Part shown: positions 1-64,000 of the stretch, in pieces
Position numbering within the stretch: the first letter of the stretch is position 1
How the letters are laid out: every line of letters starts with the position of its first letter
DNA from: Caldifarciminota bacterium
GTDB taxonomy: Bacteria > Hydrothermota > Tepidihabitantia > SM23-42
DNA length: 64,000 nucleotides
Assembly: GCA_020353055.1 (NCBI GenBank)
Contig: CP070686.1
Coordinates: forward strand, 1,719,410-1,783,409
Direction: 5' to 3'
The notes under the pieces: model-generated
Told to the model about the DNA's origin: nothing
The model's input: only the letters and a program-made list of their open reading frames with translations
The model's database searches: none
Translations under genes and position numbers: made by a program

Positions 1-2666
1 ACCCCGGCAATACACTTTTCGACATCGACTTCGTCGAGCCATTCAACCTGGCTCAATGCGCGGTGTATCATTTCGCCGAATTTCATCCCCCTCCTGCGCT
101 CCGGCGCGACTATTTCCACACCGCGTTCGGTCGGCGAATAGAGCGTCCGCTCTTCTCTGGCCACCGGCGCTTCACGCACCTCGACATATGGTTTCGCCTT
201 CCCCTCTGCTTCACGCCGTTTTTCCTTCGGCACTATATCTTGCATGGGATAAGATTTGCCTTTCAAACGTTCTCTTATCGTCTCCAGCCAGAAACCGGCA
301 TCTTTCTGTTTTGTCGTGTAACCGAGCATGTACACACCGCTCTTTGCCCTGGTCAATGCTACATAGAGAAGATTCAAATGGTCCTTTGCTACACGCGTTC
401 TTTCTGCCTCTTTAAGGTCCTTCAAGTACTTGCCGTACCCGCGCCAGTACACTTTATCCGGTCGTACACTGTCTTTTTCATACGAGAAAATCAACCTGTC
501 GTTCTCACCCCTGCTAAGATTCACATCCGTCTCCGGAATGACAACCACTTCGAACTCCAATCCTTTTGCACGGTGTATGGTGAGAATCTGTACGCCCCTT
601 GCATGAGTCTCTTTTACCTGAAGCGATGTGCCCTGTTGCTCGAACCAGTTGATGAAAGAAGTGAGGGAATTCAACCCGTCCCTGGAATAAACCAGCGCTG
701 CATCGAGTAGCGTAGCCAGCGGGTACGACATCTTCAGATTGAATTCACGAATGCTACGAAATATCATTTCGTACGGATTACAAAAATAGACGCTCGCAAG
801 CAAATCTTTTAGTTTCTGGGTCACAGACCAGTCAGGGTGATGATCATTGAGCACCATGAACAGTGTTTTGCTCTTAAACATTAACCGCCGCAATGTCTCT
901 TCCTTCAAATTCACAGCAGGCGAAAGAAGCACTTGTGTGAGGCTGAACCCGTCCTGCGGATTGTCAAGAAAGCGCAGCAGATACAGCATGAACTGCACGT
1001 CCGGCTCGTCCAGGATACTCGCCCGCGCCTGGCTCACACACGCAATACCGGCTGAGGACAAAACACTGGCAAGTTGCTGCGCAAACACATTTTTCCGGGT
1101 GAGAACGGCAATATCATCAAGCGCATACCCGTGCTTGCCGGTGAGATCTTTGATGATCGATAGTGTTTTCTGCATGACCGCTTCATTGCCGTCTGCTTTC
1201 AGCGGAAAAGAACCGAGCTCTTCGATGCGCACCCAGCCGCCTGTGTTGCCTGGTTTTGCCCGGTCCTTTTTATCAAGAACCGTATTTACAAAATCAATTA
1301 TTTCCTTTTTCGTGCGGTAGTTCACCACGAGCTCATCACCATCGATCTTGCCCTCATACCTTTCCTTTACATATTCAAAGAGTTCGGGCGCACCACCGCG
1401 CCAACGGAAGATCGACTGGTGCGGATCTCCGACGTAAAACAGGCTCTTTTTCTTCGGCTCCACAGCAGTGATCTCGTCCAAAACCGGCGCAAGTATCTCG
1501 ACCTGGTGAAGACTCGTATCCTGAAACTCGTCGATCATCAAGTGATTAATATCTGAACCGAGTTTAAAATAGAGATAATCGGTCTCCGGGCTCTTCAGCA
1601 AAGCCATCAGGGTATACGCTTCGATGTCGCTGAAACTCAATGCGTTTCTGCTCTTCTTAGCAAGCTGGAAAAATTCATGGATCCCGGTAATCGGTTTCAC
1701 GTGTACGAGCATCTCCCGCTCTGATAGAGTTTCAATATATCGCCTGCACGATACGAGCAGCGCGTTGAGCATGGCATGAAATTCATCCGGGCTGTCGAGT
1801 TTCTCAACAAAGTCACGGATGTAATTCTTGGCTTCAATACCTTTGTCCATAAAATCGCCAAATAGTGATTCGAGTTTTTCGGCATCTCGACCGGCGGCCG
1901 CTTCTTCTATTTTGGCGAGGAACTTCGCGAGGTTCGCGTTGATCTTGCCGGTGCTCTTTGTACGACAGGCATCTTCGTGTGCGTGAAAAAAATCCACAAA
2001 TTCCTCCAGCAAATCCGCAAAGATACCGGCATGCTGCAATGCATTGTCCTTTATTTCCTGTTCACGTTTCACCAATTTGTCGAAGAAAGGCATCCAGTTT
2101 ATGAGATTCTTGTATAGTTCGTCGATGCCACTCTTCAACCCGCTCCGTTGCTGTTCCATCATATCACCGAGCGTGCGGAGAATTGATTTATCCTTGCCCG
2201 CCGCCTCGAAGAAGTCGTCAATTGTCTGGATCAGAAGCGCGCCCTCTGCGGTTTCATCCAAGATATCGTAATCCGGCATGATGCCCGCGGCAAAGGGGAT
2301 ACAGGAAAGGAACGATGCAAAGAGGCTGTGGAACGTCGAAATGTGCAGGTCTGACAAATTGCTGAGCAATTGCAGCCTGCGGGCGCTTGCCCGCTCCTTG
2401 ATATCGGAGAACATGCCGTTGAAATGTTCCAGTACATCCTTCTCAGGTTCGTTTTCGCCACTGCCGGTGCACAAAACATCGAGGTAACGCAGGATCCGGT
2501 TTTTCATCTCGAACGCCGCCGCATTGGTAAAAGTGATCGCATACAGTGACTCGAGCGGGTATCCATGATCACTCAGATATAGCATGAGAAACCGCTTGGT
2601 GAGAGCATGGGTCTTCCCCGAACCGGCCGCAGAAACCAGGGCGATGTTCTTAATCTCTCTGGCCAT
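1..2666 (-). CDS. addA: AddA/RecB-like UvrD-family helicase-nuclease, C-terminus cut by window edge
   Basis: The minus strand is open from an ATG at 2666 to the left edge (888 codons visible, no stop). The translation is a superfamily 1 UvrD/AddA helicase: Walker A AAGSGKT at residues 13-19, motif II IDEFQDTS near residue 378, a VGDPHQSIFRWRG motif near 409, an IHRAKGLEFE motif near 692 and YVALTRAK near 768. Family knowledge: AddA unwinds DNA ends with AddB for recombinational repair and carries a C-terminal RecB-type nuclease domain; that part would lie off the window, so it cannot be confirmed. The start lies 17 bases inside the end of the upstream addB-like gene, so the two are translationally coupled. 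The partner gene argues for AddA rather than UvrD or PcrA. Confidence 0.88.
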   Translation of the reverse strand, partial: MAREIKNIALVSAAGSGKTHALTKRFLMLYLSDHGYPLESLYAITFTNAAAFEMKNRILRYLDVLCTGSGENEPEKDVLEHFNGMFSDIKERASARRLQLLSNLSDLHISTFHSLFASFLSCIPFAAGIMPDYDILDETAEGALLIQTIDDFFEAAGKDKSILRTLGDMMEQQRSGLKSGIDELYKNLINWMPFFDKLVKREQEIKDNALQHAGIFADLLEEFVDFFHAHEDACRTKSTGKINANLAKFLAKIEEAAAGRDAEKLESLFGDFMDKGIEAKNYIRDFVEKLDSPDEFHAMLNALLVSCRRYIETLSEREMLVHVKPITGIHEFFQLAKKSRNALSFSDIEAYTLMALLKSPETDYLYFKLGSDINHLMIDEFQDTSLHQVEILAPVLDEITAVEPKKKSLFYVGDPHQSIFRWRGGAPELFEYVKERYEGKIDGDELVVNYRTKKEIIDFVNTVLDKKDRAKPGNTGGWVRIEELGSFPLKADGNEAVMQKTLSIIKDLTGKHGYALDDIAVLTRKNVFAQQLASVLSSAGIACVSQARASILDEPDVQFMLYLLRFLDNPQDGFSLTQVLLSPAVNLKEETLRRLMFKSKTLFMVLNDHHPDWSVTQKLKDLLASVYFCNPYEMIFRSIREFNLKMSYPLATLLDAALVYSRDGLNSLTSFINWFEQQGTSLQVKETHARGVQILTIHRAKGLEFEVVVIPETDVNLSRGENDRLIFSYEKDSVRPDKVYWRGYGKYLKDLKEAERTRVAKDHLNLLYVALTRAKSGVYMLGYTTKQKDAGFWLETIRERLKGKSYPMQDIVPKEKRREAEGKAKPYVEVREAPVAREERTLYSPTERGVEIVAPERRRGMKFGEMIHRALSQVEWLDEVDVEKCIAG

Positions 2667-5427
2667 CTATGTCTCCGCACACATGGTTATAAATACAGTA
2701 TTTACAGGATGCCGAGTCTTCGGTCTGACTGAATGCCAAATTGGGATCGATTATTTCCTTAATAGTCGGGATGAGTATCTCCTGGCGGAAATCATTCAGG
2801 TAATTTTCAACATCCTTGCCCTCGACGATATCTCTGGTCTGAGATTCCTCATCAATAGAGTAGTAAAGCATGCCCCCGATGATATTCGAATGGTCCTTGG
2901 AAAATATCAACGCATACATGGGCAACTGATAAGCATTGAAATCTTCTCCGATCTCGTATTCCTTCCTTGCCGGTAGTTTGCCTGTTTTGTAGTCAATGAT
3001 GTAGTACTTTTTATCGAGTATATCGATACGGTCCGGAACACCGGTAAGCCGCACCTGCATACTGTTTACCTGGATATGGTGTTTCTCTTTGCGTTCGAGC
3101 GACGCCTTGAATATCTCAAAACCCTGGCTGAAGCGTTCCTGTTCGGTCACCAGAAAATTTCGCAATCGCCGTTTGTAGATCTCCGCATCGAGGTAAGCGA
3201 CCGCCCTTGGTTTGCGGGCAAGACGCCGGTTATAGGCAATTGCCTTGTCGAATTCCTGTTCCAGAATGGTAACCGCCTTCGCCATCTCATTCTGCTTGAA
3301 ACCACGCGGAAAATGCTTCGAGTAGAAGTACTGCAGCGCCGAGTGAATAATTCCACCCCACTCGAGTGCGCCGGGTTCCTCCACTATCTCCTCGGGCTCA
3401 GCAATGCCCAGTATGTATTTCAGATAATAACCGTAGGGGCATGCGCGGTAGTCGGAAAGTGCCGTTGGACTCAAGCCCCGCTGCTGCAACTTGCCATAGA
3501 TAATCTTCAGTAACTCATCACTCTTCTTTACCTCCCGCTTCGGGAGAGTGACTGCACTGTGCTTAAGTTTTGTCACCGCATTGTCGTGACGCATACCGGG
3601 AAACGCCAACGTGATGAAACGCGAAGCGATATCCCTGTCTTCTTCCGCGACGTAGGAAATATGGACTTCTTTCTTTCCTGCGTTCAGTTCAGTGAAGTAG
3701 TAATAGTAGAGATTCTCACGTTCCTGACTGTACGGCAGACGAGCCTCGCGCCTTACTGCCTGATTCACGAACATATCCTTTTCGCTGTGCTTCGGGAACA
3801 CGCCTTCGTTCATCGAAGGGAGGATCAGGCAGTCGAAATCGAGGTTTCTTGCTTCGAGCAACCCGATGACCTGCACCCCGCGCATCGGGTCGCCCTGAAC
3901 ATGGTAACGCCCTTCCTCGAGTACACGGAGCAAGAATTCGAGCATCGCGTTGCCTTTTGGCAAATGCTTTTTGGGAACGCGTAACGCGGACAATTCATGT
4001 AGCCGGTCGAGAAATTCCATGATGTCCGGCGAACTCCGTTTTATTATTTCTTGATTATACGACAGCAGATCATTTAGCAATGCCGAGATGCCGTCGAGAT
4101 ACCCGGAGAACTCAGTTTCTGCATTAGCCACCCTGCAGCATCGTTTTACGAATCCACTCAGCGGTTCGAACTTGTCCGCAAAATCATCAGCTTCATAGTA
4201 ATTGTACCTCCCGGCGACCATCGCCGTTTCGAGTCCGTAGATTAGAGGGCGTAATGGTTGTCCATCGACAGCCGCGTTCTTCACCAGGGGATGACGGATG
4301 AACGAAAAGAATTCCTGGTAGTGATAGTCGCTCTTGATGAATTCATGCAGTTGACCGATAAAAGAATATAGTGATGATTGCCTGAAGGGAAGACCGGCCG
4401 AGAGGTTGTATTCAAGACCCAGCGCCTTCAGGCTCTCGGTAACCGAGAACAGGATCGATTCATCGGCAATGACGATACCGATACGGTGCAATTCATTATA
4501 GCGTTTGGCGACTTCCTGCAGGATTGATTGGAGGTCAAAAGTCTGCTGTGATTCGTTCTTGAGGACGCGCACGTGGACCACTGGGTGCGCAGGGTTGTGC
4601 TTGCCCAACGCTGACACTTGCTGCGGCTGCGCACCGAGATTTCGGAACAGTTTATGATGAACATAGAACGGGCTATGAATATTATCAGCCTTTTCCAGAT
4701 CACCCGGCGCGCATGAGTGTAGCACGAGTTCTGACGGAAGGTCTAACAGTATAGTTTTAACCATCTTTGTTTCTACCGCCGTCAATGCTGCCAACCCGCC
4801 TATGATCACGAAATCAAACTCAGACAGCGCGTCGATGCTGAACTGGTCAAAAACAACACCGTTCATGTCGATGTTATCGCTTACGCCAGCGGAAGAAATG
4901 GCATCTCTGTAATCATTGTAGATAGTCTCGAGGATCGGCAGTTCATCTTCCCTGTATTTTTCCGGATAGTGGCCGAGTGCGCTCACATCCTGCAGATCCT
5001 TGATCGTAACGCGTTCTCTTGCCAGCTCATCAAAAAAATTAAGGAGCCGGTCACCCATCGAAATAAATCTCAGGAAGGGCAACTCATGCCACATTTCTAC
5101 TTTTTGGGAATCGACGACGCTCTTCAAAATGAAATTCCGTTCCAGCGAATTCAGCAGCCTGCCACGCTTGCCGCCGCTCCGCTCGTATGCGTAAGAGAGC
5201 AATTCGTCCACCGTTTTCATGGCGGGTGGAATAATCCCCGCACTATGAACCGCTTCGAGCAGATACCGGCGGAAATAGAACTTGTTTCGCTGTGAAGGAA
5301 ATACCATCAGTATTCTGGAAAAATCCGGCTCGCCAGACGCGAACTTCTCTTTTACATGCTCAGCGAGCACCCTGAGAAACGGTTGTTCGACCGGAATGAT
5401 CTTTATTTTATCTTCGATGGACGGCAT
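2650..5427 (-). CDS. addB: AddB-like PD-(D/E)XK nuclease, helicase-nuclease subunit
   Basis: 925 residues. The C-terminal third (about 640-925) is a RecB-type PD-(D/E)XK nuclease: GGIIHSALQYF, GVPDRIDILD and IIDYKTGK supply the His, Asp and Asp/Lys active-site residues. A Cys in ACPYGYYLKY together with the terminal CKYCIYNHVC (C-x2-C-x5-C) forms the four-Cys iron-sulfur staple typical of AddB-type nucleases. The N-terminal part has FPSQRNKFYFRRYL and resembles the inactivated helicase fold of AddB, without a clear Walker A. The ATG at 5427 has its own promoter, with the -10 only 7 bases upstream, so the message is probably leaderless. The gene overlaps addA by 17 bases. The pair would process double-strand breaks. 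AddB is more divergent than AddA, so subunit naming rests partly on context. Confidence 0.85.
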   Translation of the reverse strand: MPSIEDKIKIIPVEQPFLRVLAEHVKEKFASGEPDFSRILMVFPSQRNKFYFRRYLLEAVHSAGIIPPAMKTVDELLSYAYERSGGKRGRLLNSLERNFILKSVVDSQKVEMWHELPFLRFISMGDRLLNFFDELARERVTIKDLQDVSALGHYPEKYREDELPILETIYNDYRDAISSAGVSDNIDMNGVVFDQFSIDALSEFDFVIIGGLAALTAVETKMVKTILLDLPSELVLHSCAPGDLEKADNIHSPFYVHHKLFRNLGAQPQQVSALGKHNPAHPVVHVRVLKNESQQTFDLQSILQEVAKRYNELHRIGIVIADESILFSVTESLKALGLEYNLSAGLPFRQSSLYSFIGQLHEFIKSDYHYQEFFSFIRHPLVKNAAVDGQPLRPLIYGLETAMVAGRYNYYEADDFADKFEPLSGFVKRCCRVANAETEFSGYLDGISALLNDLLSYNQEIIKRSSPDIMEFLDRLHELSALRVPKKHLPKGNAMLEFLLRVLEEGRYHVQGDPMRGVQVIGLLEARNLDFDCLILPSMNEGVFPKHSEKDMFVNQAVRREARLPYSQERENLYYYYFTELNAGKKEVHISYVAEEDRDIASRFITLAFPGMRHDNAVTKLKHSAVTLPKREVKKSDELLKIIYGKLQQRGLSPTALSDYRACPYGYYLKYILGIAEPEEIVEEPGALEWGGIIHSALQYFYSKHFPRGFKQNEMAKAVTILEQEFDKAIAYNRRLARKPRAVAYLDAEIYKRRLRNFLVTEQERFSQGFEIFKASLERKEKHHIQVNSMQVRLTGVPDRIDILDKKYYIIDYKTGKLPARKEYEIGEDFNAYQLPMYALIFSKDHSNIIGGMLYYSIDEESQTRDIVEGKDVENYLNDFRQEILIPTIKEIIDPNLAFSQTEDSASCKYCIYNHVCGDIDGQRD

Positions 5428-5434
5428 ATTGGAT

Positions 5435-5462
5435 ATTATAAATAGTTAACTTGTGAAATCAA
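5435..5462 (-). promoter_or_regulatory. Sigma70-like promoter of addB, leaderless
   Basis: On the minus strand TTGATT at 5457-5462, a 16-base spacer and TATAAT at 5435-5440. Only 7 bases separate the -10 from the addB ATG at 5427, so transcription should start at or next to the start codon. Confidence 0.6.
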
Positions 5463-5517
5463 ATATGGCGAAGAAGTAGCCATTCACTATCAAACCCGAT
5501 GATTCAAAAAGATGTAT

Positions 5518-5688
5518 TTAATAGAACCTTGGGCGGTTTGCCCTTTCCTGCGCTTCTTCTTCCTTTCTACGTTCTTCCATCTTCATCTTTATATATTCTT
5601 CTCGCGATTTCTTCACTGATTTTTGTATCACAAATGATACAAGCCAGAGCAGGAAGACGACACCTAACGCAATAATCAGAAATATCAC
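5518..5688 (-). CDS. Small single-span membrane protein of 56 residues
   Basis: A GTG start at 5688 lies 6 bases after a strong AGGAGGT site (5695-5701), which itself follows a consensus promoter. The product has one hydrophobic span (about residues 1-21, IFLIIALGVVFLLWLVSFVI) and then a highly charged Lys/Glu/Arg helix of about 30 residues (KMKMEERRKEEEAQERAN), likely cytoplasmic and coiled-coil-like. I do not recognise the family. It lies 90 bases upstream of addB on the same strand, and its promoter may also feed addBA. It is short and GTG-started, so routine gene calling could miss it; promoter, ribosome site and protein architecture together make it convincing. Confidence 0.75.
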   Translation of the reverse strand: MIFLIIALGVVFLLWLVSFVIQKSVKKSREEYIKMKMEERRKEEEAQERANRPRFY

Positions 5689-5694
5689 AACCTT

Positions 5695-5741
5695 ACCTCC
5701 TGTAGTTCATTCTATTATAGCGCAACGTGAAGCGATGTCAA
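5695..5741 (-). promoter_or_regulatory. Consensus promoter and ribosome site of the small membrane protein gene
   Basis: On the minus strand TTGACA at 5736-5741, a 16-base spacer, TATAAT at 5714-5719, then AGGAGGT at 5695-5701. Both hexamers match the sigma70 consensus exactly. The expected 5' leader is only about 20 bases. Confidence 0.75.
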
Positions 5742-5822
5742 TGATGTGCGATCACTGTGCACCATGCTCTTTGCCTATGTCAGCATCAACAATGCCGGCG
5801 GATGCTCGTCTACGGTGGTGAG

Positions 5823-5850
5823 TTGACACAAGAAGCCGCTGAGATATAAT
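5823..5850 (+). promoter_or_regulatory. Consensus promoter of dppA, leaderless
   Basis: TTGACA at 5823-5828, 16-base spacer, TATAAT at 5845-5850. The ATG begins at 5856, five bases after the -10, so the start codon is itself the predicted transcription start. There is no room for a ribosome site. Confidence 0.75.
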
Positions 5851-5855
5851 GAACC

Positions 5856-6710
5856 ATGACAAAAAAGTGTAACATATTTATCTCCTTTGATATTGAGGGT
5901 ATCAGCGCGGTCTCGTCGTGGCGTGAAGTCAAAAAAGACTCGCCGAACCTAGAACGGATGCGCAGGATCGCCACTCAAGAAGTCAACGCGGCGATACGAG
6001 GCATAAGAAAAAGCGGGAAAGCCATAGGAAAGATCACAGTCTGTGATTCCCACGCCAGCGGCGAGAACCTTCTGATCGAGGAGTTGGAGCCGGGCGTGAC
6101 GCTGATCAGAGGCACACCGCGCAAATACTACATGATGCACGATATTAGTGAAGAATATGACATGGCATTCCTCATTGGCTATCATGCGATGGCCGGCACA
6201 AAAGCCGGAGGTATGGACCACACATATTCGTCGGCTTCGATATACAGCATAAAGATAAATGAACGATTCGTGGGCGAAACCGAGATCAACTCGGCACTCG
6301 CAGGGCACTACCGTGTGCCAGTGGGGTTGGTTACGGGTGACGACCAACTCATCAAGGAGGTCAGGAAATTTCTGGGTAAGTCGGTTGAGACAGTCATCGC
6401 GAAGCATGGGATCTCGAGAGCCGCAGCACAGTGCCGCCATCCAGAAGATGTCCAGAAAGAGATCTCAGTAAAAGCCGCTCGTGCTATTCTAAAGGCAAAG
6501 CAGATCAAACCCTTCAGATTCAGATCGCCGATCCGCGCAGAATTCGCCCTCGCGAACTCGCTCGTCGCTGACATCGTGGAGTTGATACCAGGGGTGAAGA
6601 GAACGGACGGAAGAAAGATTTTGTTCAGGGTAAAGAATATCCTGGAATTTTACCGTATGTTACGGTTAGTGTGCTGCCTCGGCGGATATGCCAATTACAC
6701 AGAAAAATAG
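5856..6710 (+). CDS. dppA: M55-family D-aminopeptidase (DppA-like)
   Basis: 284 residues, the usual size for the family. The N-terminus carries the zinc-binding DIEG motif (D12, E14), then DSHASGEN (H66), GYHAMAG (H110) and VGETE (E141), matching the Asp-Glu-His-His-Glu zinc set of DppA from Bacillus; DHTYSS around H122 corresponds to the catalytic His region. M55 enzymes release N-terminal D-amino acids from D-Ala-containing peptides and are thought to help recycle cell-wall peptides; the enzyme is cytoplasmic here (no signal peptide). In Bacillus it sits in a dipeptide permease operon, but here it is monocistronic and faces an unrelated minus-strand operon. It is transcribed from a leaderless promoter. 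Confidence 0.85.
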   Translation: MTKKCNIFISFDIEGISAVSSWREVKKDSPNLERMRRIATQEVNAAIRGIRKSGKAIGKITVCDSHASGENLLIEELEPGVTLIRGTPRKYYMMHDISEEYDMAFLIGYHAMAGTKAGGMDHTYSSASIYSIKINERFVGETEINSALAGHYRVPVGLVTGDDQLIKEVRKFLGKSVETVIAKHGISRAAAQCRHPEDVQKEISVKAARAILKAKQIKPFRFRSPIRAEFALANSLVADIVELIPGVKRTDGRKILFRVKNILEFYRMLRLVCCLGGYANYTEK

Positions 6711-6730
6711 ATCGCGGGGCCTACCCCCGG

Positions 6731-7950
6731 TCAGAAAAGACTCATCTGGGATTCGGTCGGTTTCTCTTCTTCGAATATTCTAACCGTGCCGAACTCGCCG
6801 TCATAACCCGGTTTTATTATTAAATCACCCCGTCTTGTTTTATCGACGCCGAGCGCGATACGCTCCTGTGCATTGCTCTGCAATTCCTCGATAGGTACGT
6901 TGAGCAATATCTCGAACTCGTTGCCGAATATACCGCATAACCGGCGGTACTCGTTCTTGACGCCGACCGTATCACGGCCAACGCCCATTGCCTCGGCGAT
7001 GATTTCTTCCAGGGGAATGAGATTCTTATACGGAATAGAATTTTCCGGCACAAATCCTTCGTCGCGATCGCCCAGGCTTTCAACACGGTGAAGCACCCCG
7101 ATCGTAAGAGTGCGTGAGCATACCGGACACAGATTATTATTGAACCGGGATTCGCGCGGTGACAGCCGGACATCACATTTGCGGTGGCCGTCGTAGTGGT
7201 ATTTGCCCTCCTGGGGATAAAACTCGATCGTGTAGAGAAAGGTCTCGCGGTCTTTATTCTTCAGCACGTCGCGCAGTTCGAAATAGTTCAACTCTTTGTT
7301 GAAAACATTGACCTCGCGCCCCAGACGTGTCGGTGAATGTGCGTCCGAATTCGATATCAACGTATAGTTGTCGAGGACTGAAAGACGCCAGTTCATTGCC
7401 GGGTCTGAAGATAATCCGGTTTCGACAGCGAAAATCCGGTCCTGCATGTCATCAAAGCATTCATCGATCGAATCAAAACCTGAGTTCGAGCCGAAAAGAG
7501 AAAACCACGGCGTCCAGATATGCGCCGGCACGAGAAAGATATCGGGCGAAATATCGCATAGCGCTTTTAGCATGTCATAAGTATCGAGTGACAGTATTGG
7601 CCTGCCGTCCGACGCCAGTTTTCCGTACCGGCCGACATACGCAGTGATCTTATCGACCGTATCGAAATCAGGCGCGAAGATTATGTTATGCAACCTGCGG
7701 ACTTTTCCATTCCTCGTGTAGATGTTATTCACCTCAACATTCAAAAGGAATTTCACACCGTCATATTCGTACACACCATCACCTGGCTTCAGATATTTCT
7801 TCAGTTCTTTCACCCACTCGGGATGCGTGAAATCCGCCGTTCCGACCATGCCGATACCCTTCAGTTTCGCATATTCGGCGATCTTCGGAATGATCATTTC
7901 CTGCGACGTAGCGCGCGAATAGCGCGAATGTATATGCAGATCCGCTATCA

Positions 7951-7954
<4 letters not shown>
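6731..7954 (-). CDS. Endonuclease Q-like PHP-domain DNA repair nuclease with C-terminal clamp-binding motif
   Basis: 407 residues. The N-terminal PHP metallo-phosphoesterase domain starts DLHIHSRYS and includes TADFTHPEW, EVNNIYT, VPAHIWTPWF and SNSDAHSPTRLGRE, the layered His/Asp/Glu metal ligands. The second part has a zinc-knuckle-like region (one Cys, then CPVC) followed by LHRVESLGDR, as in archaeal EndoQ, which nicks 5' of deaminated bases. The last five residues are QMSLF, a good match to the QL(S/D)LF sliding-clamp pentapeptide. The ATG at 7954 overlaps the upstream methyltransferase stop by 4 bases (ATGA). The gene is last in a guaB-methyltransferase-endoQ operon; IMP/xanthine metabolism beside a nuclease for deaminated bases is suggestive but may be coincidence. 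Confidence 0.8.
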
Positions 7955-10180
<2,226 letters not shown>

Positions 10181-10293
10181 GGAAAAAAGCAGATCAAAGC
10201 TTCAAGCTGTGTGGCATTACAACGTATCAAAAAGTATCTCTGTAATCTATCTCTTAATCTACGTAATCACAGTGGAAAAACTCAGTTTTGCCG

Positions 10294-10674
10294 CTACGGG
10301 ACGAACCAGAGCCCTGAAACCTCCTTTTTGGCGTTATAGACAACCTTCACGTTCACTTTTGCCTTCTCAAACTCACAGGTCACATAGGCGACGTCGAATC
10401 CCAGTTCATTCTTCTGGCTGATCTCGGCGATCTTCTTGAACGACCCAACCTGCAGTTCCAGAGATTGCCACGCCTCGGCAATTTTGCCCTCCGGCATCGC
10501 GCTTTTCATTGTTCCGTCGAACGTCGCGAAAACCCCGGCGTAATTGCCGCCGGCGAGCATCTCGACGAATTGCCTGCCCGAACCCGTGACGTCTGGCGCC
10601 CCGGCTTGCTGACCCTGGTCACAGGAAAGGAAACATGCAACGAGCAGCACAACAACTGCAATGGACAACTTCAT
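10294..10674 (-). CDS. DUF3887-like small lipoprotein
   Basis: 126 residues. A lipoprotein signal peptide (KLSIAVVVLLVACFLSC, lipobox LSC) is followed by a short linker and a domain of the DUF3887 type: FVEMLAGGNYAGVFATFD, ending in VSGLWFVP. Such domains adopt an NTF2-like fold and are secreted; function unknown. Two ATGs lie side by side (10677 and 10674). The GGGAGGT site directly abuts the first, so the second is preferred. Monocistronic, expressed from a promoter about 130 bases upstream. Confidence 0.65.
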   Translation of the reverse strand: MKLSIAVVVLLVACFLSCDQGQQAGAPDVTGSGRQFVEMLAGGNYAGVFATFDGTMKSAMPEGKIAEAWQSLELQVGSFKKIAEISQKNELGFDVAYVTCEFEKAKVNVKVVYNAKKEVSGLWFVP

Positions 10675-10809
10675 CATACCTCCCTTTCTCTATCCATAAT
10701 GAACACTTCACAGAAAATATCCTGCATGATTTTGAAAAATAGTCTTTCTCGATGATTTAATCAATTTGTGTGAATGCGCATTTTCCTCGATCATTTCGCC
10801 TTTGTTTTC

Positions 10810-10838
10810 ATTATAATATGCATATCAAAATATGTCAA
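10810..10838 (-). promoter_or_regulatory. Promoter of the DUF3887 lipoprotein gene
   Basis: On the minus strand TTGACA at 10833-10838, a 17-base spacer and TATAAT at 10810-10815. The leader to the start codon is about 130 bases, long for this window. I see no convincing riboswitch or hairpin in it (10678-10805). Confidence 0.6.
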
Positions 10839-10872
10839 CAATGCAGATACGGAATCCTTCGTGAATTGGTGA

Positions 10873-10910
10873 TTGACAAGATATTCTTAGAATATATAAT
10901 TCTCTAAGAA
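10873..10910 (+). promoter_or_regulatory. Promoter with an inverted repeat across the -10 box
   Basis: TTGACA at 10873-10878, 16-base spacer, TATAAT at 10895-10900. An exact 8-base inverted repeat, TTCTTAGA (10884-10891) and TCTAAGAA (10903-10910), brackets the -10 box. A protein bound to this dyad would block RNA polymerase, so it may be a repressor operator for the lipoprotein/outer-membrane gene pair downstream. Confidence 0.6.
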
Positions 10911-10949
10911 ATTTCAGTAGAGTTTGTGAATAATATATGGGAGGCTAGA

Positions 10950-11951
10950 ATGTTTGGTAAAATGAAAACCGCCGCTCCGTTGATCTCACTCCTTACTTTA
11001 CTGTTCATTATCATCGGCTGCAAGCACGAATACCCGCCTTTTGCCGACTATGAAGTGGTCGGTTTTGCACCAGTCGATTCGGTAATGTATGGCATGCTCT
11101 TCGTAAATGGCGAATGCCTCTTTGCCTTATACGATACAACAGGAGCATACAATCGATGGTCTATGCTCCAGGAATACGACCTGCAGGATCCAACGAATCT
11201 GATACTGCAAAATACTCAATCGCTCTACCTCCCCCCAAACAGCACTTTCAAAGATTACCAAGACAGTCTTGTCTTCTTTCAAGCGTCATATTACAACTAC
11301 GTGATATTAAATCTCATTGCGTATGAATTTCATACCCTGCATTTTGAATATAATGTGCTGGACATTGCCCATAAAGAGCATTTTCTCTTTGTCAGCACGT
11401 ACGAAGGCCTACGTGTATTAGACATTTCAAACCTACCTGATTACGTCGAAGTGTTCAATGACTCAATCAACCGCTACGGTGCCTTTCTCATATTGAGGGA
11501 CACGGTTTTACTCGACATACATCACTTCAGTGGCAATTACCGGGCAAAGATATGGAATGTTAAGAACCCCGAAAATCCCCAGACTATTTACGAAGTTGAA
11601 CTTCCCGATGTTCACAGTCTTACGGACATTGCTCTAACCGACCAATATATAATAATGTTTGACCCTTACACGATCTGTCGCTACAACCATTATATGTACG
11701 ATTCGCTGGTGTACGAAGATATGCTCTATTTGAACCAGAACTACAGCAGTCAAAGAACCTCAGACTTGCATATAATTCTTGCTTACGGAGACCACATTGA
11801 GCTAATAGGGATAACCGATTTCAGCACCCAGCAGATATCGATCAGTGGCGACTGGTATTATCAAATACTGTCTTTGGAGATATTCGAAGAAACGATATAC
11901 CTTCTGGTGAGAAAGCAAGGCATCTACGTTCTCCAAAGGAGGGAATCATGA
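10950..11951 (+). CDS. Lipoprotein with LVIVD-type beta-propeller repeats
   Basis: 333 residues from the ATG at 10950, chosen over an in-frame GTG at 10926 because TGGGAGG at 10938-10944 lies correctly before the ATG. The N-terminus is a lipoprotein signal (KTAAPLISLLTLLFIIIGC). The rest has repeats like FLFVSTYEGLRVLDISN and AKIWNVKNPENPQTIYEVELPD, typical of LVIVD/YncE-type propeller repeats found in surface-exposed proteins. No catalytic residues are seen. The stop overlaps the next gene by 4 bases, so the lipoprotein and the barrel-like protein are made together and may form one outer-membrane unit. Confidence 0.6.
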   Translation: MFGKMKTAAPLISLLTLLFIIIGCKHEYPPFADYEVVGFAPVDSVMYGMLFVNGECLFALYDTTGAYNRWSMLQEYDLQDPTNLILQNTQSLYLPPNSTFKDYQDSLVFFQASYYNYVILNLIAYEFHTLHFEYNVLDIAHKEHFLFVSTYEGLRVLDISNLPDYVEVFNDSINRYGAFLILRDTVLLDIHHFSGNYRAKIWNVKNPENPQTIYEVELPDVHSLTDIALTDQYIIMFDPYTICRYNHYMYDSLVYEDMLYLNQNYSSQRTSDLHIILAYGDHIELIGITDFSTQQISISGDWYYQILSLEIFEETIYLLVRKQGIYVLQRRES

Positions 11952-13141
11952 AAAGAGTAATGATTCTCACGATGTTTGCATTTTGTACCATGCAGGCAGT
12001 CGAATACTCTCACCGCATCAGTGCACTGGGAACAGACCTGGCTCATCTTGTTCCTGACTATGAAACCGATCTTTACCGCAACCCGCAGTTTCTTGACAAA
12101 GCACTTGCCGGCATTTCCTACGCACCGGGCAAAGCGCTCATCCTGCGCTATTCCTATCCTTACCCACCTGCTACTGTCTACCGGACACCTATTTCACTGA
12201 AATTCATGACCCGGACCCTCGGCATGATGGGCTCATACTGGTTCTACTACCAACACGACCTGGAGCCAGATAGTTACGGATGGCTGACTTCCACCTATGC
12301 AACATACCGGTTGCAGGACGTATGGATGGCCAGAATGAAGAATACGGTCGTTAATTTCTATAATGATCTCGATTACTCCAGGATTGAATATCTTACTTCC
12401 ACGAATTCACCGACGATCGAGCGTAGACTCGAATACCTGATAAGAACACAGGCGGCATTCAAGATCAGAAAAAACCTGAGTCTGGATATGAAGATCGGCT
12501 TCGGGTTTTTTGAAAGTAAGACGGAAATCAGCGACTACGAGGTGTACAATCAGCGGGTCAATCTGGCGCTCGCGCGCGCCGGTTTGTACTGCAGGAAAGT
12601 AACCGCCACTAATGATTTCGCTTCTTGGTACTTTGATATTGGCAGCCCTCTGTCTAATGCAGAAATTGATTCGCTTCCGTATCCGGTATATTCTTCAGTG
12701 CAAACTGACGAACGCGTTTTCATGGTGTCGGCGAAAACCTTACTCGCACGCTTTGCCTATGCAAAGGCAATACCGATCACGCCGGGAGGGATGCTGATCG
12801 TTGGACTAAAGAACGTATTCACTCTACAGAGCACCGGCGATGCGACAAAGGATACTGGGCTTCGTGGTATCATAAACACAATATCATTGCCCATAGGCAC
12901 GGAGCATTCCATAAGTACCGTAACCCTTCGTTTTGGCACGAGGTTTTTCTACGACTTCGAAACCCTGCGCGAAGCGAATGAAGATGTCGCCATAACGCAG
13001 AATATCACACATACGCTCGATTACGAGTACACCTTCGGACTTGGCTGGAAACCGCACAAAAAAATCACGGTGGACCTGTACACCGACGGAGGTTTCTGGT
13101 ATCTGAAAGACTGGGCAGTATATTTGAAGTACGCATTTTAG
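11948..13141 (+). CDS. Predicted outer-membrane beta-barrel protein
   Basis: 397 residues with a Sec signal peptide (KRVMILTMFAFCTMQAVEYS). The mature part is rich in alternating aromatic and polar residues (LGMMGSYWFYYQHDLEPDSYG, NLSLDMKIGFGFFESK, HTLDYEYTFGLGWKPHKKITVDLY) and ends YLKYAF, with a terminal Phe as usual for outer-membrane barrels. I do not recognise a specific family. The ATGA overlap with the preceding lipoprotein gene indicates coupled translation. Confidence 0.6.
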   Translation: MKRVMILTMFAFCTMQAVEYSHRISALGTDLAHLVPDYETDLYRNPQFLDKALAGISYAPGKALILRYSYPYPPATVYRTPISLKFMTRTLGMMGSYWFYYQHDLEPDSYGWLTSTYATYRLQDVWMARMKNTVVNFYNDLDYSRIEYLTSTNSPTIERRLEYLIRTQAAFKIRKNLSLDMKIGFGFFESKTEISDYEVYNQRVNLALARAGLYCRKVTATNDFASWYFDIGSPLSNAEIDSLPYPVYSSVQTDERVFMVSAKTLLARFAYAKAIPITPGGMLIVGLKNVFTLQSTGDATKDTGLRGIINTISLPIGTEHSISTVTLRFGTRFFYDFETLREANEDVAITQNITHTLDYEYTFGLGWKPHKKITVDLYTDGGFWYLKDWAVYLKYAF

Positions 13142-13291
13142 AACCCCAGAGCAGGTTCATCGAAACAGATTTCGATATTGAGAGCATGTAATTAGAATAG
13201 TCTCTACTTTCGAGGGGTGACCCCAAATATCGAATATGTCATATATGTCGAAATACCGACATTTTTATCCTAAATCTCCCGCCTTTATTCA
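13142..13291. other. Intergenic stretch with several short inverted repeats
   Basis: No gene. It contains ATCGAAA/TTTCGAT (13159-13176), GGGGT-G-ACCCC (13214-13224) and the hairpin described separately at 13245-13266. These lie after the barrel gene and before the promoter of the next operon. Confidence 0.45.
13245..13266 (+). terminator. Weak intrinsic terminator candidate
   Basis: Stem ATGTCG (13245-13250), 6-base loop, CGACAT (13257-13262), then a run of four further T. The stem is only 6 bp, so this is a modest candidate for ending the lipoprotein/barrel operon. Confidence 0.4.
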
Positions 13292-13319
13292 TTGACAAGC
13301 ATTCGTATCCGGGTAAAAT
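13292..13319 (+). promoter_or_regulatory. Promoter of the DUF362/NapHG cluster
   Basis: TTGACA at 13292-13297, 16-base spacer, TAAAAT at 13314-13319, then a short leader containing a GGGGG ribosome-site-like run before the ATG at 13339. Confidence 0.6.
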
Positions 13320-13338
13320 ATTGGTCCATGGGGGTTTC

Positions 13339-14655
13339 ATGAAAGATATAACAAGACGAGACTTTATAAAATATTGCGGTGTCGGCGCACTCGGGCTTAT
13401 GCTGAAGCCGAATCTATTCTACGGCAGAACAAAGGACGGCCAGCGCGCGAGTGATGTAATACAGTGCTTTGATGAAAACGCAACCAGCGGCAGTTCGATC
13501 AACGAATCTGTCGCGCAGGCGATGATGGACGCATCGATAAAACAATTGACCGGGATCAATGATGTAGGCGAGGCCTGGAAATCGGTTTTTCCTGGTATTA
13601 CCGAGAACAGCGTCATTAGCATTAAAGTCAACGTAATAAATGAATACCTGCCGACCCACCCAGAGTTCGTAAACTGCATCGTTAACGGTCTTACCCAGAT
13701 GCAGCTCGGAAGTCTGCACTTCACGAAAAACAACGTCATTATTTGGGACCGTACCGATTGGGAACTTAACGAGGCTGGCTTCTCGCTTTATGACGGCAGC
13801 GATCCCAACACGGTACGCTGTTTCGGCACGAATCATTCCGGGATCGGCTACGACTATACGATGCCTTTCGATGTTGATGGCGTGACCAGCTATCCCAGCC
13901 GCATACTGACCGAAATGACAGATTATCTTATCAATGCCGCGGTCCTGAAAGACCATAACGGTGCACAGGTTACGCTGACCATGAAAAATCACTACGGCTC
14001 AGTGCACAATCCCGGCTCGCTGCACAGCAGCGGTTACACCTGCAACCCAGACATACCGGCGCTCAATCAACAGATACGTGATGTCGTCGTTCCCAATAAC
14101 ATCCAGAAGATATTCATCGTTGACGGCCTTTTTGCCAAGATCTACTGGGGACCGAGTGGTCTTCCCAATTTTATCCCCAACCTAATGTTGATGAGCTTTG
14201 ATACGGTGGCTTGCGACTGGCAGGGACAGATCCTTATAAATGAGATAAGAAGCAATCAACAGTGGCCCACGATCTCAGCTCCTCACATTACAACCGCTGC
14301 AGCGTCGCCGTACAACCTCGGCACGACCGATGTCAACCTCATCGAGATCAATAATCCTTCCGGCATTAAAGAATTAACAACAACCGCGCCGTTCAACGGT
14401 TCGGTAAAAATCACGCCCAACCCTTTCCGCAGTAGAACGACGATAAGATTCACAGCGGAATCAGCTGCACCGGTGCATATCGACTTGATCGATCCTGCCG
14501 GCCGCATCAGGGATCGGATCTTCGCCGGGGACCTGCCATTAGGTGAGCATCGAATTGAATACGTAATAAGGAAAAAACTCGCCGCTGGCAATTATTTTGT
14601 GAGAATATACAACAACACCGGCAGTTCTTTTAATAAAGTCACTATCTTCAATTAG
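13339..14655 (+). CDS. Tat-signal DUF362-like protein with T9SS-type C-terminal sorting domain
   Basis: 438 residues. The N-terminus, ITRRDFIKYCGVGALGLM, is a twin-arginine signal, implying export after folding, usually with a bound cofactor. The body (about 60-345) has DUF362-like features, including SVISIKVNVINEYLPTHPEFV near the start. The last ~85 residues are a separate domain: ITPNPFRSRTTIRF, then IDLIDPAGRI and LAAGNYFVRIYN. This is the classic layout of a T9SS type-A sorting domain or its FCB relatives, which direct proteins across the outer membrane. Tat export coupled to a T9SS tail is uncommon. The ATG at 13339 is used rather than an in-frame TTG at 13321 that almost touches the -10 box. 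Confidence 0.7.
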   Translation: MKDITRRDFIKYCGVGALGLMLKPNLFYGRTKDGQRASDVIQCFDENATSGSSINESVAQAMMDASIKQLTGINDVGEAWKSVFPGITENSVISIKVNVINEYLPTHPEFVNCIVNGLTQMQLGSLHFTKNNVIIWDRTDWELNEAGFSLYDGSDPNTVRCFGTNHSGIGYDYTMPFDVDGVTSYPSRILTEMTDYLINAAVLKDHNGAQVTLTMKNHYGSVHNPGSLHSSGYTCNPDIPALNQQIRDVVVPNNIQKIFIVDGLFAKIYWGPSGLPNFIPNLMLMSFDTVACDWQGQILINEIRSNQQWPTISAPHITTAAASPYNLGTTDVNLIEINNPSGIKELTTTAPFNGSVKITPNPFRSRTTIRFTAESAAPVHIDLIDPAGRIRDRIFAGDLPLGEHRIEYVIRKKLAAGNYFVRIYNNTGSSFNKVTIFN

Positions 14656-14663
14656 GAGGTAAC

Positions 14664-15224
14664 GTGAAGAAAGCTATGCCTTTTCTTCTTTTATTTTCAA
14701 TTCTTCTCTTCTGCACACAAGAGGATGGTCCCACCATCATCGATGTAGTAGATCTGATACCGCAGAATGACGAGATCAGCGGCTGGACAAGAGACGGTGC
14801 GATGGACGTCGCTGAGAACGAAACGCAACTCTGGGATTTGATTAACGGAGAAGGCGTTGTGTACGTCGACCACGGATTCGTCAAATGCGCGTTCCAGGAT
14901 TTTGTGGGTGACGTGCTGGGGAATCAGCGCAGCGTTCTGCTCCGTGCTTTTGACATGGGCGATTCAGCAAATGCTTATGCAGTATATCATGACAGCCGCA
15001 TAGAAACCGGCGTCGAAGTACCGTGGACAGAAACTGGACACGCGGGCATCGAAGCGCGAATTGAATCGTCGGTATTATATCACAAAATTGAGTTCTGGGA
15101 AGAAAAATTTCATATTGAGGCAACCATTAACGATGCTACGCCAGAGGCGCTTAACATCGCCAAACTGTTCGCCATTAATGTCTCAGATGCGATCAAAATG
15201 ACCACCGGTGATCCGGAGAATTAG
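14664..15224 (+). CDS. DUF6599-like lipoprotein
   Basis: 186 residues with a GTG start at 14664, preceded by AGGAGGT 5 bases upstream. A short lipoprotein signal ends LLFSILLFC. The sequence DLIPQNDEISGWTRDG followed by LWDLINGEGVVYVDHGF and FDMGDSANAYAVYHDSR resembles DUF6599 proteins, which often sit beside DUF362 and polyferredoxin genes. Function unknown. It sits between two DUF362 genes, 8 bases after the first and 1 base before the second. Confidence 0.65.
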   Translation: MKKAMPFLLLFSILLFCTQEDGPTIIDVVDLIPQNDEISGWTRDGAMDVAENETQLWDLINGEGVVYVDHGFVKCAFQDFVGDVLGNQRSVLLRAFDMGDSANAYAVYHDSRIETGVEVPWTETGHAGIEARIESSVLYHKIEFWEEKFHIEATINDATPEALNIAKLFAINVSDAIKMTTGDPEN

Positions 15225-15225
15225 A

Positions 15226-16137
15226 ATGGACAAAATCACGCGCAGGGAATTCATAAAGATCGGTGCCGGCGCGGCCCTCGTCACGCTGCTGCCAAAGTCG
15301 CTGCTTAATGCCGATAAGACAGCCGCACCAGTCATCGGTGTTGCCGAAGGTGATAATTCGAAGCTGGTCAAAGCAGCGGTCGATCTCGTCGGCGGCATCG
15401 ATAAATTCATGAAAGCCGGCGATGTCGTATGCATAAAGCCTAACCTTTCCTTTGCTTCGAACATCGACTGCGGTGCGACCACGAACCCGGCAATAGTCAG
15501 GCAGATGGTACAGTTATGCCTTGATGCCGGTGCTTCAAGAATAATCGTTCTCGACCACACGATCCATGAAGCAACACTCTGCGTCGAGCGCAGCCGCATC
15601 GAGGAGGCAATCATCGATAAGAAGGTAAGCCTCGTAACGCTCCAGCAAGAACGCCAGTATACCGATGTCGACGTTCCTGGCGGCAAAGAATTGAACCGGA
15701 TACAAGTCGCCAAGGCAATACAGAATGCCGATCTGCTGATCAACATGCCGACCGCAAAATCGCACTCGGCAACCGGCGTCAGTCTCGGCCTGAAGAGTCT
15801 CATGGGGCTGATCTGGGACCGCGGTTACCTCCACCGGGTGAACCTCGACCGTGCGATTGCCGAACTGGGTACCGTGATCAAACCGGGGCTCACCGTGATC
15901 GACGCAACACGCGCCCTCACCACAGGTGGACCAGGCGGTCCGGGGAAGACGGTCGTTCTCAATAAAGTGGTAGCGGGCATCGATCCGGTCGCCGTTGATT
16001 CCTACACCGTAGGGATTGCCCAATGGTATAAGAAATCCTGGACCGGAAAACAAGTGAAGTCTATTCGGGCTGCTGCCGATTTGGGCCTCGGTGAAATTGA
16101 CACCGCGAACATGCGGATCAAGCAAGTCAAGGTCTAA
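15226..16137 (+). CDS. Tat-signal DUF362 protein
   Basis: 303 residues from the ATG at 15226 (an in-frame ATG at 15208 lies inside the previous gene; GGAG at 15215-15218 favours 15226). The Tat signal is ITRREFIKIGAGAALVTLLP. The body is a standard DUF362 domain: VVCIKPNLSFA, TTNPAIVRQMVQLCLDAGA, AKAIQNADLLINMPTAKSHSATGVSLGLKSLMG and a C-terminal GIDPVAVDSYTV. DUF362 proteins often carry or neighbour ferredoxin domains and are thought to be redox-linked; the reaction is unknown. Here the iron-sulfur protein is the next gene, which begins at or just beyond this gene's stop. Confidence 0.8.
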   Translation: MDKITRREFIKIGAGAALVTLLPKSLLNADKTAAPVIGVAEGDNSKLVKAAVDLVGGIDKFMKAGDVVCIKPNLSFASNIDCGATTNPAIVRQMVQLCLDAGASRIIVLDHTIHEATLCVERSRIEEAIIDKKVSLVTLQQERQYTDVDVPGGKELNRIQVAKAIQNADLLINMPTAKSHSATGVSLGLKSLMGLIWDRGYLHRVNLDRAIAELGTVIKPGLTVIDATRALTTGGPGGPGKTVVLNKVVAGIDPVAVDSYTVGIAQWYKKSWTGKQVKSIRAAADLGLGEIDTANMRIKQVKV

Positions 16138-16162
16138 CCGGCGAGTAAAACAACACAAGCAG

Positions 16163-17668
16163 GTGAAACTGAGAATAAAAAGATCTCGGATCCTCCGGTG
16201 GATTGTTCAAATCCTCTTTCTTGGTCTTTTCATCACCGCATTCGTACTCACCCGCTATAGCGTACCAGTAACATTTCAAAATCTTTTCTTCAAGTTTGAC
16301 CCGCTGATTCTCCTCGTCGTCAGCATCGCATACCGGACGGTCCTTGCCGCGGCCATGCTGTCCTTGTTGACCGTCGCAGCGACATTGTTCTTCGGCCGGT
16401 TCTTCTGCGGATTCATCTGCCCGCTCGGCACGACCATAGATATCTTTGACGTTTTTGTCAAAAAACAAAAGAAAGCAGCGCCAATACTTCGCAGCGGTAA
16501 ATATCTTATCTTGACCTTCTTACTGGCCGCCGCCTTACTCGGTACTTCTTTCTTGCACTTCTTCGATCCCCTGGCGATCTTCGAGCGTTCGTTGACACTC
16601 ATCTTCTACCCGGCTGCAATGTACATCGCCGGAATTTTCAATGTCGGGATGAGGGCAATTTACACCGAGTCGGCAATCGCTTTTCTCTTTCTATTCATCA
16701 TTCTCGGATTGAATTTTATCAGCCAGAGATTCTGGTGCCGCAATGTCTGCCCGCTGGGCGGGCTGTTGGCTCTCTTCTCGAAATCCGCGGTCTTCAAGTT
16801 TTCTTTTGCAGAAGGCTGCACAGAGTGTGGCATATGCGAAAAGATATGCCCGACCGGCGCTATTTCCATCGAGAAAATGAGCGTTGACTCCGGTGAATGC
16901 ATCGACTGCCTGCGTTGCTTATATGAATGCCCGCAGCATGTCTTCGAGTATAAAATTTCACTGGCGCCGAAGCGTCTGGATCTCAGCCGGCGGCAACTGA
17001 TCGGGGCACTGGGCGCCGGCATCATAATCGCTCCGCTCGCCAATTCGTTGTTGCACCGGAGGCTATCGGGCCGGCTCATCCGGCCGCCGGGTTCGATCCC
17101 TGAAGCAGATTTCCTGGACATTTGCATACATTGCGGCAAGTGTATGAAGGTCTGCCCTACGAACGGATTGCAGCCTTGTATCCTCGAGGCCGGCGTGAAT
17201 GGTCTATGGACACCAAGGCTTGCTGCGCGGATCGGAGGTTGCGAAAAGAACTGCAACATGTGCGGACAGGTGTGCCCGACCTCAGCGATCAGAAACCTCC
17301 CCCTTGAAGAAAAGACTTATGCAAAGATGGGAACGGCGGTCATCGACCGCGCGCGGTGCATTGCCTGGGAGCAGGACCGGGTTTGCTTGATATGTGACGA
17401 AGCCTGCCCTTTTGCGGCCATCAGTTCGCTTAACGAAACGGTGCGCGGGACGACACTGCTCAGACCGTTCATGGACGAGCGGATCTGCACCGGCTGCGGA
17501 CTGTGTGAGGCACGTTGTCCCATCGAAGAACGCGCCGCTATCGAAGTTTACTCCATCGGTGAAGAACGCAAGCGCCGCGGTTCCTACATTACCGAAGAGA
17601 AGATCAGACTGCGCGCATGTGAAGAGAAAGACGAAGATATACCGTCTGGCTTTATTATCGACAATTGA
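16163..17668 (+). CDS. Fused NapH-NapG-type membrane polyferredoxin
   Basis: About 501 residues. The N-terminal half is NapH-like: several membrane spans, the motif FFCGFICPLG, a second FWCRNVCPLGG, then two [4Fe-4S] sets (CTECGICEKICP near 218, CIDCLRCLYECP near 245). Then comes an internal twin-arginine-like segment, SRRQLIGALGAGIIIAPL (near 274), as found at the start of NapG, and four more Cys sets (CIHCGKCMKVCP, CEKNCNMCGQVCP, a C-x8-C-x2-C-x3-C set, CTGCGLCEARCP). Six clusters in total. NapH and NapG normally are separate proteins that pass quinol electrons to a periplasmic acceptor. The start is uncertain: GTG at 16163 or GTG at 16091, the latter overlapping the DUF362 gene. Confidence 0.8.
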   Translation: MKLRIKRSRILRWIVQILFLGLFITAFVLTRYSVPVTFQNLFFKFDPLILLVVSIAYRTVLAAAMLSLLTVAATLFFGRFFCGFICPLGTTIDIFDVFVKKQKKAAPILRSGKYLILTFLLAAALLGTSFLHFFDPLAIFERSLTLIFYPAAMYIAGIFNVGMRAIYTESAIAFLFLFIILGLNFISQRFWCRNVCPLGGLLALFSKSAVFKFSFAEGCTECGICEKICPTGAISIEKMSVDSGECIDCLRCLYECPQHVFEYKISLAPKRLDLSRRQLIGALGAGIIIAPLANSLLHRRLSGRLIRPPGSIPEADFLDICIHCGKCMKVCPTNGLQPCILEAGVNGLWTPRLAARIGGCEKNCNMCGQVCPTSAIRNLPLEEKTYAKMGTAVIDRARCIAWEQDRVCLICDEACPFAAISSLNETVRGTTLLRPFMDERICTGCGLCEARCPIEERAAIEVYSIGEERKRRGSYITEEKIRLRACEEKDEDIPSGFIIDN

Positions 17669-20600
17669 TACCACTCCTTTTATTTCTTTCCGGTTTTTCA
17701 CAAAAACAAATCGCGGATAATCCGATAATACTCGACGGCATAGAAAGCCGCTATGCATCGGAATACATACTCGTAACGACCCCGGTCGGCATCTACAATT
17801 TTGAACGGAGCTCAAAGACCTGGAAGAGTATAACGACGGCCTATGGCCTGCCTGACAACGAAGCGTACATCGTGGGTCTCGATCAAGGAATTCTCTGGAT
17901 CGCAACGGAAAAAGGGGTGGCATCGGCCGATATCCGACTCAATGATTGGATAACGTACGAAGTACCTGGCAGGGTGAGCGGACTCTCCTTCGATGAGAGT
18001 TATGTCTGGGTTACGGGTGATTTCGGCTTAAAGAGATTCGACAAGTACGCAGAGATATGGGAGGATATCGATGACACGCCGGCGCAGGACATAATCTTCG
18101 ATAGGAATTTCCTGTGGATCGCCACCGCGCGCGGTATTCTCAGGTACAATCGTGAATTCGAGAGGATCGAGGAAATGCACGCGGCGCCAAAGTACGAATA
18201 CCAATACATCATCGACACTAAATCGAAAATCTGGTTCCTGTCCGAGGATAATTTCGCAACCTACGAGAAAAGCACGGAAGCCTGGACCGAGTACCCAGCA
18301 TTAAGGGTAACTGATTATGCGGCACTGGATGATTCCCTGTTCATAGTCAGCGACAACCAGGTTCTTCTATACAACCCGACGACCAACAGTTGGGGAAAAG
18401 TAGTTGAAGTGGAAGGAGCCGGCAAGATAAACGGCATATCCATCAGCCCAAAAACATCGAATTACATCTCGCTCGCCACCGACCAGGGATTGCTGTTGTA
18501 TGACCTGGTCGAAAGGACGCGCATCATCTACAACCGTAATAATGGCATGTTCAATGATACAATAACCGATGTTTACGAGGCACCAAACTACCTATTTGCG
18601 ATCGGTCAAGGCAGCATACAGTACTATGACAAGAGCACCGGCATCTGGCAAATCGAAGAAGTGACTCCGGTCGCCGGACTCAGTTCTGAGATCTTTCACT
18701 ACGACGAAGCCGGGCTGCATTTTGACGCGATCAATGATCTGGACATACGGCTGCAAGGCAGGGCGTACTATTCGGTTTCCGGAATCATCAGGGACAGTCT
18801 GGAGTGGAACGACTACTCGACGATAAATCTGCGTCTGATCGGTCAGCATGCGAGTAATCGTATGATATCGATATATTATGATGATACAAATAAGGAAGAT
18901 ACACTATACGGCTTTGGATACCGCGGACTTGACAACGATTTTCTGTACCGCGCGAATGGGGGCTTCATCGAGTCCGAATATTACGAATTCAATCTGGTAC
19001 CAGAATTCTCGACATTTGGCGCAAACGCCCGACTGCGCCATCGCGCACACAACCTCATGGTTCAGGGGGGACAACTTAAATCCAGCCATCAAAGCGATTT
19101 CTTTTACGGCCGATCGTTCGAACGCGATACCATAATACAGGACATCAATTATTCCAGGAACGCGTTCTACAGAATACCACCAGGAAGCAACATCACGCGC
19201 GATGGGACGGATACGATGTTCGTCGATGACCGTTTGCCCGGAACAAACACGATAGACACCAGAATAGGTTATACCATTGCCGGGATCACCGGCGATTATG
19301 ACCCCTTGATTAACGGTTTTGATTACTACATCGACTATCAAAACGGTACTCTGCAGATCCGGAGCCCGGTCGGTAATGACTATGTACTCGTCCTCAAGGC
19401 TAATGGGCAGGAAATCATCATACAATCCGAAATAGTAAGCGGCAACGTGCTTTCGAACATATACGCGCTCGGACCGGATATGGTGCCCGGTTCTCTTGAA
19501 TTGACCATAGTCGACACACTCGGCATAGTGCATCCTCTCAGTGATTTCGGAATTGACAACGACAACAACAATAGGGTCGATGCGGAATTCATCAGTTACA
19601 AACTCGGCTATCTAATGTTTCCTCAGGAGCGACCGTTCCCGGACGAAGTGTACGACCAGAATCTCAACATATACACATTAGACTACAGGTTTTTCACCCA
19701 GTCAGTATTCTACTCCCTCAGCAAGCAGCCGGTGCTGATCGGTAGTGAAGAGGTTCTTGTGGACGGTGAAACAATGACAAGGAACTACCATTACAGCATT
19801 GATTACACGTCAGGCACGGTCCTTTTCCTGAGCGACGATGTCGTTTCTGATTTCAGTGAGGTCGAAATACAATATGTTGCAGTGGAAAGAACACGCTCGG
19901 ACCCCTTCTATGCGGTGCAGCCGAACATAAAGATCGGCGATAATATCAACGTCGCGCCAGGTTACAGTTCAATTGACGGGGAGAACATCTTTCATCTATC
20001 CGGCAAGTACCAGAGCGGCTCGGCAAAGAATTCAATCATGTTCGTACCACAGATTGCAGCCAGTGAAGAAAGAGACTATGCCCAGGATTACCTGCTCGTC
20101 GCAAACTACGGAGCGCTCACACTGAATGCCAACTACCGGGGTTTCTCAGAGGAATTTGAATCGTTCGGCCTCAGTGAAAAGCGCTACGGAGATCTGGAAC
20201 ACAGCGGAGCGGTCTCGCTCGGTATCGAACCGCTCAACTATGTGCGTTTGAACGCAAACGTGAAAAAGGAATGGCTCACCGATTCGCTTCACAATTCGAA
20301 TAACACCGAATATATCTCCGGAAAACTCGAGTATCTTAACCCGGTCCTGCCGAACGGCTTCTTGCTCGCCGCCAGGAATAAACTGCCGGATTACGAGAAA
20401 CTCCGGCTTCAATGTAACGCGAATTACAACTTCCAGCTGGCCGAGAGCAAGGTGCGGCTCACATCCTCGGTATACAATGATTTTCTCGATTTCAGTAATA
20501 ACGACAAGAAGAGAATACTCGGATACACCGTTAACACCAACATAGCACTGCGCTTTCCAGTACGGGTGGACGTCTATACACACGGTGTGGACCGTTACGC

Positions 20601-21504
20601 AGAAGAATATCGAGAGAGAAATGAAAATGAAATTCGCCTCGCGCTGAACATAGACGTGATACCTGGTCTGTACTACACAGGTAATTATCAACAGAAGAGG
20701 GAAACCTTTTTCCTTCCGGTATCGAAGGACATATCGATTCGGAGTTACATGTATAATGATCTGAACATAGCACCCGGACGGTGGTATTCTCCCTTGAGCA
20801 TCGTTAATTTCTCGCTGGGCACTGGACAGAATTTTGAAGAGCACCTGGGTAATGTTCCACTCGGACGCGAACTACCTCTCTTCTTGTTCGGTCCGGTCGA
20901 AAACGACATTGCCATGCTCTCTGATCTACGTAATGTCTATGCAAAAATATATTTCACCCCATTATCCAATCTGAACCTGCAGCTGAAGCGTTCGGTGAAC
21001 CGCAGCGGCACCGCCCGCTACGACATGCCGATCCTGCGCAACGGTTACGCCGACGAAATAAGGGTAGAATATGAACAGACACTGATCGGGTTCGTCACAG
21101 CCGTCTTCAACCGGACGGAAAACAGGTTCTATCCAATAAAGGTCACCACGAACACCTATCTCGAATGGATCAGATCCTGGACCGCACAACTGAGGACAAA
21201 ATTAAGCACCAATTACAGAGCGGATACCGACGATTACACGACAGTGCAGACCGAGGATTCGGAATCCACCGTCAGGATGGAAACGCTTTGGAGATTCGGC
21301 CGCAGGTCATATGTGAACGTAAGCCTCGGGGCAAGAAGGCAGGACAGATACACGACGGGCATCAGCAACTCGATCCTTCCCGGATTCAGCATTTATCTCA
21401 ACATGGTCGAATTCCTTTATATGCAATTCGATTACGAAGCGAATATAGTAATTCATGGCTCTACGACCCATTCGCTTTCGGCAAAGATAACCGGATCGTT
21501 CTGA
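17665..21504 (+). CDS. Giant exported propeller plus outer-membrane barrel-like protein
   Basis: 1279 residues with a TTG start that overlaps the previous stop by 4 bases and no clear ribosome site, so translation is probably coupled. Residues 2-12 are hydrophobic and could be a minimal signal peptide. The first ~300 residues form two-component-regulator-type propeller repeats (ILWIATEKGVASADI, YVWVTGDFGLKRFDKY, FLWIATARGILRYN). The middle has two copies of a Y-x-IDY-x-(N/S)GT motif (near 551 and 708), each followed by beta strands. The C-terminal ~500 residues alternate hydrophobic and aromatic positions and end KITGSF, as in outer-membrane barrels. The IDY motifs recall SprA/Sov-type T9SS translocon proteins, but this is only a resemblance. 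Confidence 0.55.
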   Translation: MIPLLLFLSGFSQKQIADNPIILDGIESRYASEYILVTTPVGIYNFERSSKTWKSITTAYGLPDNEAYIVGLDQGILWIATEKGVASADIRLNDWITYEVPGRVSGLSFDESYVWVTGDFGLKRFDKYAEIWEDIDDTPAQDIIFDRNFLWIATARGILRYNREFERIEEMHAAPKYEYQYIIDTKSKIWFLSEDNFATYEKSTEAWTEYPALRVTDYAALDDSLFIVSDNQVLLYNPTTNSWGKVVEVEGAGKINGISISPKTSNYISLATDQGLLLYDLVERTRIIYNRNNGMFNDTITDVYEAPNYLFAIGQGSIQYYDKSTGIWQIEEVTPVAGLSSEIFHYDEAGLHFDAINDLDIRLQGRAYYSVSGIIRDSLEWNDYSTINLRLIGQHASNRMISIYYDDTNKEDTLYGFGYRGLDNDFLYRANGGFIESEYYEFNLVPEFSTFGANARLRHRAHNLMVQGGQLKSSHQSDFFYGRSFERDTIIQDINYSRNAFYRIPPGSNITRDGTDTMFVDDRLPGTNTIDTRIGYTIAGITGDYDPLINGFDYYIDYQNGTLQIRSPVGNDYVLVLKANGQEIIIQSEIVSGNVLSNIYALGPDMVPGSLELTIVDTLGIVHPLSDFGIDNDNNNRVDAEFISYKLGYLMFPQERPFPDEVYDQNLNIYTLDYRFFTQSVFYSLSKQPVLIGSEEVLVDGETMTRNYHYSIDYTSGTVLFLSDDVVSDFSEVEIQYVAVERTRSDPFYAVQPNIKIGDNINVAPGYSSIDGENIFHLSGKYQSGSAKNSIMFVPQIAASEERDYAQDYLLVANYGALTLNANYRGFSEEFESFGLSEKRYGDLEHSGAVSLGIEPLNYVRLNANVKKEWLTDSLHNSNNTEYISGKLEYLNPVLPNGFLLAARNKLPDYEKLRLQCNANYNFQLAESKVRLTSSVYNDFLDFSNNDKKRILGYTVNTNIALRFPVRVDVYTHGVDRYAEEYRERNENEIRLALNIDVIPGLYYTGNYQQKRETFFLPVSKDISIRSYMYNDLNIAPGRWYSPLSIVNFSLGTGQNFEEHLGNVPLGRELPLFLFGPVENDIAMLSDLRNVYAKIYFTPLSNLNLQLKRSVNRSGTARYDMPILRNGYADEIRVEYEQTLIGFVTAVFNRTENRFYPIKVTTNTYLEWIRSWTAQLRTKLSTNYRADTDDYTTVQTEDSESTVRMETLWRFGRRSYVNVSLGARRQDRYTTGISNSILPGFSIYLNMVEFLYMQFDYEANIVIHGSTTHSLSAKITGSF

Positions 21505-21515
21505 CACAAAAGACT

Positions 21516-21560
21516 CGTTTAGATCGTTATTATCGTTACTTTCGCTAATACCGTTGAGCC
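21516..21560 (+). repeat. 9-base-period degenerate tandem repeat, copy 1
   Basis: Five 9-base units each starting CGTT or CGCT: CGTTTAGAT, CGTTATTAT, CGTTACTTT, CGCTAATAC, CGTTGAGCC. The same unit type recurs at 28673-28726 and, inverted, at 28898-28942. All copies are intergenic. Confidence 0.7.
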
Positions 21561-21586
21561 CGGGCGGGGACTGTTTCCGGTAATCC

Positions 21587-21614
21587 TTGACAGTATAGAT
21601 ATAATAACTATAAT
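21587..21614 (+). promoter_or_regulatory. Consensus promoter of the tol-pal operon
   Basis: TTGACA at 21587-21592, 16-base spacer, TATAAT at 21609-21614. A leader of about 20 bases with AGGAGG (21629-21634) precedes the pal ATG at 21639. Confidence 0.8.
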
Positions 21615-21638
21615 TACGCAAATATTATAGGAGGCTTT

Positions 21639-22106
21639 ATGCGTTATGCAAAACTGGGTGTACCTATATGCTTGGCTTTGTTGATGCTGTTGGGTTGCCC
21701 TAGGAGACAAGTAGTAGAACCTGCTGAGGAAGTCATCGTTGAAGAAGTTCCCGAGGAAATAATAATCGAGGAACCGGCTCGACCACCATTCGAGATGCAG
21801 CGTATTTTCTTCGATTTTGACAAATCAGATATCCGTGTTGATGCTGCTGAAGCATTGAGGCAAAATGCACAAATGCTGGAACTCTACCCGGAGGCAAATA
21901 TCACCATCGAAGGGCACTGTTGTGAGATAGGTACGGCCGAATACAACATTGCATTGGGTGAGAGACGCGCAAAGGCTGCGTCTGAATATCTTGTGATGCT
22001 TGGTATCGATGCCGTGCGTTTATCCACGGTCAGCTATGGTGAAGAAAGACCGCTCGATCCAACGGTTCTCGAGCAGAACCGAAGGTGTGAATTCAAAACA
22101 AATTAG
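21639..22106 (+). CDS. pal: Peptidoglycan-associated lipoprotein Pal
   Basis: 155 residues. Lipoprotein signal ending LMLLGC, a Glu/Val/Ile-rich linker (EEVIVEEVPEEIIIEEP), then an OmpA-type peptidoglycan-binding domain: RIFFDFDKSDIR, ITIEGHCCEIGTAEYN, LGERRAKAASEYLVMLGI and a terminal QNRRCEF. Pal tethers the outer membrane to peptidoglycan and binds TolB. The usual GHTDERGT motif reads GHCCEIGT, so the otherwise common Asp and Arg are changed. It is the first gene of the operon; in Proteobacteria pal follows tolB. Confidence 0.9.
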   Translation: MRYAKLGVPICLALLMLLGCPRRQVVEPAEEVIVEEVPEEIIIEEPARPPFEMQRIFFDFDKSDIRVDAAEALRQNAQMLELYPEANITIEGHCCEIGTAEYNIALGERRAKAASEYLVMLGIDAVRLSTVSYGEERPLDPTVLEQNRRCEFKTN

Positions 22107-22128
22107 CGAACATCAAATACATTCTCCA

Positions 22129-22842
22129 ATGATGCGTACAAAAATAATAAGAGACATTATTATATTGCCAATACTCGTGCTGGTAGCATTTACCAGCACG
22201 AGTTGTTTGAGCAGACAGCGGTTCAGCAATTATGGCTGGCAACTTGACAGCCTGCGATACTACACAAGGAAAATTGACAGCCTGATCGCCGTGCAGGGTA
22301 ATGAAATTAAACTGCTGCGTACTGACCTTTTCATAAAAACGAACGAACTCAGTCAGAAATTCGACATGCTTAATTCACGACTCAGCGAATCTGAAACCCA
22401 GATCAGCCAACTCTACAGTAAAATCGGCCCATCCCAGCGAGCGGCCGCTGATTCCGAAGCCATTGCACAGGTCAGCCCGGAAGCCCGTTTGATATACGAA
22501 TCCGCCTACAAGCATTATATAAAGGGCAACTATCAAGAAGCGATCGATGGATTTCTGGCATACCAACAAGCAACGCAGGATGGTCCGCTCGTGGATAACG
22601 CGCTCTACTGGATCGGCGAGTCGCATGCCGCTTTGGGCCAGCTGCAGAAGGCGGTAAATACGTTCCAGGAATTAGTCAATAAATATCCGAAAAGCGCGCG
22701 CGTACCGACCGCGCTTTACCGCATGGGCATTATCTACGAAGAAAGCAAGGATTTGAAGACAGCCCGTTTTTACTACAATCAGGTGATCAGGGATTTCCCT
22801 AACTCACCCGAGGCTGCCCTCGCAAGGAATAGATTGCAATAA
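22129..22842 (+). CDS. cpoB: CpoB/YbgF-like TPR lipoprotein
   Basis: About 237 residues from the first of two adjacent ATGs (22129, 22132). A lipoprotein signal ends VAFTSTSC. A coiled-coil region follows (LDSLRYYTRKIDSLIAVQGN to SESETQISQLYSKIG) and then about three tetratricopeptide repeats (YESAYKHYIKGNYQEAIDGF, ALYWIGESHAALGQLQKAVN, LYRMGIIYEESKDLKTARFY). CpoB links Tol-Pal function to septal peptidoglycan synthesis. Proteobacterial CpoB is soluble and periplasmic, so the lipid anchor is a difference. Its signal-peptide codons contain a perfect 13-bp hairpin. Confidence 0.85.
   Translation: MMRTKIIRDIIILPILVLVAFTSTSCLSRQRFSNYGWQLDSLRYYTRKIDSLIAVQGNEIKLLRTDLFIKTNELSQKFDMLNSRLSESETQISQLYSKIGPSQRAAADSEAIAQVSPEARLIYESAYKHYIKGNYQEAIDGFLAYQQATQDGPLVDNALYWIGESHAALGQLQKAVNTFQELVNKYPKSARVPTALYRMGIIYEESKDLKTARFYYNQVIRDFPNSPEAALARNRLQ
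22173..22203 (+). promoter_or_regulatory. Perfect 13-bp hairpin inside cpoB
   Basis: ACTCGTGCTGGTA (22173-22185), loop GCATT, then its exact complement TACCAGCACGAGT (22191-22203), inside the signal-peptide codons. There is no T run after it, so it is not a standard terminator. It may affect RNA stability or translation between pal and the rest of the operon. Confidence 0.5.
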
Positions 22843-22844
22843 CC

Positions 22845-23549
22845 ATGAATATATTCAGGATCTTCATAGAATCGAGTATCGCCGCTCAGATCATAATGAT
22901 CATTCTCGTCATTTTTTCAATCTGGTCATGGGGCATCTTCCTCAAGAAAATGTTCGATTTCGGAGGTGTGAAGCGGCGCACGAAAAGGTTCATGTCCAAT
23001 TACAATTTCCACAAGGACACAAAAGAATGGGGAAACTTCGGTTTTCAACTCACTGACAATCCATATGGGAGAATTCTTGCCAGCGGGCTTGAGGAGTACA
23101 AGAAACTGAAAGTGAAGGTAAGCGCGCGTCTGATGAACCAGCAAGAATCTAAAAAAGAACGCGGTTTTATCAATGAACTCGCCGACAACGTTCGCATGGC
23201 AATGGAAAGAACAAAGATCGAAGAGACGGCGCAGCTCGAAACATCCCTGCCAACTCTGAGCACGTTTGTCAGCGTCAGCCCTTTCCTGGGGCTTCTGGGT
23301 ACGGTGTGGGGAATCATGGAAGCCTTTCTGGAAATCCGTGCGCGTGGTTCGGCACACATCACCATTGTCGCACCAGGGATTTCCGATGCTTTGATCACAA
23401 CTGTGTACGGACTCCTCGTCGCAATTCCCGCCCTCATTTTCTACAACATATTCAGAAGCCGGGTGAACAGTTACAGCGGCGATCTCGAGAAGTTCATTAA
23501 CGAAATCTATGCCAACCTGCGCAAGGAATTACTCACCCTTTCACAATGA
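22845..23549 (+). CDS. tolQ: TolQ-type proton-channel subunit
   Basis: 234 residues, MotA/TolQ/ExbB family. One N-terminal span (AQIIMIILVIFSIWSWGIFL), a long cytoplasmic loop, then two spans with the signature TFVSVSPFLGLLGTVWGIMEAF and ALITTVYGLLVAIPALIFYN. It forms the pentameric channel that, with TolR, uses the proton gradient to energise TolA. It begins 2 bases after cpoB and overlaps tolR by 4 bases. Choice of TolQ over ExbB rests on the surrounding tol genes. Confidence 0.92.
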   Translation: MNIFRIFIESSIAAQIIMIILVIFSIWSWGIFLKKMFDFGGVKRRTKRFMSNYNFHKDTKEWGNFGFQLTDNPYGRILASGLEEYKKLKVKVSARLMNQQESKKERGFINELADNVRMAMERTKIEETAQLETSLPTLSTFVSVSPFLGLLGTVWGIMEAFLEIRARGSAHITIVAPGISDALITTVYGLLVAIPALIFYNIFRSRVNSYSGDLEKFINEIYANLRKELLTLSQ

Positions 23550-23941
23550 ACAACAAGGGCTTGATTTCCGAGATCAATATCACCTCACTTGCCGACGTCA
23601 GTATCACTCTGCTGGTGATATTCATCATCACCGCGCCGATGATGACCCCGGGTATCGATGTCAACCTGCCCCGCACCGATGCTTCTCTGCCTCACGATGA
23701 AGAGGGCGTAACGGTCTCGGTAAATAAAGAGCTCCAAATATTCGTCGATAACGAACAGGTACAGGTAGATAACTTCGAGGCGAAAATCCGACAGATCATT
23801 AACAGCAAACCGCCCGGTATCATCATCTACCTGCGCGCCGATAAAGAAGTCGACTACGGCTTTGTCGTTGAAATAGTGGGCAGATTACGCAAGGCGGGTG
23901 TCAAGGAACTTGGACTGGTTGCCGAAATACCGCAGGGATGA
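23546..23941 (+). CDS. tolR: TolR/ExbD-type stator protein
   Basis: 131 residues. One N-terminal membrane span with the proton-path Asp: INITSLADVSITLLVIFIIT (the D in LADV). A periplasmic ExbD/TolR domain follows (VNLPRTDAS, IIIYLRADKEVDYGFVVEIVGRLRKAGV). Overlaps tolQ and tolA by 4 bases on each side. Confidence 0.92.
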   Translation: MNNKGLISEINITSLADVSITLLVIFIITAPMMTPGIDVNLPRTDASLPHDEEGVTVSVNKELQIFVDNEQVQVDNFEAKIRQIINSKPPGIIIYLRADKEVDYGFVVEIVGRLRKAGVKELGLVAEIPQG

Positions 23942-24558
23942 ACCGCTTCCATATTCTGTCAGTCGTGCTGCATATTGTGATCTTTGCGGCGATCTTCATT
24001 TCGGGTCGTGCCCATTTCAAGCCGATACCAAAACTGGATGTATATAAAGTCAGCCTCGCCCCTTTACCTCAACCAAAAGTAACAGCCCCCGAAGAGATCC
24101 CGGAGGAAAAAGAAGAAATCGTTCAGGAGGAAAAACAGGAAGAGAAAGCACCGCCAAAGAAAGAAGAAAAAAAACCACAACCGGCCAAGAAGCCCGTTGA
24201 AGAAAAAGCCAAGGAAGTGGTCAAAAAGGGCCTACCAGACATAAAACCGAAGATCTACACAGGCAGTGGTCGGGGGTTTACCTACTCGTATTATCTGAAT
24301 ATCCTCCTTAACAAAATAGGCAAGAACTGGCATAACCCGTTCCGCGACCAAAATGTAGTCTTGAGAAGCATTGTCTACTTTGAGGTCGATAAAAACGGAA
24401 CCATATACAGTGTCCGGCTGGAAGATGATTCCGGCAATGATATATACAACGAAACAACCATGCGTGCCGTGGTAGCCACGAAATCGCTTCCGCCGCTTCC
24501 CGATGAATTTGCTGATGATTATCTGAAAGTGCACCTGGAGTTCCTTACCGCAAAGTGA
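23938..24558 (+). CDS. tolA: TolA/TonB-like energy transducer
   Basis: 206 residues. A single N-terminal span (FHILSVVLHIVIFAAIFISG), a charged Pro/Glu/Lys spacer (EEIPEEKEEIV, EKAPPKKEEKKPQPAKKP; about residues 45-100) and a C-terminal TonB/TolA domain with YYLNILLNKIGKNWHNPF, YFEVDKNGTIYSVRLEDDSGND and LPPLPDEF. It would transmit motor force to TolB/Pal or TonB-dependent receptors. The C-terminal domain is of the general TonB type; the tol context favours TolA. Confidence 0.85.
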   Translation: MNRFHILSVVLHIVIFAAIFISGRAHFKPIPKLDVYKVSLAPLPQPKVTAPEEIPEEKEEIVQEEKQEEKAPPKKEEKKPQPAKKPVEEKAKEVVKKGLPDIKPKIYTGSGRGFTYSYYLNILLNKIGKNWHNPFRDQNVVLRSIVYFEVDKNGTIYSVRLEDDSGNDIYNETTMRAVVATKSLPPLPDEFADDYLKVHLEFLTAK

Positions 24559-25787
24559 GAGCACTGCTTCTATCTGTATTGCTTATGACTCAGGCGGGGA
24601 TCGCACAAGATGTTTATCTACGCCTCACCGACTACGGCGGCGGTAAGATTAACCTCGTCGTCGAACCATTTGCATCCGGGGAATCGTCGCTGCGCGATGA
24701 AGAAGCACGGCAGATCACGGTCATCGAAGACGTCTTAAAAAAAGACCTCGAATACTCTCTTTACTTCGAAATCTTCACCGACCCGACATTTCTTGCAGAA
24801 GATGCTCAGGGTGTAATACTGAAAGCCCAGGCAGAGAGCCAAAAACTCTCGGTCCGCCTGGAGGATTTTGAGTCCCGTGAGAAAATAGGAGAACGGACAT
24901 ACGACATCGAAGATGATACAAGACTCACCGCCCACATTATCGCGGATGACGTCATAAATCTCCTTACCGGAGAGAAAGGTATTTCCAGAACCAAGGTGCT
25001 TTTCTCTTACAAAACGCCGGCCGGCAAGGAGATCGGTCTGATCGACTACGATGGATATAACTTTACACGCGTTACCAATAACGGTAATATCAACCTCTTC
25101 CCGTCGTGGGCCTCGGACGGCAAGCGGATGCTTTTTTCTACTTACACAGATGACCGTCTAAAGATCTATATATATGACTTCACAGAGAAAAAGATGACCT
25201 CTCTCTCATCTTTCCCCGGTCTAAATTTCGCTCCGTGCTGGTCTCCCGACGGGACGAAGATATGCATGAGTTTATCTAAGGATGGTAATGCCGAGCTATA
25301 CCTGCTCAATCTAGATACCAGAAAAATGCACCGCTTGACCAATAATTCGGCAGTTGATACCTCGCCCGCGTTCTCGCCAAATAGTCGCGAAATCGTATTT
25401 GTGTCCGACCGCTCAGGTAACCCTCAGATTTACGTAATGGACACCCATGGAGGTAATGTTCGGCGTCTAACATATCACGGTAATTACAACACCTCGCCGG
25501 CCTGGTCGCCGCGCGGTGATATTATTACCTACGTCTCCAGGGAGAAAGACAACTCCCAACAGGTATACGTTACAGACCCGACTGACTTCAGCCCGGTTCG
25601 GCTCACTTATCTTGGCAACAACGAAGAACCGGGATGGTCTCCGGACGGGCTGCACATCGTGTTCACTTCCAACCGAACCGGCCGGTACGAATTATACACG
25701 ATGAACTGGGATGGATCGCGCCTGCGCAGGTTGACAAACGGCATTACGGCCAACGCTCCGGACTGGTCTCCGGTTACAGAACAATAA
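24555..25787 (+). CDS. tolB: TolB periplasmic beta-propeller protein
   Basis: 410 residues from a GTG overlapping the tolA stop by 4 bases. Signal peptide RALLLSVLLMTQAGIAQ, an N-terminal TolB domain (to about residue 150), then six PD40/WD40-like propeller blades, e.g. INLFPSWASDGKRMLFSTYT, NFAPCWSPDGTKICMSLS, DTSPAFSPNSREIVFVSDRS, EEPGWSPDGLHIVFTSNRTG. It binds Pal in the periplasm. Last gene of the operon; only one base separates its stop from the convergent minus-strand lipoprotein gene. Confidence 0.93.
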   Translation: MRALLLSVLLMTQAGIAQDVYLRLTDYGGGKINLVVEPFASGESSLRDEEARQITVIEDVLKKDLEYSLYFEIFTDPTFLAEDAQGVILKAQAESQKLSVRLEDFESREKIGERTYDIEDDTRLTAHIIADDVINLLTGEKGISRTKVLFSYKTPAGKEIGLIDYDGYNFTRVTNNGNINLFPSWASDGKRMLFSTYTDDRLKIYIYDFTEKKMTSLSSFPGLNFAPCWSPDGTKICMSLSKDGNAELYLLNLDTRKMHRLTNNSAVDTSPAFSPNSREIVFVSDRSGNPQIYVMDTHGGNVRRLTYHGNYNTSPAWSPRGDIITYVSREKDNSQQVYVTDPTDFSPVRLTYLGNNEEPGWSPDGLHIVFTSNRTGRYELYTMNWDGSRLRRLTNGITANAPDWSPVTEQ

Positions 25788-25788
25788 T

Positions 25789-26244
25789 CTAATATTCCTG
25801 ATAATAGATATCGTATTCAGAAACATTTTGTATGAAATAAGTATCGTCTTTGAGAAAAATATAGAATAAGCAACTGCCGATCGAGAATTCATCCCAGTAA
25901 TAAAGAACAAGATACTCCCCGGTATCCATGATAGTATCAGTGATAAGGTCAACGATGTACGAATCCATGCCGCTGCCAACCGGAATACTGTCGCGTGCCA
26001 GCTCTTCCGTGCCCCTATACAACACGTTCATTATTTCAAAAGAGCGGGGAAAAGGCTCGACAAAGTCAACCTGCATTCTTACCCCGATCAATTGTCCGTA
26101 GTTGTTGAACCAGCCGAGAATGGGCTGGGAGTAATAGATTGGCGGAGGTGTCATGAAATCCTCGCCGCCGGGGTCATAAGGATTCACCCGTTCGCGACAG
26201 CCAACACCAAGTATGAGTATGAGTAGCAACAAATTTGCACGCAT
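25789..26244 (-). CDS. Small lipoprotein of unknown function
   Basis: 151 residues with a lipoprotein signal (ANLLLLILILGVGC) followed at once by RERVNPYDPGG, an N-P-(Y/F)-D-P motif I regard as common after the lipid Cys in this bacterial group. The rest may be a single beta-sandwich domain (VRMQVDFVEPFPRSFEIMNVLY, DTGEYLVLYYWDEFSIG). No enzyme motif. It follows the gene at 26253 by 8 bases, with GGGGGA just before its ATG, so the two form a small operon convergent to tolB. Confidence 0.6.
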   Translation of the reverse strand: MRANLLLLILILGVGCRERVNPYDPGGEDFMTPPPIYYSQPILGWFNNYGQLIGVRMQVDFVEPFPRSFEIMNVLYRGTEELARDSIPVGSGMDSYIVDLITDTIMDTGEYLVLYYWDEFSIGSCLFYIFLKDDTYFIQNVSEYDIYYQEY

Positions 26245-26252
26245 TCTTCCCC

Positions 26253-26660
26253 CTACAGGTTCTTCTTTATGCCAAAGACCATCTTCGAATTGCCGGCGTA
26301 CCGCAGGTCAATTAGCGGCACAATATGTGCTGAACGAATGAGTTTTGCCTTTTTGATCTGGTAGTATATCGCGCGCGTAACAAAGACAACTGCGCCGACT
26401 GCAAAAACATTCCTGATATTATCGTACCGCTCCACTCTATCCCATGATTCGAGGGCCGAGCTCATGCTTTCACTCGCCTGGTATTCATCATATGCGTCAT
26501 TCGCCTTCATGTGAAAAATCGCCATGCCGCCAACACATGCGGCACCGAGCAGCGTATTGATCAGCACCTTACGCGAATATCTACTCTCCAGCTGGGGAAT
26601 ATCGATGACACTATCTGATGCGGCAGACGCAAGTGTGAGCGCAAGCAACATATATGTCAT
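26253..26660 (-). CDS. Small membrane protein, DUF5683-like possibility
   Basis: 135 residues with an N-terminal signal peptide (YMLLALTLASAASDS) and two further hydrophobic segments (VLINTLLGAACVGGMAIFHM and IRNVFAVGAVVFVTRAIYYQI) separated by a short helical stretch. This pattern resembles DUF5683-type envelope proteins, but I cannot be sure. A strong GGAGGAGGT site lies just before the ATG at 26660. First gene of a two-gene operon with the lipoprotein at 25789. Confidence 0.55.
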   Translation of the reverse strand: MTYMLLALTLASAASDSVIDIPQLESRYSRKVLINTLLGAACVGGMAIFHMKANDAYDEYQASESMSSALESWDRVERYDNIRNVFAVGAVVFVTRAIYYQIKKAKLIRSAHIVPLIDLRYAGNSKMVFGIKKNL

Positions 26661-26823
26661 TCTACCTCCTCCCGTTTATTTCTATTGGAATAGTCTTCAA
26701 ATAAATGCAGTGAATAACGATCCATATCCTTGACATTCCTTATTCGGTCAAATACTGCATTGATTATAACCTCCCAGAATTCAATGTCAACATTCCTGAA
26801 TCGGAGCGACATAATATCATAGG

Positions 26824-26840
26824 ATATTCACGGTGAATAT
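26824..26840. promoter_or_regulatory. 17-base palindrome upstream of the MFS-nikR promoter
   Basis: ATATTCAC-G-GTGAATAT is a perfect palindrome with a one-base centre, 18 bases upstream of the -35 box of the MFS gene. Weaker symmetry continues outward (ACATA at 26809 and TATGT at 26850). A candidate operator, possibly for NikR itself or another dimeric regulator. Confidence 0.5.
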
Positions 26841-26858
26841 AGATACTACTATGTCCTA

Positions 26859-26886
26859 TTGACTTAACCTTAGTTCTGGATAACTT
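26859..26886 (+). promoter_or_regulatory. Promoter of the MFS-nikR operon
   Basis: TTGACT at 26859-26864, 16-base spacer, TAACTT at 26881-26886. The 40-base stretch before the ATG at 26926 has two tiny open frames (ATG at 26895 and 26919, each ending after 4-5 codons) and no clear ribosome site. Confidence 0.5.
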
Positions 26887-26925
26887 TAAATAACATGACA
26901 ACAGGACGTTAAACTAGAATGAAAG

Positions 26926-28176
26926 ATGTTTAGCCTACTCCGTAAAAAAGGAATTCTTTTTTTAGGGCTATCCAACACGATTTCCCAACTTGGGGACCGT
27001 CTTACGCACATGGTCATTATCACCTTGATCGGAGTCATGTTTCCGGGACGCATTTCTGCCTTCAGCGAATTCTCCATAACTTTTTCTCTGCCGATTGTAA
27101 TTCTCTCGCCATTCGCCGGGGTCTTTGTCGACCACTGGAACAAGCAGACGATCATGTTCCGCTGCCACCTGATACAAGCCGTACTCATTTTCGTAACACC
27201 TTTTTTCATCATGCTCACACGCAGCATGGTGCCGGTCTGGATTCTCGTCGTCCTCTTTTTCTCTCTCGACCTTTTCAATAATACTTCAAAGAACAGCGTC
27301 ATTCCTGATCTCGTCAGTTACGATCAATTGGTAGGTGCAAATTCGGTAATCGTTACCCTGGCGCGAGTCGCCACCTTCATCGGCATGGTAGGCGGCGGTT
27401 ATCTTATCCGGTGGGTGGGCTGGCAAATAGGTTTCTTCGTCGATGCGTCGACCCATATGATTGCCGGTCTATTGGTCTTAGGCATGGGAGCAAAGAGCAT
27501 GTTTGCGCCGGTTCGCAAGGACGATTTTTCGTTCTCCAGAGAGTTGCAGAAATCACTGAGAAATTTTCTGCTCGACCTAAAGGAACTCGGCATATTACTG
27601 CTCAAAGACCGGATGGTCGTGTTAGTTATGATATCGGTATTTGTGTTGCCATTTGTGTCCGCTGTTGCCTACACGGTTCTCATTTTTCTCGTACAGCAGG
27701 AATTCGGCATGGGTACACCCGGGGTGGGGCTGCTTGGAGGCATCATCGGAGTCGGCATGCTCTGCGGCGCAATTTTGATTGGTCATTTTGGACGTTATGT
27801 CAGCCGCGGTTTGATATTAATCTACAGCATCGCGGTTCTTGTTGTTTCATTTTTTATCGGTCCTTTTCTGATCACCCCGATATATCTGTACGTTATGTCA
27901 TTTGTGGTTGGCGTCGTATACTCATTCATGGGAATCTCACAGGATACGATTTTGCAGGAAGATGTTTCCAAAGGCATCCGGGGGCGCATATTTGCAACAA
28001 AGGAATTCGTAACAAACGTGACTTTCGTTGTATGGGCAGTATTGGTCGGTGTAATATCTGCCATGCTCGGACCTTTCATGATAATTCGCTTTGTTAGCAT
28101 TGTATTACTGGTGATCTTGATATTCTCGATCATCATTTACCGCTCCATCCCCTACGAGTTACGATCCAAGTTGTAG
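26926..28176 (+). CDS. Major facilitator superfamily transporter
   Basis: 416 residues with about 12 hydrophobic spans. N-terminal features are of the drug:H+ antiporter-3 type: LSNTISQLGDRLTHMVII, FAGVFVDHWNKQTIMFRCHL (loop 2-3 motif A variant) and DLFNNTSKNSVIPDLV. Substrate unknown. The position upstream of nikR, 39 bases apart on the same strand, allows a metal-related role but does not show it; the few charged residues in the membrane spans give no hint. Confidence 0.75.
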   Translation: MFSLLRKKGILFLGLSNTISQLGDRLTHMVIITLIGVMFPGRISAFSEFSITFSLPIVILSPFAGVFVDHWNKQTIMFRCHLIQAVLIFVTPFFIMLTRSMVPVWILVVLFFSLDLFNNTSKNSVIPDLVSYDQLVGANSVIVTLARVATFIGMVGGGYLIRWVGWQIGFFVDASTHMIAGLLVLGMGAKSMFAPVRKDDFSFSRELQKSLRNFLLDLKELGILLLKDRMVVLVMISVFVLPFVSAVAYTVLIFLVQQEFGMGTPGVGLLGGIIGVGMLCGAILIGHFGRYVSRGLILIYSIAVLVVSFFIGPFLITPIYLYVMSFVVGVVYSFMGISQDTILQEDVSKGIRGRIFATKEFVTNVTFVVWAVLVGVISAMLGPFMIIRFVSIVLLVILIFSIIIYRSIPYELRSKL

Positions 28177-28215
28177 TATATGATATCGTGCATATATGGA
28201 GATGAGAGGATCTGA

Positions 28216-28635
28216 ATGATCGACGCAATAAGGTTCGGCGTTTCAATGAGTAAGGAATTGCTCAGGAATTTTGACCGGCTGATCAAGGAAATGGGGTACC
28301 GTAATCGTTCCGAAGCCATCCGGGACCTCATCCGCGAGCGTCTCGTCCAGCATGAATGGCAACTTACAGATCAGGAAACCGTAGGAACGATCACCATAGT
28401 ATACAGTCATGACGTTCACGAACTGACCGAGATACTGACTGCCCTCCAGCATAAGTATCACCGGCAGATAATCTCAACCATGCATATTCATCTCGACCGT
28501 CATAACTGCCTTGAGGTGCTTGTGGTCAGAGGAAGGGGAAATGAAATTAAGAAGATCGCCGACCGCTTGCTCAGCACCAAAGGCGTCAAACACGGCAAAC
28601 TCACGACCACAACGACAGGACGATCACTAACATAA
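28216..28635 (+). CDS. nikR: Nickel-responsive regulator NikR
   Basis: 139 residues, the normal NikR length. An N-terminal ribbon-helix-helix (RFGVSMSKELLRNFDRLIKEMGYRNRSEAIRDLIRE; shown in parts: FGVSMSKELL, NRSEAIRDLI) is followed by the ACT-like nickel domain. The nickel ligands line up with E. coli H76, H87, H89 and C95: His in KYHRQI, then TMHIHLDRHNCLEV. It binds DNA as a Ni-loaded tetramer to repress nickel uptake. No nickel transporter or nickel enzyme is seen nearby. GAGAGGA lies before the ATG. Confidence 0.93.
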   Translation: MIDAIRFGVSMSKELLRNFDRLIKEMGYRNRSEAIRDLIRERLVQHEWQLTDQETVGTITIVYSHDVHELTEILTALQHKYHRQIISTMHIHLDRHNCLEVLVVRGRGNEIKKIADRLLSTKGVKHGKLTTTTTGRSLT

Positions 28636-28672
28636 AACCGGGCCACAGGTTGTATGTTGTGGCTGCCTGTAT

Positions 28673-28726
28673 CGTTTGGTTCGTTAATCTCGCTAATTCC
28701 GTTAATTTCGTTCGTACCGTTGAAAC
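28673..28726 (+). repeat. 9-base-period degenerate tandem repeat, copy 2
   Basis: Six units: CGTTTGGTT, CGTTAATCT, CGCTAATTC, CGTTAATTT, CGTTCGTAC, CGTTGAAAC. Same unit type as at 21516-21560. Confidence 0.75.
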
Positions 28727-28897
28727 GACATTTCGAAATGATCTCGTATTCGTGTACGTTCCAGTGATGCAGGATGCTACCGGAGTTCATATCCAGTATC
28801 GAGAATCAAGTATCGTTGTTTGAACGAAAATAGCGATAATACCGGACCAGACGATCTTTGTTAAATTCGCTTTTCGCAATTCCAAATTCGCTTTGTC

Positions 28898-28942
28898 GTT
28901 ATAGCGGTATTAACGCAAGTAACGAGACTAACGAAATTAACG
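28898..28942 (-). repeat. 9-base-period degenerate tandem repeat, copy 3, inverted
   Basis: On the minus strand five units: CGTTAATTT, CGTTAGTCT, CGTTACTTG, CGTTAATAC, CGCTATAAC. With copy 2 it forms a large inverted arrangement about 170 bases apart. Confidence 0.75.
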
Positions 28943-28995
28943 GCGCGTTTGTCAGTCGCAACCGTATACTGTCATATAGTATCCAGTGCCTACGC

Positions 28996-29023
28996 TTGAC
29001 ACCCGCAGACCTTTAGATATACT
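28996..29023 (+). promoter_or_regulatory. Promoter of tRNA-Pro
   Basis: TTGACA at 28996-29001, 16-base spacer, TATACT at 29018-29023. Seven bases separate the -10 from the first tRNA base, so the transcript should begin at or within a base or two of the mature 5' end. Confidence 0.7.
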
Positions 29024-29030
29024 TGGGTAT

Positions 29031-29105
29031 CGGGGCGTGGCGCAGCTGGTTTAGCGCGCCAGCTTGGGGTGCTGGAGGTCGTCGGTTCAAATCCGATCGC
29101 CCCGA
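29031..29105 (+). tRNA. tRNA-Pro, anticodon GGG
   Basis: A full cloverleaf can be drawn: acceptor CGGGGCG with CGCCCCG, D-stem GCGC/GCGC, anticodon stem CCAGC/GCTGG with loop TTGGGGT (anticodon GGG at 29066-29068), T-arm GTCGG-TTCAAAT-CCGAT, discriminator A. The 3' CCA is not encoded, so it must be added by CCA-transferase. Confidence 0.95.
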
Positions 29106-29478
29106 TCTCATCGCTCAAGCTTTAGAACAAACACATTCGTAGCAGCACACGGACAGTCGTCGTTTTCCCGTTTCCATCACTAAAATAACATACCAGGAAA
29201 CCGGATCCCGCTTCTTTATTGAGGGGAGTCTGCGATTTGCCCCGCTTCCGTTGAGCGGGATCCTCGCAAATTTAGTCTCCAATCCTGCTCGACAATTTGC
29301 GGAAGTTGCAGAATTCAGTGTCCCAAGCGGAGCCGAGGGGAATTCGAAACCCTAGACAATTTCTAAACTTTAAATCTTAATGACCAAGAATTTTTTGAAG
29401 TTTGAATTTTGTATTTTGATATTATTCAGTATTTCGGATTTCGTGCTTAGAATTTGTGAGAATTCGTGAGGCGAATTT
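29106..29478. other. Gene-free region between tRNA-Pro and the antiporter operon
   Basis: No credible gene. It contains an inverted repeat GGATCCCGC (29203-29211) / GCGGGATCC (29255-29263) and, near its end, an A/T-rich dispersed repeat (29428-29456) that recurs at 44053 and, more loosely, near 48950. Confidence 0.5.
29428..29456 (+). repeat. A/T-rich dispersed repeat, copy A
   Basis: The segment AGTATTTCGGATTT plus CGTGCTTAGAATTTG matches copy B at 44053-44082 with only a few differences. Located just after (in transcription terms) the end of the antiporter operon. Confidence 0.6.
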
Positions 29479-30633
29479 TCAGATCTCTCCTGCTTTCTTC
29501 AATCCATATTTAGCAAGAATCGGGCCGACCAATTCATATATCACGGTTGTTGCGGTGATCGTCGTAAAAATAATCTCGCCGTATTTCGGGTAAATCGCTT
29601 TGGCGCTCAGCGCCACGCCCAGCGCGACACCAGCCTGTGGCACCAGTCCCCAGGCCAGGTACTTGCTTATGTTCTTGCCGGACTTTGCTATCATCGAACC
29701 GAGCCTCACACCAATGAATTTACCAGCGACCCTGAAGACCATGTACAGCACACCCATTATGCCGATCCTCGGCAGTATGTTAATCTCCAGATTCGCTCCG
29801 ACCAGAACAAAGAACCCAAGAAAAAAAACTATGTCTACATTTCTTAACTTCTCGAAAAATAGGTCGTTGTTTTTGACAATATTGGCAACGACCAGACCGA
29901 AGGTTATATTGGTAAGGAGCGGCGAGAGGTTCAGTTTCATGGCCAGCCCTACCGCAAGCATTATCGATCCAATGACTATGACAAGGACTTCCTCCACGGT
30001 CATGATGAAACGGGAGAGCAGGTAAAAACCCAATCCCAAAACGCCGCCCAGCAGCAATGCCGCGAATATCTCGTAGAAGGCCTCAAAGAGAACCTCGATA
30101 TTGAAAACACCAAGCCGCATGGCGTTTGCCGTCGTTATCGCCAGCGCTGAGAATATCAGACACCAGGCATCATCAATTGCGACCACCCTGAGAAGCATGT
30201 CGGTGACCGGTCCGCTTGCCCGATACTCGCGCATCACCATCACCGTTGCCGCCGGCGCAGTTGCCGATGCGGCAGCGCCTAACACGAGCGCAGGGTGAAT
30301 TGGCATATGAATCATCTGAAAATATGCTATCATGACCGCGGTGACGATTATCCACGCAAACGCCGCTTCCAGTACAGAAATCCACAAAACAGATTTCCCT
30401 CCCGCCTTTAGCCCGGAGACCGTGAAGTTTGCGCCAAGGGTGAAGGCAATGATGCCCAGCACGAGATTCGAGACAAAATCAGAAGCATTCATGATTTTCA
30501 ATGGGATAAGATTTAACAAGTGGGGGCCGATAAGGATTCCGATCAGAAGATACGCAGTAACGGCGGGGAAACTAATGCGGCGGAGGAGTTTGGCACCTAC
30601 GTACGCACAAATTATGATCAGGCTAATGCCCAA
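29479..30633 (-). CDS. CPA2-type cation:proton antiporter, second paralog
   Basis: 384 residues, about 12 hydrophobic spans, no C-terminal Rossmann domain. Signature ALVLGAAASATAPAATVMVMREYRASG (given in part: SATAPAATV) and VVAIDDAW contain the paired Asp of the ion site seen in electrogenic CPA2 exchangers. The start is a TTG at 30633, four bases after the upstream paralog's stop, with no ribosome site, so re-initiation is likely. It is a close tandem duplicate of the gene at 30638. It would exchange Na+ or K+ for H+ across the inner membrane. Confidence 0.75.
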   Translation of the reverse strand: MGISLIIICAYVGAKLLRRISFPAVTAYLLIGILIGPHLLNLIPLKIMNASDFVSNLVLGIIAFTLGANFTVSGLKAGGKSVLWISVLEAAFAWIIVTAVMIAYFQMIHMPIHPALVLGAAASATAPAATVMVMREYRASGPVTDMLLRVVAIDDAWCLIFSALAITTANAMRLGVFNIEVLFEAFYEIFAALLLGGVLGLGFYLLSRFIMTVEEVLVIVIGSIMLAVGLAMKLNLSPLLTNITFGLVVANIVKNNDLFFEKLRNVDIVFFLGFFVLVGANLEINILPRIGIMGVLYMVFRVAGKFIGVRLGSMIAKSGKNISKYLAWGLVPQAGVALGVALSAKAIYPKYGEIIFTTITATTVIYELVGPILAKYGLKKAGEI

Positions 30634-30637
30634 TATA

Positions 30638-31816
30638 CTATTCAGATGGTAAAATCTCCCCGGCCTTCATAAGGCTGTATTTCGTCAACAACGGTCCGAT
30701 CAATTCGAATATTACGGAAGTTGCTGCGATTATTGTAAAAATATAATCTCCAAAATCCGGAAAGGTTACTTTAGCGACAAGACCGACACCCAGGGCGACA
30801 CCAGCCTGTGGTGCGAGACTGAGGCCAAGCCAATGCTCAGCGCTTTTTGGCGCATTGCTTATCTTCGCGCCGAGTTTCGCACCGTAGACCTTTCCGATTG
30901 TTCGGAACACTACATAAAGGATGCCCGCGAGTCCCATTTTATAGAGCACAGCAAAATCAAGGTGGGCGCCGGATATTATAAAGAATACAAGAAACAGGGG
31001 TGTATCAACCGAGCGCAGGACTTCGAAGAACTTGTAATTCTCCCTTGCAATATTGACCATCACCAGACCCATCATCATGGCAGATAACAGTACCGATACT
31101 TCTAGTGCAATCGATAATCCAACGTCCAGAAACAACAAGCCTAATGTATAGACAAGCAATTCTTCTCTAGTTCTAACAAACTTACTCAGTCTGGAGGAGA
31201 GATAACCCAGCACGCCGCCAAGTAATAGTGCGCCGAATATTTCACCCAAACCAGCGAACACGATCGAAATCTGAAACACATCGGCACGCATCGCATTTCC
31301 CACTGCAATTGCCATCGCAGCGAAAATAAGACACCAGGCATCATCAATAGCAACAACCTTCAACAACAGCTCGGTGAGCACACCGCTTGCCCGATATTCC
31401 CGGATAACCAACACCGTAGCAGCCGGTGCCGTTGCCGAAGCGGCGGCGCCCAGGACAATGGCGGGATATATAGGCATCTTGATGCTGATAAAGTAAACGA
31501 TCAGAGCAACCGAGACAAGTAACCAGGCAAGCAAAGCGGCGCTAAGCGAAACCCACATGACCTGTCTCATTCCCTGGCGCAATTTGTCTATGCGGAAATT
31601 CTCACCTAAACTGAAGGCTATCAAACCCAGAACCAGATTCGAAAAGAACTCTGAGGCGGTAAAGATCTCTACTGTCACCAGATTAAGCAACTGGGGGCCG
31701 ATAAGGATACCTACTATCAGAAAGGCGGTTACGCTCGGCAGGCGCACCATTTTCAGGAGGCGCGCGCCGATAAACCCCAACAATAGAATCAACCCGGCGC
31801 TGAGCAAACTATTCAC
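30638..31816 (-). CDS. CPA2-type cation:proton antiporter, first paralog
   Basis: 392 residues. Shares with the next gene the segments SATAPAATV, REYRASG, VVAIDDAWCLIF and LAPQAGVALGVGL/LVPQAGVALGVAL, so the two arose by tandem duplication. The GTG start at 31816 overlaps the end of the CBS-pair gene by 8 bases. No TrkA-N domain is attached; the CBS protein in the same operon could be the regulatory subunit. Two different subunits may form a heterodimer, since CPA exchangers act as dimers. Confidence 0.75.
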   Translation of the reverse strand: MNSLLSAGLILLLGFIGARLLKMVRLPSVTAFLIVGILIGPQLLNLVTVEIFTASEFFSNLVLGLIAFSLGENFRIDKLRQGMRQVMWVSLSAALLAWLLVSVALIVYFISIKMPIYPAIVLGAAASATAPAATVLVIREYRASGVLTELLLKVVAIDDAWCLIFAAMAIAVGNAMRADVFQISIVFAGLGEIFGALLLGGVLGYLSSRLSKFVRTREELLVYTLGLLFLDVGLSIALEVSVLLSAMMMGLVMVNIARENYKFFEVLRSVDTPLFLVFFIISGAHLDFAVLYKMGLAGILYVVFRTIGKVYGAKLGAKISNAPKSAEHWLGLSLAPQAGVALGVGLVAKVTFPDFGDYIFTIIAATSVIFELIGPLLTKYSLMKAGEILPSE

Positions 31817-32303
31817 TGTTCAGGATTTCGTGTTCTTTTAATATGAAGACAAGAATGTCGAGCAATGATAAAACGCCCACTAATTTCTTGTCCGCCACAA
31901 CGGGTAATGTTTCGATGTTATGAAGTCTCATGAGCCGGCGTGCCTCGCGCACTGTACTTTCTTCGCGGATAGACACATAATTTGTATTGATGATATCGGC
32001 GACAAGAATGAGAGCACCCATCTCGGACGAAAGTTCGAGATTCAAATCTTCATCATCCACTTTCTCAACAAAAGGCATTCTTTCCACGATTTCGCTGACC
32101 GAACCCGAGAAAGGGCGGAATATGTTCAGAATCCCCCGGTAGTTCACTATTCCCAAGAGTATCCTGTCATCGTCAACAACGGGAAGCATATAGTGATTCG
32201 TCTTTCGCATGAATTCGATCAGATTTTTCAGATTTGTGGAAGGACTGACAGTAGGTGCATCACGCCTCATTACTGCTGCGACCGATAGTTTTTCGATATC
32301 CAT
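31809..32303 (-). CDS. Stand-alone CBS-domain pair protein
   Basis: 164 residues made of two CBS motifs: VMRRDAPTVSPSTNLKNLIEFM with HYMLPVVDDDRILLGIVNYRG, and NYVSIREESTVREARRLM with ETLPVVADKKLVGVLSLLDIL. CBS pairs bind adenine nucleotides and regulate attached or partner proteins. First gene of the operon with two antiporters, so it likely senses energy state or a nucleotide messenger for them. The ATG at 32303 is 6 bases after the -10 box, making a leaderless message. Confidence 0.8.
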   Translation of the reverse strand: MDIEKLSVAAVMRRDAPTVSPSTNLKNLIEFMRKTNHYMLPVVDDDRILLGIVNYRGILNIFRPFSGSVSEIVERMPFVEKVDDEDLNLELSSEMGALILVADIINTNYVSIREESTVREARRLMRLHNIETLPVVADKKLVGVLSLLDILVFILKEHEILNSE

Positions 32304-32309
32304 ACCGGA

Positions 32310-32337
32310 ATTATATAAAATATTGAATACTTTGCAA
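32310..32337 (-). promoter_or_regulatory. Promoter of the CBS-antiporter operon, leaderless
   Basis: On the minus strand TTGCAA at 32332-32337, 16-base spacer, TATAAT at 32310-32315, then 6 bases to the ATG at 32303. Confidence 0.65.
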
Positions 32338-32366
32338 CACTGAATACTTCATTTCTTTGACTGAAT

Positions 32367-33758
32367 TCACGCCGAGACGACTTTATTGCGCCCGGACATT
32401 TTGCCTTCGTACATTGCTTTGTCTGCCTTACCGATGAGATCGTCACGTGTCTTGGCATCTTCGGGGTATGCGGCAACACCAAGCGTCACCGTAATACTGA
32501 ATTTCTTATTACCAAATGCATAAAAGGGGTCCCGGCTGATCGCCACCCGTATTCTTTCCGCAATGATTAATGCGGTCTTCTTCTCGGCATTCGGCAGCAA
32601 TACGATATACTCATCACCCCCGTAGCGCACGATCACGTCATTCTTACGTACAACCTGGGTCATTCTTTCGCCGACTATTTTGAGAGTTTCACTGCCGACA
32701 AGATGACCGAAGTTGTCGTCTACCAGTTTGAAGAAATCGATATCCAGGAATATCAACGAGATCTTTCCGCTTGTATCTTTTCTCTCGATGAGGAAATCGT
32801 CGAGAAACTGATTGCAGTAGCGTGTGTTGTACAATTGGGTAAGATCATCCACCAGGCTTGCATGCTCCATCTTTCTATAGAGATTAGCCTTCTCGAGCGC
32901 TATGGTTAAATGAGCAACAACATTTTCGAAAATTTCGAAATCATCACGAGTAAAAGATTCCTCGCCAATCTTGTTGACAACCTCGACGACTCCGATGACC
33001 CGGTCGCGGCTTTTCATTGGTACACAAAGTACGGATTTCGTGATAAACTGCGTTTGCTGGTCAACCCCAGAATAAAATCGCGGATCCTTTGAAACATCCG
33101 GGACCATCAACGACTTTCCGTATCGGGCAACCCAGCCGGCAACGCCCTGCCCTATCCTCAATCTCATTCCTAAGAGTTTCTTCCCGGCTTTTCCCGAAGC
33201 CGCTTCAAACACCAATTCACGAGTTTTTTCGTTGAACAGAAGAACCGACCAACCTTCGGCGTTTATTAAATCTGCCGCTTTTGCCATGATAGTATTGAGG
33301 ATTTCTTTAGGCTTCAGTGATGAATTTATCGCCTGCACCACTTCATTCAGCGTTTGCATCACCTGAACCTTTCGCTTCAACGATATTACAGTCTTGCGAT
33401 TAAGAATAATCTCATTCCTGCGCTGGATGGCTTTCTCCAACACTTTCTGCAGAAAATCGATCCGGTAGGGACGAAGCAGCAATCCTGCCACTCCGGCAAA
33501 AATCGCTTTTTCTAAATTCATTACCGCGTTTCGGTCGGCGACGAGTATAACCGGAACTTCCTCGTGTTGCTTCCTTAGTTGATCCAGTATTGTCAGTGCC
33601 GCTACATCGAGTAGACAAATATCACATTTCTTCTTTCGGATTAACTTACGCAGCTCAGCGATACTCGCAACGGTTGTATTGCTTAATCCGAGTTCGCGAA
33701 GGTTTCTGGAGAGTGTGCTGAGTCTAAGGCGGTCTGGATCGAAGACTATTAATTCCAT
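32367..33758 (-). CDS. Diguanylate cyclase: degenerate REC, GAF and GGDEF domains
   Basis: 463 residues from the ATG at 33758, which shares a base with the upstream stop (TGATG). Residues 1-115 are receiver-like: acidic pair D7/D9 and the phospho-acceptor-like D51 in CDICLLDVA, but the usual Ser/Thr is lost (VILVADRN) and the conserved Lys is Arg (LLRPYR). A linker helix leads to a GAF domain (about 150-290). The GGDEF domain has IFLDIDFFKLVDDNFGH, an intact VRYGGDEY active site, and an RKND inhibitory I-site five residues before it. It should make cyclic di-GMP in the cytoplasm with product inhibition. Last gene of the ruvX-mltG-cyclase operon. Confidence 0.85.
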   Translation of the reverse strand: MELIVFDPDRLRLSTLSRNLRELGLSNTTVASIAELRKLIRKKKCDICLLDVAALTILDQLRKQHEEVPVILVADRNAVMNLEKAIFAGVAGLLLRPYRIDFLQKVLEKAIQRRNEIILNRKTVISLKRKVQVMQTLNEVVQAINSSLKPKEILNTIMAKAADLINAEGWSVLLFNEKTRELVFEAASGKAGKKLLGMRLRIGQGVAGWVARYGKSLMVPDVSKDPRFYSGVDQQTQFITKSVLCVPMKSRDRVIGVVEVVNKIGEESFTRDDFEIFENVVAHLTIALEKANLYRKMEHASLVDDLTQLYNTRYCNQFLDDFLIERKDTSGKISLIFLDIDFFKLVDDNFGHLVGSETLKIVGERMTQVVRKNDVIVRYGGDEYIVLLPNAEKKTALIIAERIRVAISRDPFYAFGNKKFSITVTLGVAAYPEDAKTRDDLIGKADKAMYEGKMSGRNKVVSA

Positions 33759-36025
33759 CAAATAGTCAAGACTTCGTATAACATCTTAATTTTCTTGTTA
33801 TCTGCATCATAGACATTGTTGCGGTCATCAATGATGACATCATCGACGCGTGCATCGACTATCGCCTTATTCTTGTTCAACTCACCAAGCAAATGCACGC
33901 CCTTCGGTACGACGGATACTTTGAGATCGGGGAAATTATAACCGTGTGTTGTTTGACGAAATTCCCGAAGAACTTTACAGTATTTCTCAAAATCATTTTC
34001 TTCGAGAGGATATTCAAAGTCATCAGCGTTAAGAACAAGGTTTATCAATGTCGGAAGATCACATATTATGACCGAACGTCCCGGTTGTCTCTCTCTGGAG
34101 TAAAGATTTGCATCGGACAAAATAGGGCCGACGAGATCAGGATCGCCATAAGAATTCGGCGCAAAAATAACATCCCGATCCGGTACCCCCGAAGCAATAC
34201 CAACGCCGATCCGGAAGAGGCTCTTGAATTCCGGCGGCAGTAAAGCGTAGGTAATACCGTCTAATTCAAGCGTTCGCTCGGCAACATCTTCGAACCATTC
34301 CCGGTAATGCACAAAATTCGCCCGGATAAATTCTTCTGCCCTCTGCACGATGTCGCGAGCGCACAGGATCGCCCGTTTCGCCGCATCTGCCGCAGGAATG
34401 ATATCACATTCCCCGCCTGAACATATTGAATAGCGGAGTTTTGTTCCTTTTCCGGTTACCGATTCGGTATACAGATAATTGTAGAGAGAACCGGAGTTCT
34501 CAGAAAACCAGACCAACCCCCCGTCACCCGTGTCCTTCAAGAGAAATCCATCATATCTCTTGACCACCTGCGCCATCTCTTTGGCGAATTTGTGTTTTAT
34601 TCTTTGTTCTTTGACCGCATCGTTCAATTTGATGCCCATGTAGGAGGAACCGCGTATGTCATAGACTAATATCGTAACGCATTTTCGGTGCCTGCCGACA
34701 TAGTCAACTATTTCACGCGGCCGTTCAGCAACCTTTTCCTCCAGCTCAAGAACATTTTTCCCGGTTAGAAAGACCGTCTTCAGATTGGCCAGATCGACAG
34801 CGACCCTCGGCGCCTCGTTATCAGCCGGGGGTAAACAACCGACTAGATTCAAGAAACACTGGCCGACGTAATCAGGTATGATCGTTTTCTTCATGAACGA
34901 ATTGTAAACATCCAAAAGTTTTTCGATTTCTAACTCAACTGCTATGAGACCACGCTTCTCGAATTTCTTGAGCATGGATACACTTCGGCTCTTCTTGCGA
35001 TATATTTCCTCCATTTCCAGGGTAAGGGACTTCGTGAAGTTCTTGTATTCATCCTTTGCTGGCGGCCCGAATTTATACATGAAAATATACTCATCGAAGA
35101 TTTCGCTCACGGGTTTCGTTATGTCCAGTGATCTCGTTTCCGCGTAGTGCTTGAGATCTTCTTCCTGCTTAAAGTTATCACGGATTTCCCTCTTCTTCCT
35201 TTGATAATCCTTGAGATGATATATGTTACCCAGAAATAACCGATCCAACCTCGAAAAGAGATTGGAAACTTTCTGAGTAATAACATTGGTGTCGGCATCC
35301 TGAACGACATCCTTCTCGATAATATCGTGCAACCCCTGATTGGTCTCCGCAAAAAGACCCTCGAGTTGTTCCTTTATGCGAACAGAATACAGGTCGATAG
35401 TCTTCAGTTCTTCCTCAGATTTGCTTCTGACATCACGAAGAATACTTGATAACTTCCTGATCAACTTGGTCAGAGATGTTGCCGACAGATAGTTAAGATA
35501 AATCGCCGGGATTTTCTCAACTGCATCCTTTATACTGGCAATTCCAAGACGCTCCACGTCGGAGAGAATATCCGGGAGCAGAGTTTCTACACGGGCTCCG
35601 ACAATGCTCTTGTGTATGGCAAAGAAGATATCCGGGGCAAGCGAAACCTTATGTAAATCCTTGCTATATTCATTGATCTGTCTCCTGTTTGTAGCCTGTT
35701 CAATGAGCGCGATTATTTCACGCGGGCATTTCTCGACCAAGGCTTCGGGGATAGGCATCCCCCTCTTCTTGTGCCCGATGAAAAGAGGCAATTCATAACC
35801 TTCGTATTCGCTGATCTTGTGCCCCAGTTCAAGTATGAAATTGCTACGGTTCTGGAAAACTTTAACCAGCCCTTTTGAAATTCCCAAACAGGCTAAACCA
35901 TGCTCGATTGCCGCAAGACTTTCTCTGTATTTTTGTTCACCGACAAATCTCTTCGCCACCATGTTGAAGTAATTACTCTGCTCTTCGATGTAATCCTGGA
36001 TGCTGTTCACCTTGTGCTTATTCAT
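33758..36025 (-). CDS. Class III nucleotidyl cyclase-like protein, paralog 2
   Basis: 755 residues. Residues 1-445 are mostly helical with no family I recognise. Residues 447-665 are a divergent class III cyclase domain: VYDIRGSSYMG (metal Asp D456), YDGFLLKDTGDGGLVWF (base-site Lys K497, second metal Asp D501), FRIGVGIASG (605-613) and DPDLVGPILSDANLYSR (D630). The transition-state Asn and Arg of classical cyclases appear to be Ser and Leu. Between the metal motifs and GIASG is an insertion of ~85 residues with YREWFE and LDGITYALLPPEF, shared with the upstream paralog. Cytoplasmic, no membrane span. Overlaps the paralog by 4 bases and the GGDEF gene by 1. The product nucleotide, if any, is unknown. 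Confidence 0.7.
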   Translation of the reverse strand: MNKHKVNSIQDYIEEQSNYFNMVAKRFVGEQKYRESLAAIEHGLACLGISKGLVKVFQNRSNFILELGHKISEYEGYELPLFIGHKKRGMPIPEALVEKCPREIIALIEQATNRRQINEYSKDLHKVSLAPDIFFAIHKSIVGARVETLLPDILSDVERLGIASIKDAVEKIPAIYLNYLSATSLTKLIRKLSSILRDVRSKSEEELKTIDLYSVRIKEQLEGLFAETNQGLHDIIEKDVVQDADTNVITQKVSNLFSRLDRLFLGNIYHLKDYQRKKREIRDNFKQEEDLKHYAETRSLDITKPVSEIFDEYIFMYKFGPPAKDEYKNFTKSLTLEMEEIYRKKSRSVSMLKKFEKRGLIAVELEIEKLLDVYNSFMKKTIIPDYVGQCFLNLVGCLPPADNEAPRVAVDLANLKTVFLTGKNVLELEEKVAERPREIVDYVGRHRKCVTILVYDIRGSSYMGIKLNDAVKEQRIKHKFAKEMAQVVKRYDGFLLKDTGDGGLVWFSENSGSLYNYLYTESVTGKGTKLRYSICSGGECDIIPAADAAKRAILCARDIVQRAEEFIRANFVHYREWFEDVAERTLELDGITYALLPPEFKSLFRIGVGIASGVPDRDVIFAPNSYGDPDLVGPILSDANLYSRERQPGRSVIICDLPTLINLVLNADDFEYPLEENDFEKYCKVLREFRQTTHGYNFPDLKVSVVPKGVHLLGELNKNKAIVDARVDDVIIDDRNNVYDADNKKIKMLYEVLTI

Positions 36026-38439
36026 CTCAACGCCTCCGTGTATATCTCAAAAAGCAATTTAGCCCGTTCCACTTTTTCAAGCTGAATATCGCTACTTTCG
36101 TCGATTACGATATCGCTGTCATCGAGCACGATTTTCAGCTTTTCAGTATCGGCCATCTCACGTCCGAACTTGGCCGCAAATATCTTATGCAGATCAAAAA
36201 TGAAGCCTTTACGCGTGGCCCGCTGTTTGATCCAGTATTCCAGCCCCTGCTGAATATTCAATTGTACGGGATCGATACGCAGACCAGCCTCACTCAGAAA
36301 GGAAAAACGCTCAACATTGAGCAGAATATTGTACACCGTTGCGTCGTCACAGATAACGGTCGATTTACCCTTTGCCTTTACCGTGGAATACAGATTCGCT
36401 TCCCGGACAAGCATCCCGGTCAAGTCGTGCTCGCCAAATGCGTTTTTTTCAATATATAACTCACGCGGATAATGTCCTGAAGCAATACCAATACCCACCT
36501 GAAAAATCGATTGGAACGAAGGTGGCAGCTTGGCGTAGGTTGCCCCTTCAAAATTTATTTCACGTTCTTCTGCCTCACGAAACCAATCATGGTATCTATG
36601 GATGTTCCTTTGTACAAACAACTTAGCTTCCTGCACCATTTCAATTGCGCAGCGCACCGCCGGCAGCACATTTCCGGCTTCGGGGTTGAGGGTTTTCTCA
36701 TCTTTTATATCATAGTGGTTCTTCGCGAAGAATATCACACCACCGTCGCCAGTATCCTTTACAGGAATGCCTCCATATTTTTCGGCAACGTAAAGCATTG
36801 ATTCCTGGAACAAATTTCTAATCGCGCTCTCTTTTTCGGCATTCTTTAATTTCGCACCCATGAACGTGGAACCTCTTATATCATAAATCAACACCGAAAC
36901 GAGGTTCTTGTAGCGCTGGACATTGATGTCCGAAGCAGAACCTTCAGCCGGCACAATATTTACATCTTTTTCGATCATCGAAACTCGACCTGACAATGCC
37001 TCCTCACCAAGATAACGAATTCCCTCGGCGGTCATCATATCAGAAAGCTTCGGATAATAATCAACGAGTTCTTCCAGCAGGAAACACTTGACCAACGGAG
37101 TAATGATCTCGTCTACAATTTTGGCAAACTTACCCATTATCATTCGGCTATCGTACTTCTCCTTAAGCAATGCAGGTGTACGGTACTGACTCATCAATTG
37201 CTGGGCTGCCTCGTCATTCCGTATGTCATTCAACGCGTCACGGATTATGAGCTGTAGCTGCTCTTCACCGATCTTTTCATGCCTGTGCAGCACCTGCATA
37301 ATGTATGGATCCCAATCGTTCTTGACGACCAGTCCACCAATGTCGGCTGGTCTATAGTGCATGATTTCCTTCAGACTATTCTCCCTATCGAGACACTCCT
37401 GATACTCCCATTTCAGTATCTTGAGGTCGTAGGCATTACCGATGACAGAGCGATGCAATCTCTTCACCATGTTCTCAATAGCCTCCTCTGTCGAGAAATC
37501 CTCAGCTAAATTTATCAAACTGTCGCTCATAATATTCGTCGTCTCAGATATCTTTTTCCTTATATTCTGCATCTTCTCGGTTTTATCCCGTTTCTTGTCA
37601 GCGATATCAGAGATCAATCTGCGAGCTCGCATCTGAAGAGCATCGATGATCATCGTGAGTGCACTATCGTCTGGAAAGAAAAAGCGCGATCTGAATATTT
37701 CGCCTACCGACTTCTTGTTGAACGAAGGCAATTTGTTTATTGCATCTACGATCTTTTTAGTTTCATCTGTGTAGTAATAGCGCGCCAGACCCTTCATTAT
37801 TGAACTGAATATCGGTTCGGGCAGACCCTTTTTCATGAAACTCGGGTTCAACACTTTCATTATATCAAGAGAGCTGGTTCTGGGTACAAAGGGTATATTT
37901 TCATACGAGTCGATTATTATGTTATCTACGACGACAGTTCGCTTCGTGAGCGAATTCCTGGTATAGCTGAACAGTTGATTGATGACGGCTCCGAATCTTT
38001 CCGATACCAGGCTCTTGGTCTCCGCTGATTCCGTGTGCATCTGACGGGTCAGAATATCACGAAGTAGCTTGCGATTGGCGATTTCGAATATTACAACATT
38101 GGCACTAACACCCTGGACAAAATCCTGATATATGTCGAATATATGTTTGCTGTACCTCTCAAAGAACCGCTCCCATTCATCGACATTAGATTCATCCTCA
38201 AGAAATTTAAGGTAGTTCGATACAAAATCACCCTGAAGGGTAAAAATCCTGCGTCCCAGATAGACAAGTTCTTTGCCGTTATTATACTCCAGTTTCTCGA
38301 TGAACGGATCGCGCCTTGCAATTTTCTTAAGTACTGAAAAGAACCTTGTGAAGTTCGCATTATCTCGATATGTAGCGTGTAACTTCGCGTAGTATGGAGT
38401 TTCGTGAATCACGCTGTCTTCAATGCCCTTGTCGATCAT
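36022..38439 (-). CDS. Class III nucleotidyl cyclase-like protein, paralog 1
   Basis: 805 residues, built like the next gene: a helical N-terminal half (1-505) of unknown family, then a class III cyclase-like domain (about 512-700). Visible residues: IYDIRGSTFMG (D520), YGGIPVKDTGDGGVIFF (K561, D565), FQVGIGIASG and EHDLTGMLVREANLYS (D672). Positions of the transition-state Asn and Arg read Arg and Leu. The inserted segment (YHDWFREAE, FEGATYAKLPPSF) is shared with paralog 2. Class III domains work as dimers with shared active sites, so two unequal, co-translated copies suggest a heterodimer. Overlaps mltG by 4 bases (ATGA). Confidence 0.7.
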   Translation of the reverse strand: MIDKGIEDSVIHETPYYAKLHATYRDNANFTRFFSVLKKIARRDPFIEKLEYNNGKELVYLGRRIFTLQGDFVSNYLKFLEDESNVDEWERFFERYSKHIFDIYQDFVQGVSANVVIFEIANRKLLRDILTRQMHTESAETKSLVSERFGAVINQLFSYTRNSLTKRTVVVDNIIIDSYENIPFVPRTSSLDIMKVLNPSFMKKGLPEPIFSSIMKGLARYYYTDETKKIVDAINKLPSFNKKSVGEIFRSRFFFPDDSALTMIIDALQMRARRLISDIADKKRDKTEKMQNIRKKISETTNIMSDSLINLAEDFSTEEAIENMVKRLHRSVIGNAYDLKILKWEYQECLDRENSLKEIMHYRPADIGGLVVKNDWDPYIMQVLHRHEKIGEEQLQLIIRDALNDIRNDEAAQQLMSQYRTPALLKEKYDSRMIMGKFAKIVDEIITPLVKCFLLEELVDYYPKLSDMMTAEGIRYLGEEALSGRVSMIEKDVNIVPAEGSASDINVQRYKNLVSVLIYDIRGSTFMGAKLKNAEKESAIRNLFQESMLYVAEKYGGIPVKDTGDGGVIFFAKNHYDIKDEKTLNPEAGNVLPAVRCAIEMVQEAKLFVQRNIHRYHDWFREAEEREINFEGATYAKLPPSFQSIFQVGIGIASGHYPRELYIEKNAFGEHDLTGMLVREANLYSTVKAKGKSTVICDDATVYNILLNVERFSFLSEAGLRIDPVQLNIQQGLEYWIKQRATRKGFIFDLHKIFAAKFGREMADTEKLKIVLDDSDIVIDESSDIQLEKVERAKLLFEIYTEALR

Positions 38440-39392
38440 TGGTACCTGTCCTTGGCTGAAGCGTGTTCCCGATAGGTTCGCGAAAAATGATGCCGCCCAT
38501 CGCCCTTTGCTACAAAATAAAGATAATCAACATCGGCTGGCGTTATCGCCGCCCTTATCGAACTCTCACCCGGTGAACATATCGGCCCGGGTGGTAGACC
38601 AAGATGCAGATACGTGTTATAGGGCGAATCGATTCTCAGATCCTGGTCGGTAAGTTTCTGTTTCGGCGCGGCGTTTTCATACTGCTTTATAATATAGAAT
38701 ATCGTTGCGCAAGATTCCAGCGGCCTGTTTGAATTCAGCCGATTCAGGAACACACGGGCAATGATCGGTCTCTCATCCTCATATTTCGCCTCCCTTTCCA
38801 CGATCGAGGCGAGAATAACAATGCGGTGCAAGGAATCGCCATCTTTGAGGCCGAAATCCGGAATCCGACGCAAGAAGTTCTTTACCATCATGTGGATTAC
38901 CGCTTCCTCGCTCTGCATGCTACTGAGAGAATAGGTATCCGGGAACAGATACCCCTCGAGCGAGGACACGCCTAAACCGAGCATGGCAATAAGGCTGTCA
39001 TCATTACACAACTCGATAAATCTTGTGTAATCAACCAACCCCTGATTCACCAAGATGCGACCAGTTTCGTAAATTGTCGACCCCTCTGGTATCGTCACAA
39101 TTATCTCGGATTTACCACCTCTACTGAGCTGACCAATTAAATACAGAGGATTTTTATATTTGTACAACTCATAGGTACCCGCCTTGAGTTGCTTCTCCTG
39201 CCCCGATAATTTTAGCCAGAGCAGGAATTCATCTACGTTGCGGACGATATTCTGATCCGCAAGGAATAATGCGATCTCCCGTGCACTCACATTATCCGGG
39301 ACTGTAACCTCGGTGCGACTCAGGTTCAGAGGCTGCCACCAGATCACGAGGATCAACAATATCAGTGCAAACATCAGATATTTCCTGTTCAT
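38436..39392 (-). CDS. mltG: Endolytic murein transglycosylase MltG
   Basis: 318 residues. One N-terminal membrane span (LMFALILLILVIWW), a LysM-like segment (TVPDNVSAREIALFLADQNIV), and the YceG/MltG catalytic domain: IPEGSTIYETGRIL, SLEGYLFPDTYSL, ILASIVEREAKYEDERPIIARVFLNRL (catalytic Glu in VERE; quoted here in full only as IVEREAKYEDE) and SPYNTYLHLGLPPGPICSPG. It cleaves nascent glycan strands at the periplasmic face and sets strand length. It overlaps ruvX and the cyclase gene by 4 bases on each side; ruvX-mltG is a common neighbourhood. Confidence 0.93.
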   Translation of the reverse strand: MNRKYLMFALILLILVIWWQPLNLSRTEVTVPDNVSAREIALFLADQNIVRNVDEFLLWLKLSGQEKQLKAGTYELYKYKNPLYLIGQLSRGGKSEIIVTIPEGSTIYETGRILVNQGLVDYTRFIELCNDDSLIAMLGLGVSSLEGYLFPDTYSLSSMQSEEAVIHMMVKNFLRRIPDFGLKDGDSLHRIVILASIVEREAKYEDERPIIARVFLNRLNSNRPLESCATIFYIIKQYENAAPKQKLTDQDLRIDSPYNTYLHLGLPPGPICSPGESSIRAAITPADVDYLYFVAKGDGRHHFSRTYREHASAKDRYQ

Positions 39393-39799
39393 GCTCGTTT
39401 CGTTTGCAGGTATTCTTCAAGCATGATCGAAGCAGAGACGCGGTCGATATCTTCCTTCTTCATGCCCAAGCCCGCATCCTTGAACTTCGCCATTGCGTAT
39501 TTACTGAGATAACGTTCATCCCATGGTTCAATTTTGATGTCTAACTGGTTTCTGAGTTTCTTGATAAAACGTTCAACTTCACGGCTGATCTCAGTGGGTT
39601 CACCCCTCATCGAAACCGGATTCCCAACGATTATCAAACCCACGTTGTTCTCCGTAGCTATACACTTAAGTCGTTTAATCAAATCAGCGACCGACTTCGG
39701 CTTGATAGTCACTAGAGGCTGGGATATTGTACATAACGGGTCGGTGATCGCCACACCAACCCTCTTCTTACCGTAGTCGATTGCCATAATACGTGTCAT
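39389..39799 (-). CDS. ruvX: RuvX/YqgF Holliday-junction resolvase-like rRNA nuclease
   Basis: 136 residues, normal for the family. RNase H-like fold: MAIDYGKKRVGVAITDP, GLIIVGNPVSMRGEPTE, EPWDERYLSKYA and a terminal DRVSASIMLEEYL with the conserved Asp. YqgF is linked to 16S rRNA 5' maturation. The ATG at 39799 is chosen over a TTG at 39808 that touches the -10 box; nine bases separate the -10 from this ATG, leaving a leader of about two bases. First gene of the five-gene operon ruvX-mltG-cyclase-cyclase-GGDEF. Confidence 0.9.
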   Translation of the reverse strand: MTRIMAIDYGKKRVGVAITDPLCTISQPLVTIKPKSVADLIKRLKCIATENNVGLIIVGNPVSMRGEPTEISREVERFIKKLRNQLDIKIEPWDERYLSKYAMAKFKDAGLGMKKEDIDRVSASIMLEEYLQTKRA

Positions 39800-39808
39800 G
39801 TTTGACAA

Positions 39809-39836
39809 ATTATACGGATATATTTATTTCTGTCAA
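39809..39836 (-). promoter_or_regulatory. Promoter of the ruvX-mltG-cyclase operon
   Basis: On the minus strand TTGACA at 39831-39836, 16-base spacer, TATAAT at 39809-39814. Its -35 lies six bases from the -35 of the divergent ubiA-like promoter, so the two polymerase sites overlap. Confidence 0.75.
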
Positions 39837-39842
39837 TATTTA

Positions 39843-39870
39843 TTGACTTTGCATGCTTTATTTGTAGAAT
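39843..39870 (+). promoter_or_regulatory. Promoter of the UbiA-type gene, leaderless
   Basis: TTGACT at 39843-39848, 16-base spacer, TAGAAT at 39865-39870, then five bases to the GTG at 39876. Confidence 0.7.
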
Positions 39871-39875
39871 ATATT

Positions 39876-40688
39876 GTGGCATATTTACGTATTATTCGAC
39901 CTGTGAATTGTGTCATTGCATCCGTCTCTGTGTTGGTCGGTGCCTGGATAGGAAGAGATATCTTCCTCTCAAACGGTCTCATCGCAGCAGCGATCATCGG
40001 TTTCATGGTGTGTGCATTCGGTAATCTTGTGAACGACATCAAAGATATAGAAATAGACCGTATCAACAACCCAACCCGCCCCCTCCCTTCAGGCAAAGTG
40101 AAGAAGAACATCATCTGGTTGATGGCTTTTGCGTTCATGATGTGCTCAGCCACCGCCTCATTTTTCCTCGGGACATTCCCTTTTTTGGTCGTAATTGCGG
40201 CACTTATTCTTCTTTTATTCTATTCGGTATATCTGAAGAAAACGCTTTTCGGCAATCTCGCGGTCGCCTTGATATCAGGGCTCAGTTTCATTCTTGGAGG
40301 GCTTGTTGCCGGTAATGCCGCATCTCTCGTTCCTCTGATATTTTCGATATTCATCCATATGCCGCGAGAAATCCTGAAGGACGTAATGGATATGAGGGGT
40401 GATAGAATGATCGGTGCAATTACACTGCCAATTATGGTGGGAACCACACAGGCTTACAACATCAGCGCCATATTTCTGAGCGTTTTGTGTCTCATGCTCC
40501 CGATACCCTACATTATCGGCATACTCGATATCGTGTACATCATAATCGTCCTCGCGGTAGCTTACCCCATTCTCATCTACATCATATGGCGGCTCGTCAA
40601 GAAACCATCAGTTAACGCATTGCCCCTTGTCAGCAATCTTATCAAAGCATCTATGATCGTCGGCCTGGCGGCGATGATTGCTTCATGA
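39876..40688 (+). CDS. UbiA-family prenyltransferase, DGGGP synthase-like
   Basis: 270 residues from the GTG at 39876, five bases after the -10 box; the protein then starts VAYLRIIRPVNCVIASVSVL, as family members usually do. About eight membrane spans. The two Asp motifs are NDIKDIEIDRINNPTRPLPSG (N-D-x3-D-x3-D; quoted in part as NDIKDIEID) and DVMDMRGD. The overall pattern resembles geranylgeranylglycerol-phosphate geranylgeranyltransferase of archaeal ether-lipid synthesis more than MenA or UbiA; related genes are known in FCB bacteria. The lipid substrate is inferred. Overlaps uppP by 4 bases. Confidence 0.75.
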   Translation: MAYLRIIRPVNCVIASVSVLVGAWIGRDIFLSNGLIAAAIIGFMVCAFGNLVNDIKDIEIDRINNPTRPLPSGKVKKNIIWLMAFAFMMCSATASFFLGTFPFLVVIAALILLLFYSVYLKKTLFGNLAVALISGLSFILGGLVAGNAASLVPLIFSIFIHMPREILKDVMDMRGDRMIGAITLPIMVGTTQAYNISAIFLSVLCLMLPIPYIIGILDIVYIIIVLAVAYPILIYIIWRLVKKPSVNALPLVSNLIKASMIVGLAAMIAS

Positions 40689-41437
40689 TCGAAACGATAC
40701 TATTAGGAATCGTTCAGGGGCTTACCGAGTTTCTTCCTGTATCCAGTTCAGGACATCTCGCGATTCTCGAGCATATCCTCGGTATTCACGAACCACTGAC
40801 CCTTGCCGTTTTCCTTCATTTCGGCACCTTTATCGCCATCCTCGTTTATTTCTTTGGTCCGATCAAAGACCTGGTTCGAGGAATACTCAACGGCGACCGC
40901 GGAAGTCTTTCTTATCTCGGCAAAATCGCCATCGGAACCATCCCGATCGTCATCGTCGGCGTATTCTTTAGACCATGGGTTGCCGCGGCGTTCAACAATA
41001 TGTTCGCGGTCGCCATTCTGCTCGGCGTTACTGGTGTGGTCGTTCTGCTGACGGGATCCGTAGTGAAAAAACAAAAGCCGGTAACTCTATTCTCGGCGAT
41101 AGCCATCGGCATCGGGCAGATGCTTGCCATACTTCCCGGCATATCGAGGTCGGGAATGACCATTTCAGCCGGGATATTTTCGGGAACTGACCCGGACCGC
41201 GCATTTCGTTTTTCCTTCCTATTATCAGTACCGGCCATTCTCGGAGCCAATCTCTTCGAATTGAGAAACGTACCGAGTATTACGAATCTATCTGAAATCC
41301 TGATCGGCATGCTCTGTAGCTTTGTGAGCGGACTGATCGCGCTGGCCGTTCTGCGTCGTACTGTATTCCGAAGATTCCATCTGTTCGGAGTTTACTGTCT
41401 CATCATCAGTGTATTACTTATATTTATCCGACCATGA
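40685..41437 (+). CDS. uppP: Undecaprenyl-diphosphatase UppP/BacA
   Basis: 250 residues, about 8 membrane spans. Signature motifs: GIVQGLTEFLPVSSSGHLAI (catalytic Glu and SSSGH) and LPGISRSGMTISAG (PGxSRSG). It dephosphorylates undecaprenyl diphosphate to recycle the cell-wall lipid carrier. Coupled by 4-base overlaps to the prenyltransferase before and the peptidase after. Confidence 0.95.
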   Translation: MIETILLGIVQGLTEFLPVSSSGHLAILEHILGIHEPLTLAVFLHFGTFIAILVYFFGPIKDLVRGILNGDRGSLSYLGKIAIGTIPIVIVGVFFRPWVAAAFNNMFAVAILLGVTGVVVLLTGSVVKKQKPVTLFSAIAIGIGQMLAILPGISRSGMTISAGIFSGTDPDRAFRFSFLLSVPAILGANLFELRNVPSITNLSEILIGMLCSFVSGLIALAVLRRTVFRRFHLFGVYCLIISVLLIFIRP

Positions 41438-43377
41438 AAATAAATGAAACAATAATGATCTTGATTCTTCTCGCGACCGTCGCTGGCGGTGACGTCGACC
41501 GCTACCGGAAGGACAACCTGTTGTTAGAAAACATCCCCCAAATCCCCACCACGGTTGTCGCCCGCCTGCAGCCGTATCAGAACATCAGGGGCGCAGCATT
41601 CTATGACTGGCTGCCCATGAATAGTGGCATATTGATACGAACCCGATTTGCCGAGTCAAGCCAAATCCATGTCGTCGAAACGCCAAAAGGTATGCGGCGC
41701 CAAATCACATTCTTTGATGAAGGCATCGCTGAATGCACTGTCTGCCCGGACCCACGCAAACCGATATTACTTTTCACCAAGGACAAAGAGGGCAACGAAG
41801 TTCATCAAATATACGAATACAACTACTCAACCGGCGCTTACAGATTGCTGAGTGACGGGAAATCAAAATTCAATTCAATAGTATGGTCAAGGAAAGGCGA
41901 CCGCTTTGCCTTCCGCTCCAACAGGCGTAACCGGCGCGACTATGATATCTATCTCGGCGATCTGCGCGGCGAGAAGAGTTTTAGATTAATTATGCGGAAG
42001 GGCGGATACTGGTACCCGGTTGAGTTTTCGCCTGATGACCGCAAACTCCTGGTCAAGCAATATGTATCTTCCGATGAGTCTTACTACTATATTATCGATA
42101 TGAAAAACGAAAAGGCGACACCAATGCACAATGACACGGCAAAGGTTTCATACGGAACTGCCCGATGGTCTCCCGACATGAGAGGTATATATGTTGTCTC
42201 GGACAGGTTTGGTAATTTCAAGCAGTTGCTATACTACGATCTGCAGAACGCGACCTTTGAAATATTAACAAAGCAAATAACTTGGGACATCGGCGAAATC
42301 GAAATCTCTCCGTCGGGAAGTAGTCTTGCCTTCACCAGCAACGAAAATGGATTCGGCAGACTGTATCTAATGGATACCGGGACTCGTGCGCTCAGCCGCG
42401 TGAGTCTGCCGGATGCGCAAATATACAATCTAGTTTTCAAACCCGACGGTGACGAATTGGCCATCACTCTGAACAGACCAACACAACCGAGTGACGTATA
42501 CACATTGAATTTAAAAACGAAGAAGTTCTTGCGCTGGACCCAGAGTGAGCTCGGCGGCCTCGATACACTATCTTTCGTAGCACCCAGACTCGTACAGTAT
42601 GAGACATTTGACAGTGTGCAAGGCCAGCCACGCACAATTCCTGCTTATTACTACGAACCACGAAAATTCAAGCCGCCATACCCAGTCCTGATCGATTGCC
42701 ATGGCGGTCCGGCCGTCCAGGAAAAACCCTATTTTTATTATCTCTTTCAATTCTTCTTGAATGACATGGGTATCGCGGTCATCGCGCCGAATGTTCGCGG
42801 TTCGACCGGCTACGGCAGGGAATTTATGATGCTGGACGACGGGTATAATAGAGAAAACTCCGTAAAGGACATCGGCGCGCTTCTGGATTGGATAGAAGAG
42901 CAACCACAACTTAACAGCCGTCGTGTAGCCATCAGCGGCGCTTCTTACGGCGGCTACCTGGTACTCGCCGCGATGGTCAAATACAACGAACGCCTGCGAT
43001 GTGGCATCGATCAACTGGGCATCAGCAACTTTGTCACTTTTCTCGAAAATACAAGTGAATACCGTCAGGATTTGCGCCGCGAAGAATACGGCGACGAGCG
43101 TGATCCTACAATGCGTGAATTTCTCACCCACATCTCACCTCTGACCAATGCTCATCTTATTAAGAAACCTATGTTCATCGTTCAGGGACTCAACGATCCG
43201 AGGGTGCCGGCTTCTGAGGCTGAGCAGATCGTAAAAGCGATTCGCAAGAACGACGTAGAAGTCTGGTATCTGCTTGCTGAAGACGAAGGTCATGGGTTCG
43301 GCAAGAAATCGAACCGTAATTTCTATCAGCAGGCAATGGTATTGTTCTTGGAAAAGTATCTGCTCGGGAAGAAATAG
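41434..43377 (+). CDS. S9 family prolyl-oligopeptidase-like serine peptidase
   Basis: 647 residues with an N-terminal signal peptide (TIMILILLATVAGG), so probably periplasmic. A seven-bladed propeller with PD40-like motifs (FNSIVWSRKGDRFAFRSN, YGTARWSPDMRGIYVVSD) is followed by an alpha/beta-hydrolase domain: PVLIDCHGGP, IAPNVRGSTGYGREF, SGASYGGYLV (nucleophile near residue 505), QGLNDPRVP (Asp near 587) and DEGHGF (His near 620). Typical acylaminoacyl-peptidase layout. Last gene of the uppP operon. Confidence 0.88.
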   Translation: MKINETIMILILLATVAGGDVDRYRKDNLLLENIPQIPTTVVARLQPYQNIRGAAFYDWLPMNSGILIRTRFAESSQIHVVETPKGMRRQITFFDEGIAECTVCPDPRKPILLFTKDKEGNEVHQIYEYNYSTGAYRLLSDGKSKFNSIVWSRKGDRFAFRSNRRNRRDYDIYLGDLRGEKSFRLIMRKGGYWYPVEFSPDDRKLLVKQYVSSDESYYYIIDMKNEKATPMHNDTAKVSYGTARWSPDMRGIYVVSDRFGNFKQLLYYDLQNATFEILTKQITWDIGEIEISPSGSSLAFTSNENGFGRLYLMDTGTRALSRVSLPDAQIYNLVFKPDGDELAITLNRPTQPSDVYTLNLKTKKFLRWTQSELGGLDTLSFVAPRLVQYETFDSVQGQPRTIPAYYYEPRKFKPPYPVLIDCHGGPAVQEKPYFYYLFQFFLNDMGIAVIAPNVRGSTGYGREFMMLDDGYNRENSVKDIGALLDWIEEQPQLNSRRVAISGASYGGYLVLAAMVKYNERLRCGIDQLGISNFVTFLENTSEYRQDLRREEYGDERDPTMREFLTHISPLTNAHLIKKPMFIVQGLNDPRVPASEAEQIVKAIRKNDVEVWYLLAEDEGHGFGKKSNRNFYQQAMVLFLEKYLLGKK

Positions 43378-43500
43378 CAGTCCAAACAAGGCGAAATAGA
43401 ACTTGAAGTTGTTGATCAATCCTGCATGCCCGCAATAAACAGATATTTGGTTATTTAGTAATTTAGTTGTTCAGGCATTTTACATATTCAAGGAGGTTCC

Positions 43501-43977
43501 ATGAAAATTCTCGTCGGTTTCTGTTCTCTCAGCGGCAATACAAAGAAAATGGCCGAAGCGATTGCCAGAGGCGTAAAGGATGAAGGTGTGACCTGTGACC
43601 TGAAAGAGGTCTCGCAGATCACCGTTGATGAACTGCTTAATTATGAAGGTCTGATCTTCGGCTCGCCAACTTATTATGGTCTGATGACGGCCGATTTGAA
43701 AAGACTTTTTGATGACAGTGTGAAACATCATGGTAAACTGACCGGAAAAATCGGCGGCGCGTTTACTTCGAGCGGTATGATGGGCGGCGGCGGAGAAACA
43801 ACGATCCTCAGCATCTTCGAAGCCCTGCTCATTCACGGGATGATCATAGCCGGCGATGCGAAAATGCAGCACTACGGACCGCTTGCTGTTGGCGCACCGG
43901 ATAATGAAGCCGAGAAAAATTGCATGAAATATGGAAAAAAGATCGCTGCGTTGACCAAGAAGATTTACGGAACATAG
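43501..43977 (+). CDS. Flavodoxin-like NAD(P)H:quinone oxidoreductase family protein
   Basis: 158 residues. FMN-binding flavodoxin fold: phosphate loop CSLSGNTKKMAEAIA, FGSPTYYGLMTADLKRLFD and AFTSSGMMGGGGETT. It resembles WrbA-type and short-chain flavodoxins. An AAGGAGGTT site lies 4-5 bases before the ATG. Stands alone between the peptidase and tdh; I found no clear promoter in the 120-base gap before it. Confidence 0.8.
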   Translation: MKILVGFCSLSGNTKKMAEAIARGVKDEGVTCDLKEVSQITVDELLNYEGLIFGSPTYYGLMTADLKRLFDDSVKHHGKLTGKIGGAFTSSGMMGGGGETTILSIFEALLIHGMIIAGDAKMQHYGPLAVGAPDNEAEKNCMKYGKKIAALTKKIYGT

Positions 43978-44102
43978 ACGGGACTCAATAACGGGGTAAT
44001 ACTCTACGAGCCAACTGTCTGGAATTTAGATTTTTGAATTTTGAGATTGTCTAGTATTTCGAATTTAGTGCTTAGTATTTTGCCCTTGTTATCAACCTCT
44101 GC
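43978..44102. repeat. Intergenic stretch with A/T-rich dispersed repeat, copy B
   Basis: No gene. Positions 44053-44082 (AGTATTTCGAATTT plus AGTGCTTAGTATTTTG) repeat copy A at 29428. The repeat lies just upstream of the tdh promoter. Confidence 0.55.
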
Positions 44103-44130
44103 TTGACGCTACGTGATTTCTGGATATAAT
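44103..44130 (+). promoter_or_regulatory. Promoter of the tdh-kbl operon
   Basis: TTGACG at 44103-44108, 16-base spacer, TATAAT at 44125-44130. The leader to the ATG at 44146 is only about 8 bases and lacks a ribosome site. Confidence 0.7.
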
Positions 44131-44145
44131 AGACCCAGAGTCCAA

Positions 44146-45186
44146 ATGCCTAAAATGAAAGCCGTAGCAAAAACAAAACCCGCACGTGGTGCGGAAATCA
44201 TCGACATCGACATACCAACGCCTGGGCCTGACGACGTCCTGACAAAGGTACTGGCAACGTCGATCTGCGGTACTGATCTGCACATATATGAATGGAATGA
44301 GTGGGCGCAGAGCCGCATCAAGAATCTACCCAAGATCATGGGTCACGAACTATGCGGTGAGGTACTGGAAATAGGAAAGAATGTAAGAAATGTGAAAAAA
44401 GGTGACATAATATCAGCGGAAACCCACATTGCATGTGGACATTGCTACTTATGCCACACCGGCAATGCCCACATCTGCATCAACGGCAGCATATTCGGCG
44501 TGGATGTCAACGGCGTATTTGCGGAGTATGCAATAGTCCCCGCATCCAATGCATGGCTCCTTGACAAGCGCATACAAAAAGACTTCGCCTCGGTAATGGA
44601 GCCGCTTGGTAATGCTGTGCATACCGTACTGGCCGGTGAAATCACCGGTAACACTGTTCTCGTCACCGGCTGCGGCCCGATCGGACTCATGAGCATCATG
44701 GTGTCACGAATTTGCGGCGCGACCAAGATAATCGCCACGGAGATAAACGATTTCCGCATCGGGCTGGCAAAAAAAGTCGGTGCCGATGTCGTGCTTAACC
44801 CAAGAAAAGACAAAGTTGTTACAAGAGTGCTTGAAGAAACGGACGGACTCGGCGTTGATATCGTCCTGGAAATGTCTGGTAATCCAAGAGCAATAAGCGA
44901 TGCTTTTTCCGCTTTGAGACCCGGTGGCCGCTACTCGATCCTTGGCATACCTGATAAACCGATGGAAATAGATATTGGAAAGCACATAGTGTTTAAATAT
45001 GCTACTGTGCAGGGGATCAACGGGCGGCTGATGTTTTCCACCTGGCACAAAACAGCAAGATTCTTGAGTTCCGGGCGGCTCGATCTCGAGCCCATCATCA
45101 CCCACCGATTGCGCCTCGATGAATATGAAAAAGGAATGGAATTGATGAAACAGGGTAATTGCGGCAAGATACTCCTATACCCTTAG
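44146..45186 (+). CDS. tdh: L-threonine 3-dehydrogenase
   Basis: 346 residues from the ATG at 44146; a second in-frame ATG is three codons later. Medium-chain zinc dehydrogenase: catalytic-zinc Cys41 in SICGTDLHIYEWNEW, GHELCGEV, the structural-zinc set ACGHCYLCHTGNAHIC and the NAD loop TGCGPIGLMS. The DLHIYEWNEWAQ segment is characteristic of Tdh. It oxidises L-threonine to 2-amino-3-ketobutyrate, which Kbl (47563) cleaves. First gene of an operon that also encodes AcpS, an adenylate-forming ligase and a carrier protein. Confidence 0.92.
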   Translation: MPKMKAVAKTKPARGAEIIDIDIPTPGPDDVLTKVLATSICGTDLHIYEWNEWAQSRIKNLPKIMGHELCGEVLEIGKNVRNVKKGDIISAETHIACGHCYLCHTGNAHICINGSIFGVDVNGVFAEYAIVPASNAWLLDKRIQKDFASVMEPLGNAVHTVLAGEITGNTVLVTGCGPIGLMSIMVSRICGATKIIATEINDFRIGLAKKVGADVVLNPRKDKVVTRVLEETDGLGVDIVLEMSGNPRAISDAFSALRPGGRYSILGIPDKPMEIDIGKHIVFKYATVQGINGRLMFSTWHKTARFLSSGRLDLEPIITHRLRLDEYEKGMELMKQGNCGKILLYP

Positions 45187-45198
45187 GCTACTGGCGTT

Positions 45199-45564
45199 AT
45201 GATTAAAGGTCTGGGAATTGATATTCTCGCGAATGACAGGTTTGCCGCGCTGAAAAATAAGGCGGAATTCACTGAAGATGTTTTCACGCCTGATGAACTC
45301 AGTGTCGCCCAGCGTTCACCAAATCACGATAATGCGTTTGCTCTTTTTTTTTCCATAAAAGAAGCGTTTCTGAAAGCCCTAAGCTGCGGGCTTCATTTTG
45401 GATCATTCTGGCGCGGAATTAATATCAATCACCATCTGGAGGTCAAAACCTCTGGCCGGGTTAGTCACTTTGTCGAGGAAAAAGCTGTCAGACAATTCCA
45501 CACATCCGCGGCGCAAACAAAACGATACGCGCTGGGCGTTGTTGTACTGGAATCCGAGGATTAA
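45199..45564 (+). CDS. acpS: Holo-ACP synthase-type phosphopantetheinyl transferase
   Basis: 121 residues, normal AcpS size. GLGIDILANDRF (metal-binding Asp8) and FSIKEAFLKAL (Glu/Lys motif) are the two family signatures. It moves the 4'-phosphopantetheine arm from CoA to a Ser of a carrier protein. It lies 12 bases after tdh and two genes before a carrier protein, so it probably serves that partner; it may also be the cell's general AcpS. Confidence 0.88.
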   Translation: MIKGLGIDILANDRFAALKNKAEFTEDVFTPDELSVAQRSPNHDNAFALFFSIKEAFLKALSCGLHFGSFWRGININHHLEVKTSGRVSHFVEEKAVRQFHTSAAQTKRYALGVVVLESED

Positions 45565-45581
45565 CTTTAGGAGGTGCATTA

Positions 45582-47282
45582 ATGAGTAACATCGGTTCTT
45601 ATGAAGAACGGTATGCAAAATTCGATTGGAAGATATCAGCGGATGAACTCGAGTATGGCAAGAATGGTATGTTCAACATCGGCTACTACTGCAGCGACCG
45701 CATTGTGGAAAAAGGATTTGGTGATAGAGTTGGACTCATCTGGCAGGGATTCAAAGGAGACGTAAAAAAATTCACGTACAATGACATCCGCATCTACAGC
45801 AACGTCTTTGCAGAATTCCTGGGGGATATCGGTATCGAACGTGGAGATCGGGTCTGCATCTTCATGGATCGCATTCCCGAACTTTACATGTCTTTCATTG
45901 GTATCCTCAAAATGGGAGGCATTACCCAACCGCTTTTCTCCGCATTTGGCGAAGAGGCACTCTTCACTCGGCTCGAGGATGCAAAAACCAAAGCGATCAT
46001 TACAACCAGAAAACATGCAGGCAAAATCCGCAGGATCAGAGAACGGCTACCCGATCTCCAAAAAGTGATTGTAGTCGATGGGGTCGAACAAAATCTGAAG
46101 CCGGGAGAGATCGCATTCAACATGGAAGGATCAACTCCCGTCGAGCACTTTGAGATCGAGAAGGTCGGTCCGGAAGAAGCATCGGTGCTCCACTATACTT
46201 CGGGCACGACAGGAAAACCAAAAGGCGCACTGCATGTCCACTCTTCGATAATCGCCCAGTACCTGACGGCAAAATGGGTGCTTGACATCACACCCGAGGA
46301 TATTTACTGGTGTACTGCAGATCCTGGTTGGGTTACCGGCACCAGCTACGGCATAATCGGTCCCTGGGCATGTGGCATAACACAGACCGTGCTTGATTCG
46401 GGATTCAACACAGAGAAATGGTATCAGTTCATTGAACAGCACAAAATCAACGTATGGTATACTGCGCCAACCGCGATCCGCCTTTTGATGAAAGACGGGA
46501 CGAGCGTAGTTCAGAAGTACGATGTCGGCAGTCTCAGGCATCTAATCAGTGTCGGTGAACCTCTCAATGCCGAAGGTGTCATCTGGTCAGAACAGGCGTT
46601 CAACAAACCATTTCATGACTCTTACTGGCAGACCGAAACCGGTGCGATCGTCATTACCAACTATCCGGGGATGAAAGTCAAGCCAGGATCCATGGGCAAA
46701 CCCTTTCCCGGAATCACGGCAACGGTTGTCGATCAGAAAACGTTCGAGCCCATAGCGACGACCGGCACAGTCGGGCTCATTGCACTGAAACCGGGCTGGC
46801 CATCAATGTTCCGCGCTTACTGGGAAAACAAGGAAATGTACGACAGTAAATTCAAGAACGGATGGTACATATGCGGCGATCGGGCGAGTATCGACAGTGA
46901 TGGTTACTTCTGGTTCGTGGGGCGTGATGATGATGTCATAAACACGGGCGGGCATTTGGTCGGCCCATTCGAGATCGAATCGGCTCTGCTCGAGCACGAA
47001 GCAGTCGCCGAATCAGCCGCGGTCGGAAAACCGGACCAGGTTAACATGGAAGTAGTAAAAGCCTTTGTTGCCCTCAAGCCGGGGTATGAGGCGAATGCCG
47101 ACCTTGAACTTAGCATCATGAATTTCATTCGTAAGAAACTGTCACCACTTGCCATGCCACAAGAGATTGAGTTTGTAGACTCGCTGCCTAAAACCCGAAG
47201 CGGCAAGATCATGCGACGATTGCTCCGGGCAAAGGAATGGGGGCAAGAAATCGGTGACATATCAACATTGGAGAACGATTGA
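45582..47282 (+). CDS. Acetyl-CoA synthetase-like adenylate-forming ligase
   Basis: 566 residues, ANL superfamily, AcsA-like. P-loop YTSGTTGKPKG near residue 205, YWQTETGAIV, PGSMGKPFPG, hinge motif GDRASIDSDGYFWFVGRDDD and the C-terminal catalytic Lys in PKTRSGKIMRR. It activates a short acid (acetate by resemblance) as an adenylate and passes it to a thiol, either CoA or the phosphopantetheine of the adjacent carrier protein. Strong AGGAGG site at 45569-45574. Between acpS and the carrier gene. Confidence 0.82.
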   Translation: MSNIGSYEERYAKFDWKISADELEYGKNGMFNIGYYCSDRIVEKGFGDRVGLIWQGFKGDVKKFTYNDIRIYSNVFAEFLGDIGIERGDRVCIFMDRIPELYMSFIGILKMGGITQPLFSAFGEEALFTRLEDAKTKAIITTRKHAGKIRRIRERLPDLQKVIVVDGVEQNLKPGEIAFNMEGSTPVEHFEIEKVGPEEASVLHYTSGTTGKPKGALHVHSSIIAQYLTAKWVLDITPEDIYWCTADPGWVTGTSYGIIGPWACGITQTVLDSGFNTEKWYQFIEQHKINVWYTAPTAIRLLMKDGTSVVQKYDVGSLRHLISVGEPLNAEGVIWSEQAFNKPFHDSYWQTETGAIVITNYPGMKVKPGSMGKPFPGITATVVDQKTFEPIATTGTVGLIALKPGWPSMFRAYWENKEMYDSKFKNGWYICGDRASIDSDGYFWFVGRDDDVINTGGHLVGPFEIESALLEHEAVAESAAVGKPDQVNMEVVKAFVALKPGYEANADLELSIMNFIRKKLSPLAMPQEIEFVDSLPKTRSGKIMRRLLRAKEWGQEIGDISTLEND

Positions 47283-47297
47283 AAAAAGGAGGATGAA

Positions 47298-47552
47298 ATG
47301 TCCGAAGAAATCAAGAATTTGATCATCGAGTATGTCAAGAAAGAATACCTGGAAGAGGACGCAGAAGAAGAAGTCAACGAGAATACTCCATTGATATCCA
47401 GCGGTATCGTAGATTCATTTTCCATGGTTTCGCTCAAGACATTCCTTGAAAAGAAATTCAATATTAAGATCCCCGATGATAAAGCAACTCCCGAAGCCTT
47501 CGATACTGTTACCAACATATTGAATTTGCTCAAGGAATACAACGTCACATAG
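47298..47552 (+). CDS. Acyl carrier protein-like protein
   Basis: 84 residues, acidic. The phosphopantetheine Ser is S40 in [11 protein letters not shown]; the motif is DSF rather than the DSL of fatty-acid ACP, as in dedicated carrier proteins. [20 protein letters not shown] forms the last helices. AAAGGAGG before the ATG. Its neighbours, acpS and an adenylate-forming ligase upstream and kbl downstream, suggest that it carries an acyl group made by the ligase or released by Kbl. Confidence 0.85.
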
Positions 47553-47562
47553 GAGGTTAGTG

Positions 47563-48810
47563 ATGGCCTACAGCGAAAAGGCAAAATTACACTACGCAAC
47601 CGAACTGAAAGGCATAAAGGAAGCAGGCACCTTCAAGGAAGAAAGGTTTATCGAATCACCCCAGGCGGCGAATATCAAGGTGGAATTTCCCGCTGGCTCG
47701 CCACCCAAAGAAGTTCTGAATTTCTGCGCGAATAACTACCTGGGATTATCAAGCCATCCAGAAGTAGTATCTGCTGCACATGATGGTCTTAAAGAGCGGG
47801 GCTACGGTATGTCCTCGGTACGTTTCATCTGCGGCACCCAGGATATTCACAGGGAATTGGAAGAAAAATTAACAAAATTCCTCGGCACCGAAGACACGAT
47901 CCTCTTTCCATCATGCATGGATGCCAATGCCGGTGTATTTGATGTGGTATTAGACAAAGAAGACGCCATGATCGCTGATCGACTCGTCCATGCGTCGATC
48001 GTCGACGGCATGAGGCTTTGCAAGGCACAATTATTCAACTACAAACATTCAAACATGGACCACCTTGAAGAAAAATTGAAGGAAACCCAGGACTGTCGCT
48101 TCCGCATGGTGATCACCGATGGCGTCTTCTCGATGGACGGGGATATTGCCAAACTGAAAGAGATATGCGACCTTGCCGATAAATACGACGCAATGGTTCT
48201 GGTCGACGATTCCCATGCCACCGGGTTCATGGGCAAAACCGGGCGGGGTACTCACGAGCACTGCGGCGTTCTCGGTCGCATTGACGTTATTACGACTACC
48301 ATGGGTAAAGCACTGGGAGGCGCATCCGGTGGATGTGTGAGCGGCCGAAAAGAGATCGTCGATCTCTGCCGCCAGCGTGCGCGCCCATATCTATTTTCGA
48401 ACACCGTCCCGCCGGTCATTGTCGCCGCGGCCAGCAAGGTTCTCGATATTATCAGCAAGACGACCGACCGCCGTGACAAACTCGAGGAAAACACAGTATT
48501 CTTCCGAGAAAAAATGACTGCTGCCGGATTCGACATAAGGGAAGGAGTACACCCCATCGTTCCGATCATGCTATATAATGCAAAACTCGCCCAGGACATG
48601 GCACGTGACCTATATAATGAAGGTATCTACGTCATCGGTTTCTCATTTCCGGTCGTACCGAAAGGCCAGGCACGCATTAGAGTACAGATCTCAGCCGGTC
48701 ATGATAGGGAACACATTGAACGAGCAATCTCGGCTTTTACGAAAATCGGCGAGAAATACAAAATACTCGGCATGAAGAAAAACGAAATAATCGAGATGTA
48801 CGGACTGTGA
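47563..48810 (+). CDS. kbl: 2-amino-3-ketobutyrate CoA ligase (glycine C-acetyltransferase)
   Basis: 415 residues from the ATG at 47563, six bases after AGGAGG (the overlapping GTG at 47560 is too close). Alpha-oxoamine synthase family, very similar to E. coli Kbl in segments such as [11 protein letters not shown]-type [46 protein letters not shown] and the PLP Lys249 in [14 protein letters not shown]. It splits 2-amino-3-ketobutyrate with CoA into glycine and acetyl-CoA. With tdh four genes upstream it completes threonine degradation. Confidence 0.92.
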
Positions 48811-48982
48811 CGAATGCTAATATCCAAATACGAAAATCTAAACAAATTCGAATCCAGTTTTGGTCATCTGTATTTTAGATTTTGCGATTGTCCCCCTTGC
48901 GGGGATTCTCGTAAATACGATCAAATCATAGATTTGAGTATTTGCGGAATTATAATTTCGTGCTTCGAATTTAGGATTTTGA
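48811..48982. repeat. A/T-rich intergenic repeat region, copy C
   Basis: No gene. A mosaic of AAATTCGAAT-like words on both strands, a small hairpin TCCCC-CTTGC-GGGGA (48891-48905), a TATAAT at 48951-48956 and a core TTTCGTGCTTCGAATTTAGG shared loosely with copies A and B. The repeat runs to the start codon of the next gene and appears to supply its AGGA ribosome site. Confidence 0.5.
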
Positions 48983-50109
48983 GTGAATAATACATCCGAT
49001 GCGATCATAATCGGCGGTGGTATCATCGGTTGCGCCACGGGTTACTACTTAACGAAGAAAGGGTTTAAGGTCAACCTGCTCGAAAGAGCATATTTGACCG
49101 CCGGCTCGACCGGTCGATGCATCGGCGGGATCAGACAACAATTCTCCACACCGCTGAGCATCAAGGTTGCGATGGAATCGATGAAGAAATTCGGTACAAT
49201 GCGCGACGAGCTGAAGCAGGACGTCGAGTTCCATCAAGGCGGATATCTTTTTCTTGCTCACAGTGAAGAAAAGAAGCAAACGTACATGAAGCTTATTGAA
49301 ATCCAAAGGGAAATGGGAATCGATGTAAGTTTCATCGGCCTTTCTGAGATAGAAAGGCTCGTACCGGGCATTGACCCAACCGGTCTTTTGGGCGGGGCAT
49401 ACTGCCCTACCGATGCACAGGCTAATCCGTTTCTGATCGTCGATGGATATGCAAAAGCAATTAAAGAACGCGGTAATGTCTTCCCGTATAAAGACGTCAC
49501 GCAGATAAACGTTCAAAAAGAAAAAGTCGTTTCAGTGACGACGCGGGACAACGAAACTTACTTTGCGCCAGTAGTGATCAATGCTGCCGGTCCTTTTGCC
49601 CGCGATATCGCTCAAATGGTCGATATCGACATACAGGTCTATCCAGAACGTCACGAGGCTATGATCACCGAACAGATGGAGCGGTTCTTCGACATGATGG
49701 TGGTTGACTATCGGCCGGACGGATGCTACTTCAATCAAAAATGGCCCCATGGCAGCGTCATCGGATGCTACACACCGATACCCAACGTCCCTGGATATGA
49801 TCTCGGTACTTCGTTTGAATTCGCCAGGGAAATGGGACGCCGCATGGCCCGTCTCATTCCCAGATTGGGTAACACAAAGATCATACGCCACTGGTCAGGT
49901 AGCTATGAGATGACTCCCGACGGCAATCCGATCCTCGACAAATCTGATGTCGATGGTTTCTGGATCGTCGGTGGCATGTGCGGCCACGGTTTCATGCTGG
50001 GCCCTGAAATTGGCTGGCTGGCCGCCGAGTACATAACGGAAGGTAAAGCACCTTATGACATTACGGAATTCGCCCTGCACCGCGACTTCACCGGCAAAGA
50101 GGTGATGAA

Positions 50110-50113
<4 letters not shown>
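48983..50113 (+). CDS. FAD-dependent amine/amino-acid oxidoreductase (DAO family)
   Basis: 376 residues from a GTG at 48983. N-terminal FAD-binding AIIIGGGIIGCATGYYLTKKG, then STGRCIGGIRQQFS, VINAAGPFARDI and a C-terminal FWIVGGMCGHGFMLGPEIGWL. Closest in layout to sarcosine oxidase beta subunit or glycine/D-amino-acid oxidase types; substrate cannot be read from sequence. It follows kbl, which makes glycine, so a glycine-related substrate is possible. Its stop overlaps tgt by 4 bases (GTGA). Confidence 0.8.
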
Positions 50114-51218
<1,105 letters not shown>

Positions 51219-51317
51219 CGCGGCGAGTATCGTAATAGATTCATGCTCTTTCAACACCATTAGTAGCACCAGAACCAAGAAAATTCGCACCTAGACAGCA
51301 CTTTCTCAACATTCCTC

Positions 51318-51345
51318 TTGACACAAAATGAATTATATATATAAT
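51318..51345 (+). promoter_or_regulatory. Consensus promoter of the pilMNOPQ operon
   Basis: TTGACA at 51318-51323, 16-base spacer, TATAAT at 51340-51345. A leader of about 25 bases with AAGGAG (51365-51370) precedes the pilM ATG at 51376. Confidence 0.8.
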
Positions 51346-51375
51346 TACACAATTAAAATGTGAAAAGGAGCCAAC

Positions 51376-52416
51376 ATGTTTGGGAGAAAGAAAAAAGTAC
51401 TTGGTCTTGATATCGGGTCAAGCCAAACAAAAATAGTTGAGCTTAGCGCAGGTAAGAGCAAGAAGTTATTAAATTTTGGGATTTCCAAAGTCTTACCTGA
51501 CGCTATAGTTGAAGGTGAAATAATCGATCGGGAGGCAGTTCTCGACTCCGTCAGAACATTAATAGAAACCAAAGGTTTCTCCACAAAAGACGTTGTCCTG
51601 GGTATCGCCGGAAGGGATGTCATCATAAAAAGAATCACCATGGACCGGATGAGCGAAGCAGACACGCGGGAGCAAATAAAATGGGAGGCCGAGCAGTATG
51701 TACCCTTTGATATCAATGAAGTATCGCTCGATTTCGATGTCGTAAACCCAAATTTCGGAGATAACCAGCAAGAAGTCATCCTGGTCGCTGCGAAAAATGA
51801 ACTCATTAACAATCTCACGTCTCTACTGAAAGACCTCAACCTCACGCCAATCATCATCGACACCACTGCCTTTGCCGTTCAGCATGTCTACGAACGCAAT
51901 TACGAAGTTGTAACCGACGAGATAATCTGCCTCATACATCTCGGCGCAGGCATGACGGTAATAAATGTTATCAAGGGCGGTTCAAGTCTCTCTGCACGCG
52001 ATGTCTACTACGGCGTAAATGCCTATATCAGTAAGCTGCAGAAGGAAGTAGGATTCAACTATGAAGACGCAGCGAATGCCGCCAAGGGCACGGTTCCGCC
52101 AGGCGTCTCTCAGGATTCAATCCAGGGAGTCTTCGAATCTTTCGTGAGTGACCTTGGCACGCATATCGAAAGAAGCCTGCAATTTCTATCAACGGTTACC
52201 GGTGAGGAAAAGGTAAGCCGCATGTACATATCGGGCGGAGGTTCATTGATACCAAACCTTACCGACTATCTCAAACGGCGCTTTGGTATTCCGATCGAGG
52301 CGCTCAATCCCTTCAAGAATATCATTTATGATCCGAATATTTTCGTACCTATGGGCGCGGATGTGGCTGGGCCGATCCTGGCTCAAGCCGTTGGTTTAGC
52401 ATTAAGGGGGGAATAA
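51376..52416 (+). CDS. pilM: Type IV pilus assembly protein PilM
   Basis: 346 residues, actin-like ATPase fold: VLGLDIGSSQTKIVEL, DVVLGIAGRDVIIKRI, WEAEQYVPFDINEVSLDFDV, HLGAGMTVINVIKGG and RMYISGGGSLIPNLTDYLKRRFGIP. Cytoplasmic; binds the PilN N-terminal tail to join the pilus motor to the alignment complex. The stop shares bases with the pilN start (TAATG). Confidence 0.93.
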   Translation: MFGRKKKVLGLDIGSSQTKIVELSAGKSKKLLNFGISKVLPDAIVEGEIIDREAVLDSVRTLIETKGFSTKDVVLGIAGRDVIIKRITMDRMSEADTREQIKWEAEQYVPFDINEVSLDFDVVNPNFGDNQQEVILVAAKNELINNLTSLLKDLNLTPIIIDTTAFAVQHVYERNYEVVTDEIICLIHLGAGMTVINVIKGGSSLSARDVYYGVNAYISKLQKEVGFNYEDAANAAKGTVPPGVSQDSIQGVFESFVSDLGTHIERSLQFLSTVTGEEKVSRMYISGGGSLIPNLTDYLKRRFGIPIEALNPFKNIIYDPNIFVPMGADVAGPILAQAVGLALRGE

Positions 52417-53015
52417 TGATTAAGATTAATTTGGCCCCAATTACCAAAAAAGGCCGTGCTCCTAAAGCAAGGGCACCGAGAGCTCCACGTCCAGGAATCA
52501 AAATCCCGCCAATTCAGACTGCGATTGTATACATCTTAGGCACAGTAATCGTTGCGCTCATCGTCATCGTTCTATTAGTGAGTCAGAATATTCAAATGCG
52601 CAACTTCAACTCTAATATAAATCAATTGAATGCGAAACTCGACGAGCTAAAAGTATACAAAGCAGCGGTCGACAGCCTCGAGTCACGGGAAAGGGAACTT
52701 GCGACACTCATCGCACCCATAAAGCAGCTCAACAGAAATCGGTTCTTCATCGCTCATATACTTGATGAAGTATCGGACCGAGTACCGGATTTTACATGGC
52801 TGACGACATTGAATGCGGATTCAACTAACCTGGACATAAAAGGAATTGCTGCCTCGAATCTACTTGTCGCCGATTTTATGAACCGTCTTGAAGAATCTCC
52901 TTACATATACAACGTAGATCTATCGGTTCTTGAGAAAAAAGTAATCGAGAAGCAGGAAATGATGGAATTCACATTAACGGCAAACGTCGGCATTGATTCA
53001 GTGGTCAGGAGGTAA
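52416..53015 (+). CDS. pilN: Type IV pilus assembly protein PilN
   Basis: 199 residues. It opens MIKINLAP, the PilM-binding tail, then one membrane span (TAIVYILGTVIVALIVIVLLV), a coiled-coil segment (NSNINQLNAKLDELKVYKAAVDSLE) and a periplasmic ferredoxin-like domain. A basic/Pro-rich stretch of about 25 residues (KKGRAPKARAPRAPRPG) before the span is longer than usual. Confidence 0.9.
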   Translation: MIKINLAPITKKGRAPKARAPRAPRPGIKIPPIQTAIVYILGTVIVALIVIVLLVSQNIQMRNFNSNINQLNAKLDELKVYKAAVDSLESRERELATLIAPIKQLNRNRFFIAHILDEVSDRVPDFTWLTTLNADSTNLDIKGIAASNLLVADFMNRLEESPYIYNVDLSVLEKKVIEKQEMMEFTLTANVGIDSVVRR

Positions 53016-53017
53016 GA

Positions 53018-53590
53018 ATGAATCTAAGAGAACGAAAAACACAACAAATGGTAATCTTTCTCGTCATCCTCGTAGTGATACTCATTCTATTCTTCCGATT
53101 CCCCTACAAGACGAACAGCGACAAGGTTGATATGTTGAGGTCCAGGCGCGACTCCTTACAGATCGAAGTTCAGAAGGCAGAAGCAGCAAAAATCCGGTTG
53201 CCCGAACTCCAGGAGAAAATTGCACGCCTTGAGGTCGAATGGGAGCGAGCAAAAGAGATGTTACCAAAAGAAAAAGAAATTCCATCGCTCATACAACAGA
53301 TCTCGAACTCCGGAACAAAAGCCGGTGTGAGTTTTCTGTTGTTCAGACCGAGCACCGTGGTTCAAAAAATCAACTACTCAGAAATCCCTGTTCAGATAAA
53401 GGTTACCTGTGGTTATCATCAGTTGGGCAGATTCCTGTCTAATGTCGGTAATCTCGCAAGAATTGTGAACGTTCCATCCATAAGAATCACGGTCGGTAAA
53501 GATCGTGCCGTCGAAGCTGAATTAAGAACACAGACTTATACTGTGGCAAAGGGAAAGGGGGTGCAAAGTGGTGTCCCAAGTCGTCGGTAG
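53018..53590 (+). CDS. pilO: Type IV pilus assembly protein PilO
   Basis: 190 residues. Short cytoplasmic end, one membrane span (QMVIFLVILVVILILFFRFP), a coiled coil (RSRRDSLQIEVQKAEAAKI) and a periplasmic domain with ISNSGTKAGVSFLLFRPS and VTCGYHQLGRFLSNVGNLARIV. Pairs with PilN. AGGAGG lies 5-6 bases before its ATG. Overlaps pilP by 23 bases. Confidence 0.9.
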   Translation: MNLRERKTQQMVIFLVILVVILILFFRFPYKTNSDKVDMLRSRRDSLQIEVQKAEAAKIRLPELQEKIARLEVEWERAKEMLPKEKEIPSLIQQISNSGTKAGVSFLLFRPSTVVQKINYSEIPVQIKVTCGYHQLGRFLSNVGNLARIVNVPSIRITVGKDRAVEAELRTQTYTVAKGKGVQSGVPSRR

Positions 53591-53975
53591 CCTTCTATTT
53601 GTGATGTTGATCAACCAAACGCCAACAACACCTCCCGCAGCTGATACGCTATTCCCTGTTGAGAAATGGCAATATGCTGTTAAAGGGAGACGTGATCCAT
53701 TTGTGCCGCTCATCGGCACTGACTTATCCCCAGGCGGTAAAGCAAGTCACCTGAGCGTTGAGAATCTCACCCTCATTGGAATACTATGGGGAGACCGTGG
53801 ATATTACGCACTGGTCAAAGATGGCGTGAATCAAGGGTATATTCTCAAAAGAGGTGACCGTGTTGTCGGCGGAAAAGTCTCAGAGATTCGCCGTGACGGG
53901 GTCATGTTTGAGCTGACACAAGCTGGGGTTGTAACCAAATATGAACTGAGACTTCAAGAAAAGGAAAGGAGGTAA
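53568..53975 (+). CDS. pilP: PilP-type pilus lipoprotein-like component
   Basis: 135 residues. Start at GTG 53568 (AAGGGGGT 7 bases upstream) or the next GTG. A hydrophobic leader is followed by RRDPFVPLIGTD and a compact beta domain (LTLIGILWGDRGYYALVKDGVNQGYILKRGDRV, seen in parts), the PilP fold that binds the secretin and PilNO. The lipobox Cys usual in PilP is absent, so it is probably signal-anchored or soluble. Confidence 0.8.
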   Translation: MVSQVVGSLLFVMLINQTPTTPPAADTLFPVEKWQYAVKGRRDPFVPLIGTDLSPGGKASHLSVENLTLIGILWGDRGYYALVKDGVNQGYILKRGDRVVGGKVSEIRRDGVMFELTQAGVVTKYELRLQEKERR

Positions 53976-53978
53976 AAA

Positions 53979-55580
53979 ATGAGGAACGCAGTTGTCCTCG
54001 CTTTGTTAATTTCCCTGGCCAGTGGTGCCGTAATTAGTGATATCGTGATAACCCCAGAAGACATAAACACAAAGATTATCATCAGATCTGACGCACCATT
54101 TGTAGCCAATTCCTTTGCCCTAAAGGATCCATCGAGAATAGTAATTGACTGTTCCGGAGCTTCGAGCCCGCTGGTCGGTAACAAATTCACCATCAACCGA
54201 GGTGGGATCAGACAAGTATCAGTGACCGGGTTCACTGAACAACCGGACCTCGTACGCGTGGTTACCACGCTGGATCAAGACTATTCCTTCCTCACATCGA
54301 CTGAAGGTAATGACTTCATACTGACACTGCTCTCGGGTGCGACGACATCATTCACGGAGTGGCGAGCAGGTATGGCTTCTCCTGCACCAGCAATGCCAGG
54401 TGAAGAGGCTCAGCCTCCGATCCTGCCAACGCCCAAGCCAACCGCAACTGTGACCGGGCGTCCGATATCCTGTGATTTCGAGGATGCCGATATTCTTACC
54501 ATCCTGCGCGCCTTATCAGAATACGCAGGCGTGAATATCGTTGCGGGGAAGGATGTTACCGGAACAGTGACGGTGAGGTTGCATAATGTTCCATGGCGTA
54601 AGGCACTGGAAATCATACTTCGCGCATCGGGATTTGCCTACCGGGAAGACCCCGGCGTCATTCGTGTCGACACTGCAGAAAATCTCGACAAACAAGATTA
54701 TGATCTTCCGGTTAGCGCCAAGATATACAAACTGGAATTTGCCGACCCAACCAGGATGCTCGATAAGGTTACTGCCATGCTCTCTCCAAAAGGCAAAGCG
54801 AATGTTGACATACGTACGAATTCGATCGTCGTAACCGAAGTGCAGCCCATACATGACCGTATTACACAACTCGTCCAACTGCTTGATACACCAACCCCGC
54901 AGGTAGAAATCATGGTGAGAGTAGTAGATATGGATGCAACCGTGACGAAATCACTGGGAATCGACTGGACACTGCAGGGGCTAGAAAGCAGAATTCTACG
55001 GGCAGATGTGACATCGAATCCGAATCCGCAGGTTGCGGGTTTTGGTATCTTCAACATTGGTACGGTTCCGTCGCTCGCACAGGTTTCAGCTACGATCAAC
55101 ATGTTGGAGGAAACAGGAAAGGCTCAAACAGTATCGGCACCGCGAGTTTCCGCCATTGATAATGAAGAAGCATCGATCCTGGGTGGTCAGAGATTCGGTA
55201 TCCCTACGCTAGATATCTCCGGTAATACGGTGATCCAGTTCTATGAAGTCGGTACAAAGCTCGAAGTGGTACCGCACATAAATTCACTGGAAGAGATTAC
55301 GATGGATATCCACGCTGAGGTCAGCGAACTCGACCGTGCTTCAGCGCTCGCCGGGCGGCCGATAATCACGACGTCAGAAGCGGAATCCAAGGTCCTCGTT
55401 GCTGACGGCAACACGGTTGTCATCGGCGGTTTCATCAGAAGAAGAGAAACAAAGCAGGTACGTGGTATACCGATACTTAGAAGCATCCCTATACTCGGCG
55501 CGTTGTTCAGAGAAACAACGACGGCAGTCGAAGACCGCGAACTGCTTATCTTCATTACGCCTACGATCATCAGGAGCTGA
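53979..55580 (+). CDS. pilQ: Type IV pilus secretin PilQ
   Basis: 533 residues. Signal peptide (VVLALLISLASGAV), one AMIN domain (PSRIVIDCSGA, GGIRQVSVTGFTE), a Pro-rich linker, an STN/N0 domain (CDFEDADILTILRALSEYAGVNIV), one N1/secretin-N domain and the secretin core (PTPQVEIMVRVVDM, GKAQTVSAPRVSAIDNEEASILGGQRFG, VLVADGNTVVIGGFIRR, GIPILRSIPILGALFR). Forms the outer-membrane gate of the pilus or a type II-like system. It is shorter than many PilQ proteins, with a single AMIN domain. Confidence 0.92.
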   Translation: MRNAVVLALLISLASGAVISDIVITPEDINTKIIIRSDAPFVANSFALKDPSRIVIDCSGASSPLVGNKFTINRGGIRQVSVTGFTEQPDLVRVVTTLDQDYSFLTSTEGNDFILTLLSGATTSFTEWRAGMASPAPAMPGEEAQPPILPTPKPTATVTGRPISCDFEDADILTILRALSEYAGVNIVAGKDVTGTVTVRLHNVPWRKALEIILRASGFAYREDPGVIRVDTAENLDKQDYDLPVSAKIYKLEFADPTRMLDKVTAMLSPKGKANVDIRTNSIVVTEVQPIHDRITQLVQLLDTPTPQVEIMVRVVDMDATVTKSLGIDWTLQGLESRILRADVTSNPNPQVAGFGIFNIGTVPSLAQVSATINMLEETGKAQTVSAPRVSAIDNEEASILGGQRFGIPTLDISGNTVIQFYEVGTKLEVVPHINSLEEITMDIHAEVSELDRASALAGRPIITTSEAESKVLVADGNTVVIGGFIRRRETKQVRGIPILRSIPILGALFRETTTAVEDRELLIFITPTIIRS

Positions 55581-55623
55581 TCTCTCGAGCTGAGTATTGT
55601 CTTAGAAGGTAATCCAGTTTTCC

Positions 55624-56178
55624 ATGCGTATTGTAGGAGGGGCGTGTAAGAAACGCTCATTAAAGGTACCCAAAAAAGGCGTCAGACCCACCAAGGGTAT
55701 TGTTCGCGGTGCAATATTCAACATTCTCGGCGAATTAATCATCGACGCTGATGTATTGGACATATTTGCCGGCAGCGGCGCGCTTGGTATCGAGGCGGTT
55801 TCGCGCGGGGCAAAACACTGTGTATTCGTGGAGAAACATCCACGCCTCCTACGCATCAACATTACCGGACTTTTACATGCGAAGCAAGCAAGAATCCTCT
55901 CTGCAGATTTCCGTCTCGCACTACGCCGATTGAAGAGACAAAGTTTCGACGTGATTTTCGCCGACCCTCCGTACAATAAAGAGTATGTACAAATCACCTT
56001 GAAACTGATCGCCAGCCATGATCTTTTGAAGAAGGACGGGATCATGGTCATCGAGCATTCACCGCTCGAGGAATTCGCGCTGCCTGAAACATTCACAAGA
56101 TTCAAATCGAGGAAATACGGCGACTCTGCCTTATCATTCATCATTAAAACAGTTTCAGTACCTTCAAGGTCAAAATGA
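55624..56178 (+). CDS. rsmD: 16S rRNA (guanine966-N2)-methyltransferase RsmD
   Basis: 184 residues. MRIVGGACKKRSLKVP, VRPTKGIVRGAIFNIL, SAM motif I DIFAGSGALGIEAVSRGA and the catalytic FADPPYNKEY are family hallmarks. It methylates 16S rRNA during 30S assembly. Begins 43 bases after pilQ and overlaps coaD by 4 bases; rsmD-coaD is a widespread pair. Confidence 0.93.
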   Translation: MRIVGGACKKRSLKVPKKGVRPTKGIVRGAIFNILGELIIDADVLDIFAGSGALGIEAVSRGAKHCVFVEKHPRLLRINITGLLHAKQARILSADFRLALRRLKRQSFDVIFADPPYNKEYVQITLKLIASHDLLKKDGIMVIEHSPLEEFALPETFTRFKSRKYGDSALSFIIKTVSVPSRSK

Positions 56179-56654
56179 ACAAAGCAATCTATGCGGGTAC
56201 CTTTGATCCGATAACCTACGGTCATATCGACGTAATTTCACGAGCAACCAAGTTGTTCGAAAGGATTGTGGTCGGCGTAAGCGCCGGTCCGAAGACAACG
56301 CTTTTCACGCATAAAGAAAGAATCCAGTTAGTACGCAAGGTATTTAAGGATTCCGGGAAAATTGAGGTAATCGGATTTTCGTCATTGCTGGTTGAATTTG
56401 CTAAAGACATTGGAGCCCAGACAATAATACGTGGTATGCGTGCCGTTTCTGATTTCGACTACGAATTGCAGCTAACCCTCATGAACCGAAAACTGGCGCC
56501 GGGAATCGAAACTATCTTTTTGATGCCATCTGAAAAGTATATCTTCGTCAGTTCATCTCTGGCAAAAGAAATCGCTGCACTCAAGGGCGATATTTCAAAA
56601 CTGGTTCCTCCGCTGGTGACAAAGGCTTTGCAGAAGAAAATTTTCGGCAAGTAA
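56175..56654 (+). CDS. coaD: Phosphopantetheine adenylyltransferase
   Basis: 159 residues, standard length. AIYAGTFDPITYGHIDVISRA carries the nucleotide-binding T/HxGH motif; IIRGMRAVSDFDYELQLTLMNR and FVSSSLAKEIAALKGDIS are signature segments. It converts 4'-phosphopantetheine to dephospho-CoA. Overlaps rsmD by 4 bases. Confidence 0.95.
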   Translation: MNKAIYAGTFDPITYGHIDVISRATKLFERIVVGVSAGPKTTLFTHKERIQLVRKVFKDSGKIEVIGFSSLLVEFAKDIGAQTIIRGMRAVSDFDYELQLTLMNRKLAPGIETIFLMPSEKYIFVSSSLAKEIAALKGDISKLVPPLVTKALQKKIFGK

Positions 56655-56758
56655 ACCATACCTGCAATACGGCAGAACCGTAAATTCCTGGTTCTAACCC
56701 GACAAATTTCTTTTCTCTCACTTTCGCATCACGACCACGTGAATAACGGTAAGTGCAG

Positions 56759-56786
56759 TTGACTTCACAAATATATTCGCTATACT
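56759..56786 (+). promoter_or_regulatory. Promoter of obg, near-leaderless
   Basis: TTGACT at 56759-56764, 16-base spacer, TATACT at 56781-56786, nine bases to the ATG at 56796. Confidence 0.65.
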
Positions 56787-56795
56787 TAAAAAATC

Positions 56796-57746
56796 ATGAA
56801 GTTCATCGATGAAGCAACTATTTTCGTCCAATCGGGGGCAGGCGGTAATGGCTGTATTTCATTCCGCCGCGAAAAATACGTTCCGAGGGGCGGCCCGGAT
56901 GGCGGTGACGGCGGCAACGGAGGTTCGATAGTTCTCATCGGAAACACGAAACTGACAACACTCTATGACCTGAAGCTGCACCCGCATTACCGCGCCCGTC
57001 GAGGGGAGCATGGCAAGGGAAAGAACATGCATGGAAGATCGGGCAAGGATGTTTTCATTCAAGTACCGCTTGGCGTTGTGGTCTACAGCAACAGTGATGT
57101 CATCGGTGACATACTGGACAACGGACAGAAAATCATAGTCGCTCGAGGCGGTGCTGGGGGTCGAGGCAACGCACGCTTTGTTACATCCACAAATAGAGCA
57201 CCGAGACAGGTTGAAGAGGGAACTCCCGGGGTGACGAAGGAAGTGAAAATCGTGCTTAAAATCATCTCTGACATCGGCATCGTAGGCCTACCGAATGCCG
57301 GCAAGTCAACTCTCCTGAGGGCGATGACTAATGCGCGGCCAAAAATCGATAACTACCCCTTCACTACACTTAGCCCTAACCTGGGTGTCTTGCGAAACAA
57401 CAGGAAGAATATTGTGATCGCTGACATGCCGGGTATCATTGAAGGTGCGCACCAGGGTAAAGGAATCGGATTACAGTTTCTAAGACATATCGAAAGAACG
57501 AATTTGCTGATCCTGGTGGTCGACATTTCAGTACCAAAACCCATGGATCAATATAAATCCCTGCTGAATGAATTCAGGCAATACAATCCACAATTACTGA
57601 GCAAACCACGCATTATAGTTTTCAATAAAATCGACCTACTAAACCTCATACCACCTTCAGAACTGAAAGAGAAGATATTCTTCGTTTCTGCGCTGAAAGG
57701 AATTGGTGTTGACCGTCTTATGGATTATTTAAAAAATGAGAATTAA
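56796..57746 (+). CDS. obg: Obg-family GTPase without the C-terminal OCT domain
   Basis: 316 residues. Obg fold with its Gly-rich loops (SGAGGNGCISFRREKYVPRGGPDGGDGGNGG, seen in parts), then the G domain: GLPNAGKSTLLRA (G1), YPFTTLSPN (G2), ADMPGIIEGAHQGKG (G3), FNKIDLL (G4) and VSALKGIG (G5). It acts in large-subunit ribosome assembly and stress. The OCT domain of many Obg proteins is missing. Overlaps the HEAT-repeat gene by 11 bases. Confidence 0.94.
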   Translation: MKFIDEATIFVQSGAGGNGCISFRREKYVPRGGPDGGDGGNGGSIVLIGNTKLTTLYDLKLHPHYRARRGEHGKGKNMHGRSGKDVFIQVPLGVVVYSNSDVIGDILDNGQKIIVARGGAGGRGNARFVTSTNRAPRQVEEGTPGVTKEVKIVLKIISDIGIVGLPNAGKSTLLRAMTNARPKIDNYPFTTLSPNLGVLRNNRKNIVIADMPGIIEGAHQGKGIGLQFLRHIERTNLLILVVDISVPKPMDQYKSLLNEFRQYNPQLLSKPRIIVFNKIDLLNLIPPSELKEKIFFVSALKGIGVDRLMDYLKNEN

Positions 57747-58272
57747 ACTGAAACAGGACAAAAATACCGTTCTCAACATACTGAAATCCAACGATATTGA
57801 GAAGAAACTTAAACTCCTCGACCGGATCGATGGTGTAGACTCGAAAGAAAGCATAAAGATACTGATGAAGATGCTGGAGGACCAATCCTGGTGCATGCGC
57901 GAAAGGGCAGCCCGTAAACTCGCATCATATGGTTCAAGAGTTTCATCGCGCATCGAGCGTCTTCTTAAAAAGGGCTACTGGTACACCCGTGCCTCGGCAT
58001 GCCTTGCGCTCGGTGAGATCGGTGATCTACGCACGTTGGAACCTGTCATCAGGTTATTCCTCAGCGACGAAAATCCCACAGTGACAAAGGAAGCAAGTGG
58101 CGCACTGGTGAAGCTGGCACGCAAGAAACCCGCGAAATTTGCCGATACGCTTCGGGATATCGACCTCCAGCCGAGCGAGTTGAGAACCGTTCTTTTTGCG
58201 CTAGAACGAACTGACATTGAATTGTACAGCGAAATCAAAGAACGGGTCGTGGATGAAAGACGAGACATTTGA
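57736..58272 (+). CDS. HEAT-repeat protein
   Basis: 178 residues. Tandem HEAT-like helical repeats: DSKESIKILMKMLEDQSWCMRERAARKLASYG, then YTRASACLALGEIGDLRTLEPVIRLFLSDENPTVTKEASGALVKLA (each seen only in part). Probably a cytoplasmic protein-binding scaffold. It overlaps obg by 11 bases and dprA by 20 bases, so it is co-translated with both; partners unknown. Confidence 0.7.
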   Translation: MRIKLKQDKNTVLNILKSNDIEKKLKLLDRIDGVDSKESIKILMKMLEDQSWCMRERAARKLASYGSRVSSRIERLLKKGYWYTRASACLALGEIGDLRTLEPVIRLFLSDENPTVTKEASGALVKLARKKPAKFADTLRDIDLQPSELRTVLFALERTDIELYSEIKERVVDERRDI

Positions 58273-59335
58273 AATACTTCATCTGCTATCGATCGATACG
58301 CTAAAAACAAAAGACCTTCATAAACTTCTTGAAATTTTTGGCTCATGCAAAAAAGTCGTTAACGCACCCGTAGAAAATCTGAAGGGGCTTGTTGGAAAAA
58401 AAATTGCCGTAACGATAAGATCATTTTCGATTTCAGATATTCTACGGAGAAAAAAAGACACTCTGGTAGAAAATGAGATCGATGTTGTACCCTACTATGC
58501 TTCGGACTACCCCAAATGGCTAACCCGGATCGATCACTTTCCTCCGATACTGTTCATCCGGGGCAGAATTATTCCGCGAGACGAGCATTCGGTTGCCGTC
58601 ATCGGGACAAGGGGTGCAACCGTGTATGGGAAGGAAATCGCCCGCAACTTTGCCGCCGAATTCGCTCTTGCCGGCGTAACAGTGGTCAGTGGCATGGCGC
58701 GCGGCATTGATACCGAAGCACACCGTGGTGCCCTGCATAACGGCGGCAGAACAATCGCTGTCTTAGGATGCGGCGTTGATATTTGTTATCCGCCAGAGAA
58801 CAAGAAGTTGATGACCGAGATAGCCGGATCCGGAGCGGTCATCTCCGAATTCGATCTCGGAACACCGCCCCTCGCCCACAATTTTCCGAGACGGAACCGG
58901 ATCGTCTCCGGGCTGGCAAACGCCGTGGTCGCGATTGAAGCAAAGGAAAAATCAGGCGTCATGAATACGGTCAAGTGGGCGCTCGAGCAGAGCAAAGATG
59001 TCTTAGCGGTTCCCGGTAACATCTTTGCGAAGACTTCATCGGGCACAAATCGATTGATCAAGGACGGCGCAGTGCCGGTCACATCACCAGAAGAGGTTTT
59101 AGACTATCTCGGAATGAAGCACACAAGAAGAGAAAGAGCGGTAAGAGAAATCACGCTTGACGAAAAAGAGAGTATTATCTGGGAAGCTCTATCTTATGAA
59201 CCCGTGAATCTCGATGCGCTGGCGGACAAGGTAAACCAGCCTACAAGAAATATTCTCAGTGTTTTACTAAGCCTCGAAATCAAGGGCTGTGTGAAACAAT
59301 TACCCGGTATGTCCTTCGTGAAGATTTCTGAATAA
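58253..59335 (+). CDS. dprA: DNA-processing protein DprA
   Basis: 360 residues from the ATG at 58253. Short N-terminal helical region, then the Rossmann-like DprA domain: VAVIGTRGATVYGKEIARNFA, VVSGMARGIDTEAHRGAL, TIAVLGCGVDICYPPENKKL, HNFPRRNRIVSGLA and VPGNIFAKTSSGTNRLIKDGA. A C-terminal winged-helix domain is present (ESIIWEALSYEPVNLDALAD). DprA loads RecA on incoming single-stranded DNA, so with the pilus genes upstream it supports natural competence. Confidence 0.93.
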   Translation: MKDETFEILHLLSIDTLKTKDLHKLLEIFGSCKKVVNAPVENLKGLVGKKIAVTIRSFSISDILRRKKDTLVENEIDVVPYYASDYPKWLTRIDHFPPILFIRGRIIPRDEHSVAVIGTRGATVYGKEIARNFAAEFALAGVTVVSGMARGIDTEAHRGALHNGGRTIAVLGCGVDICYPPENKKLMTEIAGSGAVISEFDLGTPPLAHNFPRRNRIVSGLANAVVAIEAKEKSGVMNTVKWALEQSKDVLAVPGNIFAKTSSGTNRLIKDGAVPVTSPEEVLDYLGMKHTRRERAVREITLDEKESIIWEALSYEPVNLDALADKVNQPTRNILSVLLSLEIKGCVKQLPGMSFVKISE

Positions 59336-59385
59336 AGCGCAAGATATCTCTCTCCAGCCATCCTGCAGGTAATATACAAAGGAAA

Positions 59386-60639
59386 TCAAGTTCCCATTTT
59401 CCACGAGGATAGGTAGCGGCGCTGTTCTGGCGTTAGTTTATCGATCTTTATATCCATCGATTTCAATTTCAAGCTGGCTATTTCCTGGTCGATTTCCGTG
59501 GGCAAACAATATACCCGCGGATTGAGGTCTGTCTGCTCTAAGATATACTCAACCGCGAGTGCCTGATTGGCAAAAGACATGTCCATCACCATAGCTGGAT
59601 GGCCTTCGGCCGCCGCGAGGTTAACCAACCTTCCTTCGGCGAGTAGATATATTCTTCTGCCGTTCTTCAAAGTGTATTCTTCGCATGAGTTCCTGATGGA
59701 GCGCTTGCGTACTGTGATCCTTTTCAATCCAGGTTTGTCTATTTCAACATCAAAGTGTCCAGAGTTTGCAATGACGGCACCATCTTTCATTTTGAGCATG
59801 TGTTCTTTTCTGATCACGTTGATATCGCCAGTTACAGTAATAAAAATGTCGCCTGATTTTGCGGCATCGGACATAGGAAGAACCGTGTAACCATCCATAC
59901 GCGCTTCAAGAGCTTTGACCGCATCCACTTCGGTCACAATCACCTGAGCGCCCATACCCTTGGCGCGCAGCGCAAGGCCGCGCCCACACCAACCGTACCC
60001 AGCGACGACGAAATTGCTGCCGCTGATAAGGATATTTGTCGCGCGCAGGATACCGTCGATGGTCGACTGGCCAGTACCATAACGATTGTCGAACAAGTGC
60101 TTTGTCAACGAATCATTGACCGCGATGATAGGAAATCCAAGAACGCTATCTATTTCCATCTGCTTCAGACGAACCACGCCGGTTGTGGTTTCCTCCGTGC
60201 CACCGAGTATACCCCGCAGTTTCTTCTTGTGGACGGTCGAAATAAGATCCGCGCCATCATCGATTAGAACCTCGGGTTTCCGCGCCAGCACCTGGTTCAT
60301 GTTCGAATAATATTCTTTACGAGAGTCACCTCGACAAGCATAGACGCTTATGTTTTCCATCACCAGGGCAGCCGCAACGTCGTCCTGGGTCGAGAGAGGA
60401 TTAGAGGCGCACAGCGCGACTTCGGCGCCGCCATCCCGCAACGTCCTCATCAGATTTGCCGTCTCAGTGGTCACATGCAGGCAGCAGCCGATGCGCCGGT
60501 TCTTAAGTGTTTTCGCCTTCTTCATTCTATCGCGTATGAGTTTCAGAACCGGCATCTTGGAATCCGCCCAGTCGATCCGTTTCTGACCATCAGGAGCCAG
60601 TCTTCGGTCACGAATATTGTTGCTCACCAATTTCCTCAC
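59386..60639 (-). CDS. ahcY: S-adenosylhomocysteine hydrolase
   Basis: 417 residues, the short form seen in thermophiles and archaea. Motifs: [71 protein letters not shown], and NAD loop [18 protein letters not shown]. It splits SAH into adenosine and homocysteine. The GTG start overlaps the metK stop (GTGA), so the two SAM-cycle enzymes are co-translated. Convergent with dprA. Confidence 0.94.
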
Positions 60640-61781
60640 TGCGCACCTACCTCACTTTTTATCGCTTCCGCCATATCACACAATTCCCAATTAAACCCCT
60701 CTTCTTCTCGACCGAAATGCCCGTAGCATGCGGTCCGACGGTATATGGGACGGCGTAGATTGAGTTTATCGATCATGCCCTGAGGAGTGAAATCGAACAG
60801 TTTGCGTATTATGGTTATGATAACGGCCTCGTCAACCGAGGATGTTCCGAACGTATTCACAGAAATCGAGGTTGGCTCAGCCACGCCAATCGCGTATGAC
60901 ATCGAGACTTCAGCTTTCCGGCAAACGCCCGAAGCGACAATATTCTTAGCGACATAGCGAGCCATATAGGCAGCAGAGCGATCCACCTTGGTCGGGTCTT
61001 TCCCGGAAAAACATCCGCCCCCATGGTGACCTATACCGCCGTATGTGTCCACCATGATCTTCCGCCCGGTTACTCCCGTATCACCCTGGGGACCACCCAC
61101 AACAAACCGGCCAGTAGGATTGATCAATAATTTCGTCTTCTCGTCGATCAGTTCTCCGGGGATGATATCTTCGATCACCAATTTCTTTACATCTGAATGC
61201 AATTTTTCGTTACTGACATCGGGGTGGTGTTGAGCTGACATGATTATCGTGTCGATCCGGGCTGGTTTGTCGTTTTTATATTCAACTGTGACCTGTGACT
61301 TGCCATCCGGATGCAAATAATCAACGACGTTTGTCTTTCTTATCTCGGTAAGCCGCCGCACCAGGTCATGCGCGATGGCGATCGGTAAGGGCATGAATTG
61401 AGATGTTTCATCGGCTGCGTACCCGTACATCATTCCTTGATCTCCGGCGCCACCGATATTGACGCCCATGGCGATATCGCTCGACTGTTCCTGGATCGCC
61501 GATATGACCGCACAGGTATGTGCATCAATGCCCATATCAGAATCTGTATAGCCTATTTCATAGAGAAGTGCGCGCACGATATCGGGAATATCCACATAGC
61601 AATTTGTTGAGATCTCACCCGCGACAAAGATCATGCCCCGCGTGGCTAGCGTTTCGCACGCGACGCGCCCGAACGGATCTTTTTCCATAATAGCATCCAG
61701 GATTGCGTCTGAAACCTGATCGCAGATCTTATCAGGATGCCCTTCAGTAACTGATTCAGAAGTAATGAAATAGTTGTTCAT
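60636..61781 (-). CDS. metK: S-adenosylmethionine synthetase
   Basis: 381 residues. [53 protein letters not shown] and [19 protein letters not shown] are the MetK signatures. It makes SAM from methionine and ATP. ATG at 61781 with GAGGAGG a few bases upstream. No SAM riboswitch fits in the short leader. Confidence 0.96.
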
Positions 61782-61798
61782 TTGCCTCCTCTTTTTGA

Positions 61799-61826
61799 AT
61801 TATAGACAAATCGTCAATAAAATCAA
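61799..61826 (-). promoter_or_regulatory. Promoter of metK-ahcY
   Basis: On the minus strand TTGATT at 61821-61826, 16-base spacer, TATAAT at 61799-61804; a leader of about 10 bases with GAGGAGG precedes the ATG. Confidence 0.65.
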
Positions 61827-62093
61827 GATTCTATCACCAGAATAATGCTGCTCTCGGCTCACCACCTGAAATACAGTATGACACTCGTAGGGCTATCTCA
61901 TGACACACATGGCAGAACCTCATATGCATTGACAAATCGCGTATTTCGGGTAACCTCATCAATCAAACATTGTCCTGCTACTTCCTGAAGCAACATAGAT
62001 ACACTCAAATCTGTGAGAGAGGGTGTGAGAAATTGTTGACATTAGCCATTACTATAAGCTGGACAAATGTTCGATTGGAAAAGGGGGACATAA
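61827..62093. other. Gap between metK promoter and the TonB receptor gene
   Basis: No gene. A possible plus-strand promoter, TTGACA at 61929-61934, 16-base spacer, TAACCT at 61951-61956, would give a leader of about 130 bases. A second TTGACA at 62036-62041 has no -10 at proper distance. AGGGGG lies before the receptor ATG. Confidence 0.45.
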
Positions 62094-64000
62094 ATGATCA
62101 ACATATGTGTCGGAGTAATCTTGCTCGCCGCGATCGGGGGCAAAATCCAGGGCACGGTTTCCGATGAAATAAGCGGTCAGCCAATATCCAATGCCAATGT
62201 CTTGATTTTTGGGACTGAAATAGGAGCTGCTACAGATGCCGGCGGCAATTTTTTCATGCTCAATGTAGCACCTGGCGACTATGTCATCGAGATCTCGTGT
62301 CTTGGTTACGGTACGAAACGTATCGAAAACGTTTTTGTGGAATATGATAAAACCGCACGTCTGAACGTAACCCTTGAACCCACGACCATTCAAATATCAC
62401 CTGTGACCGTAACGAGCGAACGCCCTGCCGTATCTAAAGAAATGGTCGGTACCACCTACCTTGTCCGCAGGGAAGAGCTTTCCACCCTTCCCGTTGATTA
62501 CACCGTCGACCTCATCGCTTTTCAAGCCTCGGTTGCCCGCCGGGATACAGCACTTCACGTTCGAGGAGGACGCGCCACCGAGGTCCAGTATATGATCGAC
62601 AATGTTTCAATAATTGATCCGCAGACCGGCGACGTGGCAATAAACCTAACGAAAGGTATAATCGATGAAGTCATCTTTCTGCCGGGCGGGTTCAACGCCG
62701 AATACGGACGTGCAATGTCGGGCATCATCAACATGATAACCACCCATCCCGCCGAATATTTCAGCACGCGAATCAGGGGTAAGACCGAAATGATCACTCC
62801 CGATGATGATGAATTTGGTTACGAAAACCTCCAGACATCGGTCCACTTACCGGTAAGCCGCCGGCTAAGAGGTTATCTTGCACTCGACATCATGCATACG
62901 GATGATTGGGACCCACGGCTCCATATCCTTCCGCATAAGGACCGCGACGACTATTCAGTATACGGCAAGTGGTTATATGACGCTTCGGCAAAATTGAAAC
63001 TGGCACTGAGTGGTGCAATGTCGCGTAGTCAGTTCGACCGATATGAAACACTGTGGAAATTTCATCTCGACCATTACCGTTCCGACCTGGAAAGAGGCAA
63101 TCTTCAAACCCTGAATTTGAGTTATCTGCCCGACACGCGAAAATTCTTCCAACTTACGGTCAGCCGTCTGTATTTCCATAAAACGTATGGCGTTAGGGAA
63201 GATTTGGACTACGGCACCTTCGACGATTTCACGTTCCGACCGTACAGTTCATTGGAATGGTTGAGACCTAGCATGAATAATCCCTATGGTGCTTACGTCA
63301 TGAAACCATACGGTGATGGAGATTACCCTGAATTCGGGGACAAGACTTCACAGGTGATAAAAACCGCTCTCAATAGCGATCTTCAAATCCACCAATACCA
63401 TCAAATGAAAACGGGCTTTGAATATGTCTATCAAGAGTTCAATAACCTCACATATTTCATAAGCGACAGTTCGAGCCAGCTTCTGGACGAGTACAATCAC
63501 AAACCGAAAGAGTATTCCGCATATATCCAGGATAATATCGACTTCGAAGGTGTCTATGCAAAGATCGGATGCCGTTATGACTATTTTTCAAGTGATATCG
63601 AAGGCATCGAGCCAAAGCATTATTTCTCCCCACGCCTCGGAGTTTCATTTGAAGTGACCGAGAAATTTATTTTCAGGGCAAATCTGGGCCAATACGCACA
63701 GCCGCCTTTATACGACTATATGTACAGCTACTATAATCTTTTACCATTGCCTTCTTATCTTTTCGGTTACGTACCGATCATTGGAAATCCTGAGCTTAGA
63801 CCGGAGAAAACCATCAGCTACGAGCTCGGACTCCAAGGCGAAATTACCGCCAATCTGAGCACCACGGTCAACACCTTCTACAAAGACGTCACCGACCTCA
63901 TCGGCACACGTCAAGTTCGGCTGCTGCCCTTACATCATGAGTATTTTCAGTATGTGAACATCGAATACGCAAACATCAAAGGCATCGAGACGATACTCGA
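62094..64000 (+). CDS. TonB-dependent outer-membrane receptor, C-terminus cut by window edge
   Basis: 635 residues visible, open to the right edge. A short signal (INICVGVILLAAIGG) leads to a carboxypeptidase-regulatory-like domain (IQGTVSDEISGQPISNANVLI, then GNFFMLNVAPGDYVIEISCLGY), a TonB plug (LHVRGGRATEVQYMIDNVSI, LPGGFNAEYGRAMSGIINMIT) and barrel strands with receptor-type FSPRLGVSFEVTEKFIFRANLGQYAQPP, GNPELRPEKTISYELGLQGE and FYKDVTDLIG. SusC-like or metal-complex transport is possible; the ligand is unknown. Start ATG at 62094 follows AGGGGG by about 7 bases. Confidence 0.85.
   Translation, partial: MINICVGVILLAAIGGKIQGTVSDEISGQPISNANVLIFGTEIGAATDAGGNFFMLNVAPGDYVIEISCLGYGTKRIENVFVEYDKTARLNVTLEPTTIQISPVTVTSERPAVSKEMVGTTYLVRREELSTLPVDYTVDLIAFQASVARRDTALHVRGGRATEVQYMIDNVSIIDPQTGDVAINLTKGIIDEVIFLPGGFNAEYGRAMSGIINMITTHPAEYFSTRIRGKTEMITPDDDEFGYENLQTSVHLPVSRRLRGYLALDIMHTDDWDPRLHILPHKDRDDYSVYGKWLYDASAKLKLALSGAMSRSQFDRYETLWKFHLDHYRSDLERGNLQTLNLSYLPDTRKFFQLTVSRLYFHKTYGVREDLDYGTFDDFTFRPYSSLEWLRPSMNNPYGAYVMKPYGDGDYPEFGDKTSQVIKTALNSDLQIHQYHQMKTGFEYVYQEFNNLTYFISDSSSQLLDEYNHKPKEYSAYIQDNIDFEGVYAKIGCRYDYFSSDIEGIEPKHYFSPRLGVSFEVTEKFIFRANLGQYAQPPLYDYMYSYYNLLPLPSYLFGYVPIIGNPELRPEKTISYELGLQGEITANLSTTVNTFYKDVTDLIGTRQVRLLPLHHEYFQYVNIEYANIKGIETIL

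Follow-up and report, generated by a model that had tools for sequence, protein, structure and literature searches.

Gene organization of the operon

The window, a 64,000-nucleotide stretch of contig CP070686.1 of a Caldifarciminota bacterium, contained five genes on the + strand in the order D1, a DUF6599 lipoprotein gene, D2, a polyferredoxin gene (PFd), and dn. The nearest named genomes to the source were those of candidate division WOR-3. D1 (13339–14655; 438 aa) was composed of a Tat signal, a DUF362 domain, and a T9SS-type C-terminal tail, and was followed by a probable lipoprotein of the DUF6599 family (14664–15224; 186 aa) with a lipobox-like Cys17. D2 (15226–16137; 303 aa) had a Tat signal and a DUF362 domain with a predicted LarA-like fold. 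PFd (16163–17668) was a NapH–NapG fusion polyferredoxin with six [4Fe-4S] motifs and an internal twin-Arg ahead of the NapG half, and dn (17665–21504; 1279 aa) was predicted to form an N-terminal propeller and a large SprA-like outer-membrane beta barrel.

The first four genes were all found where the initial annotation had placed them (13339–17668) and in the order it gave. Their packing was as tight as described there, with gaps of 8 bases between D1 and the DUF6599 gene and 1 base between the DUF6599 gene and D2; the best-supported start of PFd was the GTG at 16163, 25 bases past the D2 stop. The set of four was incomplete, since the fifth gene, dn, overlapped the PFd stop by 4 bases. The same order recurred in relatives when the gene set was searched for, and therefore is not a matter of chance.

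A promoter-like sequence, TTGACA-16-TAAAAT, was located 5' of D1 (13292–13319, + strand), with 11/12 matches, a consensus match only. The gene after dn was Pal-like and the first of a Tol-Pal-like run, and it was preceded by a second such sequence, TTGACA-16-TATAAT (21587–21614, + strand; 12/12, a consensus match only). Pal, CpoB, TolR, TolA, and UppP are the names that we presume for the neighbouring genes, and a TPR assignment among them is likewise presumed. Judged from the sequence, the operon probably ends before the Pal-like gene. The borders are suggested rather than shown, because the scan as a whole returned 21 promoter-like sites, whereas shuffled sequences gave 15.6 ± 3.5.

The D2–PFd pair

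PFd had been described as a membrane polyferredoxin with six clusters, and this was borne out by a NapH-like N half, a NapG-like C half, and cysteines for six [4Fe-4S] clusters. Across the 64 PFds compared, each of the 24 cluster cysteines was conserved in 61 to 64 sequences. The two CX3CP motifs of the NapH half (C86/C90/C196/C200) were present in 64/64, the four cluster motifs of the NapG half in 63 to 64 of 64, and the twin-Arg pattern of the linker in 62/64. Scores against the curated models were below the cut-offs for both NapG (93.2 vs 269 bits) and NapH (91.8 vs 234 bits). By its sequence, PFd belongs with the NapH–NapG fusions described by Tooke et al. 2017. It shared with MLMS-1 PFD of that study the NapH half with two cytoplasmic cluster motifs, a twin arginine ahead of the final hydrophobic segment, and the NapG half with four cluster motifs. 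That paper mentions no DUF362 partner, whereas pairing with DUF362 is the rule here; it reports that placement of a related polytopic polyferredoxin by Sec and Tat was demonstrated (PMC5449189).

A D2-type gene was found on the same strand and within 1.3 kb of PFd in 68/80 named loci from more than ten phyla, which supports the link between DUF362 and the polyferredoxin that had been posited from the window. Of the 12 loci without a nearby D2-type gene, 6 were cut by contig ends, and 6 were uncut with no DUF362 beside PFd. DUF362 genes apart from a polyferredoxin, which the initial annotation regarded as contrary to its reading, were seen in part: at locus L010 of the same genome, a second Tat DUF362 gene and a DUF6599 gene formed one run with no polyferredoxin adjoining. 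Locus L010 and the six uncut PFd loci count against the explanation preferred below. Apart from DUF362 itself, the neighbours that recurred comprised DUF6599, dn, a mixed single-linkage cluster seen in 13 loci, and families seen in 3 or 4 loci; no third gene was widely shared across the other phyla outside WOR-3. A literature search on DUF362 combined with polyferredoxin found no paper. The core of the module is D2 and PFd, a pair without known function.

D2 matched DUF362 (PF04015) with 155.6 bits, above the cut-off of 24. Its predicted structure matched the cofactor domain of an enzyme of the lactate racemase (LarA) family (Z 19.1; r.m.s.d. 2.7 Å over 208 residues), and the first row beyond the LarA-like group in the structure search dropped to Z 5.9. 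The match stopped short of the C-terminal part of LarA. The H180-x9-K190 motif of D2 (15763–15795, + strand) had the spacing of His174 and Lys184 of LarA, and both residues were invariant in 44/44 D2 partners outside WOR-3, an alignment from which 6/50 sequences were left out by length. The His-x9-Lys pattern was present in 59/59 D2s and 16/16 D1s, compared with 3/1180 shuffles. H180 and K190 were paired with His174 and Lys184 in a profile alignment that itself lacked significance (DUF362 against LarA; probability 0.1, E 0.45). Lar_N (PF09861) was matched by neither D1 nor D2 with an E threshold of 0.01. Searches of the PDB sequences with D2 (phmmer and hmmsearch) yielded no relevant entry, and D1 and D2 had no match in PHROGs. 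The Pfam DUF362 model matched one Lar_N gene of the same genome in the same frame (2.1e-4, below the cut-off), and DUF362 and LarA share Pfam clan CL0471 according to PMC11770544. D2 shared with the LarA superfamily the predicted fold of the N-terminal domain and the His-x9-Lys spacing, whereas it differed in the Tat signal, the redox partner gene, the lack of the C-terminal part, and a LarC that was not in every genome.

The source genome held LarC and three Lar_N proteins. Among the 61 genomes examined for LarC, it was present in 21/26 PFd genomes, including the source, and absent in 5/26 (G048, G053, G056, G058, and G060; 84–97% complete). Because LarC was missing from these five, the nickel-pincer nucleotide (NPN) can hardly be obligatory, and it was rejected as an obligatory cofactor.

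Fe-S had been named among the possible cofactors of these DUF362 proteins, and this was weakened by the cysteines of D2 and by the LarA fold. C98 was present in 35/44 and C119 in 32/44 partners, and the paired D2 of one locus (L143) had neither; an Fe-S cofactor in D2 is unlikely because no cysteine was conserved throughout. Other DUF362 proteins of the same genome (loci L011 and L012) carried ferredoxin motifs, and Fe-S motifs are noted together with DUF362 in two papers (PMC7955657, PMC5742341). Judged by motifs, Fe-S occurs within the DUF362 family, though not visibly in D2.

Predicted surface components in WOR-3

D1 matched DUF362 (PF04015) at 5.6e-14 with 53.1 bits, above the Pfam cut-off of 24, and its profile matched that of the D2 type with a probability of 99.0. 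Tat signals were confirmed on both DUF362 proteins; the twin Arg of D1 was kept in 16/16 aligned sequences, and three of its cysteines were invariant. The T9SS-type sorting domain of D1 (14416–14646, + strand) scored 24.7 bits against TIGR04183 (cut-off 23), whereas PF18962 scored 21.1 bits on D1 and the tail scored 24.1 bits in the genome-wide search, both below the Pfam cut-off of 27. The genome carried 104 T9SS tail matches at E ≤ 0.001, the D1 tail among them, as well as SprA (390 bits; cut-off 200). The tail and SprA agree with the surface location initially proposed for one of the DUF362 proteins.

The DUF6599 protein matched its family model with 35.3 bits (cut-off 27). A Cys was found at residue 16 or 17 in 15/17 sequences, and the starts of the other two are probably misplaced. 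The context of Cys17 is presumably a lipobox. No paper was found in a literature search on DUF6599.

SprA, the T9SS translocon, led the Foldseek matches of the predicted dn barrel (E 4.9e-10). A dn segment (19657–19875, + strand) matched the SprA family model TIGR04189 (E 4.3e-6; 24 bits, far under the 200-bit cut-off), and the SprA profile and dn matched both ways over this one segment. The superposition of the dn model, which was of middling confidence (pTM 0.52), on SprA gave Z 18.6 with an r.m.s.d. of 11.2 Å over 565 residues, tied with Z 18.3 for 6r2q chain B (Mtr complex; taken to be MtrB) and near other barrels. The N-terminal propeller was weakly matched to PorZ-N, and a phmmer search of PDB sequences with dn returned matches at chance level only. 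Unlike SprA, dn had 1279 aa against a 2319-position model and an N-terminal propeller, and a separate SprA gene was present in the genome.

Proposed electron transfer and alternative explanations

We give an even chance to the explanation that the five-gene set is an envelope electron-transfer operon, in which electrons pass from PFd to D2, with a surface arm in WOR-3. PFd would be an inner-membrane protein with two of its [4Fe-4S] clusters facing the cytoplasm and four facing the periplasm, the clusters being assigned by motif and the topology from a tested relative. It would receive electrons from a donor in the cytoplasm or the membrane and hand them to D2. D2 would be exported folded via Tat, would most likely hold a cofactor in a putative LarA-type pocket at Lys190 and His180, and may serve at that site as an oxidoreductase or a redox relay of the periplasm. 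In WOR-3, Tat would export D1, a D2 relative, and the T9SS tail would then direct D1 to the surface; the DUF6599 lipoprotein would be a member of this surface arm, and dn may carry D1 across the outer membrane or connect D1 with the periplasm. Such an arrangement, in which a single protein bears signals for both Tat and T9SS, a pairing that we do not claim as unreported, and a SprA-like barrel is encoded in the operon, would give a folded redox protein an export route of its own to the surface. Of the electron path to exported acceptors initially drawn, the DUF362–PFd link, the Tat signals, and the surface address of D1 were supported, whereas the quinone source, Fe-S, and the four-gene extent were weakened. 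The DUF362 family is widespread and carries a name that denotes unknown function; with its tight and wide partnership with PFd, the LarA-type fold, and the His-x9-Lys motif, it becomes testable whether a cofactor is carried on the lysine, which one, and how PFd acts on it. A broader claim is improbable as a whole: that the DUF362 family consists of redox enzymes with the LarA fold and a lysine-tethered cofactor, that NapHG polyferredoxins are dedicated to wiring them throughout bacteria, and that WOR-3 extends this wiring into a surface system without cytochromes, its folded DUF362 enzyme leaving by Tat and then by a type IX route with its own SprA-like barrel.

The initial scheme, in which the NapH half oxidises quinol and the DUF362 proteins are the terminal acceptors of a respiratory chain, appears quite unlikely. 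PFd shared the domain make-up of both halves with NapGH of nitrate respiration, and the NapH and NapG models matched it below their cut-offs, but PFd was a single fused protein with DUF362 instead of NapA as its neighbour. No reductase family was found among the immediate neighbours scanned, as the initial annotation had observed for a terminal reductase. Neither MenD nor PF02621, which we take to be the MqnA/MqnD family, was matched in the 97% complete genome, which counts against a quinone pool, though a quinone may come by an unusual route or be scavenged; the broad UbiA family had 5 matches. NapGH acts as a quinol dehydrogenase in E. coli and Wolinella (PMC5449189). A survey (PMC12542636) reports that nearly every WOR-3 genome has complexes I and II, as would be consistent with a quinone, whereas it names Rnf as the phylum's main respiratory enzyme and cites a reactor genome in which quinone-dependent oxidative enzymes were not expressed. 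In the explanation preferred above, ferredoxin is no less likely than quinol to be the donor of PFd.

It is rather unlikely that PFd serves in maturation or repair, as a reductase acting on the cofactor or cysteines of DUF362 proteins that have a non-respiratory role such as ligand or metal binding. The three invariant cysteines of D1, the two mostly conserved ones of D2, and a single regular partner outside WOR-3 fit a dedicated service enzyme, whereas six clusters are heavy machinery for repair and at least one paired D2, that of L143, lacked both C98 and C119. It is very unlikely that D2 and D1 are exported LarA-like enzymes that transfer hydride with NPN while PFd feeds in or draws off electrons: the fold, the His-x9-Lys motif, and the presence of LarC with three Lar_N proteins agree with this, but the Lar_N proteins could explain LarC here, five PFd genomes lacked LarC, and D2 had no LarA C-terminal part. 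A somewhat larger, still minor, possibility is that dn is an outer-membrane protein merely on a shared transcript and the surface arm is unconnected to the redox pair. Outside WOR-3 and two relatives (L092 and L093), the pair occurred without D1 or full dn, the dn match in L104 was weak (1e-6, at a contig end), and dn sat elsewhere in the genome in G010. Against this, strong dn matches and PFd occurred together in 22 of 61 genomes, with PFd only in 4, dn only in 1, and neither in 34; these counts include related genomes, and therefore the p value of the Fisher test is too small. The one dn match among the 35 genomes without PFd was partial, and the three genomes with uncut PFd loci lacking D1 and DUF6599 also lacked dn. 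In 21/26 loci, including the window, dn was directly 3' of PFd.

Composition and recurrence of the operon

The four genes of the initial annotation were all located at their stated positions by gene and domain matches, and the set was extended by a fifth gene, dn. The first protein, D1 (13339–14655), combined a Tat signal with a DUF362 domain and ended in a tail of the type IX secretion system (T9SS) type, which reached the NCBIfam cut-off (24.7 vs 23) but not the Pfam cut-off (21.1 vs 27). It was followed by a DUF6599 protein over the family cut-off (14664–15224), whose residue 17 cysteine was lipobox-like, and by D2 (15226–16137), which carried a Tat signal and matched DUF362 strongly. The polyferredoxin PFd contained a NapH-like half and then a NapG-like half; its best start, chosen from orthologue starts, was GTG 16163. 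The dn gene (17665–21504) overlapped the PFd stop codon. The host genome was a single contig of 2.69 Mb (97% complete).

Among 61 genomes (the host and 60 relatives), PFd was present in 26 at E up to 1e-30. When the window was compared with the 25 other PFd loci, the order D1, DUF6599, D2, PFd was kept in 18 of the 26, which provided the recurrence that the initial annotation had proposed to look for. In L058, L059, L070, L071 and L072, the contig end was reached before the D1 region was visible, and L061, L062 and L066 contained D2 and PFd only. The dn gene lay directly downstream of PFd in 21 of the 26 loci. Strong dn matches, far stronger than SprA-level matches near 1e-12, were found together with PFd in 22 genomes, while 4 had PFd only, 1 dn only and 34 neither (Fisher p 1.4e-11, relatedness of genomes ignored). 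The sole dn-only genome, G012, had a partial dn match, and the four PFd genomes without dn were the three with D2 and PFd only and G014 (66% complete).

D1 occurred twice and DUF6599 was doubled in L067, L092 and L093, with the DUF6599 doubling of L067 inside one reading frame. A single ORF spanned PFd and dn at L056:2–3523 (G021), as a real fusion or through a stop codon lost in assembly. A short extra match to the D1 Tat-signal region, perhaps a remnant or duplicated start, was located just upstream of D1 at L051:9753–9830 and L052:2904–2984. At L069 / G010:C1:218307–221999, the PFd match ended at query residue 386, and dn was elsewhere in G010. Directly after dn in the window, a Tol-Pal-like run (21639–25784) gave TolQ-type and propeller matches, and we took its other genes, by eye, to be Pal, CpoB, TolR and TolA/TonB; a similar run followed dn in L079 and L081. 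Two overlapping frames at 50110–51215 of the window looked, by eye and from their motifs, like one queuine tRNA-ribosyltransferase gene broken by a frameshift.

The DUF362–polyferredoxin pair across phyla

A PFd-alignment scan found 363 PFd relatives in named genomes, of which the best 80 were analysed. The closest loci belonged to candidate division WOR-3, Stahlbacteria and TA06 records (19 of the 80), many from the same genomes as the relatives set. In 68 of these best 80 (65 of 77 by automated count, and L079, L081 and L146, each with both genes), PFd had a D2-type DUF362 gene on its own strand no more than 1.3 kb away; this was so in 53 of the 61 records outside those three groups. Among the titles of the paired loci were WOR-3, Fibrobacter, Chitinivibrionales, Syntrophaceae and other Deltaproteobacteria, Nitrospirae, Armatimonadetes, Caldithrix, Acidobacteria, Omnitrophota, Neomarinimicrobiota, Zixibacteriota, Chloroflexi, Myxococcaceae and candidate division B38. 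A reading frame separated the two genes in L121 and L156, and DUF6599 was also upstream of the pair in L128 and L134. No further widely recurring neighbour family was found, except one mixed cluster in 13 loci. Six of the 12 loci without a paired DUF362 were cut by a contig end (L088, L096, L097, L112, L154 and L157), and six were uncut (L124, L129, L140, L141, L149 and L153). In L149, an Acidobacteria record, a Tat-type 4Fe-4S protein (L149:2357–3448) was upstream of PFd at the usual DUF362 place.

In 64 PFds of at least 430 aa from loci L092–L158, each of the 24 cluster cysteines was kept in 61 to 64 proteins, the four CX3CP cysteines in all 64, and a twin-arginine pattern before the NapG half in 62. 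PFd is one of the polytopic polyferredoxins described by Tooke et al. 2017 (PMC5449189), which predicts NapG clusters outside and NapH clusters inside and reports Tat export of fusions that carried the membrane part of a relative. DUF362 is not named in that paper, whereas PFd here adjoins DUF362. The component families were already known; the literature searches turned up neither the DUF362–polyferredoxin partnership nor the five-gene operon.

Similarity of D2 to lactate racemase

The D2 model (mean pLDDT 85.5) matched LarA and malate racemases over their N-terminal part (Z 19.1, r.m.s.d. 2.7 Å, 208 residues). Eleven LarA-family entries had Z of 17.1–19.1 and T. maritima 4nar 16.6, with the next entry at 5.9, and Foldseek ranks 1–18 were all LarA-type. 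DUF362 and DUF2088 of LarA are placed in one Pfam clan (PMC11770544). The frame that holds one of the three host Lar_N (PF09861) genes was also matched by the Pfam DUF362 model, at 21.8 bits and 2.1e-4, under the cut-off.

In LarA, Arg75, Lys184 and His200 contact the nickel-pincer nucleotide (NPN) and His174 is catalytic (PMC7583248). His180 and Lys190 of D2 were spaced as His174 and Lys184 of LarA, and the sole DUF362–LarA profile alignment, which was not significant, paired exactly these residues. Both were invariant in 44/44 D2 partners (L099 onward; 50 minus 6 dropped for length, L146 not included), as were K71, P72, N73, D110, R199, H203, D226 and D258. The His/Lys spacing occurred in 59/59 D2s and 16/16 D1s vs 3/1180 shuffled sequences, and D1 aligned the same residues to the DUF362 profile (probability 99.0). 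No cysteine was kept in every D2 (C98 in 35/44, C119 in 32/44); C43, C161 and C235 of D1 were kept in 16/16.

The host genome encoded three Lar_N proteins and the nickel-insertion protein LarC. LarC was found in 11 of 35 genomes without PFd and in 21 of 26 with it; since it was absent from five PFd genomes (84 to 97% complete), the module overall can probably do without NPN.

Proposed electron transfer and surface arm

The electron path from the quinone pool drawn by the initial annotation kept its DUF362–PFd pairing, and its quinone source was weakened: no match to MenD or PF02621 (MqnA/MqnD) was found in the host genome. Five UbiA matches, one at 39798–40685 in the window, were no proof of a quinone because the family is too broad. 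Complexes I and II, reported in nearly all WOR-3 genomes (PMC12542636), count against a non-quinone reading. We infer that ferredoxin is at least as likely as quinol to be the PFd donor.

Electrons would flow through PFd to D2, on whose Lys190 a cofactor may sit. Tat signals, cluster motifs and co-occurrence were established at the sequence level, and the folds are predicted; the overall envelope electron-transfer scheme is evenly balanced in our judgement. It is unlikely that PFd is instead a maturation or repair enzyme for DUF362 proteins; the probabilities given to the alternatives overlap, and the one concerning dn bears on the surface arm only. Against the scheme count the six uncut PFd loci without a DUF362 neighbour and a host run at L010:5234–8747 (C1, ~897–901 kb), in which a second Tat DUF362 protein and a longer DUF6599 protein occurred with no polyferredoxin. 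The latter agrees in part with what the initial annotation had named, together with the lack of any cofactor, as contrary to its reading, namely such proteins without the polyferredoxin in relatives. The gene between DUF362 and DUF6599 at L010 was TPR-like as judged by eye, and L077 had a similar arrangement.

The suggestion that one DUF362 protein is on the cell surface gained support from the D1 tail and from a host SprA, the T9SS translocon (1826 aa, 390 bits); D1 would be transported to the surface, and dn may have a role in this arm. T9SS-tail matches numbered 104 in the host genome at E up to 0.001, with signal in 1 of 14 control genomes. The model of dn residues 330–1279 (mean pLDDT 75.3, pTM 0.52) had long strands throughout. 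Foldseek placed SprA entries at ranks 1–3 and 5; by Z, SprA (18.6, r.m.s.d. 11.2 Å over 565 residues) stood level with 6r2q_B from the Mtr complex (18.3) and with an FhuA model (17.8), followed by many ordinary barrels (Z 14–17). The dn propeller matched PorZ-N weakly (E 0.006, under the cut-off). The SprA family model matched dn at 4.3e-6, and in other genomes the dn model picked up long frames at about 1e-14 to 1e-11, of which many had 1700–1900 aa, the size of the host SprA. On these results dn is, as modelled, a large barrel of the outer membrane; kinship with SprA is probable, though dn falls short of the family cut-off.

Follow-up and report, generated by a model that had tools for sequence, protein, structure and literature searches.

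Two paralogous proteins of a divergent class III cyclase-homology family and their co-inherited diguanylate cyclase in a WOR-3 bacterium

Introduction

Few cases are known in which a mononucleotide cyclase is wired directly to a diguanylate cyclase, Xanthomonas being the chief one. In Xanthomonas campestris, the class III guanylate cyclase XC_0250 is encoded beside XC_0249, a cNMP-GGDEF effector, and a relay from mononucleotide to c-di-GMP has been proposed (PMC3770947). In class III enzymes, the metal-binding Asp residues and the beta-4 Arg are contributed by one monomer and the alpha-4 residues by the other (PMC2576301), and a Lys and an Asp at the two base sites form the ATP pair in the enzymes studied (PMC4215837).

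The locus described here resembles the Xanthomonas pair in that a class III-type cyclase gene adjoins a GGDEF gene. It differs in that the base-site residues predict ATP instead of GTP, two paralogous cyclases are present, the N-terminal domain is helical and without known relative whereas XC_0250 has TPRs, and the partner carries REC and GAF domains in place of the CRP-like cNMP domain of XC_0249. With the canonical class III adenylyl cyclases (Pseudomonas aeruginosa CyaB, 3r5g; Spirulina CyaC, 1wc1; Mycobacterium avium Ma1120) the two proteins, CycA and CycB, share the fold (Z 15-20), the DIRG and KxxGDG metal/base motifs and the base-site Asp. However, they lack the alpha-4 Arg, have Arg (A) or Ser/Ala (window B) instead of the alpha-4 Asn, carry an extra segment before beta-4 and a different N-terminal domain, and do not match PF00211 at E 1, a model also missing from the listed matches of 26 family members. 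As in mammalian C1/C2 adenylyl cyclase and the alpha/beta subunits of soluble guanylate cyclase, two diverged cyclase domains appear to divide active-site residues between them, but here both keep the metal Asps and the base-site pair and have lost other residues. The cyclase PycC of Pycsar (pyrimidine-cyclase) systems likewise has a divergent bacterial class III fold, and 7r65 and 8jsf appeared in our fold lists; in contrast to Pycsar, CycA and CycB are conserved chromosomal genes of two phyla, and no TIR or transmembrane cNMP effector is encoded beside them, the neighbours being MltG, RuvX, GGDEF, CBS and Na/H exchangers. The cyclase-GGDEF wiring appears conserved across two phyla with almost no cultured members, one WOR-3 isolate in culture being sy37 (NBRC 116057, PMC12285271). 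The A/B pair offers a natural experiment in how class III catalysis is split when both subunits lack the classical Asn-Arg pair.

Results

Gene organization

The window, i.e. the whole stretch of 64,000 nucleotides analysed, comes from an uncultured bacterium of candidate phylum WOR-3 and carries the minus-strand gene order ruvX-mltG-cycA-cycB-GGDEF (Table 1). The tandem 805- and 755-residue cyclase-like proteins proposed in the initial annotation were confirmed by intact open reading frames, by the class III fold and by purifying selection, with dN of 0.06-0.07 and dS of 1.2-1.9 between the window and its nearest relative (dS was saturated in several further pairwise comparisons). The cycA and cycB genes overlap by 4 bases, as do the other neighbours in the gene string except cycB and the GGDEF gene, whose junction TGATG gives the annotated 1-base overlap with an ATG start and 4 bases with a TTG start.

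Table 1. Coordinates of genes, domains and residues in the window.
Feature	Position	Strand	Remarks
ruvX	39389..39808	-	E 3.1e-34; TTG start (initially annotated ATG start at 39799); outside conserved module
mltG	38436..39392	-	YceG, E 1.4e-80; same gene string here, outside conserved module
cycA	36022..38439	-	805 aa, A-type divergent class III cyclase-homology protein
CycA residues 1-505, helical N-terminal domain	36925..38439	-	Predicted structure; long helical hairpin (258-313, 318-360); homologous to CycB N-terminus
CycA residues 512-804, class III cyclase fold	36028..36906	-	Predicted structure; Z 19.6 to 3r5g, 183 residues, rmsd 2.7
CycA D520, first metal Asp (YDIRG)	36880..36882	-	Invariant 89/89
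CycA K561-D565 (KDTGD), base-site Lys and second metal Asp	36745..36759	-	Invariant 89/89
CycA Q647, beta-4 triphosphate-Arg position	36499..36501	-	Gln in 38/39 A-types, Arg in 50/50 others
CycA R679, classical alpha-4 Asn position (D672+7)	36403..36405	-	Arg in 39/39 A-types, 0/50 others
cycB	33758..36025	-	755 aa, B-type divergent class III cyclase-homology protein
CycB residues 1-440, helical N-terminal domain	34706..36025	-	Predicted structure; long hairpin (197-240, 246-297); family-wide
CycB residues 448-755, class III cyclase fold	33761..34684	-	Predicted structure; Z 17.9 to 3r5g, 183 residues, rmsd 2.4
CycB D456, first metal Asp (YDIRG)	34658..34660	-	Invariant 89/89
CycB K497-D501 (KDTGD), base-site Lys and second metal Asp	34523..34537	-	Invariant 89/89
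CycB R605, beta-4 triphosphate Arg position	34211..34213	-	Arg in 50/50 B-types; role by analogy with CYG12 Arg571 (PMC2576301)
CycB D630, base-site Asp (DLVG)	34136..34138	-	Invariant 89/89
CycB S637, classical alpha-4 Asn position	34115..34117	-	Ser/Ala in 20/20 tandem B
Partner diguanylate cyclase, REC-GAF-GGDEY with RxxD inhibitory-site motif	32367..33761	-	GGDEF E 7.6e-40; exclusive partner clade member
GGDEY active-site motif of partner	32607..32621	-	Intact; motif reading

Fold and family

In the predicted structures, the C-terminal ~300 residues of both proteins form a class III nucleotidyl cyclase fold matching CyaB, which bears out the divergent cyclase domain noted initially, and a profile match to CyaB has E 6e-5. 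Searches of CycA and CycB against Pfam, NCBIfam and PADLOC matched no model, and the family escapes annotation because neither Pfam nor NCBIfam has a model for it. Genomes were scanned for homologues with two peptide patterns, and the homologue set comprises 89 sequences (39 A-type and 50 B-type); no relatives were found in the viral contigs searched. We read CycA and CycB as paralogues of ancient origin within a divergent class III cyclase-homology family that had not been described.

The helical N-terminal halves, which the initial annotation had left unassigned, still have no convincing relative in PDB or Pfam by profile search; they are, as a correction, homologous to each other (hhalign E 1.5e-6). 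Against PDB, the profiles gave coiled-coil-like matches alone (UPF0335/GapR at E 0.002, hemagglutinin stalks), which we took as chance, and the Foldseek and VIA lists for the whole proteins were dominated by the cyclase domain.

Active-site residues and A/B differentiation

Both metal Asps, the base-site Lys and the Asp of the D-L-x-G motif (D672 in CycA), all pointed out before, are invariant in the 89 homologues, as is one new Asn, and their presence is therefore not due to chance. The classical alpha-4 transition-state Arg is missing from every homologue. The reported absence of both Asn and Arg holds for CycA and CycB, but 24 of the 50 B-type relatives retain Asn637, including every B-type of genomes without a detected A-type, such as the Hydrothermus and Edwardsbacteria types; the 26 B-types that lost it belong to A-carrying genomes of two lineages. 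Arg531 is retained by every B-type and by the A-types of genomes that have A alone, and it is absent from all 24 tandem A-types. Only 8 conserved cyclase-domain columns differ between the types, including 605 (R/Q; the beta-4 Arg position being assigned by sequence and predicted strand) and 637 (Arg in A, never in B). Because the residues at the Asn and beta-4 Arg positions differ by type, CycA and CycB are, as judged from these columns, catalytically differentiated paralogues. Instead of the common ~85-residue insertion described initially, about 60 extra residues in CycB and about 38 in CycA lie between the second metal Asp and beta-4, relative to the 44-residue spacing Asp527-Arg571 in the guanylate cyclase CYG12 (PMC2576301).

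Complementary losses in A and B, which rest on few independent events, lend indirect support to a CycA:CycB heterodimer, most likely the arrangement in the window lineage. This would not be general, because B-types occur alone in many genomes; A-types without a detected B were found in two. The obligate pairing suggested at first is thus not supported as a family property. Measured against the refuting conditions named initially, the outcome is mixed: single genes are common, but the normal Asn-Arg pair occurs in none of them and a GGDEF neighbour is usual.

The GGDEF partner

A GGDEF gene follows 43 of the 50 B-type genes despite changing upstream genes, and the 40 GGDEF domains encoded next to a cyclase group in a single exclusive clade (support 0.985). 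The cyclase and the GGDEF protein therefore constitute an ancient, co-inherited module kept across two phyla, in agreement with the link to c-di-GMP proposed initially. In one genome the partner-clade GGDEF gene is retained but unlinked to the cyclase; in one family no GGDEF gene lies beside the cyclase gene and a partner-clade member was not found there. GGDEF proteins are encoded in all 53 cyclase-positive genomes compared with 44 of 94 others, and GGDE[FY] is kept in the partners wherever the domain is complete. PF00027 (CRP-like cNMP-binding) was not among the matches of the partners scanned; the window partner matched REC, GAF and GGDEF only, and the pil-type partner scanned had no GAF match. 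The GAF motif NKxnFx3D occurs in nearly all GAF-bearing partners and was rejected as proof of cNMP binding, being too common.

Upstream of the cyclase, other lineages have pyrBC, pilT, tldD or rplQ in place of ruvX-mltG, and several families share the arrangement pyrR-pyrB-pyrC-Cyc-GGDEF-uridine kinase. The proposed link to cell-wall growth is unsupported and was rejected as a family property, because at least three other upstream contexts exist besides ruvX-mltG, which lies outside the conserved module.

Discussion

We give an even chance to the reading that the locus encodes an ATP-using cyclase, heterodimeric in the window lineage, which controls its own diguanylate cyclase. The CycA:CycB heterodimer would bind ATP with two metal ions and make a cyclic nucleotide, predicted to be cAMP because of the Lys/Asp base pair. 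In the main active site, the metal site and the beta-4 phosphate Arg would come from CycB, while CycA would provide an alpha-4 Arg and the Lys/Asp that read the base. The helical N-terminal halves may sense a signal. The cyclase output would act on the partner diguanylate cyclase, with the GAF domain of the partner or a direct contact as the probable route, and one cue could thereby set both the mononucleotide and c-di-GMP. The partnership is probably a two-messenger relay of this kind. Against this reading stand the universal lack of the alpha-4 Arg, for which no replacement was located in a structure, and the metal Asps kept by CycA, which would be superfluous in a subunit of purely C2 type.

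The metal Asps are usually the first residues lost in dead cyclases. The invariance of the metal and base residues makes it unlikely, on this residue evidence, that CycA and CycB are catalytically dead. It is possible, though less likely than the reading above, that they form a nucleotide-sensing regulator, in which ATP or another NTP is bound with metal in the class III pocket, cyclisation is poor and the partner is switched by direct contact. The missing alpha-4 Arg, the long helical hairpins, which suit protein contact, and the inheritance of cyclase and GGDEF as a unit would all agree with this, and the invariance of the binding residues is as compatible with mere binding as with catalysis. 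On the other hand, both metal Asps are kept throughout, and Ma1120 is active with Ala replacing its alpha-4 Asn (PMC4215837), which means that an enzyme can function with an incomplete alpha-4 pair. The most far-reaching reading would be a new class III catalytic solution, a bacterial heterodimer whose Asn-Arg pair is replaced by an Arg in the place of the Asn together with further non-classical residues, possibly with a product other than cAMP, and wired to one dedicated, co-inherited diguanylate cyclase; we regard this reading as doubtful.

A product other than cAMP, such as a cyclic pyrimidine, a dinucleotide (linear or cyclic) or released pyrophosphate, would suit the non-classical alpha-4 and the pyr gene context of several families. 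We consider it improbable: at least three contexts other than this one exist, the base-site pair is that of ATP enzymes, and, as a hint that depends on the sensitivity of the library for PycC, no Pycsar model was among the PADLOC matches at E 1. Ordinary co-transcription, i.e. a stand-alone cyclase that merely shares its operons with a GGDEF gene and housekeeping functions, fits the variable housekeeping genes upstream but is very improbable, since GGDEF genes of one exclusive clade follow the cyclase in both phyla and in operons of different make-up, and chance adjacency would be of the order of 0.5%, a rough estimate from the 3-16 GGDEF genes carried by each sampled cyclase-bearing genome of about 2000-2500 genes.

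A cyclase homologue with a dedicated diguanylate cyclase

The conserved unit is a class III cyclase homologue together with a dedicated diguanylate cyclase. A GGDEF gene follows 43 of the 50 B-type genes, the group that includes CycB (40 by script, L101 by Pfam, and L046 and L099, cut by contig ends); the seven exceptions are five genes of family f11, L058 and L047. In a tree of 40 cyclase-adjacent GGDEF domains and 40 others, all taken from TA06 and the two phyla that carry the family (with the window's own genome among the sources), all adjacent domains formed one exclusive clade (support 0.985). Enlarging this tree by the GGDEFs of eight more genomes brought a single newcomer into the clade (support 0.88), the unlinked GGDEF of genome G012, whose A-B tandem has no adjoining GGDEF gene, and revealed no member in f11, genome G129 or TA06. 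The sampled cyclase-bearing genomes carry 3-16 GGDEF genes each. GGDEFs occur in 53/53 cyclase-positive genomes and 44/94 remaining ones (raw counts, shared ancestry included), and the partners keep GGDE[FY] wherever the domain is complete.

Gene groups in the window
Position	Strand	Genes
29479-32303		two-CBS protein, two consecutive Na+/H+ exchangers (downstream of the GGDEF gene)
	minus	ruvX, mltG, cycA (805 aa), cycB (755 aa), REC-GAF-GGDEF gene, in this order
39798-43377		UbiA-type prenyltransferase, BacA/UppP, prolyl oligopeptidase-like gene (divergent from ruvX)

Successive genes of the minus-strand string overlap by 4 bases, cycB and the GGDEF gene by 1 base if the latter starts at its ATG (TGATG). 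Both cyclase genes are intact and are the only family copies in the genome; the window lies on one contig of 2.69 Mb. Compared with the closest relative in the genus, they show dN values of 0.06-0.07 and dS values of 1.2-1.9 (dS saturated in several comparisons), and their cyclase halves are more conserved than the N-terminal halves.

Fold, distribution and active site

Pfam and NCBIfam searches of CycA and CycB returned no significant family, and a cyclase-domain profile matched Pseudomonas aeruginosa CyaB (E 6e-5) and further class III enzymes. AlphaFold2 models (CycB: 39 sequences, pLDDT 86, pTM 0.73; CycA: 32 sequences, pLDDT 84, pTM 0.79) have the class III fold, with Z-scores to 3r5g of 17.9 for CycB 448-755 (183 residues, rmsd 2.4) and 19.6 for CycA 512-804 (183 residues, rmsd 2.7). 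The N-terminal 440-505 residues are modelled as helical with a long hairpin. The N-termini of CycA and CycB share homology (hhalign E 1.5e-6), which extends to N-termini elsewhere in the family (E 1.4e-14 and 3.7e-14), and they gave no convincing match to the PDB by sequence.

A scan with two peptide patterns, which covers pattern-matching copies so that other phyla may hold more, found the family in 53 of 147 genomes of the window's phylum, with one or two genes each; apparent sets of 3-4 are split matches of one gene or gene fragments. Exactly one match occurs in each of the ten genomes surveyed from the Edwardsbacteria/UBP2-containing phylum and one in a single TA06 genome, and no relatives were found among the viral sequences searched. 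In the family tree, the A-clade (39 sequences, support 1.0), which includes CycA and the rplQ-valS-linked genes, is set apart from the remaining 50 sequences, termed B-type, and midpoint rooting left this split unaffected. Two-copy genomes have one A and one B, adjoining or far apart; many genomes are B-only and two A-only.

Y455, D456, R458, K497, G500, D501, N624, D630, G633 and S651 (CycB numbering) are invariant in 89/89 sequences. The alpha-4 transition-state Arg position (D630+11) never holds Arg (0/89). At the alpha-4 Asn position (D630+7), all 39 A-types have Arg, every B-type from genomes without a detected A has Asn, 20/20 tandem B-types have Ser or Ala, and six B-types of f30, a family that also has A, have Asp or Gly; B-types of f15, f16, f28 and f29 keep Asn despite A in those families. 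Where beta-4 begins, at position 605, all 50 B-types carry Arg and 38 of the 39 A-types carry Gln. Across the entire cyclase domain just eight columns distinguish the two types in this manner, these two positions among them, and the roles given to 605 and 637 (the Asn position) rest on alignment of sequence and secondary structure.

In the guanylate cyclase CYG12, one monomer supplies the metal Asps and beta-4 Arg, the other the alpha-4 Asn and Arg (PMC2576301). The pattern here hints at CycB as the C1-like and CycA as the C2-like partner, a split that is suggestive only, since the residue losses represent few independent events; as a caveat, CycA retains its own metal Asps. A Lys/Asp pair in the base sites identifies class III enzymes that use ATP, and Ma1120 is active with Ala in the Asn position (PMC4215837). 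Because they lack the alpha-4 pair, CycA and CycB are not classed as canonical class III cyclases, a candidate assignment that we set aside; we regard them instead as a divergent family of homologues whose mode of action is probably that of class III cyclases.

The closest described circuit is XC_0250/XC_0249, in which a class III cyclase makes cGMP that stimulates the cNMP-GGDEF protein encoded next to it (PMC3770947). Here the partner would receive the cyclase output through its GAF domain or direct protein contact.

Gene contexts and neighbouring loci

ruvX-mltG lies upstream of the cyclase in the window's family, order and class, and of one TA06 A-type. Another upstream context is pyrR-pyrB-pyrC with a uridine-kinase-like gene downstream: at L050, L052, L054, L056, L061 and L079, the pyr genes and a gene for a 522-528 aa protein (uridine-kinase/PRK domain by Pfam in L050) flank cyclase and GGDEF, possibly tying second messengers to pyrimidine supply. 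Further contexts are tldD and a PilT/T2SS-E type ATPase gene; the latter precedes the cyclase-GGDEF pair in Hydrothermus-type genomes (L071, L075-L078), which suggests a connection with pili or secretion. Several families have their A-type paralogues between rplQ and valS; at L051, L053, L055, L057, L059 and L062 the cyclase gene is inserted after the rpoA-rplQ ribosomal operon and before valS (checked by Pfam in L051).

The order of CBS and exchanger genes is the same across most of the window's family. Since CBS domains bind adenosine nucleotides, these genes could be a target of the cyclase-GGDEF module. The prenyltransferase group is kept together with ruvX in the same family. In two single-contig same-genus genomes, G086 (L089, L090, L091) and G088 (L088), cycB is broken, with residues 1-315 remaining beside cycA; G086 has pieces covering residues 410-755 and 625-755 at other places, and each piece adjoins a GGDEF gene or a fragment of one. 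This reflects either an assembly chimera or a real rearrangement. Ordinary PF00211 class III cyclases are abundant in some small genomes of the phylum, with up to 18 copies (G078).
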